Source: an uncultured Planktomarina sp. (GTDB lineage: Bacteria > Pseudomonadota > Alphaproteobacteria > Rhodobacterales > Rhodobacteraceae). From it: a DNA stretch of 64,000 nt. A program made the position numbers and the translations under genes. The notes beneath the pieces were generated by a model. It had not been told where the DNA came from. It saw only the letters and a program-made list of their open reading frames with translations, and ran no database searches. Location: NCBI GenBank assembly GCA_905181815.1, contig CAJIZA010000001.1, positions 62,001-126,000 of the forward strand. The letters run 5' to 3'. Position 1 is the first letter of the stretch. Each line of letters starts with the position of its first letter. Below are positions 1-64,000 of this stretch, piece by piece.

Positions 1-1
1 T

Positions 2-889
2 TACGACATGTCTAAACGCGTGTCTGAGGGCGGCTTGACTTTCCGCGCCCGCTTTGGCGTGGAGCGTGATGGGGACAACATGTTGGCTGAAGGCGTCTAC
101 AGCAAAGATTCGGATATCAAAGATGGGTATCCTGAATTTACAATGCAGATGTTGATGGACCTTGGTTGGGACAGCGAACTGACCGCAAAGGAGCGGGCTG
201 TTATTGATGGGATTGCTGGCCCAAAGACCAACTGGAAAACCGACCTTTCCGGTGGGATCCAGAGGGTGGCCATTGCCCATGAATGCGCTCCATTTGGAAA
301 CGCAAAAGCGCGGGCCGTGGTTTGGACATTCCCAGATCCCGTTCCTGTTCATCGTGAACCACTTTACACCAACCGCAGGGATTTGGTTGAAGATTATCCA
401 ACATATGAGGATCGCAAATTCTATCGCCTTCCAACAATGTATGCCTCAATCCAGAAGCAGGATTTCTCCAAAGAATATCCCATGATACTGACATCAGGTC
501 GTTTGGTGGAATATGAGGGCGGCGCAGATGAATCGCGTTCGAACCCGTGGCTTGCGGAGTTACAGCAAGATATGTTCGTCGAAATAAACACACGAGATGC
601 AAACAATCTTGGTGTACGTGATGGCGCGCAAGTTTGGGTGGAAGGTCCTGAGGGCGCCAAGGTCAAAGTGATGGCCATGGTAACCGAACGGGTGGGTGAG
701 GGCGTTGCCTTTATGCCATTCCACTTTGGCGGTCATTTGGAAGGTGTGGATCTGAGGGATAAATATCCTGATGGCGCAGACCCCTTTGTTTTAGGGGAAA
801 GCTCAAACACCGCGCAAACCTATGGCTATGATTCAGTGACCCAGATGCAGGAGACAAAAGCCACTCTCTGCAAAATCTGGACAGCATAA
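2..889 (+). CDS. fdhA: Formate dehydrogenase alpha subunit, C-terminal part (partial at window edge)
   Basis: This is the last ~296 codons of a molybdopterin oxidoreductase whose start lies outside the window; the reading frame is open from base 2. The second half carries the C-terminal dinucleotide-binding domain, with the typical LTSGR strand (YPMILTSGRLVEYEGG) and the VEINTRDANNLGVRDG turn. The subunit would bind the bis-MGD Mo/W cofactor and oxidise formate to CO2. It lies 13 bases before an iron-sulfur beta subunit and a cytochrome b gamma subunit, so it belongs to a three-subunit, probably membrane-attached FDH. The catalytic Cys/Sec region is not visible. The tungstate transporter downstream fits a Mo/W enzyme. 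Confidence 0.93.
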   Translation, partial: YDMSKRVSEGGLTFRARFGVERDGDNMLAEGVYSKDSDIKDGYPEFTMQMLMDLGWDSELTAKERAVIDGIAGPKTNWKTDLSGGIQRVAIAHECAPFGNAKARAVVWTFPDPVPVHREPLYTNRRDLVEDYPTYEDRKFYRLPTMYASIQKQDFSKEYPMILTSGRLVEYEGGADESRSNPWLAELQQDMFVEINTRDANNLGVRDGAQVWVEGPEGAKVKVMAMVTERVGEGVAFMPFHFGGHLEGVDLRDKYPDGADPFVLGESSNTAQTYGYDSVTQMQETKATLCKIWTA

Positions 890-902
890 GGAGACCTGAG
901 AA

Positions 903-1496
903 ATGGCAAGAGCAAAATTTCTCGTCGACGCGGAACGCTGCATTGAATGCAACGCTTGCGTGACTGCCTGTAAAAATGAGCATGAAGTACCTTGGGGGAT
1001 TAATCGCCGGAAAGTCGTCACTATCAATGATGGCTCGCCGGGTGAGAGATCAATTTCGGTGGCCTGTATGCACTGTTCTGATGCGCCTTGTATGGCTGTC
1101 TGCCCAACGGACTGCTTCTATCAGAACGACGAAGGGATGGTCCTACACTCTAAGGATCTGTGCATTGGTTGTGGGTATTGCTTTTATGCATGCCCCTTCG
1201 GTGCACCACAGTTCCCACAGGCGGGCAACTTTGGCTCCCGCGGCAAGATGGACAAATGTACCTTCTGCGCCGGTGGTCCAGAGGAAAACCACTCCACAGC
1301 CGAGTTTGCAAAGTATGGCCGCAACCGGATCGCAGAAGGCAAATTGCCAATCTGTGCCGAGATGTGTGCCACTAAGGCGCTGTTGGCTGGAGACGGTGAT
1401 GTTGTGTCGGGCATTTATCGCGAGCGGGTTGTTTCCCGTGGCTTTGGGTCTGGCGCTTGGGGCTGGGGCACAGCCTATAATCAAAAAGGCGGATGA
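903..1496 (+). CDS. fdh3B: Formate dehydrogenase beta subunit, 4Fe-4S ferredoxin type
   Basis: A 197-residue protein with four cysteine clusters typical of FDH/DMSO-reductase-type electron-transfer subunits: CIECNACVTAC near residue 14, CMHCSDAPCMAVC near 57, CIGCGYCFYAC near 90, and a split fourth cluster starting CTFC near 120 and closing CAEMC. It would carry electrons from the alpha subunit to the cytochrome b subunit. AAGGAG lies just upstream of the ATG and only 13 bases separate it from fdhA, so the two are co-transcribed. No transmembrane anchor is seen, so membrane attachment must come from the gamma subunit. Confidence 0.95.
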   Translation: MARAKFLVDAERCIECNACVTACKNEHEVPWGINRRKVVTINDGSPGERSISVACMHCSDAPCMAVCPTDCFYQNDEGMVLHSKDLCIGCGYCFYACPFGAPQFPQAGNFGSRGKMDKCTFCAGGPEENHSTAEFAKYGRNRIAEGKLPICAEMCATKALLAGDGDVVSGIYRERVVSRGFGSGAWGWGTAYNQKGG

Positions 1497-1578
1497 TCCG
1501 CAGTTTTTGACATCCTGAAATGAAGGGGCGATCCAAATATGGATTGCCCCTTTGACTAAAAACTTTTGGGGATCCGCC

Positions 1579-3003
1579 ATGAAGCGTATACTGATTTCTC
1601 TGATTTTTACCCTATCATTTGTATCGTCGGCTTTTGCGCAAAGCACAGCTGCCCCTGACCGAAACGCAACGGGCGGCGCTCAAACGCTCGAAGATATTAT
1701 GGCCCGGCAACGTGGTGAAGAAGTGGACAATAGCTTTCGCAGTGACGCCACTGGAGACGCTGCTAGGGCTGCAGAAATTTCCAAACAATTGGGTACTTTA
1801 GGTGGGAATTCCGACCCGGAACTGTGGCGTGCACTGCGCTTTGGCTCCGCAGATATCACGGCCTCCAATTCAGGACCGGCTGCAGAAGTTTTGATCCAAG
1901 ATGGTGGCATGAGCTGGCTTAACCTACGCGCAGGCCCATTAATTAAATATGGTGGCGGTCTTCTGCTTTGGGTCATTGGCTTATTAGGACTGTTCTATTT
2001 GATTCGAGGCCGCATCAAAATTGATGGTGAAAAAACTGGACGCAAGATCACGAGGTTTAAGGCAGCTGAGCGATTTTCCCATTGGCTGCTAGCAGGTTCA
2101 TTCTTGCTACTGGGTGCGACTGGGTTGATAACACTTATGGGGCGTAAGTTCCTTATTCCCACGTTTGGACATGAAGCATTTTCTGTGCTGGCAATTGGTT
2201 CAAAATGGATCCACAACAATGTCTCTTGGGCCTTTATAATCGCTCTGGTCTTAATTTTTGTTTTTTGGGTTGTCGACAATATCCCGCATCGTACGGATAT
2301 TAACTGGCTCTTAAAAGGTGGTGGCATATTTTCTCGAGGGCATCCGCCAGCAAAAAAATTCAATGCGGGTCAAAAACTGATTTTCTGGTCTGTGATAGTT
2401 CTGGGTGGTTCCATTTCGGTTTCTGGAATATCGCTGTTGTTTCCGTTCCAATTTGAGATGTTTGCTGCGACTTTTGCCAAGGTAAATGCCATCGGTCTTG
2501 GCACCTATTTGGGTTTTGGCGAGCTGCGTGAGGTTTTGGCGCCCCATGAAGAAATGCAATACGCGCAACTTTGGCATTCGGTTGTCAGCTTTGTGTTGAT
2601 GGCGATAATTCTGGCGCACATTTACATTGGTTCGATGGGAATGGAGGGCGCCTATGACGCCATGGGTTCCGGTGAGGTGGAAGAGCAATGGGCGCGTGAG
2701 CATCACTCTTTGTGGGTTGAAGAAGTTTTGGGTCCGCAAGTACCTCATGCACCTTTATCTACAGATAAAAAGCCCGTGGCAAAGGCAGCTAAGAAATCAG
2801 CTGCAGAACTGGCAAAAGTGGCTGACGCGCCAATAACATTTGCCCCGACTCCCAAAAAGAAATCTAAAACACAATCTGTGAAATTGGCAGAGGTGAAAGC
2901 TAAAAAAGCCGCCGCACCAAAATCGGCCAAGCCTACTGCGACAAAAGCCAACGCTAAAAAAACGACTGCTGCGAAGCCAAAAAAGCCAGCAAGTGAGACA
3001 TAA
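1579..3003 (+). CDS. fdhC: Formate dehydrogenase gamma subunit (cytochrome b556) with Lys/Ala-rich tail
   Basis: A 474-residue protein. The ATG at 1579 is preferred over an in-frame TTG at 1552 because it gives a clean signal peptide (MKRILISLIFTLSFVSSAFA) and has GGGG 8 bases upstream. A linker is followed by a first membrane helix near residue 130 and a four-helix cytochrome b core with heme-ligand histidines (RFSHWLL, FGHEAF, LWHSVV, LAHIYIGSMG). It would pass electrons from formate oxidation to quinone. After the last helix there is an unusual tail of ~90 residues rich in AKK/KKPA repeats, resembling histone H1, which is absent from the E. coli FdnI/FdoI type. It is the third gene of the fdh operon. 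Confidence 0.92.
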   Translation: MKRILISLIFTLSFVSSAFAQSTAAPDRNATGGAQTLEDIMARQRGEEVDNSFRSDATGDAARAAEISKQLGTLGGNSDPELWRALRFGSADITASNSGPAAEVLIQDGGMSWLNLRAGPLIKYGGGLLLWVIGLLGLFYLIRGRIKIDGEKTGRKITRFKAAERFSHWLLAGSFLLLGATGLITLMGRKFLIPTFGHEAFSVLAIGSKWIHNNVSWAFIIALVLIFVFWVVDNIPHRTDINWLLKGGGIFSRGHPPAKKFNAGQKLIFWSVIVLGGSISVSGISLLFPFQFEMFAATFAKVNAIGLGTYLGFGELREVLAPHEEMQYAQLWHSVVSFVLMAIILAHIYIGSMGMEGAYDAMGSGEVEEQWAREHHSLWVEEVLGPQVPHAPLSTDKKPVAKAAKKSAAELAKVADAPITFAPTPKKKSKTQSVKLAEVKAKKAAAPKSAKPTATKANAKKTTAAKPKKPASET

Positions 3004-3084
3004 ATGGATTCTGCCGTCATCGGCAGGACGGGTTAAGATTTAAAAGACCATTTACGTGTCAGATATTCACGTAAGGAGAGAAAA

Positions 3085-3213
3085 ATGAAATCAATGTTTG
3101 CTGCATTCTTTGCTATACTGGCCATTGCGGTTGGGGCGAACTTAGCTTTGACCCAAGCTGGGTTTTCTAGCCAAGAACGTACGTCCAGTTCCGCGGTTCG
3201 GCTCGATCCGTAA
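3085..3213 (+). CDS. Small 42-residue predicted membrane/secreted peptide
   Basis: A short reading frame with a near-perfect Shine-Dalgarno (AAGGAGAG, 5 bases before ATG) between the FDH gamma gene and tupB. The product starts MKSMFAAFFAILAIAVGANL, one hydrophobic helix that could be a signal peptide or anchor, and ends with a short polar tail (SSQERTSSSAVRLDP). Codon use is ordinary. I do not recognise the family. Its place between the fdh and tup genes suggests a small accessory peptide of the FDH complex, which is inference from position only. Confidence 0.6.
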   Translation: MKSMFAAFFAILAIAVGANLALTQAGFSSQERTSSSAVRLDP

Positions 3214-3243
3214 ACGTAGTATAATCACTGGGACAGCTTTAAG

Positions 3244-3948
3244 ATGAGTGAAATATGGGCTGGCATAGCGGAGGCATTCCGACTTATTTGGTCCTTAGAT
3301 GAAGATCTGATCGATATCACCGTAAGATCTTTGAAGGTCAGCTTGACCGCCTTGGTCATCGCTTCCATGCTGGCACTACCTTTCGGTACATGGTTGGCCA
3401 TTCGCCGCTTTCGTTACCGCCGCTTTGCCATCTCGGTGCTCAATGCTTTGATGGGGCTACCACCAGTTGTTGTGGGTTTGATTGTCTATCTGCTGTTGTC
3501 GCGCTCTGGCCCTTTTGGTGTTTTGGGGCTGCTGTTCACGCCAACTGCTATGATTATTGCTCAGGTCATCATAATCAGCCCATTGATTGCATCAATTACA
3601 CATCAAGCAATGCGTGAACTTTGGTCCGAATATCATGATCTTCTGATTTCTCTTAACACAAGCAAGCGCCAAAGGGTTGGTGCTCTCATTCGGGATGGTC
3701 GCCGCACATTGCTGACCGCGGCCTTAGCTGGATTTGGTCGCGCCATTGGAGAGGTGGGGGCAATTATGATTGTGGGAGGAAATATCGATCAAGTGACCCG
3801 TGTTTTAACAACGGCGATTGCCTTGGAAACTGGTAAGGGCGATTTTGCGCTGGCCTTGGGGCTGGGCTTTATACTTATAACTCTGAGTCTTTTTGTAAAT
3901 TTGACAATACATGCCCTGTCGCGCACCGAAAGTGAGGGCCGCTGGTGA
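3244..3948 (+). CDS. tupB: Tungstate ABC transporter permease TupB
   Basis: A 234-residue integral membrane protein with about five to six helices and the ABC-permease EAA-like loop (AALAGFGRAIGEVGAIMIVGGN near residue 160). The LALPFGTWLAIRRF and MGLPPVVVGLIVYLLLSRSG segments are typical of the TupB/WtpB tungstate permease group. It imports WO4(2-) together with TupC and TupA. It overlaps the tupC start by four bases (GTGA), indicating translational coupling. Order B-C-A with the binding protein last is seen in alphaproteobacteria. ModB for molybdate is a less likely alternative because the binding protein is TupA-like. Confidence 0.9.
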   Translation: MSEIWAGIAEAFRLIWSLDEDLIDITVRSLKVSLTALVIASMLALPFGTWLAIRRFRYRRFAISVLNALMGLPPVVVGLIVYLLLSRSGPFGVLGLLFTPTAMIIAQVIIISPLIASITHQAMRELWSEYHDLLISLNTSKRQRVGALIRDGRRTLLTAALAGFGRAIGEVGAIMIVGGNIDQVTRVLTTAIALETGKGDFALALGLGFILITLSLFVNLTIHALSRTESEGRW

Positions 3949-4658
3949 GACAAGATATGTCAGTATCCCTGCAAGACGTGGTGGTCAGACGCCGCGGTAA
4001 AACTGTTTTGGGGCCAATAACATTGGAATTGCCGAATGCAGGATTTACTATGGTTATTGGACCAAACGGGGCAGGCAAAACCACATTGCTCAAAGTACTG
4101 CACGGCGTTGAGCGGATCTCGAGTGGCTCGGTATCCTGGTCTGTTCCCTCGCAAACTGCCCGCGAGGGTCAAGCGTATGTATTTCAGAGCCCCATTATGC
4201 TGCGCCGCTCGGTGAGAGCAAATCTTGCCTATCCGTTGCAGTTACTTGGCTTGAATAAGGCGGATATTTCCGCAAGAGTGACTAAATGGGCAGCTCGAAT
4301 TGGTTTGAGCGCAGCACTTCATTTTCCGGCCCCGCGATTGTCCGGCGGAGAGCAGCAAAAATTGGCTCTGGCACGGGCCTTGATCCGCCGTCCAAATACG
4401 TTGTTTCTTGATGAACCCTGCGCAAATTTGGATGGGAGTTCCATTCGTGAGATTGAAGAGATTTTGCGAGAAGCGGTCCACGCGGGTACTCAAATCATCA
4501 TGACCACGCATCATCTTGGACAGGCCCGGCGTCTGGCGGATCATGTGGTCTTCTTAAATAATGGACAGATTGAGGAACAAGCCTCCGCAGCGCCCTTTTT
4601 TGACGCGCCCAGTTCTGTGGGTGCGTCTGCCTTTTTAAATGGAGATATCGTAGAATGA
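3945..4658 (+). CDS. tupC: Tungstate ABC transporter ATP-binding protein TupC
   Basis: A 237-residue ABC ATPase. It shows Walker A (GPNGAGKTT near residue 45), a Q-loop (VFQSP), the signature LSGGEQQK, Walker B (TLFLDEPCANLD) and the H-loop (MTTHH). The GTG at 3945 overlaps the tupB stop; an ATG at 3957 is an alternative start four codons later. It is short and lacks a C-terminal TOBE/molbindin domain, unlike ModC, which supports TupC. Its stop region overlaps the tupA start, so the three genes form one coupled unit. Confidence 0.9.
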   Translation: MRQDMSVSLQDVVVRRRGKTVLGPITLELPNAGFTMVIGPNGAGKTTLLKVLHGVERISSGSVSWSVPSQTAREGQAYVFQSPIMLRRSVRANLAYPLQLLGLNKADISARVTKWAARIGLSAALHFPAPRLSGGEQQKLALARALIRRPNTLFLDEPCANLDGSSIREIEEILREAVHAGTQIIMTTHHLGQARRLADHVVFLNNGQIEEQASAAPFFDAPSSVGASAFLNGDIVE

Positions 4659-5452
4659 TCCGTCTTGTGGCTATTTTGGTAATACTGGCGGGCGCTGCCG
4701 CGCAAGGGGAAACTCTGCGCCTTGCCGTGACTACGAGTTTTAACAATTCTGGTCTTTCGGATGTGCTTTTGCCCGCTATTCATCAAGATTTGGGCCTGGA
4801 GGTGCGGCTCTTAGTGGTAGGCACAGGACAAGCCATCCGCCTCGGTCAGGCCGGTGATGTGGATGCGATCTTGGTGCATTCTAAAGTGGCGGAGGAGGCA
4901 TTTGTTGCAGCAGGTTATGGCGTGCACCGGCGCGAAATTATGTATAATGACTTTATAATTGTTGGCCCATCCGCGGATCCAGCACGGGTGGGCGCGGCCG
5001 AAACGGTCATTGACGCCTTTCAACGCATCGCAGTAAACCAATCGACGTTCATTAGCCGTGGGGATGACAGCGGTACCCATAAAAAGGAGTTGTCACTCTG
5101 GTCGGCAGCACAACAAGATCCGGCAACATTCGTTTTTTGGTACAAATCTGTGGGTGCGGGTATGGGAGCGAGTCTGAACAGTGCGTCCGCCATGGACGGT
5201 TATATTATGGCTGATCGGGCCAGTTGGCTGAATTTTGGCAACAAAGGCAATCTTAAATTGCTCTTTGCAGGAGATTCTAAGCTGTTTAACCAATATGCCT
5301 ATCTTCCGGTCAGTCCAGACCGCTACGCCCATGTTAAAGCACGGGCAGCGCAGGTGCTGGAAAATTGGTTAGTCTCGCCGCGCGCCAAACAAATTATCAA
5401 CAGTTATAAAATTGGTGGTGAAGCGCTTTTTGTATTTAACGCACGTCCGTAG
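4655..5452 (+). CDS. tupA: Tungstate-binding periplasmic protein TupA
   Basis: A 265-residue substrate-binding protein with an N-terminal signal peptide (MIRLVAILVILAGAAAQG). The first strand after cleavage reads LAVTTSFNNSGLSDVLLP, matching the TupA family signature around the anion site (TTTSTxxSGL-like). Later family blocks are visible: DAILVHSK, FIIVGPSADPA, FISRGDDSGTHKKE and SASAMDGYIMADRASW. It captures tungstate in the periplasm for TupBC and so supplies W for the upstream formate dehydrogenase. ATG overlaps the tupC stop by four bases. Specificity for W over Mo is from family knowledge. Confidence 0.92.
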   Translation: MIRLVAILVILAGAAAQGETLRLAVTTSFNNSGLSDVLLPAIHQDLGLEVRLLVVGTGQAIRLGQAGDVDAILVHSKVAEEAFVAAGYGVHRREIMYNDFIIVGPSADPARVGAAETVIDAFQRIAVNQSTFISRGDDSGTHKKELSLWSAAQQDPATFVFWYKSVGAGMGASLNSASAMDGYIMADRASWLNFGNKGNLKLLFAGDSKLFNQYAYLPVSPDRYAHVKARAAQVLENWLVSPRAKQIINSYKIGGEALFVFNARP

Positions 5453-5904
5453 GTCTCATTGATGCGTTCTTGTGGTGCGTTGTTTTTATCTGCTCTTATT
5501 GCTGCCAGTATTATGCCAATGCAATCAAGTACATCGAATGCCGTGTAGGTCAAAAAGTCCATACCATAATTGAAACACTGGATCTGTGGGTAGAAAGTCC
5601 AGACGAAGCGCTTGAAATATTTGAACTAAAAGGCGGGGATCAGGCCGCCTTTCGAGTAATAGGTATTTTCAGAATAATTTTTTTGAAGTGGGCAGGGCGA
5701 ATCTATAGCTTGTTTTGAGGCCTGTTTTTATTCGGACGATATTGCGCTCTGTTCCTCCTATTATCCTGTTGCTGCACAGTTACAATGGTTTACGGTGGTT
5801 CACAATGTGATAGCAGAGTCCAGTTTCAGACTCGGCGGGCGGTAACCGTGAGTGGCAAAAGCGCAGTGGGCAGAAAATTTGGCAACCCTATGTGGGGGCA
5901 CCCA
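5453..5904. other. Intergenic gap with no convincing gene
   Basis: No gene can be supported. An 82-codon frame at 5470-5718 and a 28-codon frame at 5462-5548 that begins like a signal peptide (MRSCGALFLSALIAASIM) overlap in different frames. Together they might be the remains of one small secreted protein split by a frameshift, but no family is recognisable. The flanking genes converge here. Confidence 0.4.
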
Positions 5905-7002
5905 TCAGCATGCCAGCAGGTTCTGAGCCTCAAGTTTTTGCCAGTCGAATGTCACACCGATCCCTGCGGTATCTGGGGCAAGGGCCATGTGGTTTTCAAC
6001 GACGAGGGGGCGTAATGTGTATTGCTCAATGGGGAAGGAATGGACCTCGATCCAGCCTGCGTTCTTTTGGCCTGAAACAAGGCTCACATGCAGTTCTTGC
6101 ATCCCATGGCTACAGATCGGGACACCGGCTTGTTCGGCCAGCGCGCTCACCTGAAGAAAGCCGGTGATGCCGCCGCAATTGGAGGCATCGGGTTGGATGA
6201 AACTCAGGTTTGACTGCGCAAACGCCTGCTCAAACTCATGAATCGTATGTAGGTTTTCCCCCATCGCCAGGGGCATTCCAGTCGCCATGCTGATTTGAGC
6301 GTAGCCCAAATAGTTATCGGGGATGATTGGCTCTTCAAACCAGGCAATATCGTAGGAGGCAAAGGCCTTAGCCGCGGTGATCGCTTCCTCGACAGTCATC
6401 GAATAATTCGCATCAACCATGAATGTGATATTTGGCCCGATAAAATCGCGAACGGCTTTTATTCGGGTAATATCTTCCGTGAGATTGGGTCGACCAATCT
6501 TGATCTTTACTCCGTTGAAACCGCGGTCAAGGTAGGCTTGGATACTGTCCAAAAGTTTTGGCAGGGGAAAGCCAAGATCAATACCACCGCAATAGGCTTT
6601 GCAGGACTGCGCGGCACCGCCGGCCATTTGCCAAAGTGCTTGGCCGCGGCGTTTGCCACGCAAATCCCATAGCGCAATATCCACAGCTGAGATGGCGAAA
6701 GAGGCAATTCCGCCGCGCGCCACATAATGCACGTGCCATTGCATCGCATCATAGAGACCTTCAACATTTGTCGCGGATTGGCCAAGCAGAAACGGGGTCA
6801 AGTCATGGGAAATCATGGCGGTAATCGCATGTCCCCCTTTGCCGCCTGTATAAGTATACCCTGTGCCAGAAGACCCGTCCTCGAGATGGACGGTTGCTGT
6901 GATTAGCTCAAAAATATGATGGTCACCATGTTTGGCATCCACCAGCACTTCAGCCAAGGGAATATGAAATAGACGGACATCGATCGATGCGATAGCGCTC
7001 AT
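5905..7002 (-). CDS. Mandelate racemase/muconate lactonizing enzyme family protein (sugar-acid dehydratase type)
   Basis: A 365-residue enolase-superfamily enzyme with both domains: an N-terminal capping domain and a TIM barrel. Active-site elements are visible: the KxK motif in [11 protein letters not shown] (~residue 165), metal ligands in [14 protein letters not shown] and AMGENLHT, and a C-terminal His in CSHGMQELH. The MR-type KxK plus His arrangement suggests proton abstraction from a hydroxy-acid such as a sugar acid; the exact substrate cannot be read. A decayed D-lyxose isomerase lies directly upstream on the same strand, so the gene probably once sat in a sugar-catabolism cluster. 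Confidence 0.88.
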
Positions 7003-7125
7003 ACAGCAGGCCTCTTGAAGAATAATTGACGGGGTATTTGAATGGGATATAGCTATAGCAGTGTAGCGTCTTGGGGTAAAATTGTCACAATAATTTACCT
7101 AGCACGTCGCCTTTTTTACGGTGGG

Positions 7126-7693
7126 CTAAATTTGATCGTAATCACTGACCAGCAAATGCCTTAGGGCTTGTTGAAGATATTATCGGTGTTGTCGTCATTT
7201 ACGGTTGAAACCTCACCAATCAACACATCCCCGCCGTCCCCCCAAAAGGCGTATCAATCGCCAGGCATTAGGGTGCAGCTTTCGCTGGGTGCAAGGCGAA
7301 GTTTCTCGCCAGGCGTAAAATCGTGGCGGAGGCCATCGCAATAGAGTGTGCCGCCCTGATCTTCGGCTTTGGTCACATGGGTGTGCATCGGCGAGAGCTA
7401 ATCTTGACGCGAAATCAATAACTTTTCCGCATAGCATATACCGCTACCGCGCTGCAAATTAGCCAAACGCTCATTGCGTAGGGTAATCAAAATAGGCCCA
7501 GGGCCTCAAAATCACTGGCGCCGTAATCTGGAATATCCCAGCCGCATTGGGCATCAATGATCGACCGCGCTGCGGTGGCGTTGCGTTTAAACTTATCGGG
7601 TGACCAATAGGCGATGGGCGGCAGAGTGAAGCCAAAGCTGCGGATCATCTCATCCGCTTGCACGATTATGTCGTTTATCTGCGAGCGTTTCAT
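7126..7693 (-). pseudogene. D-lyxose ketol-isomerase pseudogene
   Basis: Reading down the minus strand from ATG at 7693, the frame gives MKRSQINDIIVQADEMIRSF, then PPIAYWSPDKF and WDIPDYGASDFEALGLF, the N-terminus of the cupin-fold D-lyxose isomerase family. After a frameshift near 7487 the family continues (ITLRNERL, then after a stop SPMHTHVTKAED). A gap follows, then DFTPGEKLRLAPSES, a second stop, FWGDGGDVLIGEVSTVNDDN and, after another shift, LRHLLVSDYD and a stop near 7126. There are thus at least two stops, two frameshifts and internal deletions, so the gene is dead. Metal-binding histidines (MHTHV) are still readable. Confidence 0.85.
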
Positions 7694-7952
7694 ATGATCT
7701 CCGATTGACTGACAAACTCGATTACCGTTGCAGCCTTCCAAGTAAATTCTGTTTCGCCGCAGGCTGTGCCTTTTTCCTTTTGCTTCTGTCGCGGAAGGTA
7801 AGCCGTATCCAGTTTGAGGTCGAAATTCTCCAAGGCGTGTCAACCGCCCTCGGGCATCAAGCCTGCGGCAAAGACCATGGGTTTCGACCATATCTGTGTG
7901 GGTTGAGCCAGCACATTTGGCTCAAACAAAAGGTGTGCTTTTTTAAGCATAA
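7694..7952 (-). pseudogene. Unidentified decayed gene upstream of the lyxose isomerase remnant
   Basis: On the minus strand one frame from 7952 reads through a single stop to the segment ETEFTWKAATVIEFV and ends in a TGA overlapping the ATG of the lyxose isomerase pseudogene (ATATGA). The overlap is what a coupled operon partner would leave. The family is not recognisable, and the 5' part of the gene is absent. Assignment as a broken gene rests on the start/stop overlap and on the decay of its neighbour. Confidence 0.35.
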
Positions 7953-8053
7953 ATAGATCACTTAGGAGCTGGACATTTTGGCCTTTGCAATCGCACCCTT
8001 GCTGGCAAAGTGGTCTGCCCGTATATCACGCCAAGGGACATAAAGGGTTCAAC

Positions 8054-9229
8054 ATGAAGACAGTTTCAAATTTCGATCGAATTGGTGAAGAAAATGCGTT
8101 TGCCGTCTTGGGCCGCGCTGGAGTTTTGGCCGCTGGTGGCATGGATGTGATCAACCTTGGGATCGGTCAACCAGATTTTCTGACGCCTGAAAATATCGTT
8201 GAAGCGGCGGTCAAGGCTCTGCGCGATGGGCATCATGGCTACACGGATGCTACTGGAATTTTGCCGCTGCGCGAAGCGGTCAGTGCGGATCTGCACCGCA
8301 GATACAAAACAGAGGTGAGCCCGGCCCATGTGCTGGTCGTGCCGGGGGGGAAGGTGACTATGTTCACCGCGATCTTGATGTTTGGCGAAGCCGGCGGGGA
8401 CATATTATATCCTGATCCGGGCTTCCCAATCTATCGCTCGATGATTGAGTATACCGGGGCAACTCCCGTTGCGATTCCGATCCGCGAGGAGAATGGGTTT
8501 GCGTTTTCTGCGGAGGAGACATTGAAGCTGATTGGCCGCAAAACAAGGTTAATCATCCTGAACTCTCCGGCCAATCCTTGCGGAGGCATCACACCAAAAG
8601 CGGAAATCGATAAACTGGTGGCCGGTCTTGCGGACTATCCCGACGTGGCGATCCTTTCCGACGAAATTTATGACCAAATGCTTTATGATGGTGAGCAGCA
8701 TGTCAGCCTATTGACTTATCCCGAAATTCGCGACCGTTTGATTGTGCTCAATGGCTGGTCAAAGACCTATGCGATGACGGGCTGGCGCTTGGGCTATTCG
8801 ATTTGGCCGGACAAATTATATAATATGGCTCGAAAATTGGCCGTGAATGCATGGTCTTGCGTCAACGCGCCCGCGCAATATGCAGCATTGGAGGCTTTGA
8901 CGGGTCCTCAAGCCGCAGTTGGCGAGATGGTGGCGAAGTTCGATGCAAGGCGCAAATCGGTGGTTATGCAGCTCAATGAAATCCCTGGGGTTTCTTGTAT
9001 CACGCCGAAGGGCGCCTTTTATGCCTTTCCCAATGTGTCCAAAACTGGCTGGAAAGCCAAGGACTTGGCCAGTGAACTGCTCGAGAAAACGGGTGTGGCC
9101 ACAATTGGGGGTCCGGATTTCGGTACTCTTGGTGAGGGGTACATCCGTATTTCCTATGCCAATAGCCAGGAAAACATTACCCGTGCTCTAACGCGCATGA
9201 AAGAATTTTTGGCACAAAACCCAGGCTAA
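8054..9229 (+). CDS. Pyridoxal-phosphate aminotransferase, class I/II
   Basis: A 391-residue fold-type I aminotransferase. Start ATG 8054 is chosen (MKTVSNFDRIGEENAF); an upstream in-frame start at 7985 would only add non-homologous residues. Family blocks: NLGIGQPDF near residue 37, VVPGGKVTMF, the substrate loop NSPANPCGG, PLP contacts ILSDEIYDQML, and the Schiff-base lysine in GWSKTYAMTGWRLGY near 240. The C-terminal Arg in YIRISYANS binds the substrate carboxylate. It looks complete and would act in the cytoplasm. The substrate (aspartate, aromatic or alanine type) cannot be fixed from sequence alone. Confidence 0.9.
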   Translation: MKTVSNFDRIGEENAFAVLGRAGVLAAGGMDVINLGIGQPDFLTPENIVEAAVKALRDGHHGYTDATGILPLREAVSADLHRRYKTEVSPAHVLVVPGGKVTMFTAILMFGEAGGDILYPDPGFPIYRSMIEYTGATPVAIPIREENGFAFSAEETLKLIGRKTRLIILNSPANPCGGITPKAEIDKLVAGLADYPDVAILSDEIYDQMLYDGEQHVSLLTYPEIRDRLIVLNGWSKTYAMTGWRLGYSIWPDKLYNMARKLAVNAWSCVNAPAQYAALEALTGPQAAVGEMVAKFDARRKSVVMQLNEIPGVSCITPKGAFYAFPNVSKTGWKAKDLASELLEKTGVATIGGPDFGTLGEGYIRISYANSQENITRALTRMKEFLAQNPG

Positions 9230-9357
9230 TTTATGCCTATGGACTCAATGATTTCACCCGAGATTTTGAACGAGCCTCGTGGTGGAACCGTTGTTATCGT
9301 GACCATGGCCAGCACTGAGCGCCGAAAAATTTGTCCAAAATTTGCCTTCAAGGGAGC

Positions 9358-10011
9358 TTAACGCGCTTTCTCGATATGCAGATTGGCGATGCGTGCCCTA
9401 ATCTGTGTATCGGTGTCATCACTGTCGGCTGAAATGGCGATGCCGATGAGATGTGTCTGCTCTGTGCCAAAGGCCTTTTGGAAATCGGTTTTTAGGTTGA
9501 CCCGCTCGCTTGCCTTTCCAGCGCCGGCCGGTCGCAAAATAAGGGTCCTGCCGAGCTCATTTAAATATGGCGTTGGCAATATTTCTCCGGGCATGTGTTT
9601 GCCACCCCAAACATACATCAATACGCGCGCGCTGTTATTGCCCAGTAAATCTGTGAATTTTGCATTTGCCTTTGGTATGGAGGTCTCCGGCATGAATATA
9701 AAATAAACTGACAAATTTCGATCATCACCGCCTTTGAGTGTAAGGTCCGTGGGCGGCACGGACGATATGACTTCCCAATCCCAACGCGCCTGATTGCTGT
9801 CCCAAAGCGTGGCTGGTAGGCGGCTCCAGAATATTGAGACGGTCCCATCCGAACTGATACGCAAGGTTTTCCCGCTTGTTTCAAACTCGTTGCCGGAAAA
9901 TAAAGAAAAACGCTGTTCAATCCAACTGTCAGAAAAATCAACCTGATCGGCAGAGATATAGGTCCCGGAACATAGGAACATGAGCAGTGAGATGAATTGA
10001 GTCTTAATCAT
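9358..10011 (-). CDS. DUF3047 family secreted protein
   Basis: Start ATG at 10011 gives MIKTQFISLLMFLCSGTYIS, a signal peptide; an upstream start at 10032 is less convincing. The mature ~195 residues match the DUF3047 pattern: an N-terminal beta-rich stretch, WDWEVISSVPPTDLTLKGGD, SVYFIFM, VLMYVWGGKHMPGE, LNELGRTLILRPAG and an acidic terminal region with IGIAISADSDDT. Function is unknown in the family. It stands alone, convergent with the aminotransferase gene and downstream of a glpD fragment on the same strand. Confidence 0.8.
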   Translation of the reverse strand: MIKTQFISLLMFLCSGTYISADQVDFSDSWIEQRFSLFSGNEFETSGKTLRISSDGTVSIFWSRLPATLWDSNQARWDWEVISSVPPTDLTLKGGDDRNLSVYFIFMPETSIPKANAKFTDLLGNNSARVLMYVWGGKHMPGEILPTPYLNELGRTLILRPAGAGKASERVNLKTDFQKAFGTEQTHLIGIAISADSDDTDTQIRARIANLHIEKAR

Positions 10012-10194
10012 AGATCTAAAATGATATCTCACCTTTCAAGAAACAAGGGTCGTTTTCAGCTATTGCGCGCACAATGGCGTGCTTTAACACATCAAAGCAA
10101 AAATCTATATCGTCACAGGATTGCCTTGCGGGGCCAGAGATTGGCCACGCGAAACTGGTTGATAGGTCCGGGTAACACTCATTCGGCGCTGCAT

Positions 10195-10380
10195 CTAACT
10201 TTGAAATTCCTCAATCTGCGCATGGGTGAGCCGCAGGCCCAATTTACTGCGGCGCCAGATCAAGTCTTTGGCGGTCTGCGCAAATTCCTTGTCCATCAAC
10301 CAAGCAACCTCGCGTGCCGTTAAAGGGGCCCCAAAATCTCCCCTTAATTCTGAGGCAAGCGTGGCTGCGCTCAAGACACA
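10195..10380 (-). pseudogene. glpD: Glycerol-3-phosphate dehydrogenase (glpD) C-terminal fragment
   Basis: The minus-strand frame ending at a TAG at 10195-10197 reads GDFGAPLTAREVAWLMDKEF then AQTAKDLIWRRSKLGLRL. This is the C-terminal signature of aerobic GlpD, whose usual form is ...EWARTAEDILWRRTKLGLRL. Upstream of about 10380 the frame is broken and the FAD domain is absent. Only ~60 of ~500 codons survive, so this is a relic of a deleted gene. It marks the edge where core sequence meets the accessory region. Confidence 0.75.
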
Positions 10381-10432
10381 ATAGCAAGGGTAAATGGCAG
10401 CTTATCACTGAATTAGGTGCGGATGGCCAACC

Positions 10433-10615
10433 TCAGGCGCTAGGCATCAGCATTTCAGCAAGAATGTGACCTGATTCAGACAGTGAGTTGTGTCCGTCAA
10501 AGAACTGCATTTCAAATCCATATTCCATGGCAGCAAAGAGAGATCCCTCAGGAACTCGTTTCTCACAATGAGCCAATACAGCTTCGAACTTCAAAAATTC
10601 TTGGTGTTTGATCAT
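10433..10615 (-). CDS. Small conserved ORF of unknown function, copy 1 (60 aa)
   Basis: The 60-residue product contains EFLKFEAVLAHCEKRVPEGS, then EMQFFDGHNSLSESGH and ends AEMLMPSA. A closely related intact copy lies at 18243-18425 on the same strand and a broken copy at 47904-48085. Identity between copies is highest in FLKFEAV.AHCEKRVP.GSL and MQFFDG.NSLS.SGH, and spacing is kept, which suggests selection on the protein. The start is ATG 10615 (MIKHQ). A rho-independent terminator lies ~60 bases upstream on the same strand. I do not recognise the family and it has no signal peptide or membrane helix. Confidence 0.6.
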   Translation of the reverse strand: MIKHQEFLKFEAVLAHCEKRVPEGSLFAAMEYGFEMQFFDGHNSLSESGHILAEMLMPSA

Positions 10616-10673
10616 ACTGAATACTAGCCACAACTTTCATTTGAGACAATATTTTTTTGGTTGCCGTGGCGTC

Positions 10674-10701
10674 AAAAAAAGGCCCCTCCACCGGAAGGGC
10701 C
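10674..10701 (-). terminator. Rho-independent terminator
   Basis: On the minus strand GGCCCTTCC-GGTG-GAGGGGCC forms an 8-9 bp stem followed by seven T. It ends transcripts coming from higher coordinates. A related hairpin with a T run lies at 18803-18828, and a decayed version at about 11188-11205. Confidence 0.8.
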
Positions 10702-10737
10702 GTATCGTATTAGACCGTCAGATCATTCTACCAACGT

Positions 10738-11112
10738 TTAACCGAAGGGTTGCTTTAATGCCCTTTCAACCAAGACTAAGTTATCCTGCCCGTAGAACAT
10801 ATCATTATCGACAAAATATGTAGGTGAGCCAGAAATAGAGTGTTCGATGGCAAATTGTGTATTCCGTTGGTATTCTTTGCTTATATCAGGTGTGCGTGCA
10901 GCCTCTAATAATTCAACCTTATTAAGCCCTAATGCTCCCAACATGACTGCAACGGAATTTTCATCACTCAAGTCCAAATTTTACGTCCAATGACGGTGCA
11001 TAAAGTCACTAAAAATTAATTCAACGTCTAAATCTTTTTGGATTGCAGCCAAGAATAAAAGATCGGCAAGTTTTACATCATTGCTGTGGTTGCTAGGGGT
11101 TTCTTTGGTCAT
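10738..11112 (-). pseudogene. DsbA-family / 2-hydroxychromene-2-carboxylate isomerase-like fragment with internal stop
   Basis: From ATG 11112 the frame reads MTKETPSNHSNDVKLADLLF and DLDVELIFSDFMHRHWT, hits an in-frame TAA, then continues NLDLSDENSVAVMLGALGL and the HCCA-isomerase-like C-terminus FAIEHSISGSPTYFVDNDMF and YGQDNLVLVERAL. The order of segments fits the helical insertion and final thioredoxin-fold strands of this glutathione-dependent family. The N-terminal CxxC/S part is missing. One stop plus a missing N-terminus indicates a pseudogene; stop read-through is possible but unlikely. Confidence 0.65.
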
Positions 11113-11825
11113 AGGGATGTTTTTGTACTCTGACCACCGGTCTCTCTATCGGCTAAATTGATAAGTTAGGGTGGCTTCGGTACGTTTCTCCAGTGGAAGG
11201 GCTAATTTATAGTCAGACGTGGATCACACGTTAGTAAAACGATGTGGAAGCACATCATTTGCTGCATATTGAAGATACGTCCCAAAAGGTTGCGGGTTTC
11301 ATGGAGCCTTCTAACTTGAGAGTTATGGTGTTGGTGTCGTCCATAAGATTGTAGACTGGGTACAATCGATCTTATTGCAGCTGATAGCTGTGGGCTAATC
11401 AAGTAAGGAGATTATGCCATTTCTGAACAGGCAAATTCGATTCTTTATTTGGTCAGTTTCATCCGTGGGACTGGTCCCTTTATTTTCTTTTCACAATTTT
11501 ATCCATAGAGGTAAGAGGCTAAATAAAAAGAAAAATAAAAATGTTTGAAACATCAGCTGACTGGTCTTTTGACAAATTTTCACCAAATTATTAAAATTAA
11601 AAATACAGAATTACTGTCAAACTAAAAGGTATGGGGGCATTAAATTTCTTTGGAACAAACCATCTACTCTTCAGAACGAAGCATTACAAGCTGGCGAGAT
11701 CTGGCAACAGCGCAAGTTGAATTTTACCGAATTAGAGAAGGTGCTTCCGCAGATATAGGCATTTAAATAGCCAGCGTTTGCGAAAGCAATGTCCTAGGTA
11801 GCATGTAAGGGCTTTTTGCCGCTGA

Positions 11826-12047
11826 TTAAACGGCGCCCACTAAATTTGGATTTACTGGTGCTGCCTGAGTTTTTTTTGCGTGCGCAGCATCCAACTCGGC
11901 TAATACATTTGCTTTGATTTGTTCGACAAATGTATCACGGGTGTAGCCAACGTCTTCTAACTGGCGATCACTGATGTACTGCAGTGCTTGCATTGCTGCA
12001 GACGCCTGACGGGCTATAATCATCGCTCTAAATAGTCGTTTAAGCAT
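11826..12047 (-). CDS. DUF1127 small protein
   Basis: Start ATG 12047 (MLKRLFRAMI) has AAGGAG 6-7 bases upstream. The 73-residue product has the DUF1127 motif: DRQLEDVGYTRDTF near residue 32, followed by a short helix ELDAAHAKK and tail NPNLVGAV. DUF1127 proteins are small, basic and Arg-rich; in Rhodobacter sphaeroides one (CcaF1) binds RNA and is co-transcribed with the CcsR sRNAs, which carry CU-rich anti-SD loops. Here a similar hairpin with a terminator lies directly upstream on the same strand, which fits that arrangement with the order reversed. A broken paralogue lies at 19318-19558. Confidence 0.8.
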   Translation of the reverse strand: MLKRLFRAMIIARQASAAMQALQYISDRQLEDVGYTRDTFVEQIKANVLAELDAAHAKKTQAAPVNPNLVGAV

Positions 12048-12171
12048 TTTGTTCTCCTTGCTTTTTCTACTTTTAATGTAGTATTTTTTACGCTTAACTT
12101 CATCACACACAGCTGCATTCCCGTTATGCGTTAGACGCATGTCCACGACTATCACCAGCGTCAAACTATGC

Positions 12172-12265
12172 AAAAAAAAGGCGGTGCCAAAAGACACCGC
12201 CAGTAAACACTACAATTTCGGGAGGAAATTTAAGCTAAGTTCTTTTTAGCGCAAAATGCTGCAGC
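12172..12265 (-). ncRNA. Candidate anti-SD-loop sRNA (cuckoo/CcsR-like), copy 1
   Basis: On the minus strand, positions 12230-12214 form AATTTC-CTCCC-GAAATT, a six-pair stem exposing CUCCC, the anti-Shine-Dalgarno core. About 13 bases later comes GGCGGTG-TCTTTTGG-CACCGCC (12201-12180) and eight T, a strong terminator. The whole block is repeated at 19654-19745 with the loop CUCCU and the stem kept. This matches the layout of Rhodobacteraceae cuckoo RNAs near DUF1127 genes. The 5' end is not defined. Confidence 0.65.
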
Positions 12266-12424
12266 GCAACAATAAACAAAATTGCATTTCCGGCATGCTT
12301 CAGTCGCATACCTCTGCGCTTAAATTATATGCAAAAAAGAAATTATTTGCCCAACAACACGACTAAACAATGCTAGCTCAGCCAAAGATTTTTAACGGAG
12401 TTAATTGCTGAATATTGCTTTTGC

Positions 12425-12730
12425 AGCTGCTGTCAGACGAATGAGAACTTGCATTGGGTTACTTGTGCAGTCTGAAACTATGCGCTACCAAAATGACGCC
12501 TCTCTGCGAGAGCAGTGGTGCGGTTTGTTGAAATTGAGGTATGAGTAGAGGTGGAGCTTCTGCAGCCTCAGAGCCAACATAAGCTCATACCCAGCCCCCT
12601 GTTGCGCCTTCAGCGGACCATAGCGGCCTAAGCATGCAAACAGCAGCGTAACTGCTTGCGAATCAAAAAGTTTCCATCGATGCGCAGGCGTGTGGACGCG
12701 TGGCTAAAATAATGGATGTACGAACATTGG
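12425..12730. repeat. Dispersed repeat R, copy A
   Basis: A block starting CTGTCAGACGAATGAGAAC and including GCGAGAGCAGTGG, TGAGTAGAGGTGG, CAGAGCCAAC and GATGCGCAGGCGTGT. Related blocks lie at 13308-13400 (left part only), 19862-20282 and 24588-24914 (right part). The last runs into the 3' end of tRNA-Asn, so R seems to be the sequence downstream of that tRNA, copied several times. No reading frame is conserved across copies. Confidence 0.65.
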
Positions 12731-12861
12731 GCAGGCTGTGTATCGAGACAAGGGGATTTGTATTGCGTTTGTACTAGTTTTCGTTAGTGTTTTTATATAA
12801 TTAGTGCTGCTGAGTTGCAGTTGATAAGTACCAGGTTTTAATAACCATAATAGGAGTAAAT

Positions 12862-13284
12862 ATTATCCCAGAATTAGCGCAGCTCATTTATTCATCCCAG
12901 CCGTTTGGCTATGATAGCACAACATTACAAACCATCTTAAATGATGCAAGAAGATGCAACATGCGAGATGGTATTTCAGGTGCGCTTGTTTGTAGACACG
13001 ACATTTATGTCCAATTACTCGAAGGTACTTTAGAGGCAGTTCATGCTGCTTACATGCGAATTAGTCGTGACGACCGTCATGTTGGAGTTAAGAAGCTCGT
13101 TAGTCGGCCTATTACTGAACGTTTTTTTGGGGAGTGGGCTATGCTTCATGACCCAGCAATATCCTTAATTTGGAACCAACAACAAATCAAAGATGGTATT
13201 CTTGATCTAATACCACAAACAGAAATTATTGACATGTTCCAATCCATTTCCAGTCGATCTAGATTTGAAAATTTTGACCATTAA
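12862..13284 (+). CDS. BLUF-domain blue-light photoreceptor, probable AUU start
   Basis: A single-domain BLUF protein of 140 residues. The FAD-binding elements are present: Tyr in AQLIYSSQ near residue 9, ARRCNMRDGISGAL with the Asn near 32, and Gln in YVQLLEG near 52, then RHVGVKKLVSRPITERFFGE and WAML. The only ATG in frame (12961) would delete the first 33 residues with the essential Tyr and Asn. Upstream there is no ATG, GTG or TTG back to the stop at 12811. TAGGAG at 12851-12856 sits 5 bases before ATT 12862, so translation from AUU is likely; an ATG-to-ATT mutation that silenced the gene is the alternative. Confidence 0.75.
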   Translation: MIPELAQLIYSSQPFGYDSTTLQTILNDARRCNMRDGISGALVCRHDIYVQLLEGTLEAVHAAYMRISRDDRHVGVKKLVSRPITERFFGEWAMLHDPAISLIWNQQQIKDGILDLIPQTEIIDMFQSISSRSRFENFDH

Positions 13285-13952
13285 ATTTTGGTTTGGATGT
13301 TATTAAGGGTGCTGTCAGACGAATGAGAACTCGCACTGCGTTACTCGTGCAGCATGAATCTATTCGCTCATCAATTGACGCCACTCAGTGAGAGCCGCGT
13401 CACCTAATGTAGCCAATTTCTTGTAAACAACGTCAATAGAGTCTTTAAATGGGGTGAGAAAGCATATCTTGAGATCAGGGTATTCTTTGGCACCATCAAC
13501 AAGACTCCATGTAGCTCCTGTGGTCTTTCCTGAGCCTTTCGTCATCGGTAAGTAGATTGGCCCAACCTCAAGTAGGTTATCATCAGCTATTGACGTAATC
13601 GCACCTGTTGTAAGATGAGCCGAGAGAACCTGCCAATAGCTCAAATACGATGTGTTATGAGGCTACGCCTCACGCCGTTTAATTATGGCTTTGGGAAACA
13701 ATCATAATTTAGGCGGTACTATCGTCATTCATGTTATCCCGTAACCATTTTGCATCTGTTACCACCACAGTAGCTACCTATCCCATTGAATAACAGAAGT
13801 TAAAAACCCCAATGCTATGATTTTTGTTCCCACGAGTAGATAGTACCTGTGATGTGACCTGTTAGCTTGTGATTTATTACCAGTGGCTTAGTGTATGTGC
13901 ATCTCCGTGGGGTTTAATTTCTATTGGGGGGAGTCCATAACCTCTGAATTAG
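13285..13952. other. Gap with repeat copy B and an ORF fragment
   Basis: Positions 13308-13400 match the left part of repeat R (CTGTCAGACGAATGAGAAC... TTGACGCCACTCA). A minus-strand 94-codon frame (13360-13644) contains a Walker-A-like TKGSGKTTG and KICFLTPFKDSIDVVYKKL, but its last residues (TEWRQLMSE) come from repeat R, so it is a fusion of a fragment with repeat sequence. I do not recognise the fragment. From 13680 to 13950 I see nothing. Confidence 0.4.
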
Positions 13953-14858
13953 CTAAAATACATCCGTTGCTGCACGAAAAATGGAGAGGTGTCGCCGTGC
14001 AATGTCCGTGTCACACGGGCTATAGCCACCTCCGATAACTGTAGCTATCGGTATGTTGTGGTTCTTAAAGTATTCCAACACAGCACAATCCCGCGTCAAG
14101 ATGCCCTCGAGCGTTAAATCCAAATACCCCAGCTGGTCGCCGCGAAATACGTCTACACCAGCATCGTATAAAACAATATCGGGCGTAAAATCTTTAGATA
14201 TGTCTTTAAAAGTATTGTGTAATTTATTGAGATAGGCGGTGTCCTCCAAATGGCTATCGAGTGCTACATCAAGAGTGCCTTGACGCTTTTGGAATGGAAA
14301 GTTTTGCTCACAGTGCAAGGAACACGTATATATACCCTTCTTTCCATCGCATATGTCGATGGTTCCATCACCTTGATGTACATCTAAGTCGAGGATCAAG
14401 ACCTTTTTAACTAAACCATGTTCTATCAAATTCAGAGCAGTAAAAGCCAAGTCATTGAAAACACAAAAGCCTAATCCATTAGTATAATGCGCATGATGCG
14501 TTCCGCCTGCGGTATGACAGGCAACACCCTCTTCTAAAGCTTTTAATGCCGTTGTAAAAGTACCGTTCAGAGCCAAAAAGCTGCGCTTAACCAGTTGGCT
14601 GTCTATTGGCAGGTTGATTTGCCGTACTTCCTCCTGGGACAAAGTTCTTTCTACAACACGTTGAACGTAATCAACGGCATGGGTTCGTAAAACATCTCGA
14701 TAGCGAACTGGTGAAGATTGGTAGAAATATAACCTTTGGTGAAAATCAGTCTGTTTTAGTTGGCTTGCTAACTTAGAAAACTTTGTCCCATTAAAACGAT
14801 GACTCACTGGTACGTTTATGTCGTAAGCATCATTATAAAGGATTGGAATTTGTGTCAC
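13953..14858 (-). CDS. Histone deacetylase-like amidohydrolase
   Basis: A class of zinc-dependent deacetylases shared with acetoin-utilisation AcuC and acetylpolyamine amidohydrolases. The signature is intact: PILYNDAYD at the start, AGGTHHAH, GFCVFNDLAF, DLDVHQGDG (Asp/His zinc ligands), LYDAGVDVF (second zinc Asp) and IGGGYS. GTG 14858 (VTQIPIL) gives the usual short N-terminus; another GTG at 14918 would add 20 residues. With ~301 residues it is full length. The substrate is unknown. Its neighbours (BLUF, tspO remnant, SOUL, desaturase) are of the kind often tied to light or oxidative stress. Confidence 0.88.
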   Translation of the reverse strand: MTQIPILYNDAYDINVPVSHRFNGTKFSKLASQLKQTDFHQRLYFYQSSPVRYRDVLRTHAVDYVQRVVERTLSQEEVRQINLPIDSQLVKRSFLALNGTFTTALKALEEGVACHTAGGTHHAHYTNGLGFCVFNDLAFTALNLIEHGLVKKVLILDLDVHQGDGTIDICDGKKGIYTCSLHCEQNFPFQKRQGTLDVALDSHLEDTAYLNKLHNTFKDISKDFTPDIVLYDAGVDVFRGDQLGYLDLTLEGILTRDCAVLEYFKNHNIPIATVIGGGYSPCDTDIARRHLSIFRAATDVF

Positions 14859-15049
14859 TGTAAGACCTGATGTTAATTTGATAAACACACAGTAAACTTT
14901 AACACTGTTAATTGCCACTGTAAGGAATTGCCGGCAATGACCTTGCGTTTCTCAATGCCTAGAGATCATCGACAGGAGTTTTCGATGAGAAGCCGTATTA
15001 TCATCAGGGTTGTGTTATACGATTGCGCACTTGTGGCGCCACATGGTTT

Positions 15050-15200
15050 GTCGGAGGCTCGAACAATAAAAAATGGGTCGCACCAAGTATCGCTCCTCCT
15101 GCGTGGTTATTTGGGCCAGTTTGGACAACATTATACCTACTAATTGCTTCCAGTGGATATAGACTAAGCTGCTGCACGAACCGTGAATTAAAGAGTATAG
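15050..15200 (+). pseudogene. tspO: TspO/MBR family fragment
   Basis: The plus-strand frame through 15062-15170 reads NKKWVAPSIAPPAWLFGPVW and then TTLYLLIASSGYRL. This matches the family core (W.PP.WVFGPVWT.LYLLMA). The first helix and helices 3-5 of the ~160-residue tryptophan-rich sensory protein are missing, and the following residues are unrelated. It is the remnant of a deleted tspO, a gene often found near photosynthesis or photo-oxidative stress genes in this family. Confidence 0.65.
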
Positions 15201-15471
15201 CGCCTGGGGTTATGGGCATTTCACGTATGTCTATGCTAGTATACTAAATAACGCTGCCTGATGCAACGAAGTCCCTACCTCACACGAGTTGCTACGCTAC
15301 GCTACCTCACTTGTACGAGGCTCTTCGTAAGCCTGTAGGGTACCCTTAGATTTCCAACAGAACGAATTGGGTCAGCCCGTTTTTCAGGTATGGATCTAAG
15401 GTAAAGATTTTGTTTGCGGATCGGTTGATCTCTGGTGGCCTTACTTTCAGCTAATTGCTGAGATGGGGATA
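15201..15471. other. Gap without gene
   Basis: Nothing convincing is seen. A short tandem stretch, GCTACGCTACGCTACC, lies near 15291-15306. The sequence is otherwise unstructured and sits between the tspO fragment and the end of the methyltransferase gene. Confidence 0.4.
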
Positions 15472-16242
15472 TTATACGACTTTCAAGTTTTCGAACATTT
15501 TTTGAACGGCAGCACGGTTAACAAGTATCAACGAGCGTTTGGCGCTCAAGCTAACCATATCATCTGAAATGCTTTCCAGTACGCAATTTTGAGTCAGGGA
15601 AAATGGTTTGGAAAACAGATCTATCAATCGCATATCACCCGTGGTTATATTTGAGTTGTTTATGCGTGGTCCATTTGGTGCTGCATGTGACGTAGTAATT
15701 AAATAGGTTATCTCTGAACTCAGAAAATTTTGTAACACCAATGCGATATCTTGATAACTTAGATGAAAGAAGCAATCTCGACAAAACATAAGGTCTACCT
15801 CTGGGAGTAAATTTTTTGTTAAGTCTAAGTGTACAAATGATATACTATTGCTGCCATGATGGGCTTGGTTCTTTTCGATCATTGGTTTAACAATATCACC
15901 TCCAATATATTTTATGGAAATACCTTGCGTAATTGACTTCATCCAATTGAAATCCCCGCAAGGAGCGTCAAGTACGGATTTAATTTTGTATTTCTTGAGA
16001 ACTTTGGGAAGCTCATTTCGAACATTTTGTGTATTTTCTAGTGTTGATCCTTCCCCACTTCTCGACTCTGAATCGTTCCAATGGTTTTCTTGATATATTT
16101 TTGTGAAACGTTCTTCCGGAACGCTTAAACCTAAGATGATCTTTCTCTTGCGGCCCACCGTTGCTTTTGCCCAGGTTAATTTAAGAGTACCATATAAGCC
16201 AAGTTTTTCATAACGTTGCTTGATTTTTTTGGATAGTTTCAT
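15472..16242 (-). CDS. Class I SAM-dependent methyltransferase
   Basis: A 256-residue protein with a basic, helical N-terminal region of ~85 residues and a Rossmann methyltransferase domain. Motif I is SVLDAPCGDFNWMK near residue 92, the acidic end of beta-2 is YIGGDIVK, motif II-like FVHLDL follows, and DLMFCRDCFFHLSYQDI corresponds to the motif IV/V area. It resembles methyltransferases found in polysaccharide or glycan-modification loci. It is a singleton here. Base composition is more AT-rich than the core genes, in line with the accessory region. Confidence 0.8.
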   Translation of the reverse strand: MKLSKKIKQRYEKLGLYGTLKLTWAKATVGRKRKIILGLSVPEERFTKIYQENHWNDSESRSGEGSTLENTQNVRNELPKVLKKYKIKSVLDAPCGDFNWMKSITQGISIKYIGGDIVKPMIEKNQAHHGSNSISFVHLDLTKNLLPEVDLMFCRDCFFHLSYQDIALVLQNFLSSEITYLITTSHAAPNGPRINNSNITTGDMRLIDLFSKPFSLTQNCVLESISDDMVSLSAKRSLILVNRAAVQKMFENLKVV

Positions 16243-16374
16243 CTCAAGGTCTCAAAAGTTGTTAAATTAGTTTGGATACGTAGGGTGCACTCAGACCAAT
16301 AATTTCTCTGTGCTTTTGCTATAGAAGTTTCAACAGGTATCACTTTACCAACAATAATGATACGGGTTGTTACC

Positions 16375-16450
16375 CTTTCGCCGAAGTTGTTGCATCTGGC
16401 TCTCTGACGTACCTCATGGGCTGAAGTGTCGCCTCCCAAAACATCTGTAA
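16375..16450 (-). repeat. Fragment of zinc-ribbon gene family (copy 1)
   Basis: The minus strand encodes GGDTSAHEVRQRARCNNFG, nearly identical to GGDTTAHEVRQRARCNNCG in the intact frame at 22008-22244. One metal-binding Cys is replaced by Phe and the upstream CxxC half is missing. It overlaps the region just upstream of the methyltransferase start and is probably a relic. Confidence 0.55.
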
Positions 16451-16502
16451 ACTAGGACTGCCCACCTTAAGTAAGTTTAACCTTACAGCACGATTTTTCT
16501 GA

Positions 16503-16754
16503 TTAAATTTTTTTTTGGCTAAGGCTGAAAGCAGATCTTTTGCCAAGGACAGAGCCCCACGTGGTGACACAGAATGGTACGCAGTAGGTTAAAAATATCT
16601 TCATCAACGGGGGTAATTCGCCACTTAATATCACATCACCATGGTTGATGAGTGTAAGGATGGTGCCTACCACACATGCAGTCAGAAATGCTTTGCGTGG
16701 AGTTCCATTAGATAGTGCTAATCTGACGAATGTTTGTTGCTCATATTTGTTCAT
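16503..16754 (-). CDS. nrtS: NrtS-like small membrane protein
   Basis: From ATG 16754 (MNKYEQQTFVRLAL) an ~83-residue protein with two predicted helices: AFLTACVVGTILTLINHGD and KIFLTYCVPFCVTTWG, ending VLGKRSAFSLSQKK. The spacing and the GTILTLINxGD and LTYxVPxCV motifs match the small NrtS nitrate/nitrite transporter family described in cyanobacteria and widespread in marine bacteria. An earlier TTG (16787) overlaps the end of the upstream gene, which suggests coupling. Transport of nitrate or nitrite is known for the family and not shown here. Confidence 0.7.
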   Translation of the reverse strand: MNKYEQQTFVRLALSNGTPRKAFLTACVVGTILTLINHGDVILSGELPPLMKIFLTYCVPFCVTTWGSVLGKRSAFSLSQKKI

Positions 16755-16776
16755 ATTTTGGTAAATACACTTCCAG

Positions 16777-17073
16777 TCAAGTTCCAAAGTCTAGTTCAAC
16801 ATCACCGCTAAATTCCATTTCTTTGTTCGGAAGGGCCTTTGTAAACTTTACAATTTCATCAGAGATTATTTTTTCTATCTCCTTTTGTATATTTTCGTTT
16901 TCAAATTCCCAAATCACCGTGGATACATGCGGTTTCTTTGCGTCATAAACCAACCTAAACCTTGCGCCACTCGTACCCGCCAATAGTTTTGGCCACTTGG
17001 TATGCAGAACACTATTGAACATCTCGGCATCTTCAGCCGTCGTGAATGTTCTAATAAATATCTTGATTTTCAT
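16777..17073 (-). CDS. Hypothetical protein, 98 aa, upstream of nrtS-like gene
   Basis: The product starts MKIKIFIRTFTTAEDAEMFN and contains GARFRLVYDAKKPHVSTVIW followed by a charged helix (NENIQKEIEKIISDEIVKF). The alternating strand-helix pattern looks like a single ferredoxin-like alpha/beta domain. I do not recognise a family. It ends within or next to the start of the NrtS-like gene, so the two probably share a transcript. Confidence 0.6.
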   Translation of the reverse strand: MKIKIFIRTFTTAEDAEMFNSVLHTKWPKLLAGTSGARFRLVYDAKKPHVSTVIWEFENENIQKEIEKIISDEIVKFTKALPNKEMEFSGDVELDFGT

Positions 17074-17505
17074 TTATTCAATCTCAACCTTTTTCTTGAA
17101 AACAACATGACCCAAGTGCAGACCATAGACAACAAGCACTTGTCTCGGTAATCCGCTAAAGTAAACCCAAACACCAGTAGAGTAAACTGAAGCATAATCG
17201 GATGATGATCCTTACGCTCAGCGCTTCAGGTTGGCTCAAAGATTACAGATGCGGGCACCCAATTCGTTACAGCGTGAAATGAGGGTTTCCTTGAGGCTCA
17301 TACAGAGGCTCTTACAGCGTGTTTAACTTTTGCATCATCTTGTGGCGAACCAAAGGCTATCACGCTTGTATGGAACTCATATGGGTGCTGAGACGATTGC
17401 TTTTGTAGTCTCAAGACGACATTGTTGTGCGTAGGTGGGTAGGAGAGATTGCTTTGAACAAATCTGCTGGTAGTATTGTGAAGAAATAAGAGGGTAAAAT
17501 TTTTA
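17074..17505. other. Gap without gene
   Basis: No frame, RNA gene or terminator is convincing. The segment lies between divergent genes (17073 minus, 17506 plus), so their promoters should be here, but I cannot place them. Confidence 0.35.
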
Positions 17506-17727
17506 ATGACCGAAGATGAAAAGCAGACTTTAAGAAAATCATTTGCTGGTAAAAAAGTTTCGCAGATGTCTCGGGCAGAGAGAGAAGTTTATGATGAGAA
17601 TTTTCAATATGGCTTTGGTAGTCCCCCAATAAAAAATATTGAAAATTCAAAAACAAAGCTACCCAAAATACTGCCAACATCAACCCTTAAGGTTCTTCAA
17701 AGTATGGGTTTGGCTCGAAAGAAATAA
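17506..17727 (+). CDS. Hypothetical protein, 73 aa
   Basis: The product begins MTEDEKQTLRKSFAGKKVSQ and is rich in Lys and Glu, with MSRAEREVYDENF in the middle. A GAGGG lies about 12 bases upstream of the ATG, a little far for an ideal Shine-Dalgarno. No family is recognised. Downstream, another frame (17728-17833) reads KGFITGRSQGCIGAEYGSGP and SMAKRLAVLSGVKHPWLT, which may be a separate fragment or a frameshifted continuation. Confidence 0.4.
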   Translation: MTEDEKQTLRKSFAGKKVSQMSRAEREVYDENFQYGFGSPPIKNIENSKTKLPKILPTSTLKVLQSMGLARKK

Positions 17728-17889
17728 AGGGCTTTATAACAGGCCGCTCGCAAGGTTGTATTGGCGCAGAATATGGCTCCGGACCATCTATGGCAAAACG
17801 ACTAGCAGTACTAAGCGGTGTCAAACATCCTTGGCTGACCTAATCCCAGTACCATCCATCGTGATGTCAGAGTTACTCGTGTAAGATAT

Positions 17890-18000
17890 CTGATACGTGT
17901 TGTTACCCTTCGCCACACTTTTTACATCTGGCTCTCTGACGTACCGCATGGGCTGTGGTTATGCCTCCTACTACAGCTATAGAGCTGGCTATCTTTAAGA
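17890..18000 (-). repeat. Fragment of zinc-ribbon gene family (copy 2)
   Basis: The minus strand reads IAVVGGITTAHAVRQRARCK followed by KCGEG and a stop, clearly related to IAVVGGDTTAHEVRQRARCN at 22008-22244. The first CxxC is missing and the C-terminus is frameshifted, so it is a relic. Confidence 0.55.
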
Positions 18001-18242
18001 CTTTGGGATGCTCGATCTTAATGCTTAATTTAATGCGACTTAATATGTAAGTGACTTAAGCTGGTGACCGTGTTTATAAAAATAGTTCCAAGAGTTTTGA
18101 GGCAAAGTCACTGGGCAAAACAGCGACGCCAAGAACGATGCAAGTTAATAGCAATTTCATTGGACGCCCCTACTAGTTAACAACATTCCAAGCCACACTT
18201 TGAAGCAAGTTTCAAGACACAAAAAATCTGCGATCACCAATC

Positions 18243-18425
18243 TTAGGTAGTAGGCATTAGTATCTCAGCATGAAGATGACCTGATGCTGACAATGAGTTG
18301 TCTCCGTCGAAAAACTGCATTTCAAGCCTGTCATCCATGGCATTAAATAGAGAACCCGCAGGTACTCGCTTCTCACAATGAGCAAATACAGCTTCAAACT
18401 TCAAAAATCCTTGACGCTTGTTCAT
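18243..18425 (-). CDS. Small conserved ORF of unknown function, copy 2 (60 aa)
   Basis: Starts at ATG 18425 (MNKRQGFLKFEAVFAHCEKR) and continues VPAGSLFNAM, LEMQFFDGDNSLSASGH and a C-terminus AEILMPTT. It matches copy 1 at 10433-10615 along its whole length, with substitutions such as Leu/Phe and Gly/Asp but no indels. A candidate anti-SD-loop sRNA with its own terminator lies ~220 bases upstream on the same strand; the third copy near 47.9 kb is also preceded by that RNA. Family unknown. Confidence 0.6.
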   Translation of the reverse strand: MNKRQGFLKFEAVFAHCEKRVPAGSLFNAMDDRLEMQFFDGDNSLSASGHLHAEILMPTT

Positions 18426-18640
18426 ATCTCAATACCCACACCACATGTTGATGCCTGTCAGCAAAATTAAATCACAAGTTGGTTTAGAGGGTGGACAGCC
18501 GACGCTGCGTTCACCCACATGCGTGGGCTGTTCTTCGATCAGCGCCCACCTCCCAAAGAACGCTGACCTCCCTTGCAGAAGAAAAACGGTTTAAAATTTT
18601 TTTGATGATTAGGTGGCTTGACTGTGGTGTTTTCAAGTAG

Positions 18641-18735
18641 CCAAGAAAAAAGCTAGCCTCTCAATTTGAGAAAGCTAGCTAGTTTGTCCCTATGCTCGTA
18701 GGGAGGTATAGCTTCACGAAGGACACTTTTCGGAA
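18641..18735 (-). ncRNA. Candidate sRNA with CCUCCC segment, family 2 copy 1
   Basis: Minus strand: TCCTTCGTGAAG, then CCTCCC at 18706-18701, GGGACAAACTAGC and the terminator AGCTAGC-(TTTCTCAAATTGAGAG)-GCTAGCT with a T run ending near 18646. The block is homologous to 47525-47612 on the plus strand, where CCTTCG/CGAAGG close a loop containing CCTCCC. In this copy the CCCTA/TAGGG pairing partly buries the motif. The 5' end is not known. Confidence 0.55.
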
Positions 18736-18802
18736 TGCAGCACCCCGATTTAGCCATAAGTTTCAATTTGAGACAATGTTTTTCTGATTTTAGTTGTATT
18801 TT

Positions 18803-18828
18803 AAAAAGGTCTCTCCACCGGAAGGGCC
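18803..18828 (-). terminator. Rho-independent terminator
   Basis: Minus strand GGCCCTTCC-GGTG-GAGAGACC followed by TTTTT. It is the diverged partner of the terminator at 10674-10701 and lies ~70 bases upstream of the family 2 sRNA candidate, so a further short transcript may end here. Confidence 0.65.
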
Positions 18829-19317
18829 AATTTATAGTCTGGCGGGGATCACACGCTAGTAAAACGGTGCGGTAACACCTCATAGCCTAACTTAGCCCAC
18901 TCCGAGTTGCCAACATAGACGATTTATGTCCGCATGATCCGCTGGCACCCGCAGGCGCTTCAACGAGCTTTTTCAATGACGTCCGCAACCAATGCACCTG
19001 GACCACATCGATCCAGAAACGATTTCACAAAAACCAATGCGACGTAGATGCAAATACATTCGAATTCGAAATAGTTTAAATCGATAGAGGATAGTTCGGA
19101 CATGTTCCAATTTTGATCTAAACCGACATTACCGTCAATTTGTTTGAACAAGGTTGGGAACAATTGGTCGCATTGCAGCAGATGGAAATGAGCGATGTTG
19201 CTAAAAAAGATCTGCTCAACAAGGCTCCAGACAATACTAGTAAGTTCTTTTTCCTTCAACTTGGCCAGCCTCATCCGTGGGGCTGGTCCTTTTATTTAAG
19301 ACGTAGTTAGGCGCTGC

Positions 19318-19558
19318 TTACACGGCGCCTACTAAATTTGGGTTCGTTGATACTGCCTGAGCTTTTTCTGCGTGTGCAGCATCTAATTCAGATTCAACCA
19401 TCGCTATGATACTTTCGACAAATTTATTACGGCCAAAACTTATTTCTTTCAAATGGCTGTCTGTAAGATACAGTAGAGTCTTTGCGGCAGCTGACGCCTG
19501 ACACTACCGTTCTGAATAGTTGTTTGAGTATTTTAGTTAACTTGCTATTTTTTTCCAT
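19318..19558 (-). pseudogene. DUF1127 pseudogene
   Basis: The family ATG is changed to ATA (ILKQLFRTV instead of MLKRLFRAM), although an upstream ATG (19558, MEKNSK) stays in frame. A small deletion near 19500 shifts the frame, after which the DUF1127 sequence continues: LYLTDSHLKEISFGRNKFVE and ELDAAHAEKAQAV, ending NPNLVGAV exactly like the intact gene at 11826-12047. The identical C-terminus shows recent common origin. Confidence 0.7.
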
Positions 19559-19653
19559 AACATAGCATTTTGAAATGTAAATTTCATCCCTCACAGCTGC
19601 ATTAACGCTGTGTGACCCACGCATGTTTACGGCTAATATTGGCGTTACGTGTT

Positions 19654-19745
19654 GTAAAAAGGCGGTGCCAAAAGACACCGCCAGTAAACACTACAATTTC
19701 AGGAGGAAATTTAAGCTACGCCCTGTTTAGCTCAAAATGCTGCAA
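19654..19745 (-). ncRNA. Candidate anti-SD-loop sRNA (cuckoo/CcsR-like), copy 2
   Basis: Minus strand AATTTC-CTCCT-GAAATT at 19711-19695 and the terminator GGCGGTG-TCTTTTGG-CACCGCC (19682-19661) with five T. It is nearly identical to 12172-12265; the one loop change (CUCCC to CUCCU) still pairs with the AGGAG Shine-Dalgarno core. The DUF1127 gene downstream is broken here, yet the RNA structure is preserved. Confidence 0.65.
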
Positions 19746-19861
19746 CGCAACAATAAACAAGATCGTATGTAAGAAAAAAATTATTTGCCCAACAATATAA
19801 CTAAACAATGTTAGCTCAGCCAAGGATGTTGAGCAGAGTTAAATGCTGCATATCGTTTTTG

Positions 19862-20262
19862 CAGCTGCTGTCAGACGAATGCGAACTCGCGTCGGATTGC
19901 TGGTGCAGCCTGAATCTATGCGCTCATCAATTGACGCCACTCAGCGAGAGCAGTGGCACGGTTTGTCTTGAAATTGAGGCGTGAGTAGAGGTGGTTCTTC
20001 TGTGGCGTCAGAGCCAACCTAACCCCACACCCAGCACCCGTTGCAACCCTGGCGGACCCAGGTGCGGCCTCCGCAAACAAACATCTGTGTAATGGCGCGC
20101 CAAAACAAACCAATGACATCGATGCGCAGGCGTGTGCGCGCCTGGTGGAATTAGATTCACAAATCAAGAATCCGATAGCGCTAATGTACGTTGCTTAACG
20201 CGCATCTGTCTGGCTGGGATATAAAAGCACCCCGCAAAATTCGCTAAGTTTCTGATCTAAAG
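19862..20262. repeat. Dispersed repeat R, copy C
   Basis: Full-length copy of repeat R. Its left part matches 12425-12730; its right part (GCCAAAACAAACCAATGACA, GATGCGCAGGCGTGT, AATGTACGTTG, ACGCGCATCTGTCTGGCTG) matches 24588-24894 next to tRNA-Asn. It ends in a decayed form of the tRNA-Asn terminator (AAAAGCACC...). Confidence 0.7.
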
Positions 20263-20282
20263 GGCTCCTGCGGTAGGGATCG
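20263..20282. repeat. tRNA-Asn 3'-end fragment (probable att remnant)
   Basis: GGCTCCTGCGGTAGGGATCG is identical to the 3' end of the tRNA-Asn gene (24895-24914) except for one base. The copies are in the same orientation and 4.6 kb apart. A duplicated tRNA 3' end at the far side of a segment is the usual trace of site-specific integration into a tRNA gene. Confidence 0.65.
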
Positions 20283-20414
20283 TTTAAATTATATTTAGTA
20301 TTTAATTACAGTAAGTAATGGTGAGACGATTATATTTATGTGTACCGAAAGTGTACCTGATTTGTGTAGCAATATTTGACGCCGTGGCTGAAAAGTTATT
20401 GCTGGTACACCGCT

Positions 20415-21014
20415 TTATTTCCAGTTCACACGATACATTGCTTCGTTTCTTCTCATAAATGGTAATGTGAACGGGCCGTTATAGGTGGCCATCACCGGAT
20501 CGCCGATTGTGAGAATATTATCTTTCCTCAGGGCTTCAAATAGACGGGTAGAGTGTTTGATATAGTTTCGATCAGTGGAGCGCCCTGAATATTTGGTGAT
20601 TGCGTAAAAACCACCCTTGACGGTAATCAGTTCTACATCGTCCCCATCTGGCAATGGGGCTGATTGTTTGGTGAAAATTTTGGGCAAAAAAAAGATCATA
20701 GATGTGCCACTTATATCTTTTGACTGTATCACGGGAACAGTCATAGCAATCTTTGACGAACTTTCATTAGAACCTGAGATATAGTTGAATAGCCTTCTAA
20801 ACGCGCCAATTTGGCTTTTTGACTGGGTGGTTTTCACCGCGAGCCGTTCTTCATAATGCCGTATTTCATAAACATCTGTAGATTTGATTAATTTATATTC
20901 AGGTTCTTCATACGCCATTGCGTTACTCGTTGAGACGAAGAATATCGTCAGTGTTGCACTGATAAAGTTATAGATAGATGTTCGGTGTAGCATGTTCACA
21001 CTTTTGCCCTTCAT
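20415..21014 (-). CDS. SOUL-family heme-binding protein
   Basis: Start 21014 (MKGKSVNMLHRTSIYNFISA) has TAGGA nine bases upstream; an ATG at 20993 is an alternative. Both give a signal peptide ending VSTSNAMA, so the protein is exported. The mature part begins YEEPEYKLIKSTDVYEIRHY, the SOUL/HBP signature, followed by KIAMTVPVIQ, MIFFLPK and ITVKGGFYAITKYSGRS. At ~165 mature residues it is full length. SOUL proteins bind heme or tetrapyrroles; the role in bacteria is unclear. Its neighbours on the island encode lipid and light-related functions. Confidence 0.85.
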   Translation of the reverse strand: MKGKSVNMLHRTSIYNFISATLTIFFVSTSNAMAYEEPEYKLIKSTDVYEIRHYEERLAVKTTQSKSQIGAFRRLFNYISGSNESSSKIAMTVPVIQSKDISGTSMIFFLPKIFTKQSAPLPDGDDVELITVKGGFYAITKYSGRSTDRNYIKHSTRLFEALRKDNILTIGDPVMATYNGPFTLPFMRRNEAMYRVNWK

Positions 21015-21147
21015 CCTTTTATATCCTACAAAACCTGATTTTAGATGCTCGTTTGTTATTTGCTGATTTTGCCAACAATAGTTTAATTTATCTGGCAGTA
21101 CATAATCCATTCAACTTTATCGTTTTCTATCTATCCCAGCGTATTTT

Positions 21148-21663
21148 TTATTTATCCAAGACAAGCTGTGAGCATTTGTGCTGTTCGCGTCTAGTTTCTG
21201 CTTCTCTTGCCTTTGATAGCCACTCAACACCGTTAGGGTCTTCTCGGTACATGGCAACGGCAATGCTTTCTAATGCTCGGTATGATTTGCATTTTGTAGA
21301 ATTATCTCGTTCAACCTGTTGAGCTACAAAATATTTGGGTGCCAGAACATAAATCAAACCTCCCAACAGAGTCATGAAGAGTGATGAACATACAATGATT
21401 GTGATTTTTCTATGTTCTCTCATCGCTCTTAACAGTTGTTGATACAAATTTATGCCGTCTAAAGGGTAACCGAAAAATTCCACCAAGCCCAGCGCCCCAA
21501 GACTAATACCTTTGCTTGCTTGGGATAACACCTCTGACGCGACCTTTAGGATTAAGTACTCCAATAGGTTCAATTGGTTTACTCGCACTCGGCAACTGCT
21601 ACCGACATACCCATCCCTGTGGTCGTATTTACTAGGGGCATAGTGGTGGTAGCTGCACGACAA
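21148..21663 (-). CDS. Hypothetical membrane protein, start uncertain
   Basis: The frame has no ATG near its beginning; the first ~35 codons overlap another gene and are probably not translated. The credible part contains YQQLLRAMREHRKITIIVCS, one transmembrane helix (SSLFMTLLGGLIYVLAP) and a charged C-terminal region (YREDPNGVEWLSKAREAETR). TTG codons near 21570 could start it. No family is recognised. It may be a truncated gene. Confidence 0.4.
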   Translation of the reverse strand: MSCSYHHYAPSKYDHRDGYVGSSCRVRVNQLNLLEYLILKVASEVLSQASKGISLGALGLVEFFGYPLDGINLYQQLLRAMREHRKITIIVCSSLFMTLLGGLIYVLAPKYFVAQQVERDNSTKCKSYRALESIAVAMYREDPNGVEWLSKAREAETRREQHKCSQLVLDK

Positions 21664-21770
21664 TCTGCTTTGCTCGCAACTTTATGGTTCACTTGCAAAA
21701 AATAGAAGAGTGATCCACCACCAAAAATGAGAACCGCTAACGTCAGTACTATAGTTTGAGTTCCACTCAT
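21579..21770 (-). CDS. Small hypothetical membrane protein, 63 aa
   Basis: ATG 21770 has AAGGTGGGG directly upstream as Shine-Dalgarno. The product MSGTQTIVLTLAVLIFGGGS has one N-terminal helix and then a Cys-containing, Thr-rich exported part (ADCRAATTTMPLVNTTTGMG). Family unknown. It slightly overlaps the following minus-strand frame. Confidence 0.45.
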   Translation of the reverse strand: MSGTQTIVLTLAVLIFGGGSLFYFLQVNHKVASKADCRAATTTMPLVNTTTGMGMSVAVAECE

Positions 21771-21809
21771 TTGCCCCACCTTGCTTCCAGTTACCCTTGT
21801 TAGATAAGT

Positions 21810-21998
21810 ATGACACCTTCTGACGCCAGCGCATATAGGGTCAACGACATGATCGTGGGTGGGTATGCTAATGGCCATGAACTTGGCGGCACCAATAGAG
21901 ACGATATAGCTAAACAAATGACCCTAGCAGACATATCTAAAGCTCAAGCTATGGCTCGTGAGTGTATGAACAGTGGCTATACCAAGTGCGGGCATTAA
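21810..21998 (+). pseudogene. C-terminal fragment resembling Sel1-repeat proteins
   Basis: The frame reads YANGHELGGTNRDDIAKQMT and LADISKAQAMARECMNSGYT followed by KCGH and a stop. The M(T/L)xADISKAQxMAREC segment is the usual end of many alphaproteobacterial Sel1-like repeat proteins. No repeat domain precedes it, so this is most likely the tail of a lost gene. Confidence 0.5.
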
Positions 21999-22007
21999 CT
22001 CTCACCA

Positions 22008-22244
22008 ATGACAAAACTCTCAACTATCCCACAGCACCAACTCAGCATAATGTGTGGCCTCTGTAAGCATCATACGATGCTAGAAGTAGCCAACCTTATA
22101 GCTGTAGTAGGAGGCGATACGACAGCCCACGAGGTACGTCAAAGGGCCAGATGTAACAACTGTGGCGTGAAGGTTAATAACACGTATCAGGTCGTTTACA
22201 CGGGTAACTCTGATTCAGCTATGGATGGGGCTGGGGTGAAGTGA
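22008..22244 (+). CDS. Small zinc-ribbon-like protein, 78 aa
   Basis: Two cysteine pairs, CGLC near residue 16 and CNNC near 50, with a His-rich first knuckle (CKHHTML), would form a zinc ribbon. The middle contains GGDTTAHEVRQRARCNNCG and the tail NTYQVVYTGN. Decayed pieces of the same family occur at 16375-16450 and 17890-18000. Such ribbons are common in phage and island genes; no function can be assigned. It starts ten bases after the Sel1-like fragment. Confidence 0.5.
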   Translation: MTKLSTIPQHQLSIMCGLCKHHTMLEVANLIAVVGGDTTAHEVRQRARCNNCGVKVNNTYQVVYTGNSDSAMDGAGVK

Positions 22245-22295
22245 GGTTAGCTCTCGTAGAAACCCCAGTCTGACACTGCGGATATAGCACTCAAA

Positions 22296-22634
22296 TCATC
22301 GAATAGTATTTTTGGTGGCGTTTTGGTTCCGTATTCTTTGTGAATCTTGAATTTGAGAGGCCTCGGAATGAACTTCGTAATGCCGAACCAAATGGTCAGA
22401 CCATTCGGGATTTTCTACTACAGATTTAAATATATCACCCGCCATATAGGCCTTCAATGTAGCTTTGCTTTCGAACATGTAGACACCTCCATAAGTTTTT
22501 TCTTCATGGTTAAATACGAAGTTCTTGTGAATTAACCCGTCGATTTCTGCAAACACTGGAGCGTCTGCTTTAACTAAGATGTCAAACTGTTCAGGCGTAG
22601 TGTCAGCAGTAAAATTTATAACCAAAATATGCAT
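22296..22634 (-). CDS. YdhR-like putative monooxygenase (dimeric alpha/beta barrel)
   Basis: A 112-residue protein. Residues 1-90 match the YdhR family: MHILVINFTADTTPEQFD, the APVFAEIDGLIHKNFV segment, then YGGVYMFESKATLKAYMAGD, VENPEWSDHLVRHYEV. These small proteins resemble antibiotic-biosynthesis monooxygenases and their substrates are unknown. The last ~18 residues (RIRNQNATKNTIR) look like an extension of the frame after loss of the original stop. It lies downstream of the desaturase gene on the same strand. Confidence 0.75.
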   Translation of the reverse strand: MHILVINFTADTTPEQFDILVKADAPVFAEIDGLIHKNFVFNHEEKTYGGVYMFESKATLKAYMAGDIFKSVVENPEWSDHLVRHYEVHSEASQIQDSQRIRNQNATKNTIR

Positions 22635-22843
22635 TTATATTCCTTTCAAATTACTGAACCAGCAGTCTTATCTTGTACCGACGTTGGCTTAAACAGCTGT
22701 AGCTTCCATAAGTATCACTATTAGACTGTCAAAGAATTAACCCATCCGCAAACTAAATCTTTACCTTGGATCCACACCTGCAAAACGGGCCAGCGCAATT
22801 CGTTCTGTAGCGCCTTTGATGTGCGTTGGCTGGGTTTAAGAGG

Positions 22844-23761
22844 TTACGTATGGCAATTGTTTTCTTTTAGTTCCGCAATATATCTGCTCGTGAAGACAGT
22901 GTAGCTGGCTTCTTTATAGATCAGTTCATTCTGTATAATTTTATGTAGTTCGGGTAACTTGTGAAACGGTACGATTGGATAAACATGATGTTCAGTGTGG
23001 TAAGGCATATTCCATGCAACGAACCGGACGATCCTATTAGTAAAAGTTGTCCGAGTATTTTCAAACATGTTTGCCACAGTTGGGCAAAGTCCATGTTCTG
23101 CCAAAAGGTAAAATCTGAGGAAAGGCTGTCCCAATAATATGGGAAGAAGCCAAATCCAGAATAATTCGGCTGACATCCAAAATATATTACCAGATAAAAT
23201 CATCACATAAGCGAAAAGAAGCAAACGAGACTCTTTTACAATTTGTGCCTCTGCCTTTTGGGGTAAAAAGTCAGCCTTGCAATTATTCATTGCGTTTTCA
23301 AACAATGTCTTAAAGTGTTCGATCCATGTTGGAAATCCAGAAACGTGAATGATATAACCCAAAATGGTTTTGGGTTTTTCAAATGCTAACTCAGGATCTT
23401 TTCCTGGGATTTGTGTGAAACGATGATGTGCTAAGTGAAAATATTTAAACCATGTAGACGGTAAGAAAATTAGAAACCCACTCACCCGGGCCGCCATGGC
23501 ATTAAGCCAACGTGTTTTAAACGGGGTCTGATGGATGGATTCATGTAAAAGTGTAAAAAGAAAAACTATCAAAATCCCTTGCGGTACCAGTAGCAGCTGC
23601 CATCCTGGCAAAGCGAAGTAGATAGCAAGGCCAAACAAAATAACCAGCGCCCAATGAACAGCAAGGTGTGCCACTCCATGCCTATCAGTACGTTGTATGA
23701 GGCTCGCACGAGTTTCATTTGAAAGACTACTGAGAAACTTTTGATGATCTACAGTTTTCAT
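22844..23761 (-). CDS. Membrane fatty-acid desaturase family protein
   Basis: ATG 23761 (MKTVDHQKFLSSLSNE) is chosen over 23815, which adds residues unlike the family. The three histidine boxes of the di-iron membrane desaturase/hydroxylase superfamily are present: HESIH near residue 83, HLAHHRF near 120 and HTEHHVYP near 255, with several hydrophobic helices between them. It would insert a double bond or hydroxyl into a lipid chain or carotenoid; the precise substrate is not readable. It is located in the tRNA-Asn-associated segment. Confidence 0.85.
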   Translation of the reverse strand: MKTVDHQKFLSSLSNETRASLIQRTDRHGVAHLAVHWALVILFGLAIYFALPGWQLLLVPQGILIVFLFTLLHESIHQTPFKTRWLNAMAARVSGFLIFLPSTWFKYFHLAHHRFTQIPGKDPELAFEKPKTILGYIIHVSGFPTWIEHFKTLFENAMNNCKADFLPQKAEAQIVKESRLLLFAYVMILSGNIFWMSAELFWIWLLPILLGQPFLRFYLLAEHGLCPTVANMFENTRTTFTNRIVRFVAWNMPYHTEHHVYPIVPFHKLPELHKIIQNELIYKEASYTVFTSRYIAELKENNCHT

Positions 23762-23884
23762 TCTACTATCACTGCCAATTGTTAGGGTATTCGTCCCAGA
23801 GCCAAACCTTATCAACCTTCTTCGACCACTCAGGATGGTGTTGTCAAAGGAACTCCGACAACACCCTATATAGCCATAAGAGAG

Positions 23885-24508
23885 CTATACTAGTTTCGTA
23901 AGTACGCGTGAATGGGCTAACACACCTATTTCATTTGCTTTTTCAACCAAGGAAGCAAAGTCACTATTATTTGCTATGGCATCCACACTTTCACCCCAGT
24001 GTGCAAGGTCCTTGAAGCGATAGACAACTCGCATCATTTGATGATCTTCGGCGATAAACGGAACACCTACTGCTAATTCTGTGTTTAAACTGTCAGTAAT
24101 TTTTTGAAGATCTGGAATTAGCTCCATCATTTTTGGAACATCGCTTCTAGCAACAGCATAATCACGATGAACACTCACCATTCGTGCGTCGCCCATAGTA
24201 TTATTGTGGATCACTCTACCCACCCATGGACCACGTATTTCGGCAATTGGGTCTGCGGCCCTCATGGCTTGGATTGCTTGCATATCAGGATCATTCGAAT
24301 AACTTGTCATTGATTTTACGCCAGCACTAACGGTTTCATACCAATTATATATTTCATAGTCTCCGGCGCGATCCCCAATAATTACCTTAAATAGCATTGA
24401 GTTGGAACCGTGTTTAGACATTGTAGCTACAGCCATTTTTAGACGCTCTTCTAAAACTACATCCTTGCCATCATATGGTGTAAATTCCCTTACAGATGTG
24501 TAACTCAT
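23885..24508 (-). CDS. Hypothetical protein, 207 aa
   Basis: ATG 24508 follows AAAAGGAGAAAAGA, a strong Shine-Dalgarno. The product (MSYTSVREFTPYDGKDVVLE) seems to contain two ferredoxin-like halves, each with a strand-helix pattern, e.g. NSMLFKVIIGDRAGDYEIY and VVYRFKDLAHWGESVDAI, as in NIPSNAP/ABM-type dimeric alpha-beta barrels, but I do not recognise a named family. It is the first gene of the segment on the minus strand, close to tRNA-Asn. Confidence 0.6.
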   Translation of the reverse strand: MSYTSVREFTPYDGKDVVLEERLKMAVATMSKHGSNSMLFKVIIGDRAGDYEIYNWYETVSAGVKSMTSYSNDPDMQAIQAMRAADPIAEIRGPWVGRVIHNNTMGDARMVSVHRDYAVARSDVPKMMELIPDLQKITDSLNTELAVGVPFIAEDHQMMRVVYRFKDLAHWGESVDAIANNSDFASLVEKANEIGVLAHSRVLTKLV

Positions 24509-24587
24509 TCTTTTCTCCTTTTTCATTGGTGCAAGAAACCTACATACTCGCTTATGGATGTCCATTCTTTTGATTAGAGCAGTTGTT

Positions 24588-24893
24588 GACAGTCAGCTTT
24601 GGTCGGGCGACGGCGTTCCTGCAGGCCCGCACAGCCAACCTAACCTCCAGCCAGCCCCGTCGAACCTTTGGTGGATACAGTGCGGCCTTTGCAAGCAAAC
24701 AGCTGTGTAATGGCGTGCCAAAACAAACCAACGACATCGGTGCGCAGGCGTGCGGGCGCGTGGCGGGAATAGCCTCGCAAATCAAGAATCTGATAGCGGT
24801 AATGTACGTTGTTTAACGCGCATCTGTCTGGCTCTATGTCTGGCTGGAAAATAAATAAGCACCTCACGAAACTCGCTAAGGTGCTTATTTAAA
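24588..24893. repeat. Dispersed repeat R, copy D (next to tRNA-Asn)
   Basis: Matches the right part of repeat R (copies A and C): CACAGCCAACCTAACC, GCGGCCTTTGCAAGCAAACA, GATGCGCAGGCGTG-like core and ACGCGCATCTGTCTGGCT. It runs directly into the terminator and 3' end of tRNA-Asn and so looks like the ancestral site. Confidence 0.7.
24853..24890 (-). terminator. Terminator of tRNA-Asn
   Basis: Minus strand AAATAAGCACCT ... AGGTGCTTATTT, a perfect 12-pair stem with a 14-base loop immediately after the tRNA 3' end. Confidence 0.8.
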
Positions 24894-24968
24894 TGGCTCC
24901 GGCGGTAGGGATCGAACCTACGACCAATTGATTAACAGTCAACTGCTCTACCGCTGAGCTACGCCGGA
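24894..24968 (-). tRNA. tRNA-Asn(GUU)
   Basis: A full cloverleaf on the minus strand: acceptor TCCGGCG / CGCCGGA, D-arm GCTCAGCGGTAGAGC, anticodon loop CTGTTAA (GUU), T-arm TAGGTTCGATCCCTA and encoded CCA. It borders the accessory region, and its 3' end is duplicated at 20263-20282. Confidence 0.97.
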
Positions 24969-25031
24969 CCACTAAAGTCGGATATATCGGGGCGGGTTTG
25001 GGAGGTCTAGCCCAAAAATTCGAAAATTGTC

Positions 25032-25907
25032 TCAGATCACAGAATATTTTGCCTGGAGGTTAATTGGCCCCTGACAGGCGACTAAATTGCGCTCACATAG
25101 GTCAATCAAATGCGCCAAAACATTGCGTGTTGCGGCATGAATGAGGCGGGGATCGATGTCTGTATAGATCGCTTCGGCTAAGCCCGGCGCCGTATTGGGC
25201 TGACCTCGCAAATGGGAGATGATTTGCGATTCCCGCTCCAACCTATGCACCAGAAGCCAGTTAAGCCGGGTAGGGCCGTCTTCTATCGCATCGCCATGGC
25301 CGGGCAGGTACAGCCTTTCGCTGCGCAGTTGTAGTTGGGTACAGCTGCGGCGGAAAGCGCCGAGGTCCCCATCAGGCGGCGATATCATCGTACTGGCCCA
25401 AGCCATAACGTGATCGCCAGTGAAGAGTGCTCCGTTCCAGGAAAAGGCCATGTGATTGCCGAAATGCCCAGGCGTCCAAATGGCGATTAGGTCTTGTCCC
25501 GCATGGTCCAACACGCCCCCATCTTCGAGGGTGATATCGGGTCGGAAATCATAATCGACACCTTCGCCGCCTCCGATCGCGCCAGCCTCAAATAGAGCGA
25601 TCATCTGCGCTGTGCGTCCCGCCCCGCTGTCTCCAAAGGCATAGATCGGCGCGCCGCAATGGGCGCTGAGGCGCCGGGCTAAGGGCGCGTGATCTAGATG
25701 CGAATGGGTCACCAAAATTTTTGTAATTTTTTGATAAGGGGCAATAGCCGACAATATGGCGGCGAAATGCGCATCATTATCCGGGCCCGGATCAATCACG
25801 GCGATGTCACGCAGGCCCAGCAAATAGGTGTTGGTGCCGGTATGCGTCATGGGAGACGGGTTTGGCGCCAAAAGACGGCGGATTTTGGGGGCGCGTGTTT
25901 CGGCCAT
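25032..25907 (-). CDS. MBL-fold metallo-hydrolase (LACTB2-like)
   Basis: About 291 residues from ATG 25907; an ATG at 25943 would overlap the divergent kinase gene. The metallo-beta-lactamase fold signatures are VTHSHLDHAPLARRL (HxHxDH), TPGHFGNHMAFSW, TGDHVMAWAST and LPGHGD. The C-terminal ~75 residues form the winged-helix-like region seen in LACTB2/YycJ-type hydrolases. It is probably a cytoplasmic thioester or RNA hydrolase; the substrate is open. Confidence 0.88.
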   Translation of the reverse strand: MAETRAPKIRRLLAPNPSPMTHTGTNTYLLGLRDIAVIDPGPDNDAHFAAILSAIAPYQKITKILVTHSHLDHAPLARRLSAHCGAPIYAFGDSGAGRTAQMIALFEAGAIGGGEGVDYDFRPDITLEDGGVLDHAGQDLIAIWTPGHFGNHMAFSWNGALFTGDHVMAWASTMISPPDGDLGAFRRSCTQLQLRSERLYLPGHGDAIEDGPTRLNWLLVHRLERESQIISHLRGQPNTAPGLAEAIYTDIDPRLIHAATRNVLAHLIDLCERNLVACQGPINLQAKYSVI

Positions 25908-25941
25908 TCCTTCTGCTCTCTCAAGTTGATAAGCTGCGCCC

Positions 25942-27234
25942 ATGATAGGCCGCTTTTTAAAACAATTTGCACCCCGAACACTCTATGGCCGTGCTGCGGC
26001 GATTTTGCTCTTGCCGATGCTGACGTTGCAATTGGCCGTCGCTGCTGTCTTTGTGCAACGGCATTTTGAAGATGTCACGGAGCAAATGACGAATAACCTT
26101 TTGCTAGAGGTTGAGTTGGTGCTGAGCGCGCTTGAGCGGCACCCCGTTGTTGAGGTGTCAGAGGGCATTGCGGCGGAGTTGAAGATCGAGCTGCGGTCTT
26201 GGGATGGGGTGCCAAGTGGCAATCGCATGGTTTTTTATGACATCTCTGGCCGCACCATCATGCCGTTGATGCGCAGCCGGCTTGTTGGGCTTCGAGAGAT
26301 TGATCTGTCCGATTTGGATTTTGTTGCGCTTGGGCTTATGACCGCAAAAGGACCTGTAAAGCTGATATTAAGTCGCGATCGCGTCTCAGCTTCCAATCCG
26401 CATCAAGTTCTCGTGCTGATGGTCTTTACGGGCGTTTTTATGACTTTGATTGCCTATGTATTTTTGCGCAATCAATTGCGGCCTATTAAGCGGCTCTCGG
26501 TAGCCTCTGCTGCTTTTGGACGGGGCCAGCGCGTTGCATTGAGCCCGACTGGTGCGGTGGAAGTGCGGGCTGCGGGGCAGGCATTTTTGGATATGCGGGA
26601 CCGAATTGAACGGCAAATTGAGCAGCGCACCATGATGCTCAGTGGCGTAAGCCATGATTTGCGCACCCCCATCACGCGCCTGCAACTGGCCTTGGAGCTT
26701 ATGGAGGGGCCAGAGGTTGAGGACTTGAAAAAAGATGTCTCCTCTATGCAAATGATGGTGGATTCCTTTTTAAACTATGCGCGCGATTTGGCGGCAGATC
26801 CGGTTGAAGATGTGGATCTTGTGGCGCTTGCCGCAGAGCTGGCTGCGCGGATGACGCCGCCGGCCCGTTTCGAGCTGGCCGGCGCGCCGCGGCTCTGCGC
26901 TCTGCGGCCGGTGCCGATTGGACGGGCTATACAGAATCTATTGGTCAATGCAGGCCGCTACGGCACCCAGAGCATTTTAGCTCTTCATTTCAAGGAGACC
27001 GGCCTGTGGATCACCGTGCATGACGATGGCCCCGGCATCCCGGAGGTTCAGCGTGAGGCCGCAGCTAAGCCCTTTGTGCGGCTTGAAGCGGCGCGCGGTC
27101 AAAATCAAGGCAGCGGTGTTGGACTGGGTCTTGCAATCGCCGCGGATGTAGCGCGGTCGCATGGTGGGCAGCTGGTGTTGGATGACAGTGCGAAATTGGG
27201 CGGATTATCGGCGGAAATCCGTCTGCCACTTTGA
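25942..27234 (+). CDS. Sensor histidine kinase (EnvZ-like), no adjacent response regulator
   Basis: A 430-residue membrane kinase: helix 1 near residues 15-37, a short periplasmic domain, helix 2 near 155-175, HAMP (LRNQLRPIKRLSVASAAFGR), H-box SGVSHDLRTPITRLQLALEL with the phospho-His, N-box IQNLLVNAGRYG, G1 HDDGPGIPE and G2 GSGVGLGLAIA. The architecture fits EnvZ-type sensors. Neither neighbour encodes a receiver protein, so its partner is encoded elsewhere. It is divergent from the MBL-hydrolase gene, so both promoters share the short gap. Confidence 0.92.
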   Translation: MIGRFLKQFAPRTLYGRAAAILLLPMLTLQLAVAAVFVQRHFEDVTEQMTNNLLLEVELVLSALERHPVVEVSEGIAAELKIELRSWDGVPSGNRMVFYDISGRTIMPLMRSRLVGLREIDLSDLDFVALGLMTAKGPVKLILSRDRVSASNPHQVLVLMVFTGVFMTLIAYVFLRNQLRPIKRLSVASAAFGRGQRVALSPTGAVEVRAAGQAFLDMRDRIERQIEQRTMMLSGVSHDLRTPITRLQLALELMEGPEVEDLKKDVSSMQMMVDSFLNYARDLAADPVEDVDLVALAAELAARMTPPARFELAGAPRLCALRPVPIGRAIQNLLVNAGRYGTQSILALHFKETGLWITVHDDGPGIPEVQREAAAKPFVRLEAARGQNQGSGVGLGLAIAADVARSHGGQLVLDDSAKLGGLSAEIRLPL

Positions 27235-27306
27235 TATTCTGATCTGGAGTTGAAATTTTAACGCTGGGTCATAACTGTTAAGTAAATCGATAGGGGCAAA
27301 GTTTTG

Positions 27307-28128
27307 ATGGCTATGCATAAAAAATTACTTGCGATGTCACTGCTGTTTTGGACGGTGATGCCCGTGAAAGCGGCAGACCGTGCACAGATTGCTGAATTTA
27401 TGGCAGTGACTGGTTTTGATGTAGCGCTTGTTTCCATGCGCCAGTCTGCGCAGGATGCGCCAACGATGTTGGGTCTTGAGGCGGATGGCTTTGGCCTCAG
27501 CTGGTCACGGCTCGTAGATCGCATTTTTGAGCCCGAAGCTCTGAAAAGCGATGCTTTGGAGATTCTGGATAAGGCCTTAACGGAGGATGTTTTGGCGCAT
27601 GCCACGGGATTCTATGGCTCAGAACTTGGGCTGAAACTTGTGACTGCTGAAAACGAAAGCCATGCGCTGGAGTTCGAGGATCGCGAGGCTGAAGGCGCGC
27701 GTTTGGCGCAGGCTCTGTCCGCGCGTGGATCGCCCCAGCCCCAGTATTTTCTCGATATGGCTGAGAGCATTGGATATGTGGGCGCGACCATCAAGGCCTA
27801 TCGGGAGGTGCAAGTGCGATTTTTGGTGGCAGCCTCTTTGGCTGGGCTGATTGACCAGCGATTTGACGAGGCGGATCTTAGGGCCATGTTGGCCCAGCAA
27901 GACGATCAGGTGCGCCAGGCCATGGCAGACAATTTGATTGTCGCCAATGCCTTTACCTACCGCGATTTCACAGACAGGGAGATGGAAATTTACCGTGATG
28001 CTCTGGCAATGCCACAGATGATGGAAGTCTATGAATTGATGAACGCAATTCATTTCACTATTATGGCAGAACGTTTTGAACGCATGGCTGTTGAAATGGT
28101 AAACTTAAAGCCAACGCAAGAGCTTTGA
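27307..28128 (+). CDS. DUF2059 domain protein, exported
   Basis: About 273 residues starting MAMHKKLLAMSLLFWTVMPV, a signal peptide ending VKAADR. The mature protein is helical and acidic, with a C-terminal block (YRDFTDREMEIYRDALAMPQ ... AERFERMAVEM) typical of DUF2059. Function unknown. GGGG ~12 bases upstream of ATG 27307 may serve as the Shine-Dalgarno; ATG 27313 is an alternative. Confidence 0.8.
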   Translation: MAMHKKLLAMSLLFWTVMPVKAADRAQIAEFMAVTGFDVALVSMRQSAQDAPTMLGLEADGFGLSWSRLVDRIFEPEALKSDALEILDKALTEDVLAHATGFYGSELGLKLVTAENESHALEFEDREAEGARLAQALSARGSPQPQYFLDMAESIGYVGATIKAYREVQVRFLVAASLAGLIDQRFDEADLRAMLAQQDDQVRQAMADNLIVANAFTYRDFTDREMEIYRDALAMPQMMEVYELMNAIHFTIMAERFERMAVEMVNLKPTQEL

Positions 28129-28295
28129 AGAGGCTTGACTTCATAGCCAAACCCATAAATAAGCGCGAAATGCGGTCCAGATTGGGCTGTTTTTTAGTGC
28201 AATACGTCTGTACATTCAGGCGCGCTGTCTGAGGTGGCCTTGGCCAAAACACCCAATTGGGGACCGAAAGGCGCGAAAAAACAAAGGAAACGCAA

Positions 28296-28886
28296 ATGTT
28301 TGCGGTAATGAAAACCGGCGGCAAGCAATATCGGGTACAATCCGGTGATGTGCTTCGCGTCGAAAAGCTGGCAGCTGATGCTGGCGAGATGATTCAATTT
28401 AACGAAGTTTTGATGGTTGGCAGCACAGTCGGCGCACCGATGATCGTAGGCGCCGGTGTTCAAGCCGAAGTCATCGACCAAATCAAAGGCCCAAAAACAA
28501 TCAACTTCGTAAAGCGCCGTCGGAAGCACTCTTCCAAGCGCACAAAAGGCCACCGCCAGAAGCTGACTTTGGTTCGGATCAAAGACATTTTGGAAAAAGG
28601 TGCTGATAAATCCGGCGTAAAAGCCGCCATAGGCGCGGGCTCAGTGCCCCATCTGGCGACCCCGGTAATTGAAGCCGCTCCAGCGGAGAAAAAGCCAGCA
28701 GCCAAAAAAGCCGCAGCAAAACCTGCAGCCGCAGTAAAACCTGCAGCCGCGAAAAAGCCAGCAACCGCAAAAAAGCCAGTGGCCGCGAAAGCGCCTGCTG
28801 AAAAGCCAGCAGCGAAAAAAGCAGCTGCGAAAAAGCCAGCGGCTAAGAAGCCAGCGGCGAAAAAACCAGCAGCTGATAAGGAGTAA
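28296..28886 (+). CDS. rplU: 50S ribosomal protein L21 with Lys/Ala-rich extension
   Basis: Residues 1-103 are a normal L21 (MFAVMKTGGKQYRVQSGDVL, KRRRKHSSKRTKGHRQKLT). They are followed by a short acidic hinge, DILEKGADKSGVKAAIG, and ~70 residues of AAKKPA-type repeats, giving 196 residues in all, about twice the bacterial norm. Such histone-H1-like tails occur on L21 of several alphaproteobacteria. AAAGGAAA lies upstream of the ATG. rpmA follows after 6 bases, the standard rplU-rpmA pair. Confidence 0.95.
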   Translation: MFAVMKTGGKQYRVQSGDVLRVEKLAADAGEMIQFNEVLMVGSTVGAPMIVGAGVQAEVIDQIKGPKTINFVKRRRKHSSKRTKGHRQKLTLVRIKDILEKGADKSGVKAAIGAGSVPHLATPVIEAAPAEKKPAAKKAAAKPAAAVKPAAAKKPATAKKPVAAKAPAEKPAAKKAAAKKPAAKKPAAKKPAADKE

Positions 28887-28892
28887 TCACAA

Positions 28893-29162
28893 ATGGCACA
28901 TAAAAAAGCAGGTGGTTCATCCCGTAACGGTCGCGACTCAGCGGGACGTCGCTTAGGTGTAAAACTTTATGGTGGTCAGGACGCAATTCCAGGCAATATC
29001 ATTGTGCGCCAGCGGGGCACGAAGTTTTGGCCGGGTGAAGGTGTTGGCATGGGCAAAGATCACACCATCTTTGCAACTGTCGAGGGCAATGTGAAGTTCC
29101 ACAAAGGTCTCAAAAGCCGTCAATTTATTTCAGTTGTGCCCACCGCGGAGGCTGCTGAATAA
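28893..29162 (+). CDS. rpmA: 50S ribosomal protein L27
   Basis: An 89-residue L27 of standard length: [49 protein letters not shown]. The N-terminal tail (AHKKAGGS) reaches the peptidyl-transferase centre. AAGGAG precedes the ATG and lies in the end of rplU. A terminator follows. Confidence 0.97.
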
Positions 29163-29190
29163 GCCGAACCTTTCAGGTTTATCTATTCAA

Positions 29191-29219
29191 GGGATCGGCT
29201 GAAAGGCCGGTCCCTTTTT
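29191..29219 (+). terminator. Terminator after rplU-rpmA
   Basis: GGGATCGGC-TGAAA-GGCCGGTCCC followed by TTTTTA on the plus strand, 28 bases after the rpmA stop. Confidence 0.85.
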
Positions 29220-29276
29220 AATTTTTGCTAAGTTGCTTTACGCGCTGTGCCGTGTGGCCAAGTTTGGAACCCGACA

Positions 29277-29885
29277 ATGCCTGTTGAACTGATTGCATTA
29301 ACCCTGTTTGCCGTGTTGCAAATTGGCACGCCGGGTCCGGCGAATATGGCGCTTTTGGCGACTGGGGCTGGATACGGATTACGGCGGGCTTTGCCTTTTG
29401 TGGCCGGTGTTGTTGTAGGAAAACAGCTGATCATCTGGCCTTTGGGCTTTGGCCTAATGCAACTGGCGCAATCGGCGCCTGGGGTATTTTTAGCTATGAA
29501 ATATATCTCAGCCGCATATATTGTTTATTTGGCCTGGCGCGTGGCCAATATGCGGCTCAAAGCTGATCAGACGGATGGGCCACCGCCTGGGTTTTTGGCC
29601 GGTTTGATCGTGCATCCTCTCAATCCCAAAGCCTGGGGCATGATTACGGCTGCATTCACCAGTTTCGTGAATCCCGGCGCCACGGCATTTACGGCGACAG
29701 TGAGCATCGCGGCGGTGTTGCTGCTGTGCCAGACGCTTCTCCATCCCATTTGGGCCGGGGCAGGGCAGCTGATTGCCGCTACGCTACGAGGCACCCGCGC
29801 GGAGCGATTTATGTTTCTTCTGCTGTCATTTTTGACCGTAGCCACGGTATTTTATGCCCTGTTCGGCGGCGGAATTGCGTCATGA
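29277..29885 (+). CDS. LysE/RhtB family amino-acid exporter
   Basis: From ATG 29277 (MPVELIALTLFAVLQIGTPG) about 202 residues with six predicted helices. The N-terminal TPGPANMALLATGAGYGLRR is the LysE-family signature, and PLNPKAWGMITAAFTSFV is the conserved central NPKAW block. It would export amino acids or homoserine-like compounds. The stop overlaps the following GNAT gene by four bases (ATGA). Confidence 0.88.
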   Translation: MPVELIALTLFAVLQIGTPGPANMALLATGAGYGLRRALPFVAGVVVGKQLIIWPLGFGLMQLAQSAPGVFLAMKYISAAYIVYLAWRVANMRLKADQTDGPPPGFLAGLIVHPLNPKAWGMITAAFTSFVNPGATAFTATVSIAAVLLLCQTLLHPIWAGAGQLIAATLRGTRAERFMFLLLSFLTVATVFYALFGGGIAS

Positions 29886-30418
29886 TATCGCCGATCCGTA
29901 CGCAGCATAGCTTTGAGAGCGCGCGGCTCTCCCTGCGCCCAATTCGCAAATCTGATGCCGGGCTAATTGGACTATACGCGGGCGATATTCGCGTGTCTGG
30001 CCCCACGCGCTCCATTCCTCATCCTTTACCGCCCGGCGCCATTGATGCATTTATAGAGCAAGCGCAGAATCCCGCGCGTGTCGAGGATGTTTGGGTTCTT
30101 GATGGTAGCAAGTCTGATTTGGCGGAGGTTGTTGGGGTTATTGGCCTCAAACGGCTTGATCGTCGTCAAGGCGAACTGGGCTATTGGTTGGCCCCTGCTT
30201 TTTGGAGCATTGGACTGGCACGTGAAGCTGTAGAGACGCTGATCCAAGCCAATCCGCAGGAGAGTAAAACCCTATTTGCGGAAGTCTTCCAAGACAACGC
30301 TCGCTCAGCGCGGGTGTTGACCGATATGGAATTTTCTTATCTTGGCGATGCGGAATCTTTTTGTGTGGCCCGTAAAATCACCGTTGTTACCTGGACATAT
30401 TTGAGGTCGATGGAGTGA
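29882..30418 (+). CDS. GNAT family N-acetyltransferase (RimJ-like)
   Basis: 178 residues from ATG 29882 overlapping the LysE-like stop. SARLSLRPIRKSDAGLI at the start and ELGYWLAPAFWSIGLAREAV (acetyl-CoA loop) followed by FAEVFQDNARSARVLTDMEF are typical of the RimJ/RimL branch. It probably acetylates an amino group on a protein or metabolite. A decayed relative follows directly downstream. Confidence 0.85.
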   Translation: MISPIRTQHSFESARLSLRPIRKSDAGLIGLYAGDIRVSGPTRSIPHPLPPGAIDAFIEQAQNPARVEDVWVLDGSKSDLAEVVGVIGLKRLDRRQGELGYWLAPAFWSIGLAREAVETLIQANPQESKTLFAEVFQDNARSARVLTDMEFSYLGDAESFCVARKITVVTWTYLRSME

Positions 30419-30421
30419 GAT

Positions 30422-33090
<2,669 letters not shown>

Positions 33091-33105
33091 GACTGTTGGG
33101 AGAAG

Positions 33106-34362
33106 ATGATGGATGTGAAGGCAACTCTTAAACAGATTGGGATCGCCGCAAAGGCCGCCGCGGCAGAACTTGGATTTGCCACGGCTGAGCGGAAATATGT
33201 GGCACTTATTGGGGCAGCTGAATATGTTTGGGCCGCGCGGGCCGATATCACAGAGGCCAATGCGCTCGATATGGGTTATGGCCGAGATAAAGGTCTTTCG
33301 ACAGCCATGCTGGACCGCTTGATGCTGGATGAAGATCGTATTCGCGGTATGGTCGATGGGCTGCGGGCGGTGGCTGAGCAGGAAGATCCCGTGGGGCAGG
33401 TGCTTGAAGAGTGGCAACGCCCCAATGGGCTGCATATTAAGCGTGTGCGCACGCCTCTAGGTGTCATCGGTGTGATCTACGAAAGCCGCCCCAATGTAAC
33501 TGCGGATGCCGGCGCCCTCTGTCTTAAGGCTGGCAATGCTGTCATTCTGCGCGGGGGATCGGAAGGGTTTCATTCGTCCACTGCCATCCACAAGGCCTTG
33601 GTCAAAGGGGTAGTTGCTGCAGGTTTGCCCGAGGCGACCATACAATTGGTGCCGACACGTGATCGGGCCGCGGTGAGCGAAATGCTCACTATGGTCGATA
33701 CGATCGATGTGATTGTGCCGCGCGGGGGCAAAGGGCTTGTGGGATTGGTGCAGCGCGAGGCCCGGGTGCCGGTCTTTTCGCATTTGGAAGGTATTGTACA
33801 TATCTATATAGATGCGTCAGCGGATCGGCAAAAAACCCTGGATGTGGTGCTCAATGCCAAGACCCGCCGCACTGGAATTTGCGGCGCGGCCGAATGTTTG
33901 CTGATGCATGATGAAATCGCCGCCAGCTGGGGCCCGGAGGTGATCCAGGCTTTGATGGACAAAGGAGTTGTGGTCGACGCGGATACAACCCTACAAGCGA
34001 TTGCCGGCACCCAACCGGCTGAGGCCCACCATTGGGGCAAAGAATTCTTGGACATGGAGATTGCGGCGAAAACTGTGGCCAATGTCGATGAGGCTATTGC
34101 TCATATCCGCCAATATGGCTCCAATCACACTGATTGTATCATGGCAGAAGATGCCTGCGCCGTAGACCGTTTCTTCGAGCGGTTGGACAGCGCAATTTTG
34201 ATGCATAATGCCTCGACGCAATTTGCTGATGGGGGAGAGTTTGGCATGGGTGCTGAAATTGGCATTGCAACCGGAAAAATGCACGCACGCGGCCCCGTCG
34301 GCGCGGCCCAATTGACGAGTTTCAAATATTTGGTGCGTGGGGACGGCGCGGTGCGCTCTTAA
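33106..34362 (+). CDS. proA: Gamma-glutamyl phosphate reductase
   Basis: 418 residues, normal for ProA. Key segments: [55 protein letters not shown], and the catalytic Cys in [13 protein letters not shown] near 265. The end ([20 protein letters not shown]) is typical. It reduces glutamyl-5-phosphate to the semialdehyde using NADPH. It follows proB by 15 bases with GGGAGAAG as Shine-Dalgarno. Confidence 0.97.
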
Positions 34363-34973
34363 ACATAAATGCGCCCAAGCGCGGCGGCGAAGAAGCTTTT
34401 AAAAACTGACAATTCTGCTGCGCTGTGATGAAGTTGCAGCGGCAAATCAAGCGCCTTTAAGATTCCCAATTGCATATGTTTGGGGGGCTATCGGGCGCGA
34501 TCTCCTCATGCGTGAGGGCGGACCTCAGCGCTAAATCAAAGGTGACTTGGGACCGATGGCATGGATGATCCTGCGTCCCTCTGCAATTTTAACCACCACT
34601 TTGGCCCCCTGCGGCATGGCGACTTGAATAGATTGCAGTATTAAAAGACAGGTTTTCATATTCGTTTTCAGCATTTGCTGGGGGCAAAATCCACGTGAAT
34701 ACGGCCTGTGATGTTACAAGCCGTTTGCACGGCTGAAATCCTGGCAGCGTTTAAAATTTCCTCGGCATTAAATTGACCAAAAGCGATGCGGAAGAGTTTC
34801 AGCTTTGCGCCGGCGGCGTTGACGCTGGCTTTGACCCATTCTCCCTCCTGGTGGAGGGTCTTGCCTGTCAACTCCACAAGCTCAACGCCATTGCCAATCG
34901 CGCCTGTAGGGCTGGCCAAATCATGGCACATACGGGGAGCGACAAGGGCTGTCATATCGGATTTTTCTGTCAT
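34359..34973 (-). pseudogene. chpT: Histidine phosphotransferase ChpT pseudogene
   Basis: From ATG 34973 (MTEKSDMTALVAPRMCHDLA) the phospho-His segment MCHDLASPTGAIGNGVELVE is intact, then AKLKLFRIAFG. After ARISAVQTACNITGRI the frame runs into a stop (34668). In another frame the ATPase-like half continues: TCLLILQSIQVAMPQGAKVV and KIAEGRRIIHAIG; further shifts give LRSALTHEEIAPDSP and KALDLPLQLHHSAAELSVF, ending at 34359 next to proA. Comparison with family ChpT (ICHDLISPIGAIxNGVEL... LLLLQCLExAMPxGG) shows frameshifts and stops, so the CckA-ChpT-CtrA relay protein cannot be made whole from this locus. Confidence 0.75.
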
Positions 34974-34998
34974 ATGGTGATTTTGAAAACGAGGGTCC

Positions 34999-35175
34999 AT
35001 GGAAAATTTAAATTCATTTTTAGAGCCCGGTCAGCGCGTGCAACACCCCAATCAGTCCGATTGGGGCATAGGTCAGGTGCAGTCCAATATCAACAATCAC
35101 ATCACTGTGAATTTTCCAGAAGCTGGAAAGGTTGTCATTGATGGGTCTCGTATTGTCTTAATCTTAGTGCACTAA
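34999..35175 (+). CDS. DUF3553 small protein
   Basis: A 58-residue protein: MENLNSFLEPGQRVQHPNQS, DWGIGQVQSNINNHITVNFP, EAGKVVIDGSRIVLILVH. The DWG.GQVQS..... TVNFEHAGK pattern is the DUF3553 family, small beta-barrel proteins related to the CarD/UvrD RNAP- or DNA-binding Tudor-like fold. It is divergent from chpT, as in related genomes. The start has GAGGGT 6 bases upstream. It would probably bind nucleic acid or RNA polymerase. Confidence 0.8.
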   Translation: MENLNSFLEPGQRVQHPNQSDWGIGQVQSNINNHITVNFPEAGKVVIDGSRIVLILVH

Positions 35176-35247
35176 TTAATATAAAATGTTGATACATAAT
35201 GCTAAAATAATCAGCTTCATCAAGCATTCCCAAGCCGGCGCTGGGCG

Positions 35248-36021
35248 ATGCTGATGCCTGCGGAATTCGAAGTCCGACTGGCAAAAAACGCGGAGGATCT
35301 TCTAGCAGTGCAGCGTTTGCGGTATGATGTTTTCGTGCAGGAGCTGGGCGCCAGCGGACCTGCGGTCGATCATGATCTCGAGATTGAAGCCGATGCCTTT
35401 GACGCGCATTCTGAACATTTGATGTTGCTGGACCGGGCTCGGGGCGCGGATTTGTCTGGGCAGCTTGTTGGCGTTTACCGCATGATGACCCGATCGGGCG
35501 CAGAGGATGCGGGTGGGTTTTACACTGCGTTAGAATTCGATCTTGCGCCGCTATTGCATACGGGCCGGCACATAATGGAGCTTGGCCGATCATGTCTGCG
35601 CAAGCCCTACCGGGGTGGAGCGGCGATGTTTTATCTGTGGCAAGCTTTGGCGCAGCATGTGACGCATCAGGGCGTGGAGATCCTCTTTGGCACAGCCAGT
35701 TTTACCGGTACAGATCTCGCTGCGCTCGAAGTGCCACTTTCATTGTTGTGTCGGGAGCATCTGGCGCAGGCCGCATTGCGCCCTAAGGCGATTGGAGTAG
35801 GCGCCGTGCCGCTGGGATCTTCAGGGGACTTTGAAATTGATCGGCTGCCAGCGCTGCGCGCAATGCCAGCTTTGATTAAAGCTTATTTGCGCTTGGGGGG
35901 CTGTGTCGGCGAGGGCGCCTATGTGGATGCGGCGTTTAATACGGTGGATGTGTGTATGGTGCTGGATGTGCCGGCGATGAATCCGCGGCAAAAAGCGATC
36001 TACCTGAAAGGGCCAGGATGA
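35248..36021 (+). CDS. olsB: Ornithine N-acyltransferase (lyso-ornithine lipid synthase) OlsB
   Basis: 257 residues. GNAT-like acyl-ACP acyltransferase: LRYDVFVQELGASGPAVDHD near residue 30, GVYRMMTRSGAEDAGGFYTA, MELGRSCLRKPYRGGAAMF and LFGTASFTGTD. It transfers a 3-hydroxyacyl chain to ornithine, the first step of ornithine-lipid synthesis at the membrane. It overlaps the olsA start (ATGA), forming an olsBA operon. Confidence 0.9.
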   Translation: MLMPAEFEVRLAKNAEDLLAVQRLRYDVFVQELGASGPAVDHDLEIEADAFDAHSEHLMLLDRARGADLSGQLVGVYRMMTRSGAEDAGGFYTALEFDLAPLLHTGRHIMELGRSCLRKPYRGGAAMFYLWQALAQHVTHQGVEILFGTASFTGTDLAALEVPLSLLCREHLAQAALRPKAIGVGAVPLGSSGDFEIDRLPALRAMPALIKAYLRLGGCVGEGAYVDAAFNTVDVCMVLDVPAMNPRQKAIYLKGPG

Positions 36022-36857
36022 CGAAGTCCCCAACTTGGATGTCTGAAACGGAACCTGATCCCGTGCCTATCTCTATGGCGGGCTGGATGCGGGTGGCTTG
36101 GCGCGGCATATTGATGGGCGGTTACACATTTGGCGGTTTGGCTGTTTTGTTGTTGGTGCGCTTGGTGGAAAAGCCAGTCTATGGCATGGCCCGTCCTTGG
36201 ACCCCAAAGATTACGCAATCGGTCTGCCGTTTTGCATTTTGGGTTCTGGGGATGCGCCTAGAGGTGATCGGCACTCCGATGCGTGGTAGCGGGGTTGCGG
36301 TGGCCAATCACACAAGTTGGCTTGATATTTTTGCGCTTAACGCCTTTGATGACATTTATTTTGTGGCCAAGTCCGAGGTTGCAAATTGGCCTATGATTGG
36401 CTGGCTGGCGCGCGCCACCGGTACGCAATTCATCACCCGTGATCGCAAGCAAGCGCAGCTTCATTTGCAGCTACTGCAACATCGTTTGCTCCATGGTCAT
36501 CGGTTGCTGTTTTTCCCAGAGGGGACTTCGACAGACGGGCGGCGGGTGTTGCCGTTTAAACCCACGCTGTTTCAGTCCTTTTTGACGCCAAATGTGTCGG
36601 ATGACTTGAGTATCCAGGCGATTACATTGGCCTTCATTGCCCCCGATGGTGAGGATCCACGTTTCTATGGCTGGTGGGGGGACAGTTACTTAGCGCGCCA
36701 CTTACTGCAGTCTTTGGCCTATAAGCGGCATGGCTCTGTGCAGGTGATTTACCATGAACCCGTTGCAGCCACTGAATTTGCCGATCGGAAATCTTTGGCA
36801 AGGCACTTACATGAGCAGGTCGCCACAGCCCTGCCTTGGGCCGATGATGGCTCTTAA
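36018..36857 (+). CDS. olsA: 1-acyl-sn-glycerol-3-phosphate acyltransferase family, OlsA
   Basis: 279 residues from ATG 36018. One N-terminal membrane helix (ILMGGYTFGGLAVLLLVRLV) precedes the PlsC domain with NHTSWLDIF (HX4D), TQFITRDRKQA and FPEGTSTDGRRVLPFKPTLF. In roseobacters OlsA acylates lyso-ornithine lipid to ornithine lipid and may also act on lysophosphatidate. Coupled to olsB. Ornithine lipids are phosphorus-free, useful in phosphate-poor sea water. Confidence 0.9.
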   Translation: MTKSPTWMSETEPDPVPISMAGWMRVAWRGILMGGYTFGGLAVLLLVRLVEKPVYGMARPWTPKITQSVCRFAFWVLGMRLEVIGTPMRGSGVAVANHTSWLDIFALNAFDDIYFVAKSEVANWPMIGWLARATGTQFITRDRKQAQLHLQLLQHRLLHGHRLLFFPEGTSTDGRRVLPFKPTLFQSFLTPNVSDDLSIQAITLAFIAPDGEDPRFYGWWGDSYLARHLLQSLAYKRHGSVQVIYHEPVAATEFADRKSLARHLHEQVATALPWADDGS

Positions 36858-36902
36858 GGGCAAAGCGTAAATGCGGCCTCAGCAGTCAAATTGTCTGACG
36901 GC

Positions 36903-37526
36903 CTAGCTGTTTCTGGCAGCGGCGAGCATTTGCAGCTGCATCAAAGGATCGTCCTGCGTCCAAATCTCAGCGCCAATGGCAAAGAAATCCACTTTATTGG
37001 AGAGGCTGCGGATTAAATCCACCGTCAGGCCACCTTCTGCAACCACAGGCACCTCAATCATTTCACTCCACCAGGTCAACAGCTCTGGATCCACCTGCGC
37101 CCCATCGCCCAGAGCAGAGGCCGCCACTGGGCCAAAGCTGACATAATCGGCGCCAGCTTCACCTGCGGTCAGCCCATCATGGCGGGAGGCGTTGCAATAA
37201 GCGCCTAGGATTACGTCTTCGCCGAGATCCTTACGCAATTGCCGCAGATTGCGCCCGCCTTCCATCAAATGCACACCGTCCAACCCCAAACGGTCCACCA
37301 ACAACGCATGTCGTTCAATCACCAGCATGATGTCCCGCGCATGGGCAATATCACGCAGAGCATCTGCGGTGCGGGCGATGTGATCTTCGTCACTGCTGGC
37401 CAGGCCCAAACGCAGGCAGGCGACCTCGACCGAATCCAAGACGCGCGCCAGCTGATCGGGATAGTGATCCAGGTCAATTACACTGGGGCTGATAAGGTAG
37501 ATCTGCGGCAATTCTTCAGTGCTCAT
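36903..37526 (-). CDS. Thiamine-phosphate synthase family protein (ThiE/TenI-like)
   Basis: 207 residues, TIM-barrel. PQIYLISP start, IERHALLVDRLGLDGVHLME, ILGAYCNASRHDGLTAGEAG, ADYVSFGPVAASA and VPVVAEGGLTVDLI correspond to the ThiE phosphate and pyrimidine sites, but some ThiE residues differ (e.g. YCNASRHD in place of the usual G.S.H), so it may be a TenI-like or thiamine-salvage variant. It stands alone, divergent from trmJ. Confidence 0.75.
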   Translation of the reverse strand: MSTEELPQIYLISPSVIDLDHYPDQLARVLDSVEVACLRLGLASSDEDHIARTADALRDIAHARDIMLVIERHALLVDRLGLDGVHLMEGGRNLRQLRKDLGEDVILGAYCNASRHDGLTAGEAGADYVSFGPVAASALGDGAQVDPELLTWWSEMIEVPVVAEGGLTVDLIRSLSNKVDFFAIGAEIWTQDDPLMQLQMLAAARNS

Positions 37527-37627
37527 CGCATGGGCTCCAAATTGAATGGTCGTTGCGCGCGCTCTAGCGTGTCAAATTGGTTTTGACCACCGCTTGTCGC
37601 GCGCCTCTGTGAACGCTAAGAGACCCT

Positions 37628-38374
37628 ATGACACGTCATTCTCTGCAACAACCCGCAATCATCCTCATTCGTCCGCAAATGGGTGAAAACATTGGTGCTG
37701 CCGCTCGGGCTATGTGGAATTTTGGGCTCGATCACATGTGCATCGTGGACCCACGTGACGGCTGGCCGAGCCAAAAGGCTGTGGCGATGGCCAGTGGAGC
37801 TGGGCGTCTGCTCGATGAGGCGCGATTGTTTGATACAACCGCTGAGGCATTGGCCGATACCACCTTCGTGATGGCCACGACAGCGCGGCCGCGTGATTTG
37901 ACCAAACCTGTGTACAGTCCAGAATTTGCGATGGCTGAAGCGGCCCGGCGTATTGGCACCGGACAGAAGGTGGCCGTGATGTTTGGCCCTGAGCGCGCGG
38001 GTCTTGAAAATGATGACATTATCCGCGCCAATGCGATTATCTCGGTCCCCGTGAACCCTGAATTCCCGTCGCTCAATCTGGCGCAATGTGTATTGCTCCT
38101 CAGCTATGAGTGGCAAAGGCAGGTGGGCGAGGTGGGGCAACCTGCGGCTCAGGTGACAAAATCAGAATGGGCCAGCGGGCTTGAAGTCGAGAAATTGGCT
38201 GAACATTTTGAGCAAAGACTTGATACAGCAGGTTTTTTCTTTCCAGAAACCAAGGCTGCCAGTATGAAAGTTCATCTGCGCAACCTGTGGTCGCGTATGC
38301 CGCTGACCAAAGCCGATGTGCAAATGCTTCATGGCACCATGCGCCAAATGGTCCGTTGGAAAGAGCGTGGTTGA
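37628..38374 (+). CDS. trmJ: tRNA (cytidine/uridine-2'-O-)-methyltransferase TrmJ
   Basis: 248 residues of the SPOUT/SpoU family. N-terminal PAIILIRPQMGENIGAAARA, motif 2 VMFGPERAGLENDDI and motif 3 SVPVNPEFPSLNLAQCVLLL form the trefoil-knot SAM site. A C-terminal helical part follows (FEQRLDTAGFFFPE...). It methylates the 2'-hydroxyl at position 32 of tRNAs in the known cases. Confidence 0.92.
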   Translation: MTRHSLQQPAIILIRPQMGENIGAAARAMWNFGLDHMCIVDPRDGWPSQKAVAMASGAGRLLDEARLFDTTAEALADTTFVMATTARPRDLTKPVYSPEFAMAEAARRIGTGQKVAVMFGPERAGLENDDIIRANAIISVPVNPEFPSLNLAQCVLLLSYEWQRQVGEVGQPAAQVTKSEWASGLEVEKLAEHFEQRLDTAGFFFPETKAASMKVHLRNLWSRMPLTKADVQMLHGTMRQMVRWKERG

Positions 38375-38421
38375 ACGCGGATTTTTCAGCCCTAACTTGA
38401 GATGAAACGAAAGGCTTAAAC

Positions 38422-39564
38422 ATGGCGAGTAAGCGAAATATCTTTGAAGAGGTTGGCAGCGATACAAAGATCACAAGCGCCAGTGCGGGTGCCATCGCGC
38501 GCGCCGGGAGTGGAGATCGGCATTGGGTGCGCCTTTGGTTGTGGAGCTTGGTCGGTTTGATCATTGTTATGATCACCGTGGGCGGATTAACGCGCCTGAC
38601 GGACAGTGGCCTGTCGATCACCGAATGGGACCCGGTTATGGGTGCCATCCCGCCTTTGAGCGCCGCTGCCTGGCAGGCCGCCTTTGCCGCTTATCAAACC
38701 ACCGCTGAATTTGCTGTGCAAAATGCTGCGATGAGCTTGGCGGAATTCAAAGTCATCTTTTGGTGGGAATGGGGCCACCGGCAGCTTGGGCGTTTCATTG
38801 GTCTGACCTGGGCACTTGGGTTCGCGCTGTTGTTTTTCACTGGCAAACTACCCAAGGTCCGGCGCGTGTCCCTCTTTGTCATTGGACCTTTTATCGGCCT
38901 GCAAGGGTTCATCGGCTGGCTGATGGTTCATTCGGGTCTGGATGGTGTGCGGCTTGATGTGGCCTCCTATTGGCTTATGGCGCATCTCGGGGCGGCTTTT
39001 GCGCTTTTGGGGTATATTTACTGGAGTTTGCAGATATTTTCCCGCTCTGAGGCGGAGTTGCTGCAGGCGCGCCGCGCGCGGGAGCGCAAGCTGTTTGGCA
39101 TGTCCACCGGCTTGATGCATTTCGTGGCGCTGCAAGTGCTGCTGGGCGCCTTGGTTGCTGGGATTGACGCCGGGCGCAATTATACCGATTGGCCGCTGAT
39201 GGCCGGTGGGTTTTTGCCTCCCGATATGTTCAGCTTGTCTCCTTGGTGGCGGAATTTCTTTGAGGACGATGGTTTGGTGCAGTTTATTCACCGGATGAGC
39301 GCCTATCTCTTATTTGCGTTTGCCATTGTAGTGGCTTTGCGGGCTAAGGCTTCTGCCCATAAGGTGACCCGCGCCGCCTTTGGCACTGTGGGGCTTGTTT
39401 TGACGGTTCAGATGATCTTAGGTGTTGTGACGGTGATGCATTCATCGCCTTGGAATCTAGCCATTTTGCACCAGTTTACCGCAGTACTTCTGTGGCTTGC
39501 GGTCATTCGAGGGCGATTTTTGGCTGGCTATCCGATTGCTACTTCTGTCCGGGGGACCTCATGA
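38422..39564 (+). CDS. ctaA: Heme A synthase (COX15/CtaA type 2)
   Basis: 380 residues, about eight helices in two halves. Signatures: GGLTRLTDSGLSITEWDPVM, EFKVIFWWEWGHRQLGR (heme His), MVHSGLDG, MHFVALQVLLGALVAGIDAG, FIHRMSAYLLF and LGVVTVMHSSPWNLAILHQF. It oxidises heme O to heme A for cytochrome aa3. It overlaps the carboxypeptidase start by four bases. Confidence 0.94.
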   Translation: MASKRNIFEEVGSDTKITSASAGAIARAGSGDRHWVRLWLWSLVGLIIVMITVGGLTRLTDSGLSITEWDPVMGAIPPLSAAAWQAAFAAYQTTAEFAVQNAAMSLAEFKVIFWWEWGHRQLGRFIGLTWALGFALLFFTGKLPKVRRVSLFVIGPFIGLQGFIGWLMVHSGLDGVRLDVASYWLMAHLGAAFALLGYIYWSLQIFSRSEAELLQARRARERKLFGMSTGLMHFVALQVLLGALVAGIDAGRNYTDWPLMAGGFLPPDMFSLSPWWRNFFEDDGLVQFIHRMSAYLLFAFAIVVALRAKASAHKVTRAAFGTVGLVLTVQMILGVVTVMHSSPWNLAILHQFTAVLLWLAVIRGRFLAGYPIATSVRGTS

Positions 39565-41042
39565 CGGCTTTAACGGAACTTATACATTTCGATCGCCAAA
39601 CCCAGGCATTGGGTCAGGTTTCAGGTCGTTTGGGATGGGATCAAGAAACGATGATGCCCAGCGGGTCATCTGCGCAACGCGGCGAAGAGATGGCTGCGCT
39701 GGAAGGGGTGCTGCATGCGCGCAGGTCAGATCCGCGCGTAGGCGATTGGTTGGCGGCTTGTGACGGGCAGGGCTTTGACCGGGTGACCCAGGCGCAGCTG
39801 CGCGAGATTAAAACCGCTTATGAGCGCGCGGTGAAAGTGCCGGGCGATTTGGCAGAGGCCATCGCCAGCACAACCTCAATGGCGCAGGGCAAATGGGCAG
39901 CGGCACGCGCGGAGGATGATTTTGCAGCTTTCGCTCCTGTTTTGCAGGAGGTTTTGGCGCTCAAACGCGAAGAAGGGCAGGCGCTGGCGGCCGGCGGGGA
40001 TGTCTATGATGCCATGTTGGCCGATTATGAGCCGGGCACGACAGCCTCTGAGCTCGACCAGATGTTTGGGGCACTGCGCCCCGGATTGGTGGCTCTGCGT
40101 GGTGAGATCTTAGAGAAACCCCCGGCGAAATCATTGCAAGGGTTTTTTGATGAGACTGTGCAATTGCAGATCGCCAGTGAATTGGCGCAGTGTTTTGGCT
40201 ATGATTTGAAGTGTGGACGGATTGATAAGGCGGTGCATCCCTTCTCCTCCGGATCAGGGCAGGATGTCCGGATCACCACGCGCACGGATCCCAGTGATCC
40301 GTTCAATTGTTTTTATTCCACCATTCATGAGGTGGGGCATGGCTGTTATGAACAGAACGTTGCTCCAGATTACAGGCTAACGGCCATAGGGCAGGGCGCT
40401 TCCATGGGTGTTCATGAAAGCCAGTCGCGGATCTATGAAAACCAATTGGGCCGTAGCCGCGCCTTTACAGAGTTTCTCTTTGGAAAAATGCGTGCGGGTT
40501 TTGGTGATTTTGGAATTGATACTGCGCATGAATTCTACAAAGCGGTGAACTCAGTGTGCAACGGCTTTATCCGCACTGAGGCTGATGAGGTGCAATATAA
40601 TTTGCATGTTTTGCTACGCTTTGATCTGGAGCGAGCGATGATTGTGGGCGATTTGCAAGTGCAAGATTTGGAGAGTGCTTGGAATGATCGCTTTGCGGCT
40701 GATTTTGGGTATGACGTGCCGCGTGCCTCGCAGGGGTGCTTGCAAGATGTCCATTGGTCTGTCGGTCTGTTTGGATATTTTCCAACCTATTCGCTTGGCA
40801 ACGTCTATGCAGGCTGCCTTTTTGCGCGGATGTCTGCGCTTAATCTTGAGTTAGACGATCAGCTTCGGGTTGGAGATTTGAGTAAGGCGACCGCTTGGCT
40901 GAAAGAGAGCTTGCAGCGTCATGGAGCATTGAACTTGCCGCGTGAAACCATCGCGCAGGCGTGTGGCACGTTGCCGAGTGAAGCGCCTTTGCTGGCCTAT
41001 TTGCAGGATAAATTTTCAGATATTTACGACCTTAGCTTGTAG
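39561..41042 (+). CDS. M32 family metallocarboxypeptidase (Taq type)
   Basis: 493 residues from ATG 39561 overlapping the ctaA stop (ATGA). The zinc site HEVGH lies in STIHEVGHGCYEQ near residue 258 with the glutamate downstream in GVHESQSRIYE. Family blocks SGRLGWDQETMMP, HPFSSGSGQDVRITTR, and YNLHVLLRFDLERAMI are visible. It removes C-terminal residues from peptides in the cytoplasm. A terminator follows. Confidence 0.93.
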   Translation: MTALTELIHFDRQTQALGQVSGRLGWDQETMMPSGSSAQRGEEMAALEGVLHARRSDPRVGDWLAACDGQGFDRVTQAQLREIKTAYERAVKVPGDLAEAIASTTSMAQGKWAAARAEDDFAAFAPVLQEVLALKREEGQALAAGGDVYDAMLADYEPGTTASELDQMFGALRPGLVALRGEILEKPPAKSLQGFFDETVQLQIASELAQCFGYDLKCGRIDKAVHPFSSGSGQDVRITTRTDPSDPFNCFYSTIHEVGHGCYEQNVAPDYRLTAIGQGASMGVHESQSRIYENQLGRSRAFTEFLFGKMRAGFGDFGIDTAHEFYKAVNSVCNGFIRTEADEVQYNLHVLLRFDLERAMIVGDLQVQDLESAWNDRFAADFGYDVPRASQGCLQDVHWSVGLFGYFPTYSLGNVYAGCLFARMSALNLELDDQLRVGDLSKATAWLKESLQRHGALNLPRETIAQACGTLPSEAPLLAYLQDKFSDIYDLSL

Positions 41043-41055
41043 TGCGTCAAATTAT

Positions 41056-41090
41056 AAAACACGGTCCCTCATTAAAGAGACCGTGCTTTA
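41056..41090. terminator. Terminator after the M32 carboxypeptidase
   Basis: CACGGTC-(CCTCATTAAAGA)-GACCGTG with A's before and CTTTAT after; usable on the plus strand. Confidence 0.65.
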
Positions 41091-41489
41091 TACAATGCAA
41101 AGGCAGATCAAACATGATGCCGCCTTTGCATCCCCTCTCTCATATTATGCTAGGAAAACCCTCCAAAAGACACAATCGCTGCAGCTGCGCATAACTTTAT
41201 AATTCATGATAAGTAAGATACGTCAAAAGGTCGAATTGAGACACTTTAGAGCCATACTGAACTCGTTAAATGCGTCTCGGTATCAGAGAATTATTAGACC
41301 TGAAGCACCGAACATTTATTAGTAACACGTTAACGCAATCGGAAGAAGAGCGCGAGTCTGAGTAGGGCTATGTAGGTGGTTTTGCCTGGTAGGTATATAT
41401 ACACGTATATATAAGTATATTTTTATATATGAGTTTCGTAAGATGCCGATGTGACCGCGCAGAATTGCCTGCACGGTCACATTTGCGTT
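41091..41489. other. Gap between convergent genes with an AT-rich palindrome
   Basis: No gene is seen. Positions ~41393-41430 (TATATATACACGTATATATA...) are alternating and self-complementary. Next to the gyrA stop, TGTGACCGCGCAG...TGCACGGTCACA (41449-41481) is a long stem with a T-rich plus-strand flank, likely a bidirectional terminator. Confidence 0.5.
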
Positions 41490-44240
41490 TTAGGATCCGA
41501 TCTCGGAAGTACTTTCCTCGGGCGTGTCTTCGTCATCGCCCTGATCTGGGATATAGGCAACACTGACCACTTTCTCATCGCTGCTTGTGTTGAACACCCG
41601 CACACCGCCCGCGTTGCGGGAGCGGAAGGAAATGCCGTCAATGGGGCAGCGGATCGATTGACCTGTACTTGTGACAAGCATGATTTGATCAACAAATTCA
41701 ACCGGGAAGCTGGCGACCACTGGACCGCCGCGCATCGCCTTATCCATTGCTGCTACCCCCATTCCGCCGCGTCCACGCACCGGATAGTCATGGCTGGACG
41801 ACAGCTTGCCAGAGCCACCGCGGGTAATGGTCAGGATCAAATTTTCAACCGCCCCCATTTCTTCATAGCGCTCTTGCGAGAAGTTCGGATCTACTGGAAC
41901 ATCGTCTTCAACGGCCTCATTATCTGTCACCCCCGCCATAGCGCGGCGCATCTTCAAATAGGTGGCGCGCTCTTCGGGGGTTGCTTCAAAATGGCGAATA
42001 ACGGACATAGAGACGACCATATCGTCGCCAGTTAGACGAATGCCGCGCACACCGGTTGAGGCGCGAGAGTTCATCACCCGTAGATCCGTCGAGGCAAAGC
42101 GAATGGCTCTGCCACTGTTGGTAGTAAGCATAACATCATCATCTTCGCTGCAGATCCGCGCGTTGACCAACTCCACACCTTCGGGCAATTTCATGGCGAT
42201 CTTGCCATTTGAGCGGACATTAGTGAAGTCTGACAGGCGGTTGCGGCGCACATCCCCTTGTGTGGTTGCAAAGACGATCTGCAAATCGCCCCATTCTGCT
42301 TCGTCACGGTCAACGGGCATGATCGCGGCCACAGAGACGCCGGTGGGAATGGGCAAGATATTGACAATTGCCTTGCCCTTGGCTGTACGCCCCCCAAGCG
42401 GCAGGCGCCAGGTCTTCATCTTATAGGCCATACCATCCGTAGTAAAAAACAACAGCTGGGTATGGGTATTGGCCACAAAGAGCGTGGTGACCACATCTTC
42501 ATCTTTGGTCGACATGCCCTGCAGCCCCTTGCCGCCGCGCTTTTGCGCCCGGAAATCGGCCAAGGCGGTGCGTTTGATATAGCCGCCTGCGGTGACTGTT
42601 ACGACCATCTCCTCGCGTTCGATTAAATCTTCATCCATCATGTCACCAGACCATTCAACGATCTCAGTGCGGCGCGGAACGGCGAAGTTTTCTTTAACTT
42701 CGCGCAGTTCATTAGAAATGATCCCCATGATCCGCTCACGAGAAGACAGAATTTCAAGATACTCTTTGATCTTCGAGGCCAGAACCGCCAGCTCGTCGGT
42801 GACCTCTTTGACTCCGATTTGTGTCAATCGCTGCAAACGCAGCTCCAAAATAGCCCGCGCTTGCGTCTCTGACAGATTGTAGGTGCCATCGTCGTTCATC
42901 GTATGGGTCGGATCGTCAATCAGGCGGATGTAATCGGCAATTTCCGCCGCTGGCCAGCGCCGCTCCATTAATTTGAGACGCGCCTCTGAGGCATCGCTTG
43001 AGGTTCGAATGGTGGCAACAATTTCATCCACATTGCTCACCGCCACGGCAAGCCCGCATAACACATGGCTCCTCTCGCGCGCCTTGCGCAGCTCGAAGGC
43101 TGTCCGGCGCGCCACGACTTCCTCGCGGAAATCGATAAAGCAGGTTAAAAAACGCCGAAGGGTAAGCTGTTCGGGGCGACCGCCATTTAGTGCCAGCATA
43201 TTACAGCCAAAGGAGGTCTGCATCGGCGTGTAGCGGAACAATTGGTTCAAGACCACTTCCGCCGTGGCATCGCGTTTCAGCTCGACCACCACGCGCACGC
43301 CATTGCGATCAGATTCATCTTGCACATGGGCCACGCCTTCAATGCGCTTATCACGCACTTCAGCTGCAATTTTCTCAATCATTGCGGCCTTGTTGACCTG
43401 ATAGGGGATCTCCTCAATAATAATCGCCCAACGATCTTTGCGCAGCTCTTCAAAGCGAGTTTTGGCACGGTTAATTACGCTGCCGCGGCCTTCGAGATAG
43501 GCCTTGCGGGCGCCCGAGCGGCCCAGCATCACCCCACCGGTGGGAAAATCCGGTCCAGGAATATAGTCGATCAGCTGTTCTGAAGTCAGATCAGGATCTT
43601 CGATTAAGGCCAATGTCGCATCAACCACCTCTCCTAGGTTGTGGGGCGGGATATTGGTGGCCATGCCCACGGCAATACCGCCAGCGCCGTTAACCAGCAT
43701 ATTGGGATAGCGGGCCGGCAGAACTGTAGGCTCAGTATCCTTGCCGTCATAATTGAGCTGAAAATCAACTGTGTCTTTGTCGATATCTGCCAAAAGTGCT
43801 TGTGCCGATTTTTCCATCCGCACCTCGGTGTAGCGGTAGGCTGCGGCCTTATCGCCATCCATGGAGCCAAAGTTGCCTTGGCCGTCCAACAGCACCAAAG
43901 ACATTGAGAAGTCCTGCGCCATGCGCACCAAAGCGTCATAGATCGCGCCGTCCCCATGGGGGTGGTATTTCCCCATAGCTTCCGCAACTGGCCGGGAGGA
44001 CTTTCGGTAGGGCTTGTCATGGGTGTTATTGGTTTCATGCATGGCGTAGAGAATCCGGCGGTGCACGGGCTTGAGACCATCGCGCAGATCTGGTATCGCG
44101 CGGCTGACAATCACGCTCATAGCATAGTCAAGATAGGAGGTTTTCATTTCCTGCGTAATGCTGATCGCTGGGCCGTCATAGGCGGAGGGTGTCGGAGCTT
44201 GTGTATCGTCGCTCTCGGGGGGGAGTGTTTCATCTGTCAT
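41490..44240 (-). CDS. gyrA: DNA gyrase subunit A
   Basis: 916 residues. The N-terminal breakage-reunion domain has [20 protein letters not shown], the quinolone region [20 protein letters not shown], and the catalytic Tyr in [11 protein letters not shown]. The C-terminal domain has repeated beta-pinwheel blades, with the gyrase box [10 protein letters not shown] near 560. At the position of E. coli Ser83 there is Gly, with Asp87 kept. It is monocistronic here. Confidence 0.97.
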
Positions 44241-44464
44241 TTTGGCCGCCTGTCTGGGATATTCCCATATTTAGTTGTCTTACACATTACTGTCCAAACA
44301 TATGCGATGCAAACGCTTAGAGCTCCTGTGGCTGGAGGAATCAGACATTGCGATGAAAATTTTGAGAAGGCACAGGATTTGAACCCAATTTAGGGTCAAA
44401 AACCTCTGGAAATTGGCGGTGTGTCCTGATGCTTGGGGAATCGGCTGGGGCGAATATCTCTGCG

Positions 44465-44935
44465 CTATCCGCGCCGCAACGCTATGATCCAGATCGCGCA
44501 GAGCAGAGCCGAAAGGACCGCATTCCAAGCGGGCATAGAGAGGCCCGCAAAGGCCCAGGAAATCTCGTCGCACATAACAAGCTTTTCCAGAGTATCTGTC
44601 GCCAATAGATCTTGCCCTGACAGCCCGCTCAATTCGGCTCCAGCACCGGTACAGGAACTGGGGCCGTCCCACCATTTTTGCTCGACTCCAGCGTGGAAGG
44701 CGCCGATGCCGGCGGTCGTCAGTGCGGCCAACGCGCCAAGCGCAACCAGAAGGCGGCTTGGCCAGAGCCAACAGAGCGCGCCGATCGCGATGGCCAGCGC
44801 ATGGGGGTACCTTTGCCAAAAACACATCTGGCATGGCGCGTAGCCGAGTGCCTGAAATAGGTAAGCACCTGCCAGCAGCACGCCCGAACCTGCGGCCGAA
44901 ACAAGCGCCAATCGGCGGGATGATTGTGACAACAT
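44465..44935 (-). CDS. dsbB: Disulfide bond formation protein DsbB
   Basis: 156 residues from ATG 44935 (MLSQSSRRLALVSAAGSG). Four helices, with the first Cys pair in YAPCQMCFWQRYPH (CxxC near the first loop) and second-loop cysteines in SSCTGAG and VMCDE. It reoxidises DsbA and passes electrons to quinone. The gene lies 13 bases after the stop of the DedA-like gene on the same strand. Confidence 0.88.
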   Translation of the reverse strand: MLSQSSRRLALVSAAGSGVLLAGAYLFQALGYAPCQMCFWQRYPHALAIAIGALCWLWPSRLLVALGALAALTTAGIGAFHAGVEQKWWDGPSSCTGAGAELSGLSGQDLLATDTLEKLVMCDEISWAFAGLSMPAWNAVLSALLCAIWIIALRRG

Positions 44936-44948
44936 AGCGAGCCTTCGC

Positions 44949-45527
44949 TTATAGGTAACTGACCGCAAAAAAACCTGCGCTCAATATGAGCATAAAAGCG
45001 GTAAAGACCAAGCCCAAATGTCTTTCAATGAAGCGGCGGATAGGTGGGCCGAAGTAATACAGCAAAAGGGCTACAGCAAAAAAACGTAAGGCCCGCGCTA
45101 CCAAGGCGCTGAGCACAAAGGGAACCAAGGCCATTCCGGTCCAGCCGGACATGATGGTGATCACTTTGAATGGGAAGGGCGTGACCCCGGCAATCAGCAT
45201 GGCCCAGGCTCCATAGGTGTTGAATTTGTCATTAAAGACGGCCATGCTGCCCTCCTTGCCCAAAGAGGCCAAGATGGGCTGGCCGATGCTCTCAAAGGCA
45301 AAAGCTCCAATGGCATAGCCAAAAAGCCCCCCCGCCACAGAGGCCAGAACTGCCACCAAAGCAATGCGAAACGCTTGGCTCCGCGCTGCCAGAATCATTG
45401 GAATGAGCATGATATCCGGCGGGATTGGAAAGAAAGAGCTTTCAATGAACGCGACAACTGCCAAAGCCCAAAGCGCCCGAGGATGCTCAGCAAGCGACAA
45501 GGTCCAAGTGTAAAGGCGGCGTATCAT
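44949..45527 (-). CDS. YqaA/DedA family membrane protein
   Basis: 192 residues with about five hydrophobic segments. FIESSFFPIPPDIMLIPMIL and TFNTYGAWAMLIAGVTPFPF-like GVTPFPFKVITIMSG are the SNARE-associated/DedA signatures (E/D..P.P and R/T.P...). DedA proteins act in lipid carrier or membrane homeostasis; the exact role here is not known. Upstream of dsbB, likely co-transcribed. Confidence 0.85.
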   Translation of the reverse strand: MIRRLYTWTLSLAEHPRALWALAVVAFIESSFFPIPPDIMLIPMILAARSQAFRIALVAVLASVAGGLFGYAIGAFAFESIGQPILASLGKEGSMAVFNDKFNTYGAWAMLIAGVTPFPFKVITIMSGWTGMALVPFVLSALVARALRFFAVALLLYYFGPPIRRFIERHLGLVFTAFMLILSAGFFAVSYL

Positions 45528-45764
45528 GTGACCCCATAAGCAATTTCAGGGTTTTTGCCATGAATGGCCCGGGATGGGTAGGGGCTTTTCCCCACCTCTG
45601 CTGTTAAAGCACCTTTATGCCGACCGCCCCGTCATCGGTCTTTGATTTTGGCGCAATAAGGGCCACCACAAAAATAGTTGATTGTGCATTGACACCGAAT
45701 CTGACGAGACAGCCATCGAAAAAAATTTGGCAATAGAGGTAAAGGATAACGAAGTTTTGCCAGG

Positions 45765-46352
45765 TCAATGAGACATCCGCACATGCACCGCGACCATGCC
45801 TCTTTCGGACATATAGCTGACTTCGGCGGCATCTGTTTGCAACAGCCTTGGGGCCTCTGGATTGTTGGAGGTTTGAATTACAATAACGCCGGTGTCAGTA
45901 ATTTTGATCTCTTCATGGACGTCAATAACCGCATCTAGCGTGGGTGCTTGGATGATCACCTCTGGGTTTTTGTCCTCCGCCAATTGGGTCACCATCATCG
46001 ATACATGCGAGACAATCGCCGCGCGTACCTCAAGGTTTTTGGAGTGTGTAAATGTTGAGATAACATTGGCGAGATTGGTTACACGGCACTTAATTTTCAT
46101 GTTCTGTTGGGAAATTGTTCTGAAATCGGCGACTTCAGTTTCGGTGGTGTCTTTGCCCTGCACGCCGGGCATGTTTATTTCATCATTCATATGCCCCTGC
46201 ATCATACCTTGGGAGGCCGCGCCAGATTTGCCATGATGCATTTCGTACATGTTGGCGTAGGAATTGGAGTGGCCGCTTTGGTTGAGATAGATAAACATCG
46301 CTCCGCAGCCCAAAACGAAGGCCAGCGCTACAATGATTAAGATTTTTTGCAT
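45765..46352 (-). CDS. Hypothetical membrane-anchored protein with Met/His-rich segment
   Basis: 195 residues. An N-terminal helix (MQKILIIVALAFVLGCGAMF) is followed by a Met/His-rich stretch (MYEMHHGKSG, MMQGHMNDEINMPG), as seen in copper-handling proteins, and a C-terminal domain (NPEVIIQAPTLDAVIDVHEE). No named family is recognised. The Met/His segment could bind copper; this is inference. Confidence 0.6.
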   Translation of the reverse strand: MQKILIIVALAFVLGCGAMFIYLNQSGHSNSYANMYEMHHGKSGAASQGMMQGHMNDEINMPGVQGKDTTETEVADFRTISQQNMKIKCRVTNLANVISTFTHSKNLEVRAAIVSHVSMMVTQLAEDKNPEVIIQAPTLDAVIDVHEEIKITDTGVIVIQTSNNPEAPRLLQTDAAEVSYMSERGMVAVHVRMSH

Positions 46353-46721
46353 CCCAAACTCTCCTCAAAACTCGCATCCAAATGCCAGAAAATAGTGTCA
46401 TTTGAAAACCAAAACGATCCCTTGCATTCGGTCCGGTGCGTTTGAGTGGCCAGCCACCTTGTACTGCAAACCCCGTCAGGCGAGGTTTTGCGGCAATTAT
46501 TCCCTCTGCGTTGAAATATCTGGCTTTACCTTTGATGGAAATTTGACTACCCAAAGCTTCAAGATTCGTGCTGTTTACGAAGGTCTACTTACCATGGACT
46601 TTTTGTTCGAAACTGACTTACGGTCGTTGTTTAGCCTGTTCTGACGTGAAAAGCCGCGTCATTCTGCGCATTCGTTTAAAAGGCGCATGTACAGAGGGAC
46701 TCAGGACACTGCAACCGATGG
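46353..46721. other. Gap before tRNA-Leu
   Basis: No convincing gene is seen. Overlapping short frames on the plus strand have no homology that I can recognise. The promoter of the tRNA should be near 46680. Confidence 0.35.
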
Positions 46722-46805
46722 GCCCAAGTGGCGGAATGGTAGACGCAGGGGATTCAAAATCCCCCGCCGCGAGGCGTGCCGGTTCGAGTCCGGCCTTGGG
46801 TACCA
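46722..46805 (+). tRNA. tRNA-Leu(CAA)
   Basis: GCCCAAG / CTTGGGT acceptor (with one G-U pair), GTGGCGGAATGGTAGACGC D-arm, anticodon stem GGGGA with loop TTCAAAA (anticodon CAA), a long variable arm (CCGCGAGGCGT), T-arm CGGTTCGAGTCCG and encoded CCA. An integrase fragment lies directly downstream, so this is a former integration site. Confidence 0.95.
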
Positions 46806-46914
46806 ACTTTGTTATCGTAATGAAAATCAAATATTTATTTCGGTTTTTAGGGCTGCGTGCGTTTTACTCTTTTTGCTGACATCGCATTCCTTTTAACTTT
46901 CCTAGTAACTCTGT

Positions 46915-47103
46915 TCATTTTGTGTTCCGGTTTAGCATCCGCTCACGTGCTTTTATGACCACTAAAGCGTTTGCTTTTTGTTGAACAGAATTGGTGTAGT
47001 GCTGTACTGTTCGTACCGTCTGGCCCGTAATCGCGCCTATCTCCTCATCGGTACAGCCAGCTTCTGCCAATTCACATGCAGCATAAGAGGAACAAATGTG
47101 TCC
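46915..47103 (-). pseudogene. Tyrosine recombinase (integrase) C-terminal fragment
   Basis: Minus-strand frame: AACELAEAGCTDEEIGAITG, QTVRTVQHYTNSVQQKANAL, and tail VVIKARERMLNRNTK then TGA. ELAEAGCxxxEIxAITGH....xxYT is the C-terminal end of phage/island integrases, with the nucleophile Tyr in HYT. The box with the first catalytic Arg/His and the N-terminal domain are missing. It begins ~110 bases from tRNA-Leu and points toward it, as for an element integrated there. Confidence 0.75.
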
Positions 47104-47524
47104 TTTTTTATAAAAATAGGGCGTGTGTGCGTGTACGATGGAGAGGTAACGTCTACGAAAACGATACAGAAAAGATATAAGAGCAAAACATTCTGATGCA
47201 CCTAAAATTTCAGCGCATCACCTCAATAATTTAACATAATGTTAATTTTGACCCTTGCGGATATATTCATATCAGTTGGTTAAAGAGGTTTCGAAATTTA
47301 TTCGAACCAAAGTCTTCCAATTCAGCCAGAATGGGCCGTTGGGGGATTTGCGCTCGGGCCATATACGTATACCCCCTGACATTTTTGCGGCTAAATTATT
47401 AACAAAACATACCCAACTGACTTTCCCACGTGCAGTTACCCCCAGTTTATCTTTGTTGACGCTACGGCAAAAAGAGAAAGGGTTGTTTCATGATGAGACT
47501 TGTGGCGAAATGGGTTACCCTAAT

Positions 47525-47612
47525 CACATGAGTGAGCCCTTCGTGAATCCTCCCATGTTAGGCGAAGGACAAAACTAGCCAGCTTTCTCGAAATGAGAGG
47601 CTGGCTTTTTAA
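47525..47612 (+). ncRNA. Candidate sRNA with exposed CCUCCC loop, family 2 copy 2
   Basis: CCTTCG (47538-47543) pairs with CGAAGG (47563-47568) around a 19-base loop containing CCTCCC (47549-47554). Then AGCCAGC-TTTCTCGAAATGAGAG-GCTGGCTTTTT (47577-47610) forms a strong terminator. The sequence is homologous to 18735-18641 on the minus strand. It lies 290 bases before a broken copy of the small ORF, the same order as at 18 kb. 5' end unknown. Confidence 0.65.
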
Positions 47613-47903
47613 ACCACTCCTATAGGCTGAACTAAACGTTTACTATGAACTCAACTATGGATTTGTCCCTCACTTTGTCTTTTTATCCACATTTCTGGGG
47701 ATAATATTAGGGAGAACTATAGGTATAAGTTCTCCCCTCCGTTTAACCTATCGGGCAACCTTCAAAATTGGTCTGATTTGTATGAATTTTTCATAAATGC
47801 CACCAATCTTGTGGTTAAACACTGAATATGGGTCTCATAAAAAGGAGCATGGAAGTAATCCAACCTTGATACATCGTCATAAAAAATAAACGAGGTATTT
47901 GAC

Positions 47904-48085
47904 ATGACGATACATCAAGAGTTCTTGAAGTTTGAAGCAGTCCTCGCCCATCGCGAAGCACGGGTACCCACAGGTACGCTGTCCGCCGCAATAGAATACG
48001 GACCTGAAATGCATTTTTCGATAGCACTAACACCCTGTCACAATAAGGTCAGCTTTTAGCTGAGATGATATTGCCTACCACTTAA
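47904..48085 (+). pseudogene. Small conserved ORF, copy 3, broken
   Basis: ATG 47904 has GAGGT eight bases upstream. The frame reads MTIHQEFLKFEAVLAHREAR, VPTGTLSAAIEYGPEMHF, then shifts by one base; in the shifted frame the family continues DSTNTLSQ, a stop, GQLLAEMILPTT and TAA at 48085. It shares the N-terminal half with the intact copies at 10433-10615 and 18243-18425, except that the Cys in AHCEKR is Arg. Confidence 0.7.
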
Positions 48086-48203
48086 GGATTGCTTACCACC
48101 TAAGGCCAGCGGTTTTTATATCAGTGCCGTGGATGCCAAACTGCAAGCGGTCAACCTGTCAATTTGGCCCGCAAGACATTGCATATGCAGCAAATATAAA
48201 AAA

Positions 48204-48280
48204 TGGTAGGCCCGGCAGGACTTGAACCTGCGACCAATCCGTTATGAGCGGACTGCTCTAACCAGCTGAGCTACAGGCCC
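48204..48280 (-). tRNA. tRNA with CAU anticodon, probably tRNA-Ile2
   Basis: Minus strand GGGCCTGTAGCTCAGCTGG..., anticodon stem GTCCG/CGGAT with loop CTCATAA (CAU), T-arm GCAGGTTCAAGTCCTGC, encoded CCA. The TTGGTCGC segment before the T-arm and the D-arm resemble tRNA-Ile2, whose C34 becomes lysidine. Elongator tRNA-Met is the alternative. It borders purM. Confidence 0.85.
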
Positions 48281-48387
48281 CCATGGACCCTGATTAGCAG
48301 AGAAATCTCAAGGGTCAAGCGGGCTTGATGGACATGTTGCGCCGAGCCTGTTATCGGAGCGTCGAATTTGCAAAAAATGGTGCTCAA

Positions 48388-49428
48388 ATGACCCAAGGTT
48401 TAACATACGCGCAGGCTGGCGTTGACATTGATGCGGGTAATGAATTGGTAGAACGGATCAAGCCGGCCAGCAAATCTACACAACGGTCTGGGTCTATGTC
48501 AGGTCTGGGCGGATTCGGCGCGATGTTTGATCCCAAAGCGGCCGGCTATGACGATCCGATTCTTGTTGGCGCAACCGATGGGGTCGGCACCAAGCTGCGA
48601 TTGGCGATTGATACGGGCGATGTCTCAACAGTTGGCATTGATCTGGTGGCCATGTGTGTCAATGACCTGATCTGCCAGGGCGCAGAGCCTCTGTTTTTCC
48701 TAGATTATTTTGCTACTGGCAAGCTGCATGTGGATCAAGCCACCAGGGTCATTGAGGGAATTGCGGAGGGCTGCCGCCTGTCTGGCTGCGCCTTGATCGG
48801 TGGGGAGACAGCCGAGATGCCTGGAATGTATGCCAAGGATGATTTTGATTTGGCTGGCTTTGCCGTCGGTGCGGTGGAGCGCGGGACGCAGTTGCCGCAA
48901 GGCGTGGCATTGGGCGATGTGCTCATCGGGCTGCCGTCAAGCGGGCTGCATTCGAACGGGTTTTCTTTGGTGCGCAGAATTGTGGCCGATCAGGGGCTGA
49001 CGTGGGATAGCCATGCGCCATTCGGCACTGGCACTCTTGGGATGGCGCTTTTGACCCCGACCGCGCTTTACGTGAAGGCCTGTTTGGCTGCGCTCAGAGA
49101 GGGCGGGGTTCATGCCATGGCGCACATCACCGGCGGCGGACTGACTGAAAATTTACCGCGGGTTCTGCCCGACGATCTGGGCGCGGCGATTGATTTGCAG
49201 CGCATCCCAGCTTTGCCGATCATGGCCTGGTTGGCGCAAGCTGGTGGGATTTCTGAGGCAGAAATGCTCAAGACCTTTAACTGTGGCATTGGTATGATCT
49301 TGGCGGTAGAGCCCACGCAGGTCGCGACGGTTGAGGCCGCTTTGAGCACGCAGGGTATGAGCTCGGTCCGCTTAGGCGAAGTGATTTCTGGTCAGGGCGT
49401 CAGCTACATGGGGCAACTGCCATTTTAA
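48388..49428 (+). CDS. purM: Phosphoribosylformylglycinamidine cyclo-ligase
   Basis: 346 residues from ATG 48388 ([20 protein letters not shown]); a longer frame to 48325 would add non-family residues and approach the tRNA. PurM blocks: [67 protein letters not shown], and [16 protein letters not shown]. It makes AIR in purine synthesis. The stop overlaps the probable start of purN. Confidence 0.96.
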
Positions 49429-50009
49429 ACGTTGCGATTCTGATTTCTGGCGGTGGCAGCAATATGCTGCGGTTGCTGGAGGATATGGCTCAGCCGCATC
49501 CAGGGCATGCGCGTTTGGTGCTGTCTAACCGGCCTGAGGCCGGCGTGCAGGCCAAGGCACAGGCACAGGCAATGGGCGTTGCCATAGAGGTTTTGGATCA
49601 CCGGCCTTTTGGTGACGACCGGGCCAGTTTCGAAACTGAACTGCACAAGATCCTAAAGGCTTATGAAATTGATGTAATATGCTTGGCAGGGTTCATGCGA
49701 ATTTTGGGCGCGGAGTTTGTAAGCGCTTGGCAGGGGCGGATGCTAAATATTCACCCCTCGCTTTTGCCAAAATATCAAGGACTACATACCCATCAACGCG
49801 CCTTGGAGGCCGGTGACAGGCTTGCGGGATGCTCTGTACATGAGGTTGTGCCGCAATTGGATGCGGGCCCGATTTTGGGGCAAAGTGAGGTGCCCATCTT
49901 GCCCGGTGATACGGTGCAAGATCTTGCAGATCGTGTTTTGATGCAAGAGCACCTCCTGTATCCAAAGATACTGCGGGCCTTTTTGGCCCGTTTTGAGCCG
50001 CCCAGCTAA
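49422..50009 (+). CDS. purN: Phosphoribosylglycinamide formyltransferase, probable AUU start
   Basis: The conserved start of PurN ([13 protein letters not shown]) is in frame, but the first ATG is the Met after GGGSN (49464), which would remove the phosphate-binding loop. No ATG, GTG or TTG lies between purM codons and that point in this frame. ATT 49422 would give (M)[20 protein letters not shown], the exact family length, with GGGG eight bases upstream and overlap with the purM TAA. Other motifs are complete: [46 protein letters not shown] 49440 is a second option. 195 residues. Confidence 0.85.
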
Positions 50010-50087
50010 CTCGGGTTATGGCCGCTTTCTTTTCGTGGGGTTTCGCCATAATGTGCCCCAAATATCTCTCAAACAGCCGGACAGCGC

Positions 50088-51245
50088 ATGCAGACATTGA
50101 CCACACAAGCCGAGCTCGACGCCTTTTGCACACGGGCGCAGAGTCATCCCTATGTGACCATAGACACTGAATTTCTGAGAGAGCGCACCTATTATTCGAA
50201 GCTCTGCCTGCTGCAAATGGCGGTTCCGGGTGATGAAGAGGGGGACGCTGTTTTGGTGGATCCTCTGTCTTCGGAGATGTCGCTTGAGCCGCTGTACCGC
50301 CTGTTTCGTGACACATCTGTCGTGAAAGTCTTCCATGCGGCCCGTCAAGATCTTGAGATTTTCTGGGTTGATGCGGAAATTTTTCCGAACCCCATGTTTG
50401 ATACGCAAATCGCGGCTATGGTCTGCGGCTTTGGTGAGCAAGTGGGCTATGAGACTTTAGTGCGCAAAATCGTCAAACAACAGGTGGACAAATCTTCGCG
50501 CTTTACCGATTGGTCGCGTCGCCCGCTGACCGAGGCGCAAAAGACCTATGCGCTAGCGGATGTGACCCATTTGCGGGGGATTTATGAGTTTTTAAAAGCT
50601 GAGTTGGAGCGCACCGAGCGCACCGCTTGGGTGGTCGAGGAAACTCAATCTTTGACGGATCCTACCATTTATGATGTCGTTCCTTCTGAGGCATGGCGCC
50701 GGGTGAAAACACGGACAAACTCAAATAAATTTCTTGCCTATGTTCGCGAATTAGCCGCTTTTCGGGAATCTTATGCACAGACGCGAAATATTCCCCGCAA
50801 TCGTGTTTTTAAAGATGATGCAATGGTCGAGTTGGCCTCCACCAAACCCAGCATGCAGGAAGATTTGAGCCAATCGCGCCTGCTGCTGCGCGAAGCGCGC
50901 AAAGGTGACATCGCTGAGGGAATTTTGAACGCCATCAAAATAGTAAATGCCATGGATGCGGAAAACTATCCTAGGCTGCCTAAGGTGAACGACAAGCTCC
51001 AGGTCAATCCGGCTCTGGCCGATCTTCTAAGGGTGCTATTGAAAGCCAAATCTGAACGCTCCGATGTGGCACAAAAGATGATCGCCAGCACGGCCGAGCT
51101 GGATGCTTTGGCTGCCGGGCAACGTGACGTGCCGTCTTTAAGGGGGTGGCGCATGGATGTCTTTGGCTTGGATGCTTTACGGCTTTGCGAAGGCAAGGTG
51201 GGCTTGGCCGTGAAGGGCAACAAAGTGAAACTGTTTGAGCTGTGA
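50088..51245 (+). CDS. rnd: Ribonuclease D
   Basis: 385 residues. DEDD exonuclease motifs: VTIDTEFLRERTYYSKLCLL (Asp/Glu), KVFHAARQDLEIFW and YALADVTHLRGIY, followed by two HRDC-like helical domains. It trims tRNA 3' ends. Starts after purN in the same direction; a 78-base gap separates them. Confidence 0.94.
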   Translation: MQTLTTQAELDAFCTRAQSHPYVTIDTEFLRERTYYSKLCLLQMAVPGDEEGDAVLVDPLSSEMSLEPLYRLFRDTSVVKVFHAARQDLEIFWVDAEIFPNPMFDTQIAAMVCGFGEQVGYETLVRKIVKQQVDKSSRFTDWSRRPLTEAQKTYALADVTHLRGIYEFLKAELERTERTAWVVEETQSLTDPTIYDVVPSEAWRRVKTRTNSNKFLAYVRELAAFRESYAQTRNIPRNRVFKDDAMVELASTKPSMQEDLSQSRLLLREARKGDIAEGILNAIKIVNAMDAENYPRLPKVNDKLQVNPALADLLRVLLKAKSERSDVAQKMIASTAELDALAAGQRDVPSLRGWRMDVFGLDALRLCEGKVGLAVKGNKVKLFEL

Positions 51246-51280
51246 CTCAGGTCCAGGTGCAAGCGATATAGGAGAGCTCC

Positions 51281-51691
51281 ATGGCGCAAGCCGGTTTTGA
51301 AGATTTAGTTGAAACGTTTGAATTTCTAGATGATTGGGAAGAACGCTATCGTCATGTGATCGAGCTGGGCAAGGCTTTGCCTGATATGCCAGAAGCGCTC
51401 AAAGCCCCGGTCACGAAAGTTGAGGGCTGTGCGTCACAGGTCTGGCTGCATATGACCATTGAAGATGGCAATCTGACTTTTATTGGCGACAGCGATGCGA
51501 TCATCGTGCGAGGGCTCATTGCAGTGCTAATAACGCTTTATTCTGGTCTTGCGATTGATGAGATTGGCAAGGTCGATATCGCCGCGGAACTAGCGCGATT
51601 GGGTCTCAATGAACATCTTTCCTCGCAACGCTCAAACGGGTTGAGGGCCATGGTGACGCGTGTGGTGCAGACGGCGGAAGCGGCGGCCTAA
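51281..51691 (+). CDS. sufE: Cysteine desulfuration protein SufE
   Basis: 136 residues of the SufE family: YRHVIELGKALPDMPEALKA, KVEGCASQVWL with the active Cys near residue 51, and AIIVRGLIAVLITLYSG. It accepts sulfur from a cysteine desulfurase for Fe-S assembly. GGAGAG precedes the ATG. The suf operon itself is not in the window. Confidence 0.93.
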   Translation: MAQAGFEDLVETFEFLDDWEERYRHVIELGKALPDMPEALKAPVTKVEGCASQVWLHMTIEDGNLTFIGDSDAIIVRGLIAVLITLYSGLAIDEIGKVDIAAELARLGLNEHLSSQRSNGLRAMVTRVVQTAEAAA

Positions 51692-52332
51692 GAGGCTGGC
51701 GACAGCGCGGCCAAAGCTGGCGTCAAATCTCCATATCCGGTAAAGCGATATTCGTAGGCAAGCCCCATCCGGCGCGCACAGTCCTGCGCTTTGGCCTCAA
51801 GCGCGGCGTCTTTGATCTGTGCTTGATAGACTAGGGTTGTGTAATTGCCAAAATAGGCATCGCGCAATTGCGGGTGTTTGTCCAAGCCCATAGGCCGCCA
51901 GAAAAAGGCATCAAACTGCCGCACCAAAAAATCAGTGAGATAAAAGCAGGTCAGCTCTTCGCGCGCTTCAAAGGCGGCATTGCCCTCAAAGAAACTGTAA
52001 CAATGCGGCCCAGAAATCATCGATACGCCCATCTCATCGCAGAGGTTTTGCAAATGTCCCCCGGTGCCGCAATCCGCATAGACTACGAAAATTTCCGAAT
52101 AATCGTCTCGGTATTTTTCGATATAGCTTTTGACCGCTGGCGTGATTTTATCTGGGGTGTTGTGATAGATGGCGGGCAGGCATTGCAAATCCATATGCTG
52201 CCAATCATTTTCCTTCATCAAGGCCAAAATTTCACGAGCCAAAGCCCCGCAAGCAATCAGTAGCACGCGACCTTGATTGCGCAGCTGCATGCCTTCGGTT
52301 GCGAGCTGATCGTCTGAAACGGGCTGTACCAT
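51688..52332 (-). CDS. DUF1638 domain protein
   Basis: 214 residues. Blocks VLLIACGALAREILALMKEN, HMDLQCLPAIYHNTPDKITP and VVYADCGTGGHLQ with GPHCYSFFEGNAAF are typical of DUF1638. The family is often encoded next to corrinoid methyltransferase proteins, as here, and its Cys/His residues suggest metal or cobalamin-related chemistry; the function is not established. It lies downstream of the corrinoid protein gene on the same strand, with a terminator between them. Confidence 0.85.
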   Translation of the reverse strand: MVQPVSDDQLATEGMQLRNQGRVLLIACGALAREILALMKENDWQHMDLQCLPAIYHNTPDKITPAVKSYIEKYRDDYSEIFVVYADCGTGGHLQNLCDEMGVSMISGPHCYSFFEGNAAFEAREELTCFYLTDFLVRQFDAFFWRPMGLDKHPQLRDAYFGNYTTLVYQAQIKDAALEAKAQDCARRMGLAYEYRFTGYGDLTPALAALSPAS

Positions 52333-52359
52333 CTCACTTCACCCCTGCGGCGTTGTTAC

Positions 52360-52391
52360 AAAAACGGCCCCACCTGGGACAGGTCGGGCCG
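52360..52391 (-). terminator. Terminator after the corrinoid protein gene
   Basis: Minus strand CGGCCCGACCTG-TCC-CAGGTGGGGCCG followed by TTTTTG, 26 bases after the corrinoid gene stop. Confidence 0.8.
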
Positions 52392-52416
52392 CATGAACAC
52401 TTTACTGCATTTTATG

Positions 52417-53124
52417 CTACGCGTTGGCGGCCAAGCTGTTATGTTTGCGGGCCATGAATTCCTTGGCTGTTTCCACAGCAACCGCTGCATCGCGGCAATA
52501 GGCATCGGCGCCGATGGCCTTGCCAAACTCTTCGTTCAACGGTGCACCGCCGACCAATACTGTGTAATCATCGCGCATGCCTTTTTCTACCATAGTGTCG
52601 ATGACAACCTTCATATAAGGCATCGTGGTTGTCAAAAGTGCAGACATGCCCAGAATATCGGGCCCTTCGGTTTCGATCGCTTCCAGATAGGCTTCAACGG
52701 AGTTGTTGATCCCGAGATCCACAACCTCAAACCCGGCGCCTTCCATCATCATGCCGACGAGGTTCTTTCCGATATCGTGGATATCGCCTTTGACCGTGCC
52801 AATCACCATCTTGCCGACGCGCGGTGCACCGGTTTCGATTAGCAATGGTTTCAAGATGGCCATGCCACCCTTCATCGCGTTTGCTGCAAGCAAAACCTCA
52901 GGAACAAACAATATACCATCCCGGAAATCATTGCCCACGATGGTCATTCCGCCAACCAATGCCTCTGTCAAAACGCGGTAAGGCTCCCATTTACGCTCTA
53001 GCAAAATGTTTACGCCTTCTTCGACCTCTTCTTTCAAGCCATCGTAGAGATCGTCAAACATTTGGGCGACGAGCTCTTCGTCGTTCAATTCGGAGAGGAT
53101 GATATCGTCTTCTTGCTCAGACAT
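52417..53124 (-). CDS. B12-binding corrinoid methyltransferase protein (MtbC/MtgC-like)
   Basis: 235 residues from ATG 53124 (MSEQEDDIILSELNDEELVA). An N-terminal helical cap (~90 residues) is followed by the B12 domain: GTVKGDIHDIGKNLVGMMME with the DxHxxG cobalt-binding His, LGINNSVEAYLEAIE, GMSALLTTTMPYMK and TVLVGGAPLNEEFG. It would shuttle methyl groups from a methylamine or betaine. The following bmt gene on the same strand suggests betaine-related demethylation. Confidence 0.9.
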   Translation of the reverse strand: MSEQEDDIILSELNDEELVAQMFDDLYDGLKEEVEEGVNILLERKWEPYRVLTEALVGGMTIVGNDFRDGILFVPEVLLAANAMKGGMAILKPLLIETGAPRVGKMVIGTVKGDIHDIGKNLVGMMMEGAGFEVVDLGINNSVEAYLEAIETEGPDILGMSALLTTTMPYMKVVIDTMVEKGMRDDYTVLVGGAPLNEEFGKAIGADAYCRDAAVAVETAKEFMARKHNSLAANA

Positions 53125-53262
53125 TGGCCAGCGCCTTTTTGTGGAACTTATCTCCATCCATATGCGGTCGGTGGATCTGTTTGGTCTTCACCGATTGCGA
53201 CAACAAGTCCGCCGCTACCGACCTTTTGCAAAATGCGGTCGGTTTACGGCAGTTAGCGCGTC

Positions 53263-54291
53263 TTAGGCGCTGCGCCGCCTGCGATTCTGCCGCAAGCGGG
53301 TGGGGCCAGCGCCATCAGTACCGTCGCTGCCTGACGAGAAGCCACCAAGAGCTACTTCGATTACCTGCAAGCTCGGGCGCTCTTGCGGCACATGCGCTTC
53401 CAATACTGCGCGCATGGCCCTTAGATGTTCAGGTGTGGTGCCACAGCAGCCGCCAATTATGGTTGCACCGCAGTCGCGAGCCAAGGTGGCATAATGGGCC
53501 ATCAACTCGGGTGTGCCGTCATAATGGATGTGGCCATCGTGATATTTTGGAATGCCTGCATTGCCTTTCGCAACGATTGGGGTTTGCGTGCCGGTGGCAG
53601 AAAACCCCAAGATCGTTCTCAAAAGATCGGATGCCCCCACGCCACAATTGGCACCAAAGGCGAGTGGTTTGTTTGGAATCTTGTCCAAAAGTTTCACCAT
53701 CTGTGTTGCCGTGGTGCCCATCATTGTGCGCCCAGCCGTGTCAAAGCTCATCGTGCCAACCCAGGGCAAATCTGCGAGGGCAAAGGCCTCTGCTGCGGCG
53801 CGGTACTCATCGCCGAAAGAGATCGTTTCGACCCAAACCACATCTGCGCCACCGGCCTTCAAACCCTCGGCCTGCTCGTGGAAAATTTCCACGGCCACAG
53901 CATAGGAGAGCGGGCCCATGGGCTTCATTATCTCACCGGTTGGGCCGACGGAGCCGGCGACAATCACCTCACGACCGGAGGCATCTGCTACCTCCCGACC
54001 AATCTGCGCCGAGATGCGCGACAGTTCGGCGGCGCGTGCCTCGGCACCATGAAGTTTTAGTCGGGATCTATTGCCGCCAAAAGAATTGGTTAAAAATAAA
54101 TCTGATCCAGCATCAACGCTGCCTTTGTAGAGCGCCTTAATTTTGTCTGGTGCAGTGTCATTCCACAGCTCTGGCGCATCTCCCGAAGCTAACCCCATAT
54201 TGAACAAATTGGTTCCTGTCGCACCATCGGCCAAAATCCAATCGCGTTTTGCAAGCATGCGTTGTAGGGGGCTTTGCGAGTCTGCTGTCAT
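53263..54291 (-). CDS. bmt: Betaine-homocysteine S-methyltransferase
   Basis: 342 residues of the Pfam S-methyl_trans family. GATGTNLFNMGLASGDAPEL near residue 19, LTNSFGGNRSRL, zinc Cys in GANCGVGAS and GGCCGTTPEH. It transfers a methyl group from glycine betaine to homocysteine. The 138-base gap to the corrinoid gene holds two ATGCGGTCGGT repeats. In marine roseobacters the pair bmt plus a corrinoid protein and DUF1638 belongs to betaine use. Confidence 0.9.
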   Translation of the reverse strand: MTADSQSPLQRMLAKRDWILADGATGTNLFNMGLASGDAPELWNDTAPDKIKALYKGSVDAGSDLFLTNSFGGNRSRLKLHGAEARAAELSRISAQIGREVADASGREVIVAGSVGPTGEIMKPMGPLSYAVAVEIFHEQAEGLKAGGADVVWVETISFGDEYRAAAEAFALADLPWVGTMSFDTAGRTMMGTTATQMVKLLDKIPNKPLAFGANCGVGASDLLRTILGFSATGTQTPIVAKGNAGIPKYHDGHIHYDGTPELMAHYATLARDCGATIIGGCCGTTPEHLRAMRAVLEAHVPQERPSLQVIEVALGGFSSGSDGTDGAGPTRLRQNRRRRSA

Positions 54292-54566
54292 GTCATGGCC
54301 TTAAATGGAGCTCTGAACTTACTTAATGCCTGAAAGCAAAACATGAGTAAAATTGATTTTTATCATGTAAATTATGAAAATTTGGCGACAAATCCTGAAC
54401 CCGCCGCGCTGCAAAATCACCTGTTCCAACACGGTATCTATTTAGATCGTACGGTGGATGTTTTGGCGCTGGGAAAAACTGCGGCCTTCACAGGGCGAGA
54501 GGCCCCTTGCCGACTTGCCGCCCGTCGCACATTGCCATATGAGGCGAGCAAAGCACGGAGAGTCAC
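54292..54566. other. Gap upstream of purC
   Basis: A plus-strand frame from 54343 (MSKIDFYHVNYENLATNPEP) has no recognisable family and runs into purC in another frame; I do not call it a gene. The promoters for bmt and purC should be here. Confidence 0.35.
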
Positions 54567-55328
54567 ATGGCGCGTCGCAAGTTGGTTTATGAAGGCAAGG
54601 CAAAGATCCTGTATGAGGGTCCGGAGTCAGGCACATTGGTTCAGTACTTTAAAGATGATGCCACTGCTTTCAATGCAGAGAAAAAAGATATCATCGAAGG
54701 CAAAGGCGTGTTGAATAACCGGTTGTCTGAATTTTTCATGACGGGTCTCAACACTTTGGGCATTCCAACCCATTTCATCAAAAGCCTCAACATGCGTGAG
54801 CAGTTGATCCGCGCGGTTGAGATCGTGCCTTTGGAAGTCATCGTGCGCAACTATGCCGCCGGTACCATGTCCAAGCGTTTGGGCATAGAGGAGGGCACGG
54901 CCCTACCGCGTCCGATCGTTGAATTTTGTTTAAAAGATGATTCTCTGGGTGATCCATTGGTCTCAGAAGAACATATCATCGCGTTCAACTGGGCGAGCCA
55001 GCAAGATCTGGACGACATGTTGGCACTCGCTTTACGGGTGAATGATTTTCTCTCTGGCGTCATGTATGGGGTGGGCATCCGGGTTGCGGATTTCAAAATT
55101 GAAATAGGTCGCGTTTATGAGGGCGATTATCAACGTTTGATCATCGCCGATGAAATCAGCCCAGACAGCTGCCGGCTTTGGGATCTCAAAACGGGTGAAA
55201 AACTCGACAAAGATGTGTTCCGTCGTGATTTGGGCAGTTTGACAGATGCCTATGCAGAGGTGGCGCGTCGCTTGGGTGTTTTGCCTGAAAACCCGGTGCC
55301 CATCGGCAAGCCCACTTTGATCAACTGA
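54567..55328 (+). CDS. purC: Phosphoribosylaminoimidazole-succinocarboxamide synthase
   Basis: 253 residues: [87 protein letters not shown]. Standard SAICAR synthetase. It starts a purC-purS-purQ run. GGAG lies nearby, 7 bases from the ATG. Confidence 0.96.
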
Positions 55329-55344
55329 CCTGAAGGACAAGACA

Positions 55345-55575
55345 ATGAAAGCTATCGTCACAGTGATGCTCAAGAATGGTGTGCTCGACCCCCAAGGCGA
55401 GGCCGTGAAATCGGCGCTGGGAGGTCTTGGATTTTTCGGGGTGAATTCCGTGCGTCAGGGCAAGGTGATCGAGCTAGACTTGGACGAAGGCACCGATCCG
55501 ACGCAGATCCATGAGATGTGCAATCGTCTTTTGGTGAACGCGGTGATTGAAAGCTATCACCTGGACATCGTATGA
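55345..55575 (+). CDS. purS: Phosphoribosylformylglycinamidine synthase subunit PurS
   Basis: 76 residues: [58 protein letters not shown]. Small ferredoxin-like subunit of the PurLQS complex. The stop overlaps purQ by four bases. Confidence 0.94.
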
Positions 55576-56243
55576 TGCGCGCCGCGGTTGTTGTATTTCC
55601 CGGTTCGAATTGTGATCGTGACATGGTTGAGGCGCTGCACCAATCAGGCGCGGATGTTGCCAAGGTTTGGCATAAAGACGCTAAATTGCCGCAGGGGCTA
55701 GATCTTGTAGCGATTCCCGGCGGGTTTTCCTTTGGCGATTACCTGCGGTGCGGCGCAATTGCAGCGCAATCTCCCATTTGTAGTGCGGTGGTCGATCATG
55801 CCAATCGTGGCGGTTATGTCTTGGGGGTCTGCAATGGATTTCAAGTCTTGAGCGAAACAGGTCTGGTTCCGGGCGCATTGATGCGCAATTCTGGGTTGAA
55901 GTTCTTATGTAAAACCGTCGGATTGACGGTTGAAACTCAGGACAGCGCTTTTACCGCTGGCTATAGCCAAGGCACAGAAATTCAAGTGCCAATTGCGCAT
56001 CATGACGGCAATTTCTATGCCACAGAAGAAGAGCTGAAAGCCCTTGAAAGTGAAGATCGAGTGGCGTTTCGTTATAGCGACAATCCCAATGGTTCGATCA
56101 GCTCAATTGCAGGTGTGTTGTCGACCAACCGCCGGGTTTTGGGCATGATGCCCCATCCGGAGCGCGCGATGGATGCACAGATGGGTTCCGCCGATGGGCA
56201 GGCGCTTTTCCGCGCGTTGGTGGGGCAAACCATCCACGCATAG
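55572..56243 (+). CDS. purQ: Phosphoribosylformylglycinamidine synthase subunit PurQ
   Basis: 223 residues, class I glutamine amidotransferase. [38 protein letters not shown] with the nucleophile Cys near 91, and [11 protein letters not shown] with the His/Glu pair. It supplies ammonia to PurL, which is not in the window. Confidence 0.95.
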
Positions 56244-56288
56244 GCTTGGCCGCTTGAACGGCGGCGCTGAGCACCGTAACGCTAGTGC

Positions 56289-58052
56289 ATGTCTTCCGTT
56301 ACAGAAAATTCCAAAACACTCGCACCGCGTGTTGCCAACCTGTCTTGGCGCGTGCGGATCGCTTTGGTGACAATTTTCTTGATCGCGGTCGCGACAGTAT
56401 ATTTTACCAACCAATTGCTGACCGCAAGGTTCACTCAATCTACCCTCCAGCGGGCCCAGCTGCGTTTGGCATTATACTCGGGCAATATGGTCAGCGAGCT
56501 GCAACGCAACTCAATTGTGCCGAGGTTGCTCAGCAGTGATGCGGAGCTGGTGGGTGCATTGAGCTCACGAGATTATCAGCGGACCTCACAACGCTTGCTG
56601 TCATTTGTTGACGAAATTGGCGCGGCGGCGATTTTGCTGTTGGATTTGGATGGGCGCGTTGTGGCGGCGACAGATCGCAACCGGTTGGGTGAAATTCAGC
56701 GCAATTTGCCACATTTTGTCGAGGCGGCTCGGGCCAGTCAAACCGTATTCACCACACATCAGATGGAGACGGGTGGGTATGATTTTGCCTATTCGCGCCG
56801 CGTGGTGGCCAATAATAAGACGTTGGGTGTGATCGTGGTTGAGGTGGATTTGCGCAAGTTTCAATCGGCTTGGGCGGGGATCTCTGACGCGGTGATTGTG
56901 ACGCTCCCCAATGGGCCGATTGTTTTGACCACAGAAAAAACTTGGATCGGACTGCCCGAAGAGGAGGCGTTGGCGTTGCGTTCGGCGCCCAGTGCGATAG
57001 AGCGCGCCATCCGAGCCACGCAAGATTGGACAGCCCTGCCGGCTGATGCCTATGTGCAGGGACGGGCGGTTATGCGGCGCGAATTGCGGGTGCCGTTTCG
57101 AGGTTGGAACATGGTTTTGTTCACTACCTATGGTGGAATTCGCCAGAGGGTGAATGCGGTGTTGGCCCTAGAGATCATGGGGTTTTCCATCCTTTTTACT
57201 TTGGCTTTTTATCAATTATCGCGGCAAACATTAACGCGGGCGCTGTTTTTCCAACAAGAATCTGATGACCTGCGGCAACTCAACCTGCGCCTGCAACGAG
57301 AAATTTCGGAGCGTCAGAAGGTCGAAAAGAACTTGCAAGTGGCGGAACAAACTCTGGCGCAGTCATCAAAATTGGCAGCTTTGGGGGAAATGTCAGCGGC
57401 GGTTAGCCATGAGCTGAACCAGCCTCTGGCCGCTATGAAAACCTATCTTGCTGGGGCCAAGCTATTGCTACAGCGCAAACGTATGGATGAGGCTTTAAGC
57501 TCTTTTCAACGGATTGATGATCTTATTGGCCGCATGGGCGCCATCACCCGGCAACTTAAATCCTATGCGCGTAAGGGCGGCGATGATTTGGTGCCCGTGG
57601 ATGTCCGTGCGGCTCTTAACGGGGCTCTGGAAATTATGGAGCCGCAATTGAAATCGCGGCAAGTCTCCCTATCTGCATCATTGCCGAGCATGCCGGTCAT
57701 GATTTTGGGTGACCAACTGCGTTTGGAGCAGGTCGTCGTCAACTTGCTACGCAATGCGCTTGATGCCACTTCGATCATCGACACGCCCGAGATCGATCTC
57801 TTGCTGATCGGCGGTGAGACAGTGACCTTGACTGTGCGGGACAATGGGGAAGGAATTTCAGATCTTGATGACCTATTTGAACCGTTTTTTACCACCAAGA
57901 AACCCGGCGATGGGGTCGGGCTTGGTTTGGCGATCTCTTCGGGGATTGTCTCCGATCTTGGGGGACGTTTGGTAGCGCGTAACAGCGACCGATCGGGCGC
58001 GGTCTTTGAGGTGACGCTGCCGATTATCGATAACTACAAAGACGAGGATTGA
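56289..58052 (+). CDS. dctB: C4-dicarboxylate sensor histidine kinase DctB
   Basis: 587 residues: helix 1 near 22-42, a ~230-residue periplasmic double-PAS (Cache) domain, helix 2 near 293-313, a coiled coil, H-box LAALGEMSAAVSHELNQPLA, N-box VVNLLRNALDATS, G1 DNGEGIS, F-box FEPFFTTK and G2 GVGLGLAIS. This is the DctB/TctE-like layout. It is coupled to dctD and would sense succinate-type acids, but no dctP/Q/M transport genes are in the window. Confidence 0.92.
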   Translation: MSSVTENSKTLAPRVANLSWRVRIALVTIFLIAVATVYFTNQLLTARFTQSTLQRAQLRLALYSGNMVSELQRNSIVPRLLSSDAELVGALSSRDYQRTSQRLLSFVDEIGAAAILLLDLDGRVVAATDRNRLGEIQRNLPHFVEAARASQTVFTTHQMETGGYDFAYSRRVVANNKTLGVIVVEVDLRKFQSAWAGISDAVIVTLPNGPIVLTTEKTWIGLPEEEALALRSAPSAIERAIRATQDWTALPADAYVQGRAVMRRELRVPFRGWNMVLFTTYGGIRQRVNAVLALEIMGFSILFTLAFYQLSRQTLTRALFFQQESDDLRQLNLRLQREISERQKVEKNLQVAEQTLAQSSKLAALGEMSAAVSHELNQPLAAMKTYLAGAKLLLQRKRMDEALSSFQRIDDLIGRMGAITRQLKSYARKGGDDLVPVDVRAALNGALEIMEPQLKSRQVSLSASLPSMPVMILGDQLRLEQVVVNLLRNALDATSIIDTPEIDLLLIGGETVTLTVRDNGEGISDLDDLFEPFFTTKKPGDGVGLGLAISSGIVSDLGGRLVARNSDRSGAVFEVTLPIIDNYKDED

Positions 58053-58054
58053 AG

Positions 58055-59389
58055 ATGGCCCAGGCGATGAAAATTGCAATCATAGATGATGAACAGGATA
58101 TGCGGCAATCCATCAGCCAATGGTTGGCGCTCTCTGGTTTTGAGACAGAGACCTTCGCCTCAGCGGGTGATGCGCTTAAAGGAATGAGCGCAGATTATCC
58201 TGGTATTATCGTAACAGATATCAAAATGCCCGGCATGGACGGCATGCAATTCCTACGGAAGGTCAAGGGCATAGACAGCAACCTGCCGGTGATTATGATC
58301 ACGGGGCATGGGGATGTTCCCATGGCGGTCGAGGCCATGCGCATCGGCGCTTTCGATTTCTTAGAAAAGCCCTTTAATCCCGACACGATGACAGATTTGG
58401 CCAAGAAGGCGACACGGGCGCGGCGTTTGGTGCTGGATAATCGGCAACTGCGCCGTGAGCTTTCTTCAGGCAGCTCCATTATGGAGAAGCTTGTTGGTGC
58501 GAATGGTGTCATGGAGCGGTTGCGGGAGGATATTTTAGATCTGGGGCAAGCGGATGGTCATGTGCTGATTGAGGGGGAAACCGGAACTGGCAAAACCCTC
58601 GTGGCCCATGCGTTGCATGCGGTTTCCGCAAGGGCCCGCAAGAAATTTATTCTCTTCTCTTGCGCGGGTGAGGAGGAGGAGACGATTATGCGGCGCCTAT
58701 TTGGTCCCGCGGGCGAAGAAGATCGCTTGCCGGTCTTAGAAGCAGCAAGGGGTGGAACCCTGGTCTTGGAGGATATTGAGGCTTTGAGTCATCAGGTGGA
58801 ATCGCGCTTGCTGAAAGCCATCAATGCCCAAGGGGATCCCTCTGAAACCCGCATCATCGCAATTTGTAACCTGCAAGAACAGGGCAAGACCTGCGAAGAT
58901 GTGCTGCGTCCTGACCTATACTATCGATTGGCAAGTTTGCGCATTGAATTGCCACCCCTGCGCGCGCGCGGTGAGGATATTTTGACGCTCTTTACGCGCT
59001 ATGCCGATCAGTTTGCTGAAGAATACGGATGCGACAGCCCCAGCGTGACGGCGCAGGAAGCGGCGCAATTGCTTCAGGCCCCATGGCCCGGCAATGTCCG
59101 ACAGCTGATCAATGTGGCCGAGCGCGCGGTGTTGCAAAGCCGCAGAGGCAATGGCACCATCGCCTCACTTTTAATGGCAGAGGGCGATGATGATCGGCCC
59201 GTGATGACCACAGAAGGCAAGCCGCTGAAAGAATATGTTGAGGCGTTTGAACGCATGTTGATTGATAATACCATGCGCCGGCATCGGGGCTCTATTGCTG
59301 GTGTCATGGAAGAGCTTTGCTTGCCGCGCCGGACCTTGAACGAAAAAATGGCGAAATATGGCCTCACTCGCGCAGATTATGTCGGCTAA
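58055..59389 (+). CDS. dctD: DctD-type response regulator lacking the GAFTGA loop
   Basis: 444 residues from ATG 58055, with GAGG seven bases upstream in the end of dctB. Receiver domain with GIIVTDIKMPGMDG (phospho-Asp). The AAA+ domain has Walker A GETGTGKTLVAHALH near 171, but the region that normally reads ...ELFGHExGAFTGA... is RRLFGPAGEEDRLPVLEAAR, so the GAFTGA loop is missing. Walker B is GGTLVLEDIE (normally LFLDEI). Sensor II/Arg finger parts (RPDLYYRLASLRIELPPLRA) are kept, and a Fis-type HTH ends the protein (RRHRGSIAGVMEELCLPRRT). Such proteins are expected not to activate sigma-54. Confidence 0.92.
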   Translation: MAQAMKIAIIDDEQDMRQSISQWLALSGFETETFASAGDALKGMSADYPGIIVTDIKMPGMDGMQFLRKVKGIDSNLPVIMITGHGDVPMAVEAMRIGAFDFLEKPFNPDTMTDLAKKATRARRLVLDNRQLRRELSSGSSIMEKLVGANGVMERLREDILDLGQADGHVLIEGETGTGKTLVAHALHAVSARARKKFILFSCAGEEEETIMRRLFGPAGEEDRLPVLEAARGGTLVLEDIEALSHQVESRLLKAINAQGDPSETRIIAICNLQEQGKTCEDVLRPDLYYRLASLRIELPPLRARGEDILTLFTRYADQFAEEYGCDSPSVTAQEAAQLLQAPWPGNVRQLINVAERAVLQSRRGNGTIASLLMAEGDDDRPVMTTEGKPLKEYVEAFERMLIDNTMRRHRGSIAGVMEELCLPRRTLNEKMAKYGLTRADYVG

Positions 59390-59880
59390 AACCCGCGCGG
59401 TGGAAAGAGCAGGGCGATGGGTGCTATTTTCCTTGTAAATAAGCTGATTTTTCCGCTGGCCCAATTTTCAAGGCGCCGTTGTTATCAAGAGATTTCGAGG
59501 CCATGTGCATTTAGCCATTGTCTTCCCCCCCGCTTCACCTTTATTGTAACCAAATACCTATGGTTGAAAGATACCTTAGGCGAATGGTTTTTTTAGCAGT
59601 CTTTTGCGCGTTATAAAAAATGCGCGAGAGTGCGATGGAAAATGGCTCTTAGGAGCCACGAAAGATGACCCAAGTTTTCAGATGTGATCGAAGACAAGGG
59701 CAGTTAACAGGCAGGAAAATCCTGTCACAGAAAGCAACGCGATGACACAGGCGCAGGCTATAATATTGGATGAAGGCAGGCATTTGAGCCGCCCCCATGT
59801 TGCGTGCATCGCCCTTAATAGACATCCCTCCGGTTTTGGCTTCCTTTCAGGGGGCCTGTCGAGTGATGCAAGTGGATATA
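59390..59880. other. Long 5' region of rne
   Basis: No gene is found in nearly 500 bases. The length and the position upstream of RNase E fit a structured leader of the kind used for rne autoregulation in E. coli. I cannot prove a structure by eye. The ATG at 59881 follows GGATATA. Confidence 0.4.
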
Positions 59881-62658
59881 ATGGCAAAAAAGATGCTTAT
59901 CGATGCCACGCACGCGGAAGAAACCCGTGTTGTCGTGGTCGACGGAAACAAAGTTGAGGAATTTGACTTTGAATCACAAAACAAACGGCAAATAGCAGGC
60001 AACATATATTTGGCAAAAGTGACGAGGGTTGAACCCTCGTTGCAAGCCCTATTTGTTGACTACGGCGGAAATCGCCACGGCTTTTTGGCCTTCTCTGAAA
60101 TCCATCCGGATTACTATCAGATCCCTGTAGCTGATCGTGAAGCTCTCATGGCTGAAGAAAAAGCCTATGCGGAAGCCATGGCGGCGGAAGCTGAGCAGGA
60201 GGAGAAAAAGCCTAAACGCACGCGAAAACGCAGGGGAAAACCCGCCGCGCAGCACAGCTCTGATCCCATTGAAACGCGGGATATGACCGTGGTTGATGGG
60301 ATGGAAACTATTGATCTCTCCGCCGATGAAGAAGGGGAGGCTGCAGTATCTTTGATAGAAGATGATCTGTCGGATGCTTTACCCCAAACCCTTGAAAGCC
60401 AGGACGTAGCGGAAGTTGCGCCCAAGTTTGATGCCGCATCTGCGGAAGGTGAAGGGGTAGTTGAACCTGAGGCGGCGCTGGAAACGGCGGACAGCTCTGA
60501 CGATCAAGATCAAGATGATGAAGATCTGACTGACGACGGGATCGAATCTATCGCACAGGTAGATGATAGCGATGATGTGCGCCCTGTGCGCAAGCCACGC
60601 CCAAAGCGCTACAAGATTCAAGAAGTGATCAAAGTGCGCCAAATTATGTTGATCCAAGTGGTCAAAGAAGAGCGCGGCAACAAAGGCGCAGCTTTGACCA
60701 CATATTTGTCGCTCGCTGGGCGCTATTGCGTTTTGATGCCAAATACAGCGCGCGGTGGTGGAATCAGCCGTAAAATTACTAATGCGGCTGACCGCAAAAA
60801 ACTTAAAGAAATTGCAACCACAATCGTTGTGCCCGAAGGGGCTGGTCTGATTGTGCGGACGGCTGGCGCTAAGCGCACCAAGACGGAAATCAAACGTGAT
60901 TATGAATACCTACAACGGATGTGGGAACAAATTCGTGAACTCACCCTGAAATCTTCCGCTCCAGCGGCGATTTATGAAGAGGGTGATCTAATCAAACGCT
61001 CGATTCGTGATCTTTACAACCGCGATATTGACGAGGTTTTGGTTGAAGGCGCGGCGGGCTATCGAAACGCCAAAGACACTATGAAAATGATCATGCCGTC
61101 TCATGCCAAAAACGTGAAGCATTATATGGATCCAATGCCACTCTTTGCCCGTTTTCAGGTCGAAACCTTTATGGATGGAATGTTTAATCCCACGGTGCAG
61201 CTGAAGTCCGGCGGGTATCTGGTCATCGGCATCACAGAAGCTTTGGTGGCCATTGATGTAAACTCAGGCCGTTCGACAAAAGAGGGCAGCGTTGAGCAGA
61301 CCGCTTTAAACACCAATCTGGAGGCTGCTGAAGAGGTGGCGCGTCAATTGCGCTTGCGCGATCTGGCAGGGTTGATCGTGATTGATTTCATTGACATGGA
61401 TGAACGACGCAACAATATTTCCGTTGAAAAACGCATGAAAGACAAGCTGCAATCTGATCGTGCGCGCATTCAGGTGGGCCGGATCAGTGGCTTTGGCTTG
61501 ATGGAGATGAGTCGCCAGCGTTTGCGTCCAGGCATGTTGGAAGCCAGTACGCAGCCTTGCTCTCATTGCCACGGCACCGGCTTGATCCGTTCGCAAGACA
61601 GTTTGGGTCTGACCATTCTGCGTGAGTTGGAAGAAGAGGGGGGGCGTGCACGTTCTAAAGAAGTGCTGATCAAAGCTCCTATCAGCATTGCCAATTTCTT
61701 GATCAACCAAAAGCGTGAGCATATCAGTCAGATTGAGCAACGCTATGGGATGGCCGTGCGGATTGAAGCTGATCCTTTCTTAATAAGCCCAGATTATACG
61801 ATTGAAAAATTCAAAACTGCCACGCGCATTGTTCTAGCGAGCTCCGCGACGGTCAGCTCGGTTGATTTCTCCTTAATGGAAGAAATTGATGAGCAAGAGC
61901 AAGAGGATGATCAGGCTGATGTAATTGAGGATATTGAGACCACTGAGGACGGTGATGCTCCGAAGAAGCGGCGTCGTCGTCGTAGGAGGCGGCGGGGTGG
62001 CAGCGATGCCTTAGCTGGTGATCAGAGCCAAGAGGGCGGGTCGCAAGATGAGGCGTCTGTCAACGCACCGCCTGTTGAAAGTGACGCCGAAGGGGACAAG
62101 CCAAAACGCCGTCGCCGTACGCGCGGTGGTGCGAAAGCCAAGCCGGTTGAAGAAAACGCCCAGTATAGTTCTGAAGAGGTTTCTGAGGCGGCCGACGTGG
62201 TTGTTGTGGCCGTACAAGAGCCTGCTATTGATGAGGGGGGTGTTGCGGTTGTTGCTGAGACGGCGCCAGTCGAAAAACCCAAACGGGTGCGCAAACCGCG
62301 CAAGACCAAAGCGCAGCGTGAGGCTGAAGAGGCCGCGGCAGTGCAAACCACCAATCCAGTGGTTACGGCTGAAGAGGCGGTTGTGGCTGAAGAGGTGGCG
62401 CCAGAGGTTGTGGTCGAAAAACCTGCAGCAAAACCCAAGCGTGTGCGAAAGCCAACTGTGAAAAAGGCAGTGCCTCTACAGGAGACCCCGGCGGATGTGC
62501 CAGTTGAAGCCGCTGCGCCAGAAGCTGTCGCACTGGATCCGGTGCCAGAAGCGGTCGCGCCGCCTGTTGTGCAATCAGATCCAGCGCCATTGGCAGCCGA
62601 ACCGGAACTAGAGAAACCAGCTGCGCCCAAAAAACGCGGTTGGTGGTCACGCGGATAA
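59881..62658 (+). CDS. rne: Ribonuclease E
   Basis: 925 residues from ATG 59881 (MAKKMLIDATHAEETRVVVV). S1 domain with QNKRQIAGNIYLAKVTRVEP, interrupted by an acidic insertion of ~150 residues (residues ~100-240, rich in Asp/Glu) as in other alphaproteobacteria. Catalytic DNase I-like core: YEEGDLIKRSIRDLYNRDID, ALVAIDVNSGRSTKEGSVEQ, VIDFIDMDERRNN. Zn-link CSHCHGTGLI. The C-terminal ~250 residues are low-complexity with RRRRRRRGG-type blocks that would bind RNA and degradosome partners. It processes and degrades RNA at the membrane. Confidence 0.96.
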   Translation: MAKKMLIDATHAEETRVVVVDGNKVEEFDFESQNKRQIAGNIYLAKVTRVEPSLQALFVDYGGNRHGFLAFSEIHPDYYQIPVADREALMAEEKAYAEAMAAEAEQEEKKPKRTRKRRGKPAAQHSSDPIETRDMTVVDGMETIDLSADEEGEAAVSLIEDDLSDALPQTLESQDVAEVAPKFDAASAEGEGVVEPEAALETADSSDDQDQDDEDLTDDGIESIAQVDDSDDVRPVRKPRPKRYKIQEVIKVRQIMLIQVVKEERGNKGAALTTYLSLAGRYCVLMPNTARGGGISRKITNAADRKKLKEIATTIVVPEGAGLIVRTAGAKRTKTEIKRDYEYLQRMWEQIRELTLKSSAPAAIYEEGDLIKRSIRDLYNRDIDEVLVEGAAGYRNAKDTMKMIMPSHAKNVKHYMDPMPLFARFQVETFMDGMFNPTVQLKSGGYLVIGITEALVAIDVNSGRSTKEGSVEQTALNTNLEAAEEVARQLRLRDLAGLIVIDFIDMDERRNNISVEKRMKDKLQSDRARIQVGRISGFGLMEMSRQRLRPGMLEASTQPCSHCHGTGLIRSQDSLGLTILRELEEEGGRARSKEVLIKAPISIANFLINQKREHISQIEQRYGMAVRIEADPFLISPDYTIEKFKTATRIVLASSATVSSVDFSLMEEIDEQEQEDDQADVIEDIETTEDGDAPKKRRRRRRRRRGGSDALAGDQSQEGGSQDEASVNAPPVESDAEGDKPKRRRRTRGGAKAKPVEENAQYSSEEVSEAADVVVVAVQEPAIDEGGVAVVAETAPVEKPKRVRKPRKTKAQREAEEAAAVQTTNPVVTAEEAVVAEEVAPEVVVEKPAAKPKRVRKPTVKKAVPLQETPADVPVEAAAPEAVALDPVPEAVAPPVVQSDPAPLAAEPELEKPAAPKKRGWWSRG

Positions 62659-62670
62659 AGATATTATAAA

Positions 62671-62706
62671 CACAAAGGGGCCCCGCAATTGCGGAGTCCC
62701 TTTGTG
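62671..62706 (+). terminator. Terminator after rne
   Basis: CACAAAGGG-GCCCCGCAATTGCGGAGT-CCCTTTGTG, with an inner CCGCAATTGCGG palindrome; can act on both strands between the convergent rne and tusA-like genes. Confidence 0.7.
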
Positions 62707-62727
62707 CTCACAGGGTGAGATTAAAGC

Positions 62728-62961
62728 CTATCCGCCGCTTTTGCGAATGAAAAATTGCAGTTCTGCACCCTGGCTGTGTTGCGACATCAGTGTATGACCC
62801 GCCTCAGCGCAGAAATGCGGCACATCAACGATGGTGGCCGGGTCATCGGCCCGCATCAGCAATACAGCGCCTTCAGCCATTGTCATCAAGCGTTTGCGGG
62901 CTTTTAGCACCGGTAAGGGGCATAATAGCCCAATGGAATCCAATTCTTCGTCCCAAGTCAT
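62728..62961 (-). CDS. TusA/SirA family sulfurtransferase
   Basis: 77 residues with LDSIGLLCPLPVLKARKRLM, the CPxP motif with its persulfide Cys near residue 14, and a C-terminal strand AELQFFIRKSGG. TusA-type proteins carry sulfur for tRNA thiolation or cofactor synthesis. It is convergent with rne. Confidence 0.88.
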   Translation of the reverse strand: MTWDEELDSIGLLCPLPVLKARKRLMTMAEGAVLLMRADDPATIVDVPHFCAEAGHTLMSQHSQGAELQFFIRKSGG

Positions 62962-63004
62962 CGCGGCGCCCTATTGCTAATCATTGCACTCTTATGCCTC
63001 CTCC

Positions 63005-63130
63005 ATGCCGCAAAATTTTCCCGCGCGCCAGAGGCAGAGATACGATTCTGCTGATCGCATGGCATGGCGAGATGCGCCGCTCGAACACACCGATGTGACA
63101 AACTTACAGATGACGCCAGCGCTTAGATAG
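63005..63130 (+). CDS. Possible small ORF upstream of ccdA (41 aa)
   Basis: Frame MPQNFPARQRQRYDSADRMA, WRDAPLEHTDVTNLQMTPAL. It ends 34 bases before ccdA and has CCTCC rather than a Shine-Dalgarno upstream, so translation is uncertain. No family is recognised. Confidence 0.3.
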   Translation: MPQNFPARQRQRYDSADRMAWRDAPLEHTDVTNLQMTPALR

Positions 63131-63164
63131 CCTATGACATCCTAAGATAGGAAAGGCTATTTTA

Positions 63165-63917
63165 ATGTTGGGAATTAATCTATGGGATGCCGGGCTTATG
63201 CCGGCCATGTTTGTGGCGCTGCTCGGCGGGTTGATCAGCTTTGCCAGCCCCTGCGTGCTTCCCATCGTTCCGCCTTATTTGGCCTATATGGGCGGGGTGA
63301 GCATGGATAATATGATTACCACTGCGCAGGCGCGTCAGCGTGTGGTTTTGGCCGCCCTGTTTTTTGTTTTGGGCCTATCAACCGTGTTCATTTTGCTGGG
63401 TTTTACCGCCTCAAGTTTTGGCCGCCTGTTTTTGTCCAATCAAGATTGGTTTGTCAGTGGTGCAGGCATTTTGGTGATGGTGTTTGGCGCGCATTTTCTT
63501 GGCGTAATCCGCATCGGGCTTTTGGATCGTGAAGCGCGGATCGAGGGGGGCGACCGCGGTGGTTCGGCCTTTGGTGCCTATATTCTGGGGCTGGCCTTCG
63601 CCTTTGGCTGGACGCCTTGTTTGGGTCCTATTTTGGGCACAATCCTCGCGCTTGCCGCCGATACGGCCAATCCCGCCAAAGGGGTTATCTTGCTTGCGAC
63701 CTATGCGGCGGGCCTTGGTATTCCCTTTGTGCTGGTGGCGGTGTTCTTTCCGTCTCTCAAAGGGCTGATGGCTTGGATGAAACGCCATATGATGCGGATC
63801 GAACGGATCATGGGGTTGCTACTATGGACCGTTGGATTAATGATGGTGACGGGGCAGTTTACCCAGTTTAGCTGGTGGATTTTGGAGCAAGTTCCCGCCC
63901 TCTCAGCTCTGGGGTGA
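63165..63917 (+). CDS. ccdA: Cytochrome c biogenesis protein CcdA
   Basis: 250 residues, six predicted helices. The two redox cysteines are in LISFASPCVLPIVPPYLAYM and FAFGWTPCLGPILGTILAL, both flanked by prolines as in CcdA/DsbD-beta. It transfers electrons across the membrane to thiol-disulfide carriers for cytochrome c maturation. AGGAAAG lies before the ATG. Confidence 0.93.
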   Translation: MLGINLWDAGLMPAMFVALLGGLISFASPCVLPIVPPYLAYMGGVSMDNMITTAQARQRVVLAALFFVLGLSTVFILLGFTASSFGRLFLSNQDWFVSGAGILVMVFGAHFLGVIRIGLLDREARIEGGDRGGSAFGAYILGLAFAFGWTPCLGPILGTILALAADTANPAKGVILLATYAAGLGIPFVLVAVFFPSLKGLMAWMKRHMMRIERIMGLLLWTVGLMMVTGQFTQFSWWILEQVPALSALG

Positions 63918-64000
63918 TGGATGAGTCGTGACCGGCCTTGTGGGGCCGCGGGCACGATTTGAGGATCTGCGTACGCTGCGTGTAACCTGAGACGTGTTTC

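Follow-up and report, generated by a model that had tools for sequence, protein, structure and literature searches.

Does the short hairpin that lies ahead of a DUF1127 gene on the minus strand of an uncultured Planktomarina genome belong to a known class of small RNA, to the mRNA of the gene beside it, or to a regulon that the two share? The hairpin lies within a stretch of 64,000 nucleotides, which was analysed as a whole and is referred to here as the window. The initial annotation described a minus-strand hairpin with the loop CUCCC, followed by a strong terminator and placed directly upstream of the DUF1127 gene, and suggested that the unit could be a new variant of the CcsR/cuckoo RNAs. 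Coordinates, folding and simulation confirmed the arrangement (Table 1), and the layout of the locus bears out that the RNA comes first and the DUF1127 gene second, and that the RNA carries a single hairpin.

The hairpin, its terminator and the neighbouring gene

On the minus strand, the elements of the locus follow one another in the order box, -10-like element CTAAAA, CTCCC hairpin, terminator, second box and DUF1127 gene. Hairpin and terminator recur once more in the window; the two copies are part of a segmental duplication, in which the RNA part is 91% identical between copies and the flank upstream of the RNA 83%.

Table 1. Coordinates of the features of the locus, of its second copy in the window and of the RNA that follows the LsrB-like gene (window positions unless a locus is named)
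Feature	Position	Strand	Remarks
LsrB/VtlR-type box of the RNA, GCATGCCGGAAAT	12286..12298	-	74 bases 5' of the loop
Putative -10-like element of the RNA, CTAAAA	12244..12249	-	36 bases 3' of the RNA box; poor consensus match
Predicted small RNA, ~65 nt	12172..12238	-	5' end predicted from the -10-like element
Anti-Shine-Dalgarno hairpin	12209..12235	-	inner and outer stems as below; loop CTCCC 12224-12220
Inner stem, AATTTC / GAAATT	12230-12225 / 12219-12214	-	
Outer stem, GCT with AGT	12235-12233 / 12211-12209	-	present in the minimum-energy fold
Intrinsic terminator, 9-pair stem	12172..12201	-	stem 12201-12180; eight T 12179-12172
Second box, GCATAACGGGAAT	12117..12129	-	82 bases 5' of the DUF1127 start codon
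Divergent DUF1127 gene, 73 aa	11826..12047	-	directly downstream of the RNA
Copy 2 of hairpin and terminator, loop CTCCT	19661..19711	-	no recognisable box
Degraded DUF1127 copy that follows copy 2	19318..19531	-	start codon ATA; reading frame disrupted
SorX/SorY-like anti-Shine-Dalgarno RNA with its own LsrB-type box	L161:1340-1484 (G000:C1)	-	directly after the lsrB-like gene

The 66-nt stretch that comprises the hairpin and terminator folds at -23.7 kcal/mol (z -6.3), a value that none of 200 shuffles reached; the terminator supplies most of this stability, and the anti-Shine-Dalgarno (anti-SD) part alone gave z -2.2, with 3 of 200 shuffles as low. The window has two instances of a six-pair hairpin with the loop CTCC[CT] and a terminator behind it, and 100 simulated windows had none; the hairpin without a terminator has an expectation of 0.6. 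When five anti-SD stretches were folded alone, that of the window was equalled in stability by 3 of 200 shuffles and the other four by 17 to 121, three of the five being no stabler than their shuffles. RNAalifold, run unprompted, predicted the terminator only and not the anti-SD hairpin.

The protein encoded downstream scored 16.8 bits against DUF1127 (PF06568), below the Pfam cut-off of 23.3, and NCBIfam assigned no family to it. Of its 21 homologues, five reach E <= 0.01 against DUF1127, the best at 3.6e-7, and the scan listed no further family for any of them; by these comparisons, the gene product is a divergent DUF1127 protein. Homologues at E <= 0.01 were found in 12 of 20 genomes of the genus (the window's own included) and in one of 41 others. 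Among studied members of the family, the Agrobacterium DUF1127 proteins are reported to bind PhoR (PMC12501420). The mRNA of the neighbouring DUF1127 gene was also considered as a special target of the RNA and rejected: the ribosome sites of DUF1127 genes pair with the RNA at a mean of -6.3 kcal/mol, little better than the -5.9 kcal/mol of other genes, whose start sites were chosen by a crude rule. At two further loci (L061 and L050), the strand opposite another DUF1127 gene carries TTTCCTCG/TTTCCCCC followed by terminator-like sequence, a stretch that is possibly a further small RNA.

Copies in the genus and comparison with the cuckoo RNAs

A covariance model built from ten copies and searched against 20 genomes of the genus recovered 22 RNA copies in 13 of them. 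The seven genomes without a match to the model (G009, G010, G012, G013, G015, G018 and G019) include three that are more than 90% complete. One of the seven, G013, harbors at L106 (~1500-1610, minus strand) an RNA with two anti-SD stretches, one of them in the hairpin CTCTTAC-CCCTCCC-GTAAGAG. Across the family, the RNA model R2 matched in five of 198 genomes, two of the genus and three, with weak matches, outside it (L158-L160).

The neighbours downstream of the 22 copies fall into three groups: a DUF1127 gene or its remnant (ten copies), hisB (six copies) and other surroundings (six copies). The hisB neighbour was named by NCBIfam at L119; L120, L130, L134 and L135 share the protein start of L119, and L121 shares its FFDHM stretch. 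L123 was tried as a further DUF1127-linked copy and rejected, its match to a loose expression being a chance QASA. The strain IMCC1909 also carries copies of the DUF1127 type. The hisB-linked copy looks damaged in G000, the window's genome, and in G001, both of which carry DUF1127-linked RNA copies (loop CTTCC and a shortened T-run in L135, a broken stem in L130). An undamaged hisB-linked copy is kept in G011, G002 and G006, as well as in G003, a genome with three DUF1127-linked copies. It is possible, as far as these sequences tell, that DUF1127-linked copies are replacing the hisB-linked one in the lineage of the window.

A hairpin loop with CCUCCUCCC is a feature of cuckoo RNAs, and this sequence has no occurrence on either strand of the 64,000-nt window. 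Rfam returned no match for the locus at the gathering score, and its output held no cuckoo row there, though Rfam may lack such a model. The locus has in common with CcsR/cuckoo and CcaF1 a C/U-rich anti-SD motif and a DUF1127 neighbour. In the CcsR system, however, the gene is described as coming first, with four RNAs derived from one RpoHI/RpoHII-driven transcript (PMC10253847), whereas the window, as read from its sequence, has the RNA first, one hairpin, a terminator between RNA and gene, separate boxes and apparently two promoters. Since RNA and gene each have a box of their own and a terminator stands between them, one shared precursor is unlikely. The suggestion of the initial annotation thus survived in part: a conserved anti-SD hairpin with its terminator stood, and membership in the cuckoo/CcsR family was rejected on the features tested, the locus lacking CCUCCUCCC, having one hairpin and its own promoter-like region, and having its RNA next to a DUF1127 gene in only ten of 22 copies. 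The same features make it unlikely that the locus is a true cuckoo/CcsR-type unit in rearranged form, in which the RNA comes first and the RNA-binding DUF1127 protein encoded next to it carries out its maturation, even though CcaF1 is reported to bind RNA and to be involved in the maturation of CcsR in R. sphaeroides (PMC10253847) and UUUCCUCCC of the window RNA agrees with CCUCCUCCC at seven of nine letters.

A shared box and the conservation of the hairpin

One 13-base box, GCATNNCGGNAAT, which the initial annotation does not mention, precedes both the RNA and the DUF1127 gene in the window. The genome has 22 exact occurrences of it and four of the reversed pattern; six of the 22 are followed by an anti-SD RNA or a DUF1127 gene, and the other 16 are not, many of them lying inside reading frames. 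With at most two mismatches, the box was present in the upstream segment of 20 of the 22 RNA copies (1.9 in shuffles), and in 19 of the 22 its position relative to the loop is -74 or -72. Only weak forms of the box stand upstream of the RNA in L121 and L122, and none in copy 2 of the window. With at most one mismatch, the box stands 78-82 bases before the start in 21 of 21 DUF1127 genes (0.05 in shuffles), a count that excludes L001, L002, L051 and L060; by eye, box-like letters are present upstream in L001 and L002 and none in L060, which is copy 2 of the window. As the box pattern was read off the same sequences, these counts owe their weight to the fixed spacing and to the controls. Thirty-six bases past the box, most RNAs have CTAAAA-like letters and several genes TATAAT-like letters, the latter being frequent among the DUF1127 genes of relatives. 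The VtlR box has been published as GCAT-N3-TG-N3-T (PMC7486931), and for Brucella it is given as CAATGCAGCCATGCA (PMC12595884). Both boxes of the window agree with the published VtlR box at GCAT, G9 and T13, and have G at position 8, where the published box has T.

These counts bear on a reading in which the hairpin and terminator form the 5' leader of the DUF1127 mRNA and act as a transcription attenuator, the protein being made by read-through. The terminator does sit between the upstream box and the gene, and a DUF1127 gene of Sinorhizobium is reported to be controlled by attenuation, but the Sinorhizobium case, as described, involves a translated uORF, and the sole candidate intrinsic terminator was ruled out there (PMC12218461). 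In addition, DUF1127 genes keep the box at its 78-82 bases before the ATG also where no such RNA is nearby, and for 12 of the 22 RNA copies the 700 bases downstream contain no DUF1127 gene (for L126, among these 12, the sequence extends only 186 bases). Boxes without the RNA and RNA copies without the gene led to the rejection of a leader or attenuator as the main reading, and we regard it as improbable.

The initial annotation had named the loss of hairpin pairing in close relatives as the outcome that would speak against its proposal; covariation and flank exchange among the copies indicate that pairing is largely kept. The first ten, close copies are too alike to show any two-sided change. 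In the alignment of all 22, 92.4% of the cells are paired (85.4% in the anti-SD helix). Two-sided changes affect 10 of 18 pairs, a number reached by 4 of 500 shuffles, and 36 cells, against 11.9 in shuffles (0 of 500 with as many), in an alignment that was fitted to the structure and is biased towards it, and with related sequences, which can exceed shuffles. Four of the two-sided pairs belong to the anti-SD helix, and compensatory two-sided changes occur in both the anti-SD and the terminator stems. When flanks were exchanged among eight divergent copies, the native combination scored -4.14 against a mean of -2.1, and 117 of 40320 permutations were as good; with swapped flanks at least 8 letters apart, the loop was still kept in 134 of 200 cases. 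The five-base motif lies in the loop in 20 of the 22 native folds, the exceptions being L129 (shifted by one base) and L130 (broken). That the structure merely ends a transcript from upstream, or that it is a repeat in decay with window copies alike through segmental duplication, is very improbable: both window copies do lie in the duplicated segment, and copy 2 is boxless and followed by a broken gene, but in other genomes the copies at hisB and at further loci retain the hairpin, the spacing, mostly the box, and compensatory changes. The locus very probably represents a small anti-SD RNA that is real and conserved.

An LsrB-like regulator and its candidate RNAs

The genome of the window contains nine LysR stretches. 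One of them, at G000:C1:263467-264399 and the only one of the nine compared with the PDB, matched 9HH1, the structure of LsrB from A. tumefaciens (PMC11975290), at E 1.1e-75, and 50 of its 66 N-terminal residues are identical to LsrB. Among the 25 families listed by NCBIfam for this protein, none passed the cut-off. LsrB has been called unique to Rhizobiales (PMC11975290); matches to the LsrB-like gene at E <= 1e-50 were obtained in 49 of 96 alphaproteobacteria sampled, and 58 of 61 Rhodobacteraceae genomes contain such a gene, with one match each. In Rhizobiales, lsrB is in an operon with trxB (PMC11975290). A trxB (thioredoxin-reductase) signature, which like that of LsrB was a regular expression of our own, was located nearby in 25 of 30 inspected alphaproteobacterial loci and was absent from L161 and L162. 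In the window's genome, trxB is at C1:847315, apart from the LsrB-like gene at C1:263467, and by eye no LysR gene was seen within 1.5 kb of trxB in L143 and L145 of the genus.

Directly 3' of the LsrB-like gene in the window's genome, a box (GCATAGCGGCTTT), the stretch CCTCCCTGTTGGACTT and a terminator follow (Table 1, last row). This RNA scored 43.0 bits against the SorX model, with a cut-off of 46.6, and six of 14 family loci scanned with Rfam pass that cut-off. The family sample comprised 31 loci, namely the best 30 of 58 Rhodobacteraceae matches, the own locus included, and L162; 26 of them could be parsed, among which L161, L162, L202 and L210 come from genomes examined earlier. CCTCCC was present within 260 bases downstream of the LsrB-like gene in all 26 parsed loci (from the best 30 of 58 and L162), and a box with at most one mismatch to the looser GCATNNCGGNNNT in 23 of them, where a rough chance estimate is fewer than one of the 26 loci and the reversed motif was found in none. 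The terminator script found a terminator in 23 of the 26 and missed a visible one in L161. Four of the five unparsed loci carry CCTCCCTGTTGGA, one of them with a box by the exact expression; L211 carries none. The RNA model R2 matched these SorX-like loci too weakly to decide on homology, with E <= 1 in 12 of 26 and a best value of 0.0044.

The plan of the window RNA resembles those of several known RNAs and coincides with none of them. SorX (RF02784) and SorY (RF02651) of Rhodobacter likewise have an anti-SD CCUCCC followed by a terminator; the window RNA, by contrast, presents CUCCC within a closed hairpin and lacks the GUUGGACU stretch, and no SorX or SorY row appeared up to E 10 for window positions 12000-12500. 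SorX and CcsR are described as stress-related RNAs of R. sphaeroides (PMC8625941). The mmgR/suhB RNAs (RF00519) share with the window RNA UUUCCUCCC upstream of a terminator and a similar length, but the window RNA scored 18.7 bits against this model, far below the cut-off of 41, and in the members read by eye CUCCC follows the hairpin, whereas in the window it is the loop. NfeR1 (alpha-r14) also carries its anti-SD motif in hairpins, but has three of them, each reported with CCUCCUCCC (PMC10746234), against the single hairpin of the window RNA. AbcR1 and AbcR2 (alpha-r15) of Rhizobiales have in common with it an anti-SD motif in a hairpin loop and a similar box. They differ in that, for Sinorhizobium, two anti-SD motifs are reported, with CUCCUCCC in the 5' hairpin (PMC8844928), against one CUCCC loop here; the Rfam output for the locus held no alpha-r15 row. 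AbcR1 is reported to be driven by LsrB in Sinorhizobium (PMC8844928) and by VtlR in Agrobacterium (PMC7486931), and the main VtlR targets described in Brucella are AbcR2 and three DUF1127 proteins (PMC12595884).

The reading that we favour, and hold to be somewhat more probable than all others taken together, is that RNA and DUF1127 gene belong to one LsrB-like regulon and have separate promoters, the RNA being transcribed independently and the pair co-regulated rather than co-transcribed. The window RNA probably belongs to an LsrB-like regulon with several anti-SD RNAs, which drives DUF1127 as well. In the proposed mechanism, an LsrB/VtlR-like LysR regulator would bind the box at 12298-12286 and activate the promoter of the RNA, and transcription of the ~65-nt RNA would end in the terminator, at 12172. 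Kept open by a short stem, the CUCCC loop would then pair with purine-rich Shine-Dalgarno sequences of putative target mRNAs. Such pairing may lower the translation of the targets, by analogy with AbcR1/2 of Sinorhizobium, where mutations of the anti-SD motifs are reported to have shown the covering of Shine-Dalgarno sequences for two targets (PMC8844928). Through the second box and a separate promoter, the same LsrB-like regulator would lead to expression of the DUF1127 protein.

A broader proposal is offered more tentatively, as one that we hold to be a little less probable than even: LsrB/VtlR may be an ancient alphaproteobacterial master regulator with an anti-SD RNA and a DUF1127 protein as its core output, for which AbcR, SorX/SorY and the Planktomarina family would be interchangeable RNA outputs, copied from locus to locus together with the box, the DUF1127-linked copies replacing an older hisB-linked one in the window's lineage. 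In the literature searched, VtlR/LsrB with AbcR and DUF1127 in rhizobia, and SorX, CcsR and CcaF1 in Rhodobacter, were found in separate papers; no paper was found that joins DUF1127, LysR and Roseobacter, or that treats an anti-Shine-Dalgarno sRNA in Rhodobacteraceae. An RNA and a DUF1127 gene that both appear to be switched by one regulator may link systems that have been studied separately in rhizobia and purple bacteria. If the proposed binding holds, the regulon would extend past Rhizobiales, a candidate regulator would be at hand for SorX-like RNAs, and it would become testable why DUF1127 accompanies anti-SD RNAs, through a shared regulator or a shared transcript.

Two other features were seen around the locus. 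It is adjoined by a gene with a BLUF blue-light sensor domain (window 12961-13284, plus strand), and a 105-base repeat is present in three copies in the window (12417-12521, 13299-13403 and 19855-19959), two of which have, by eye, a similar protein end, EWRQLMS, in minus-strand frames.
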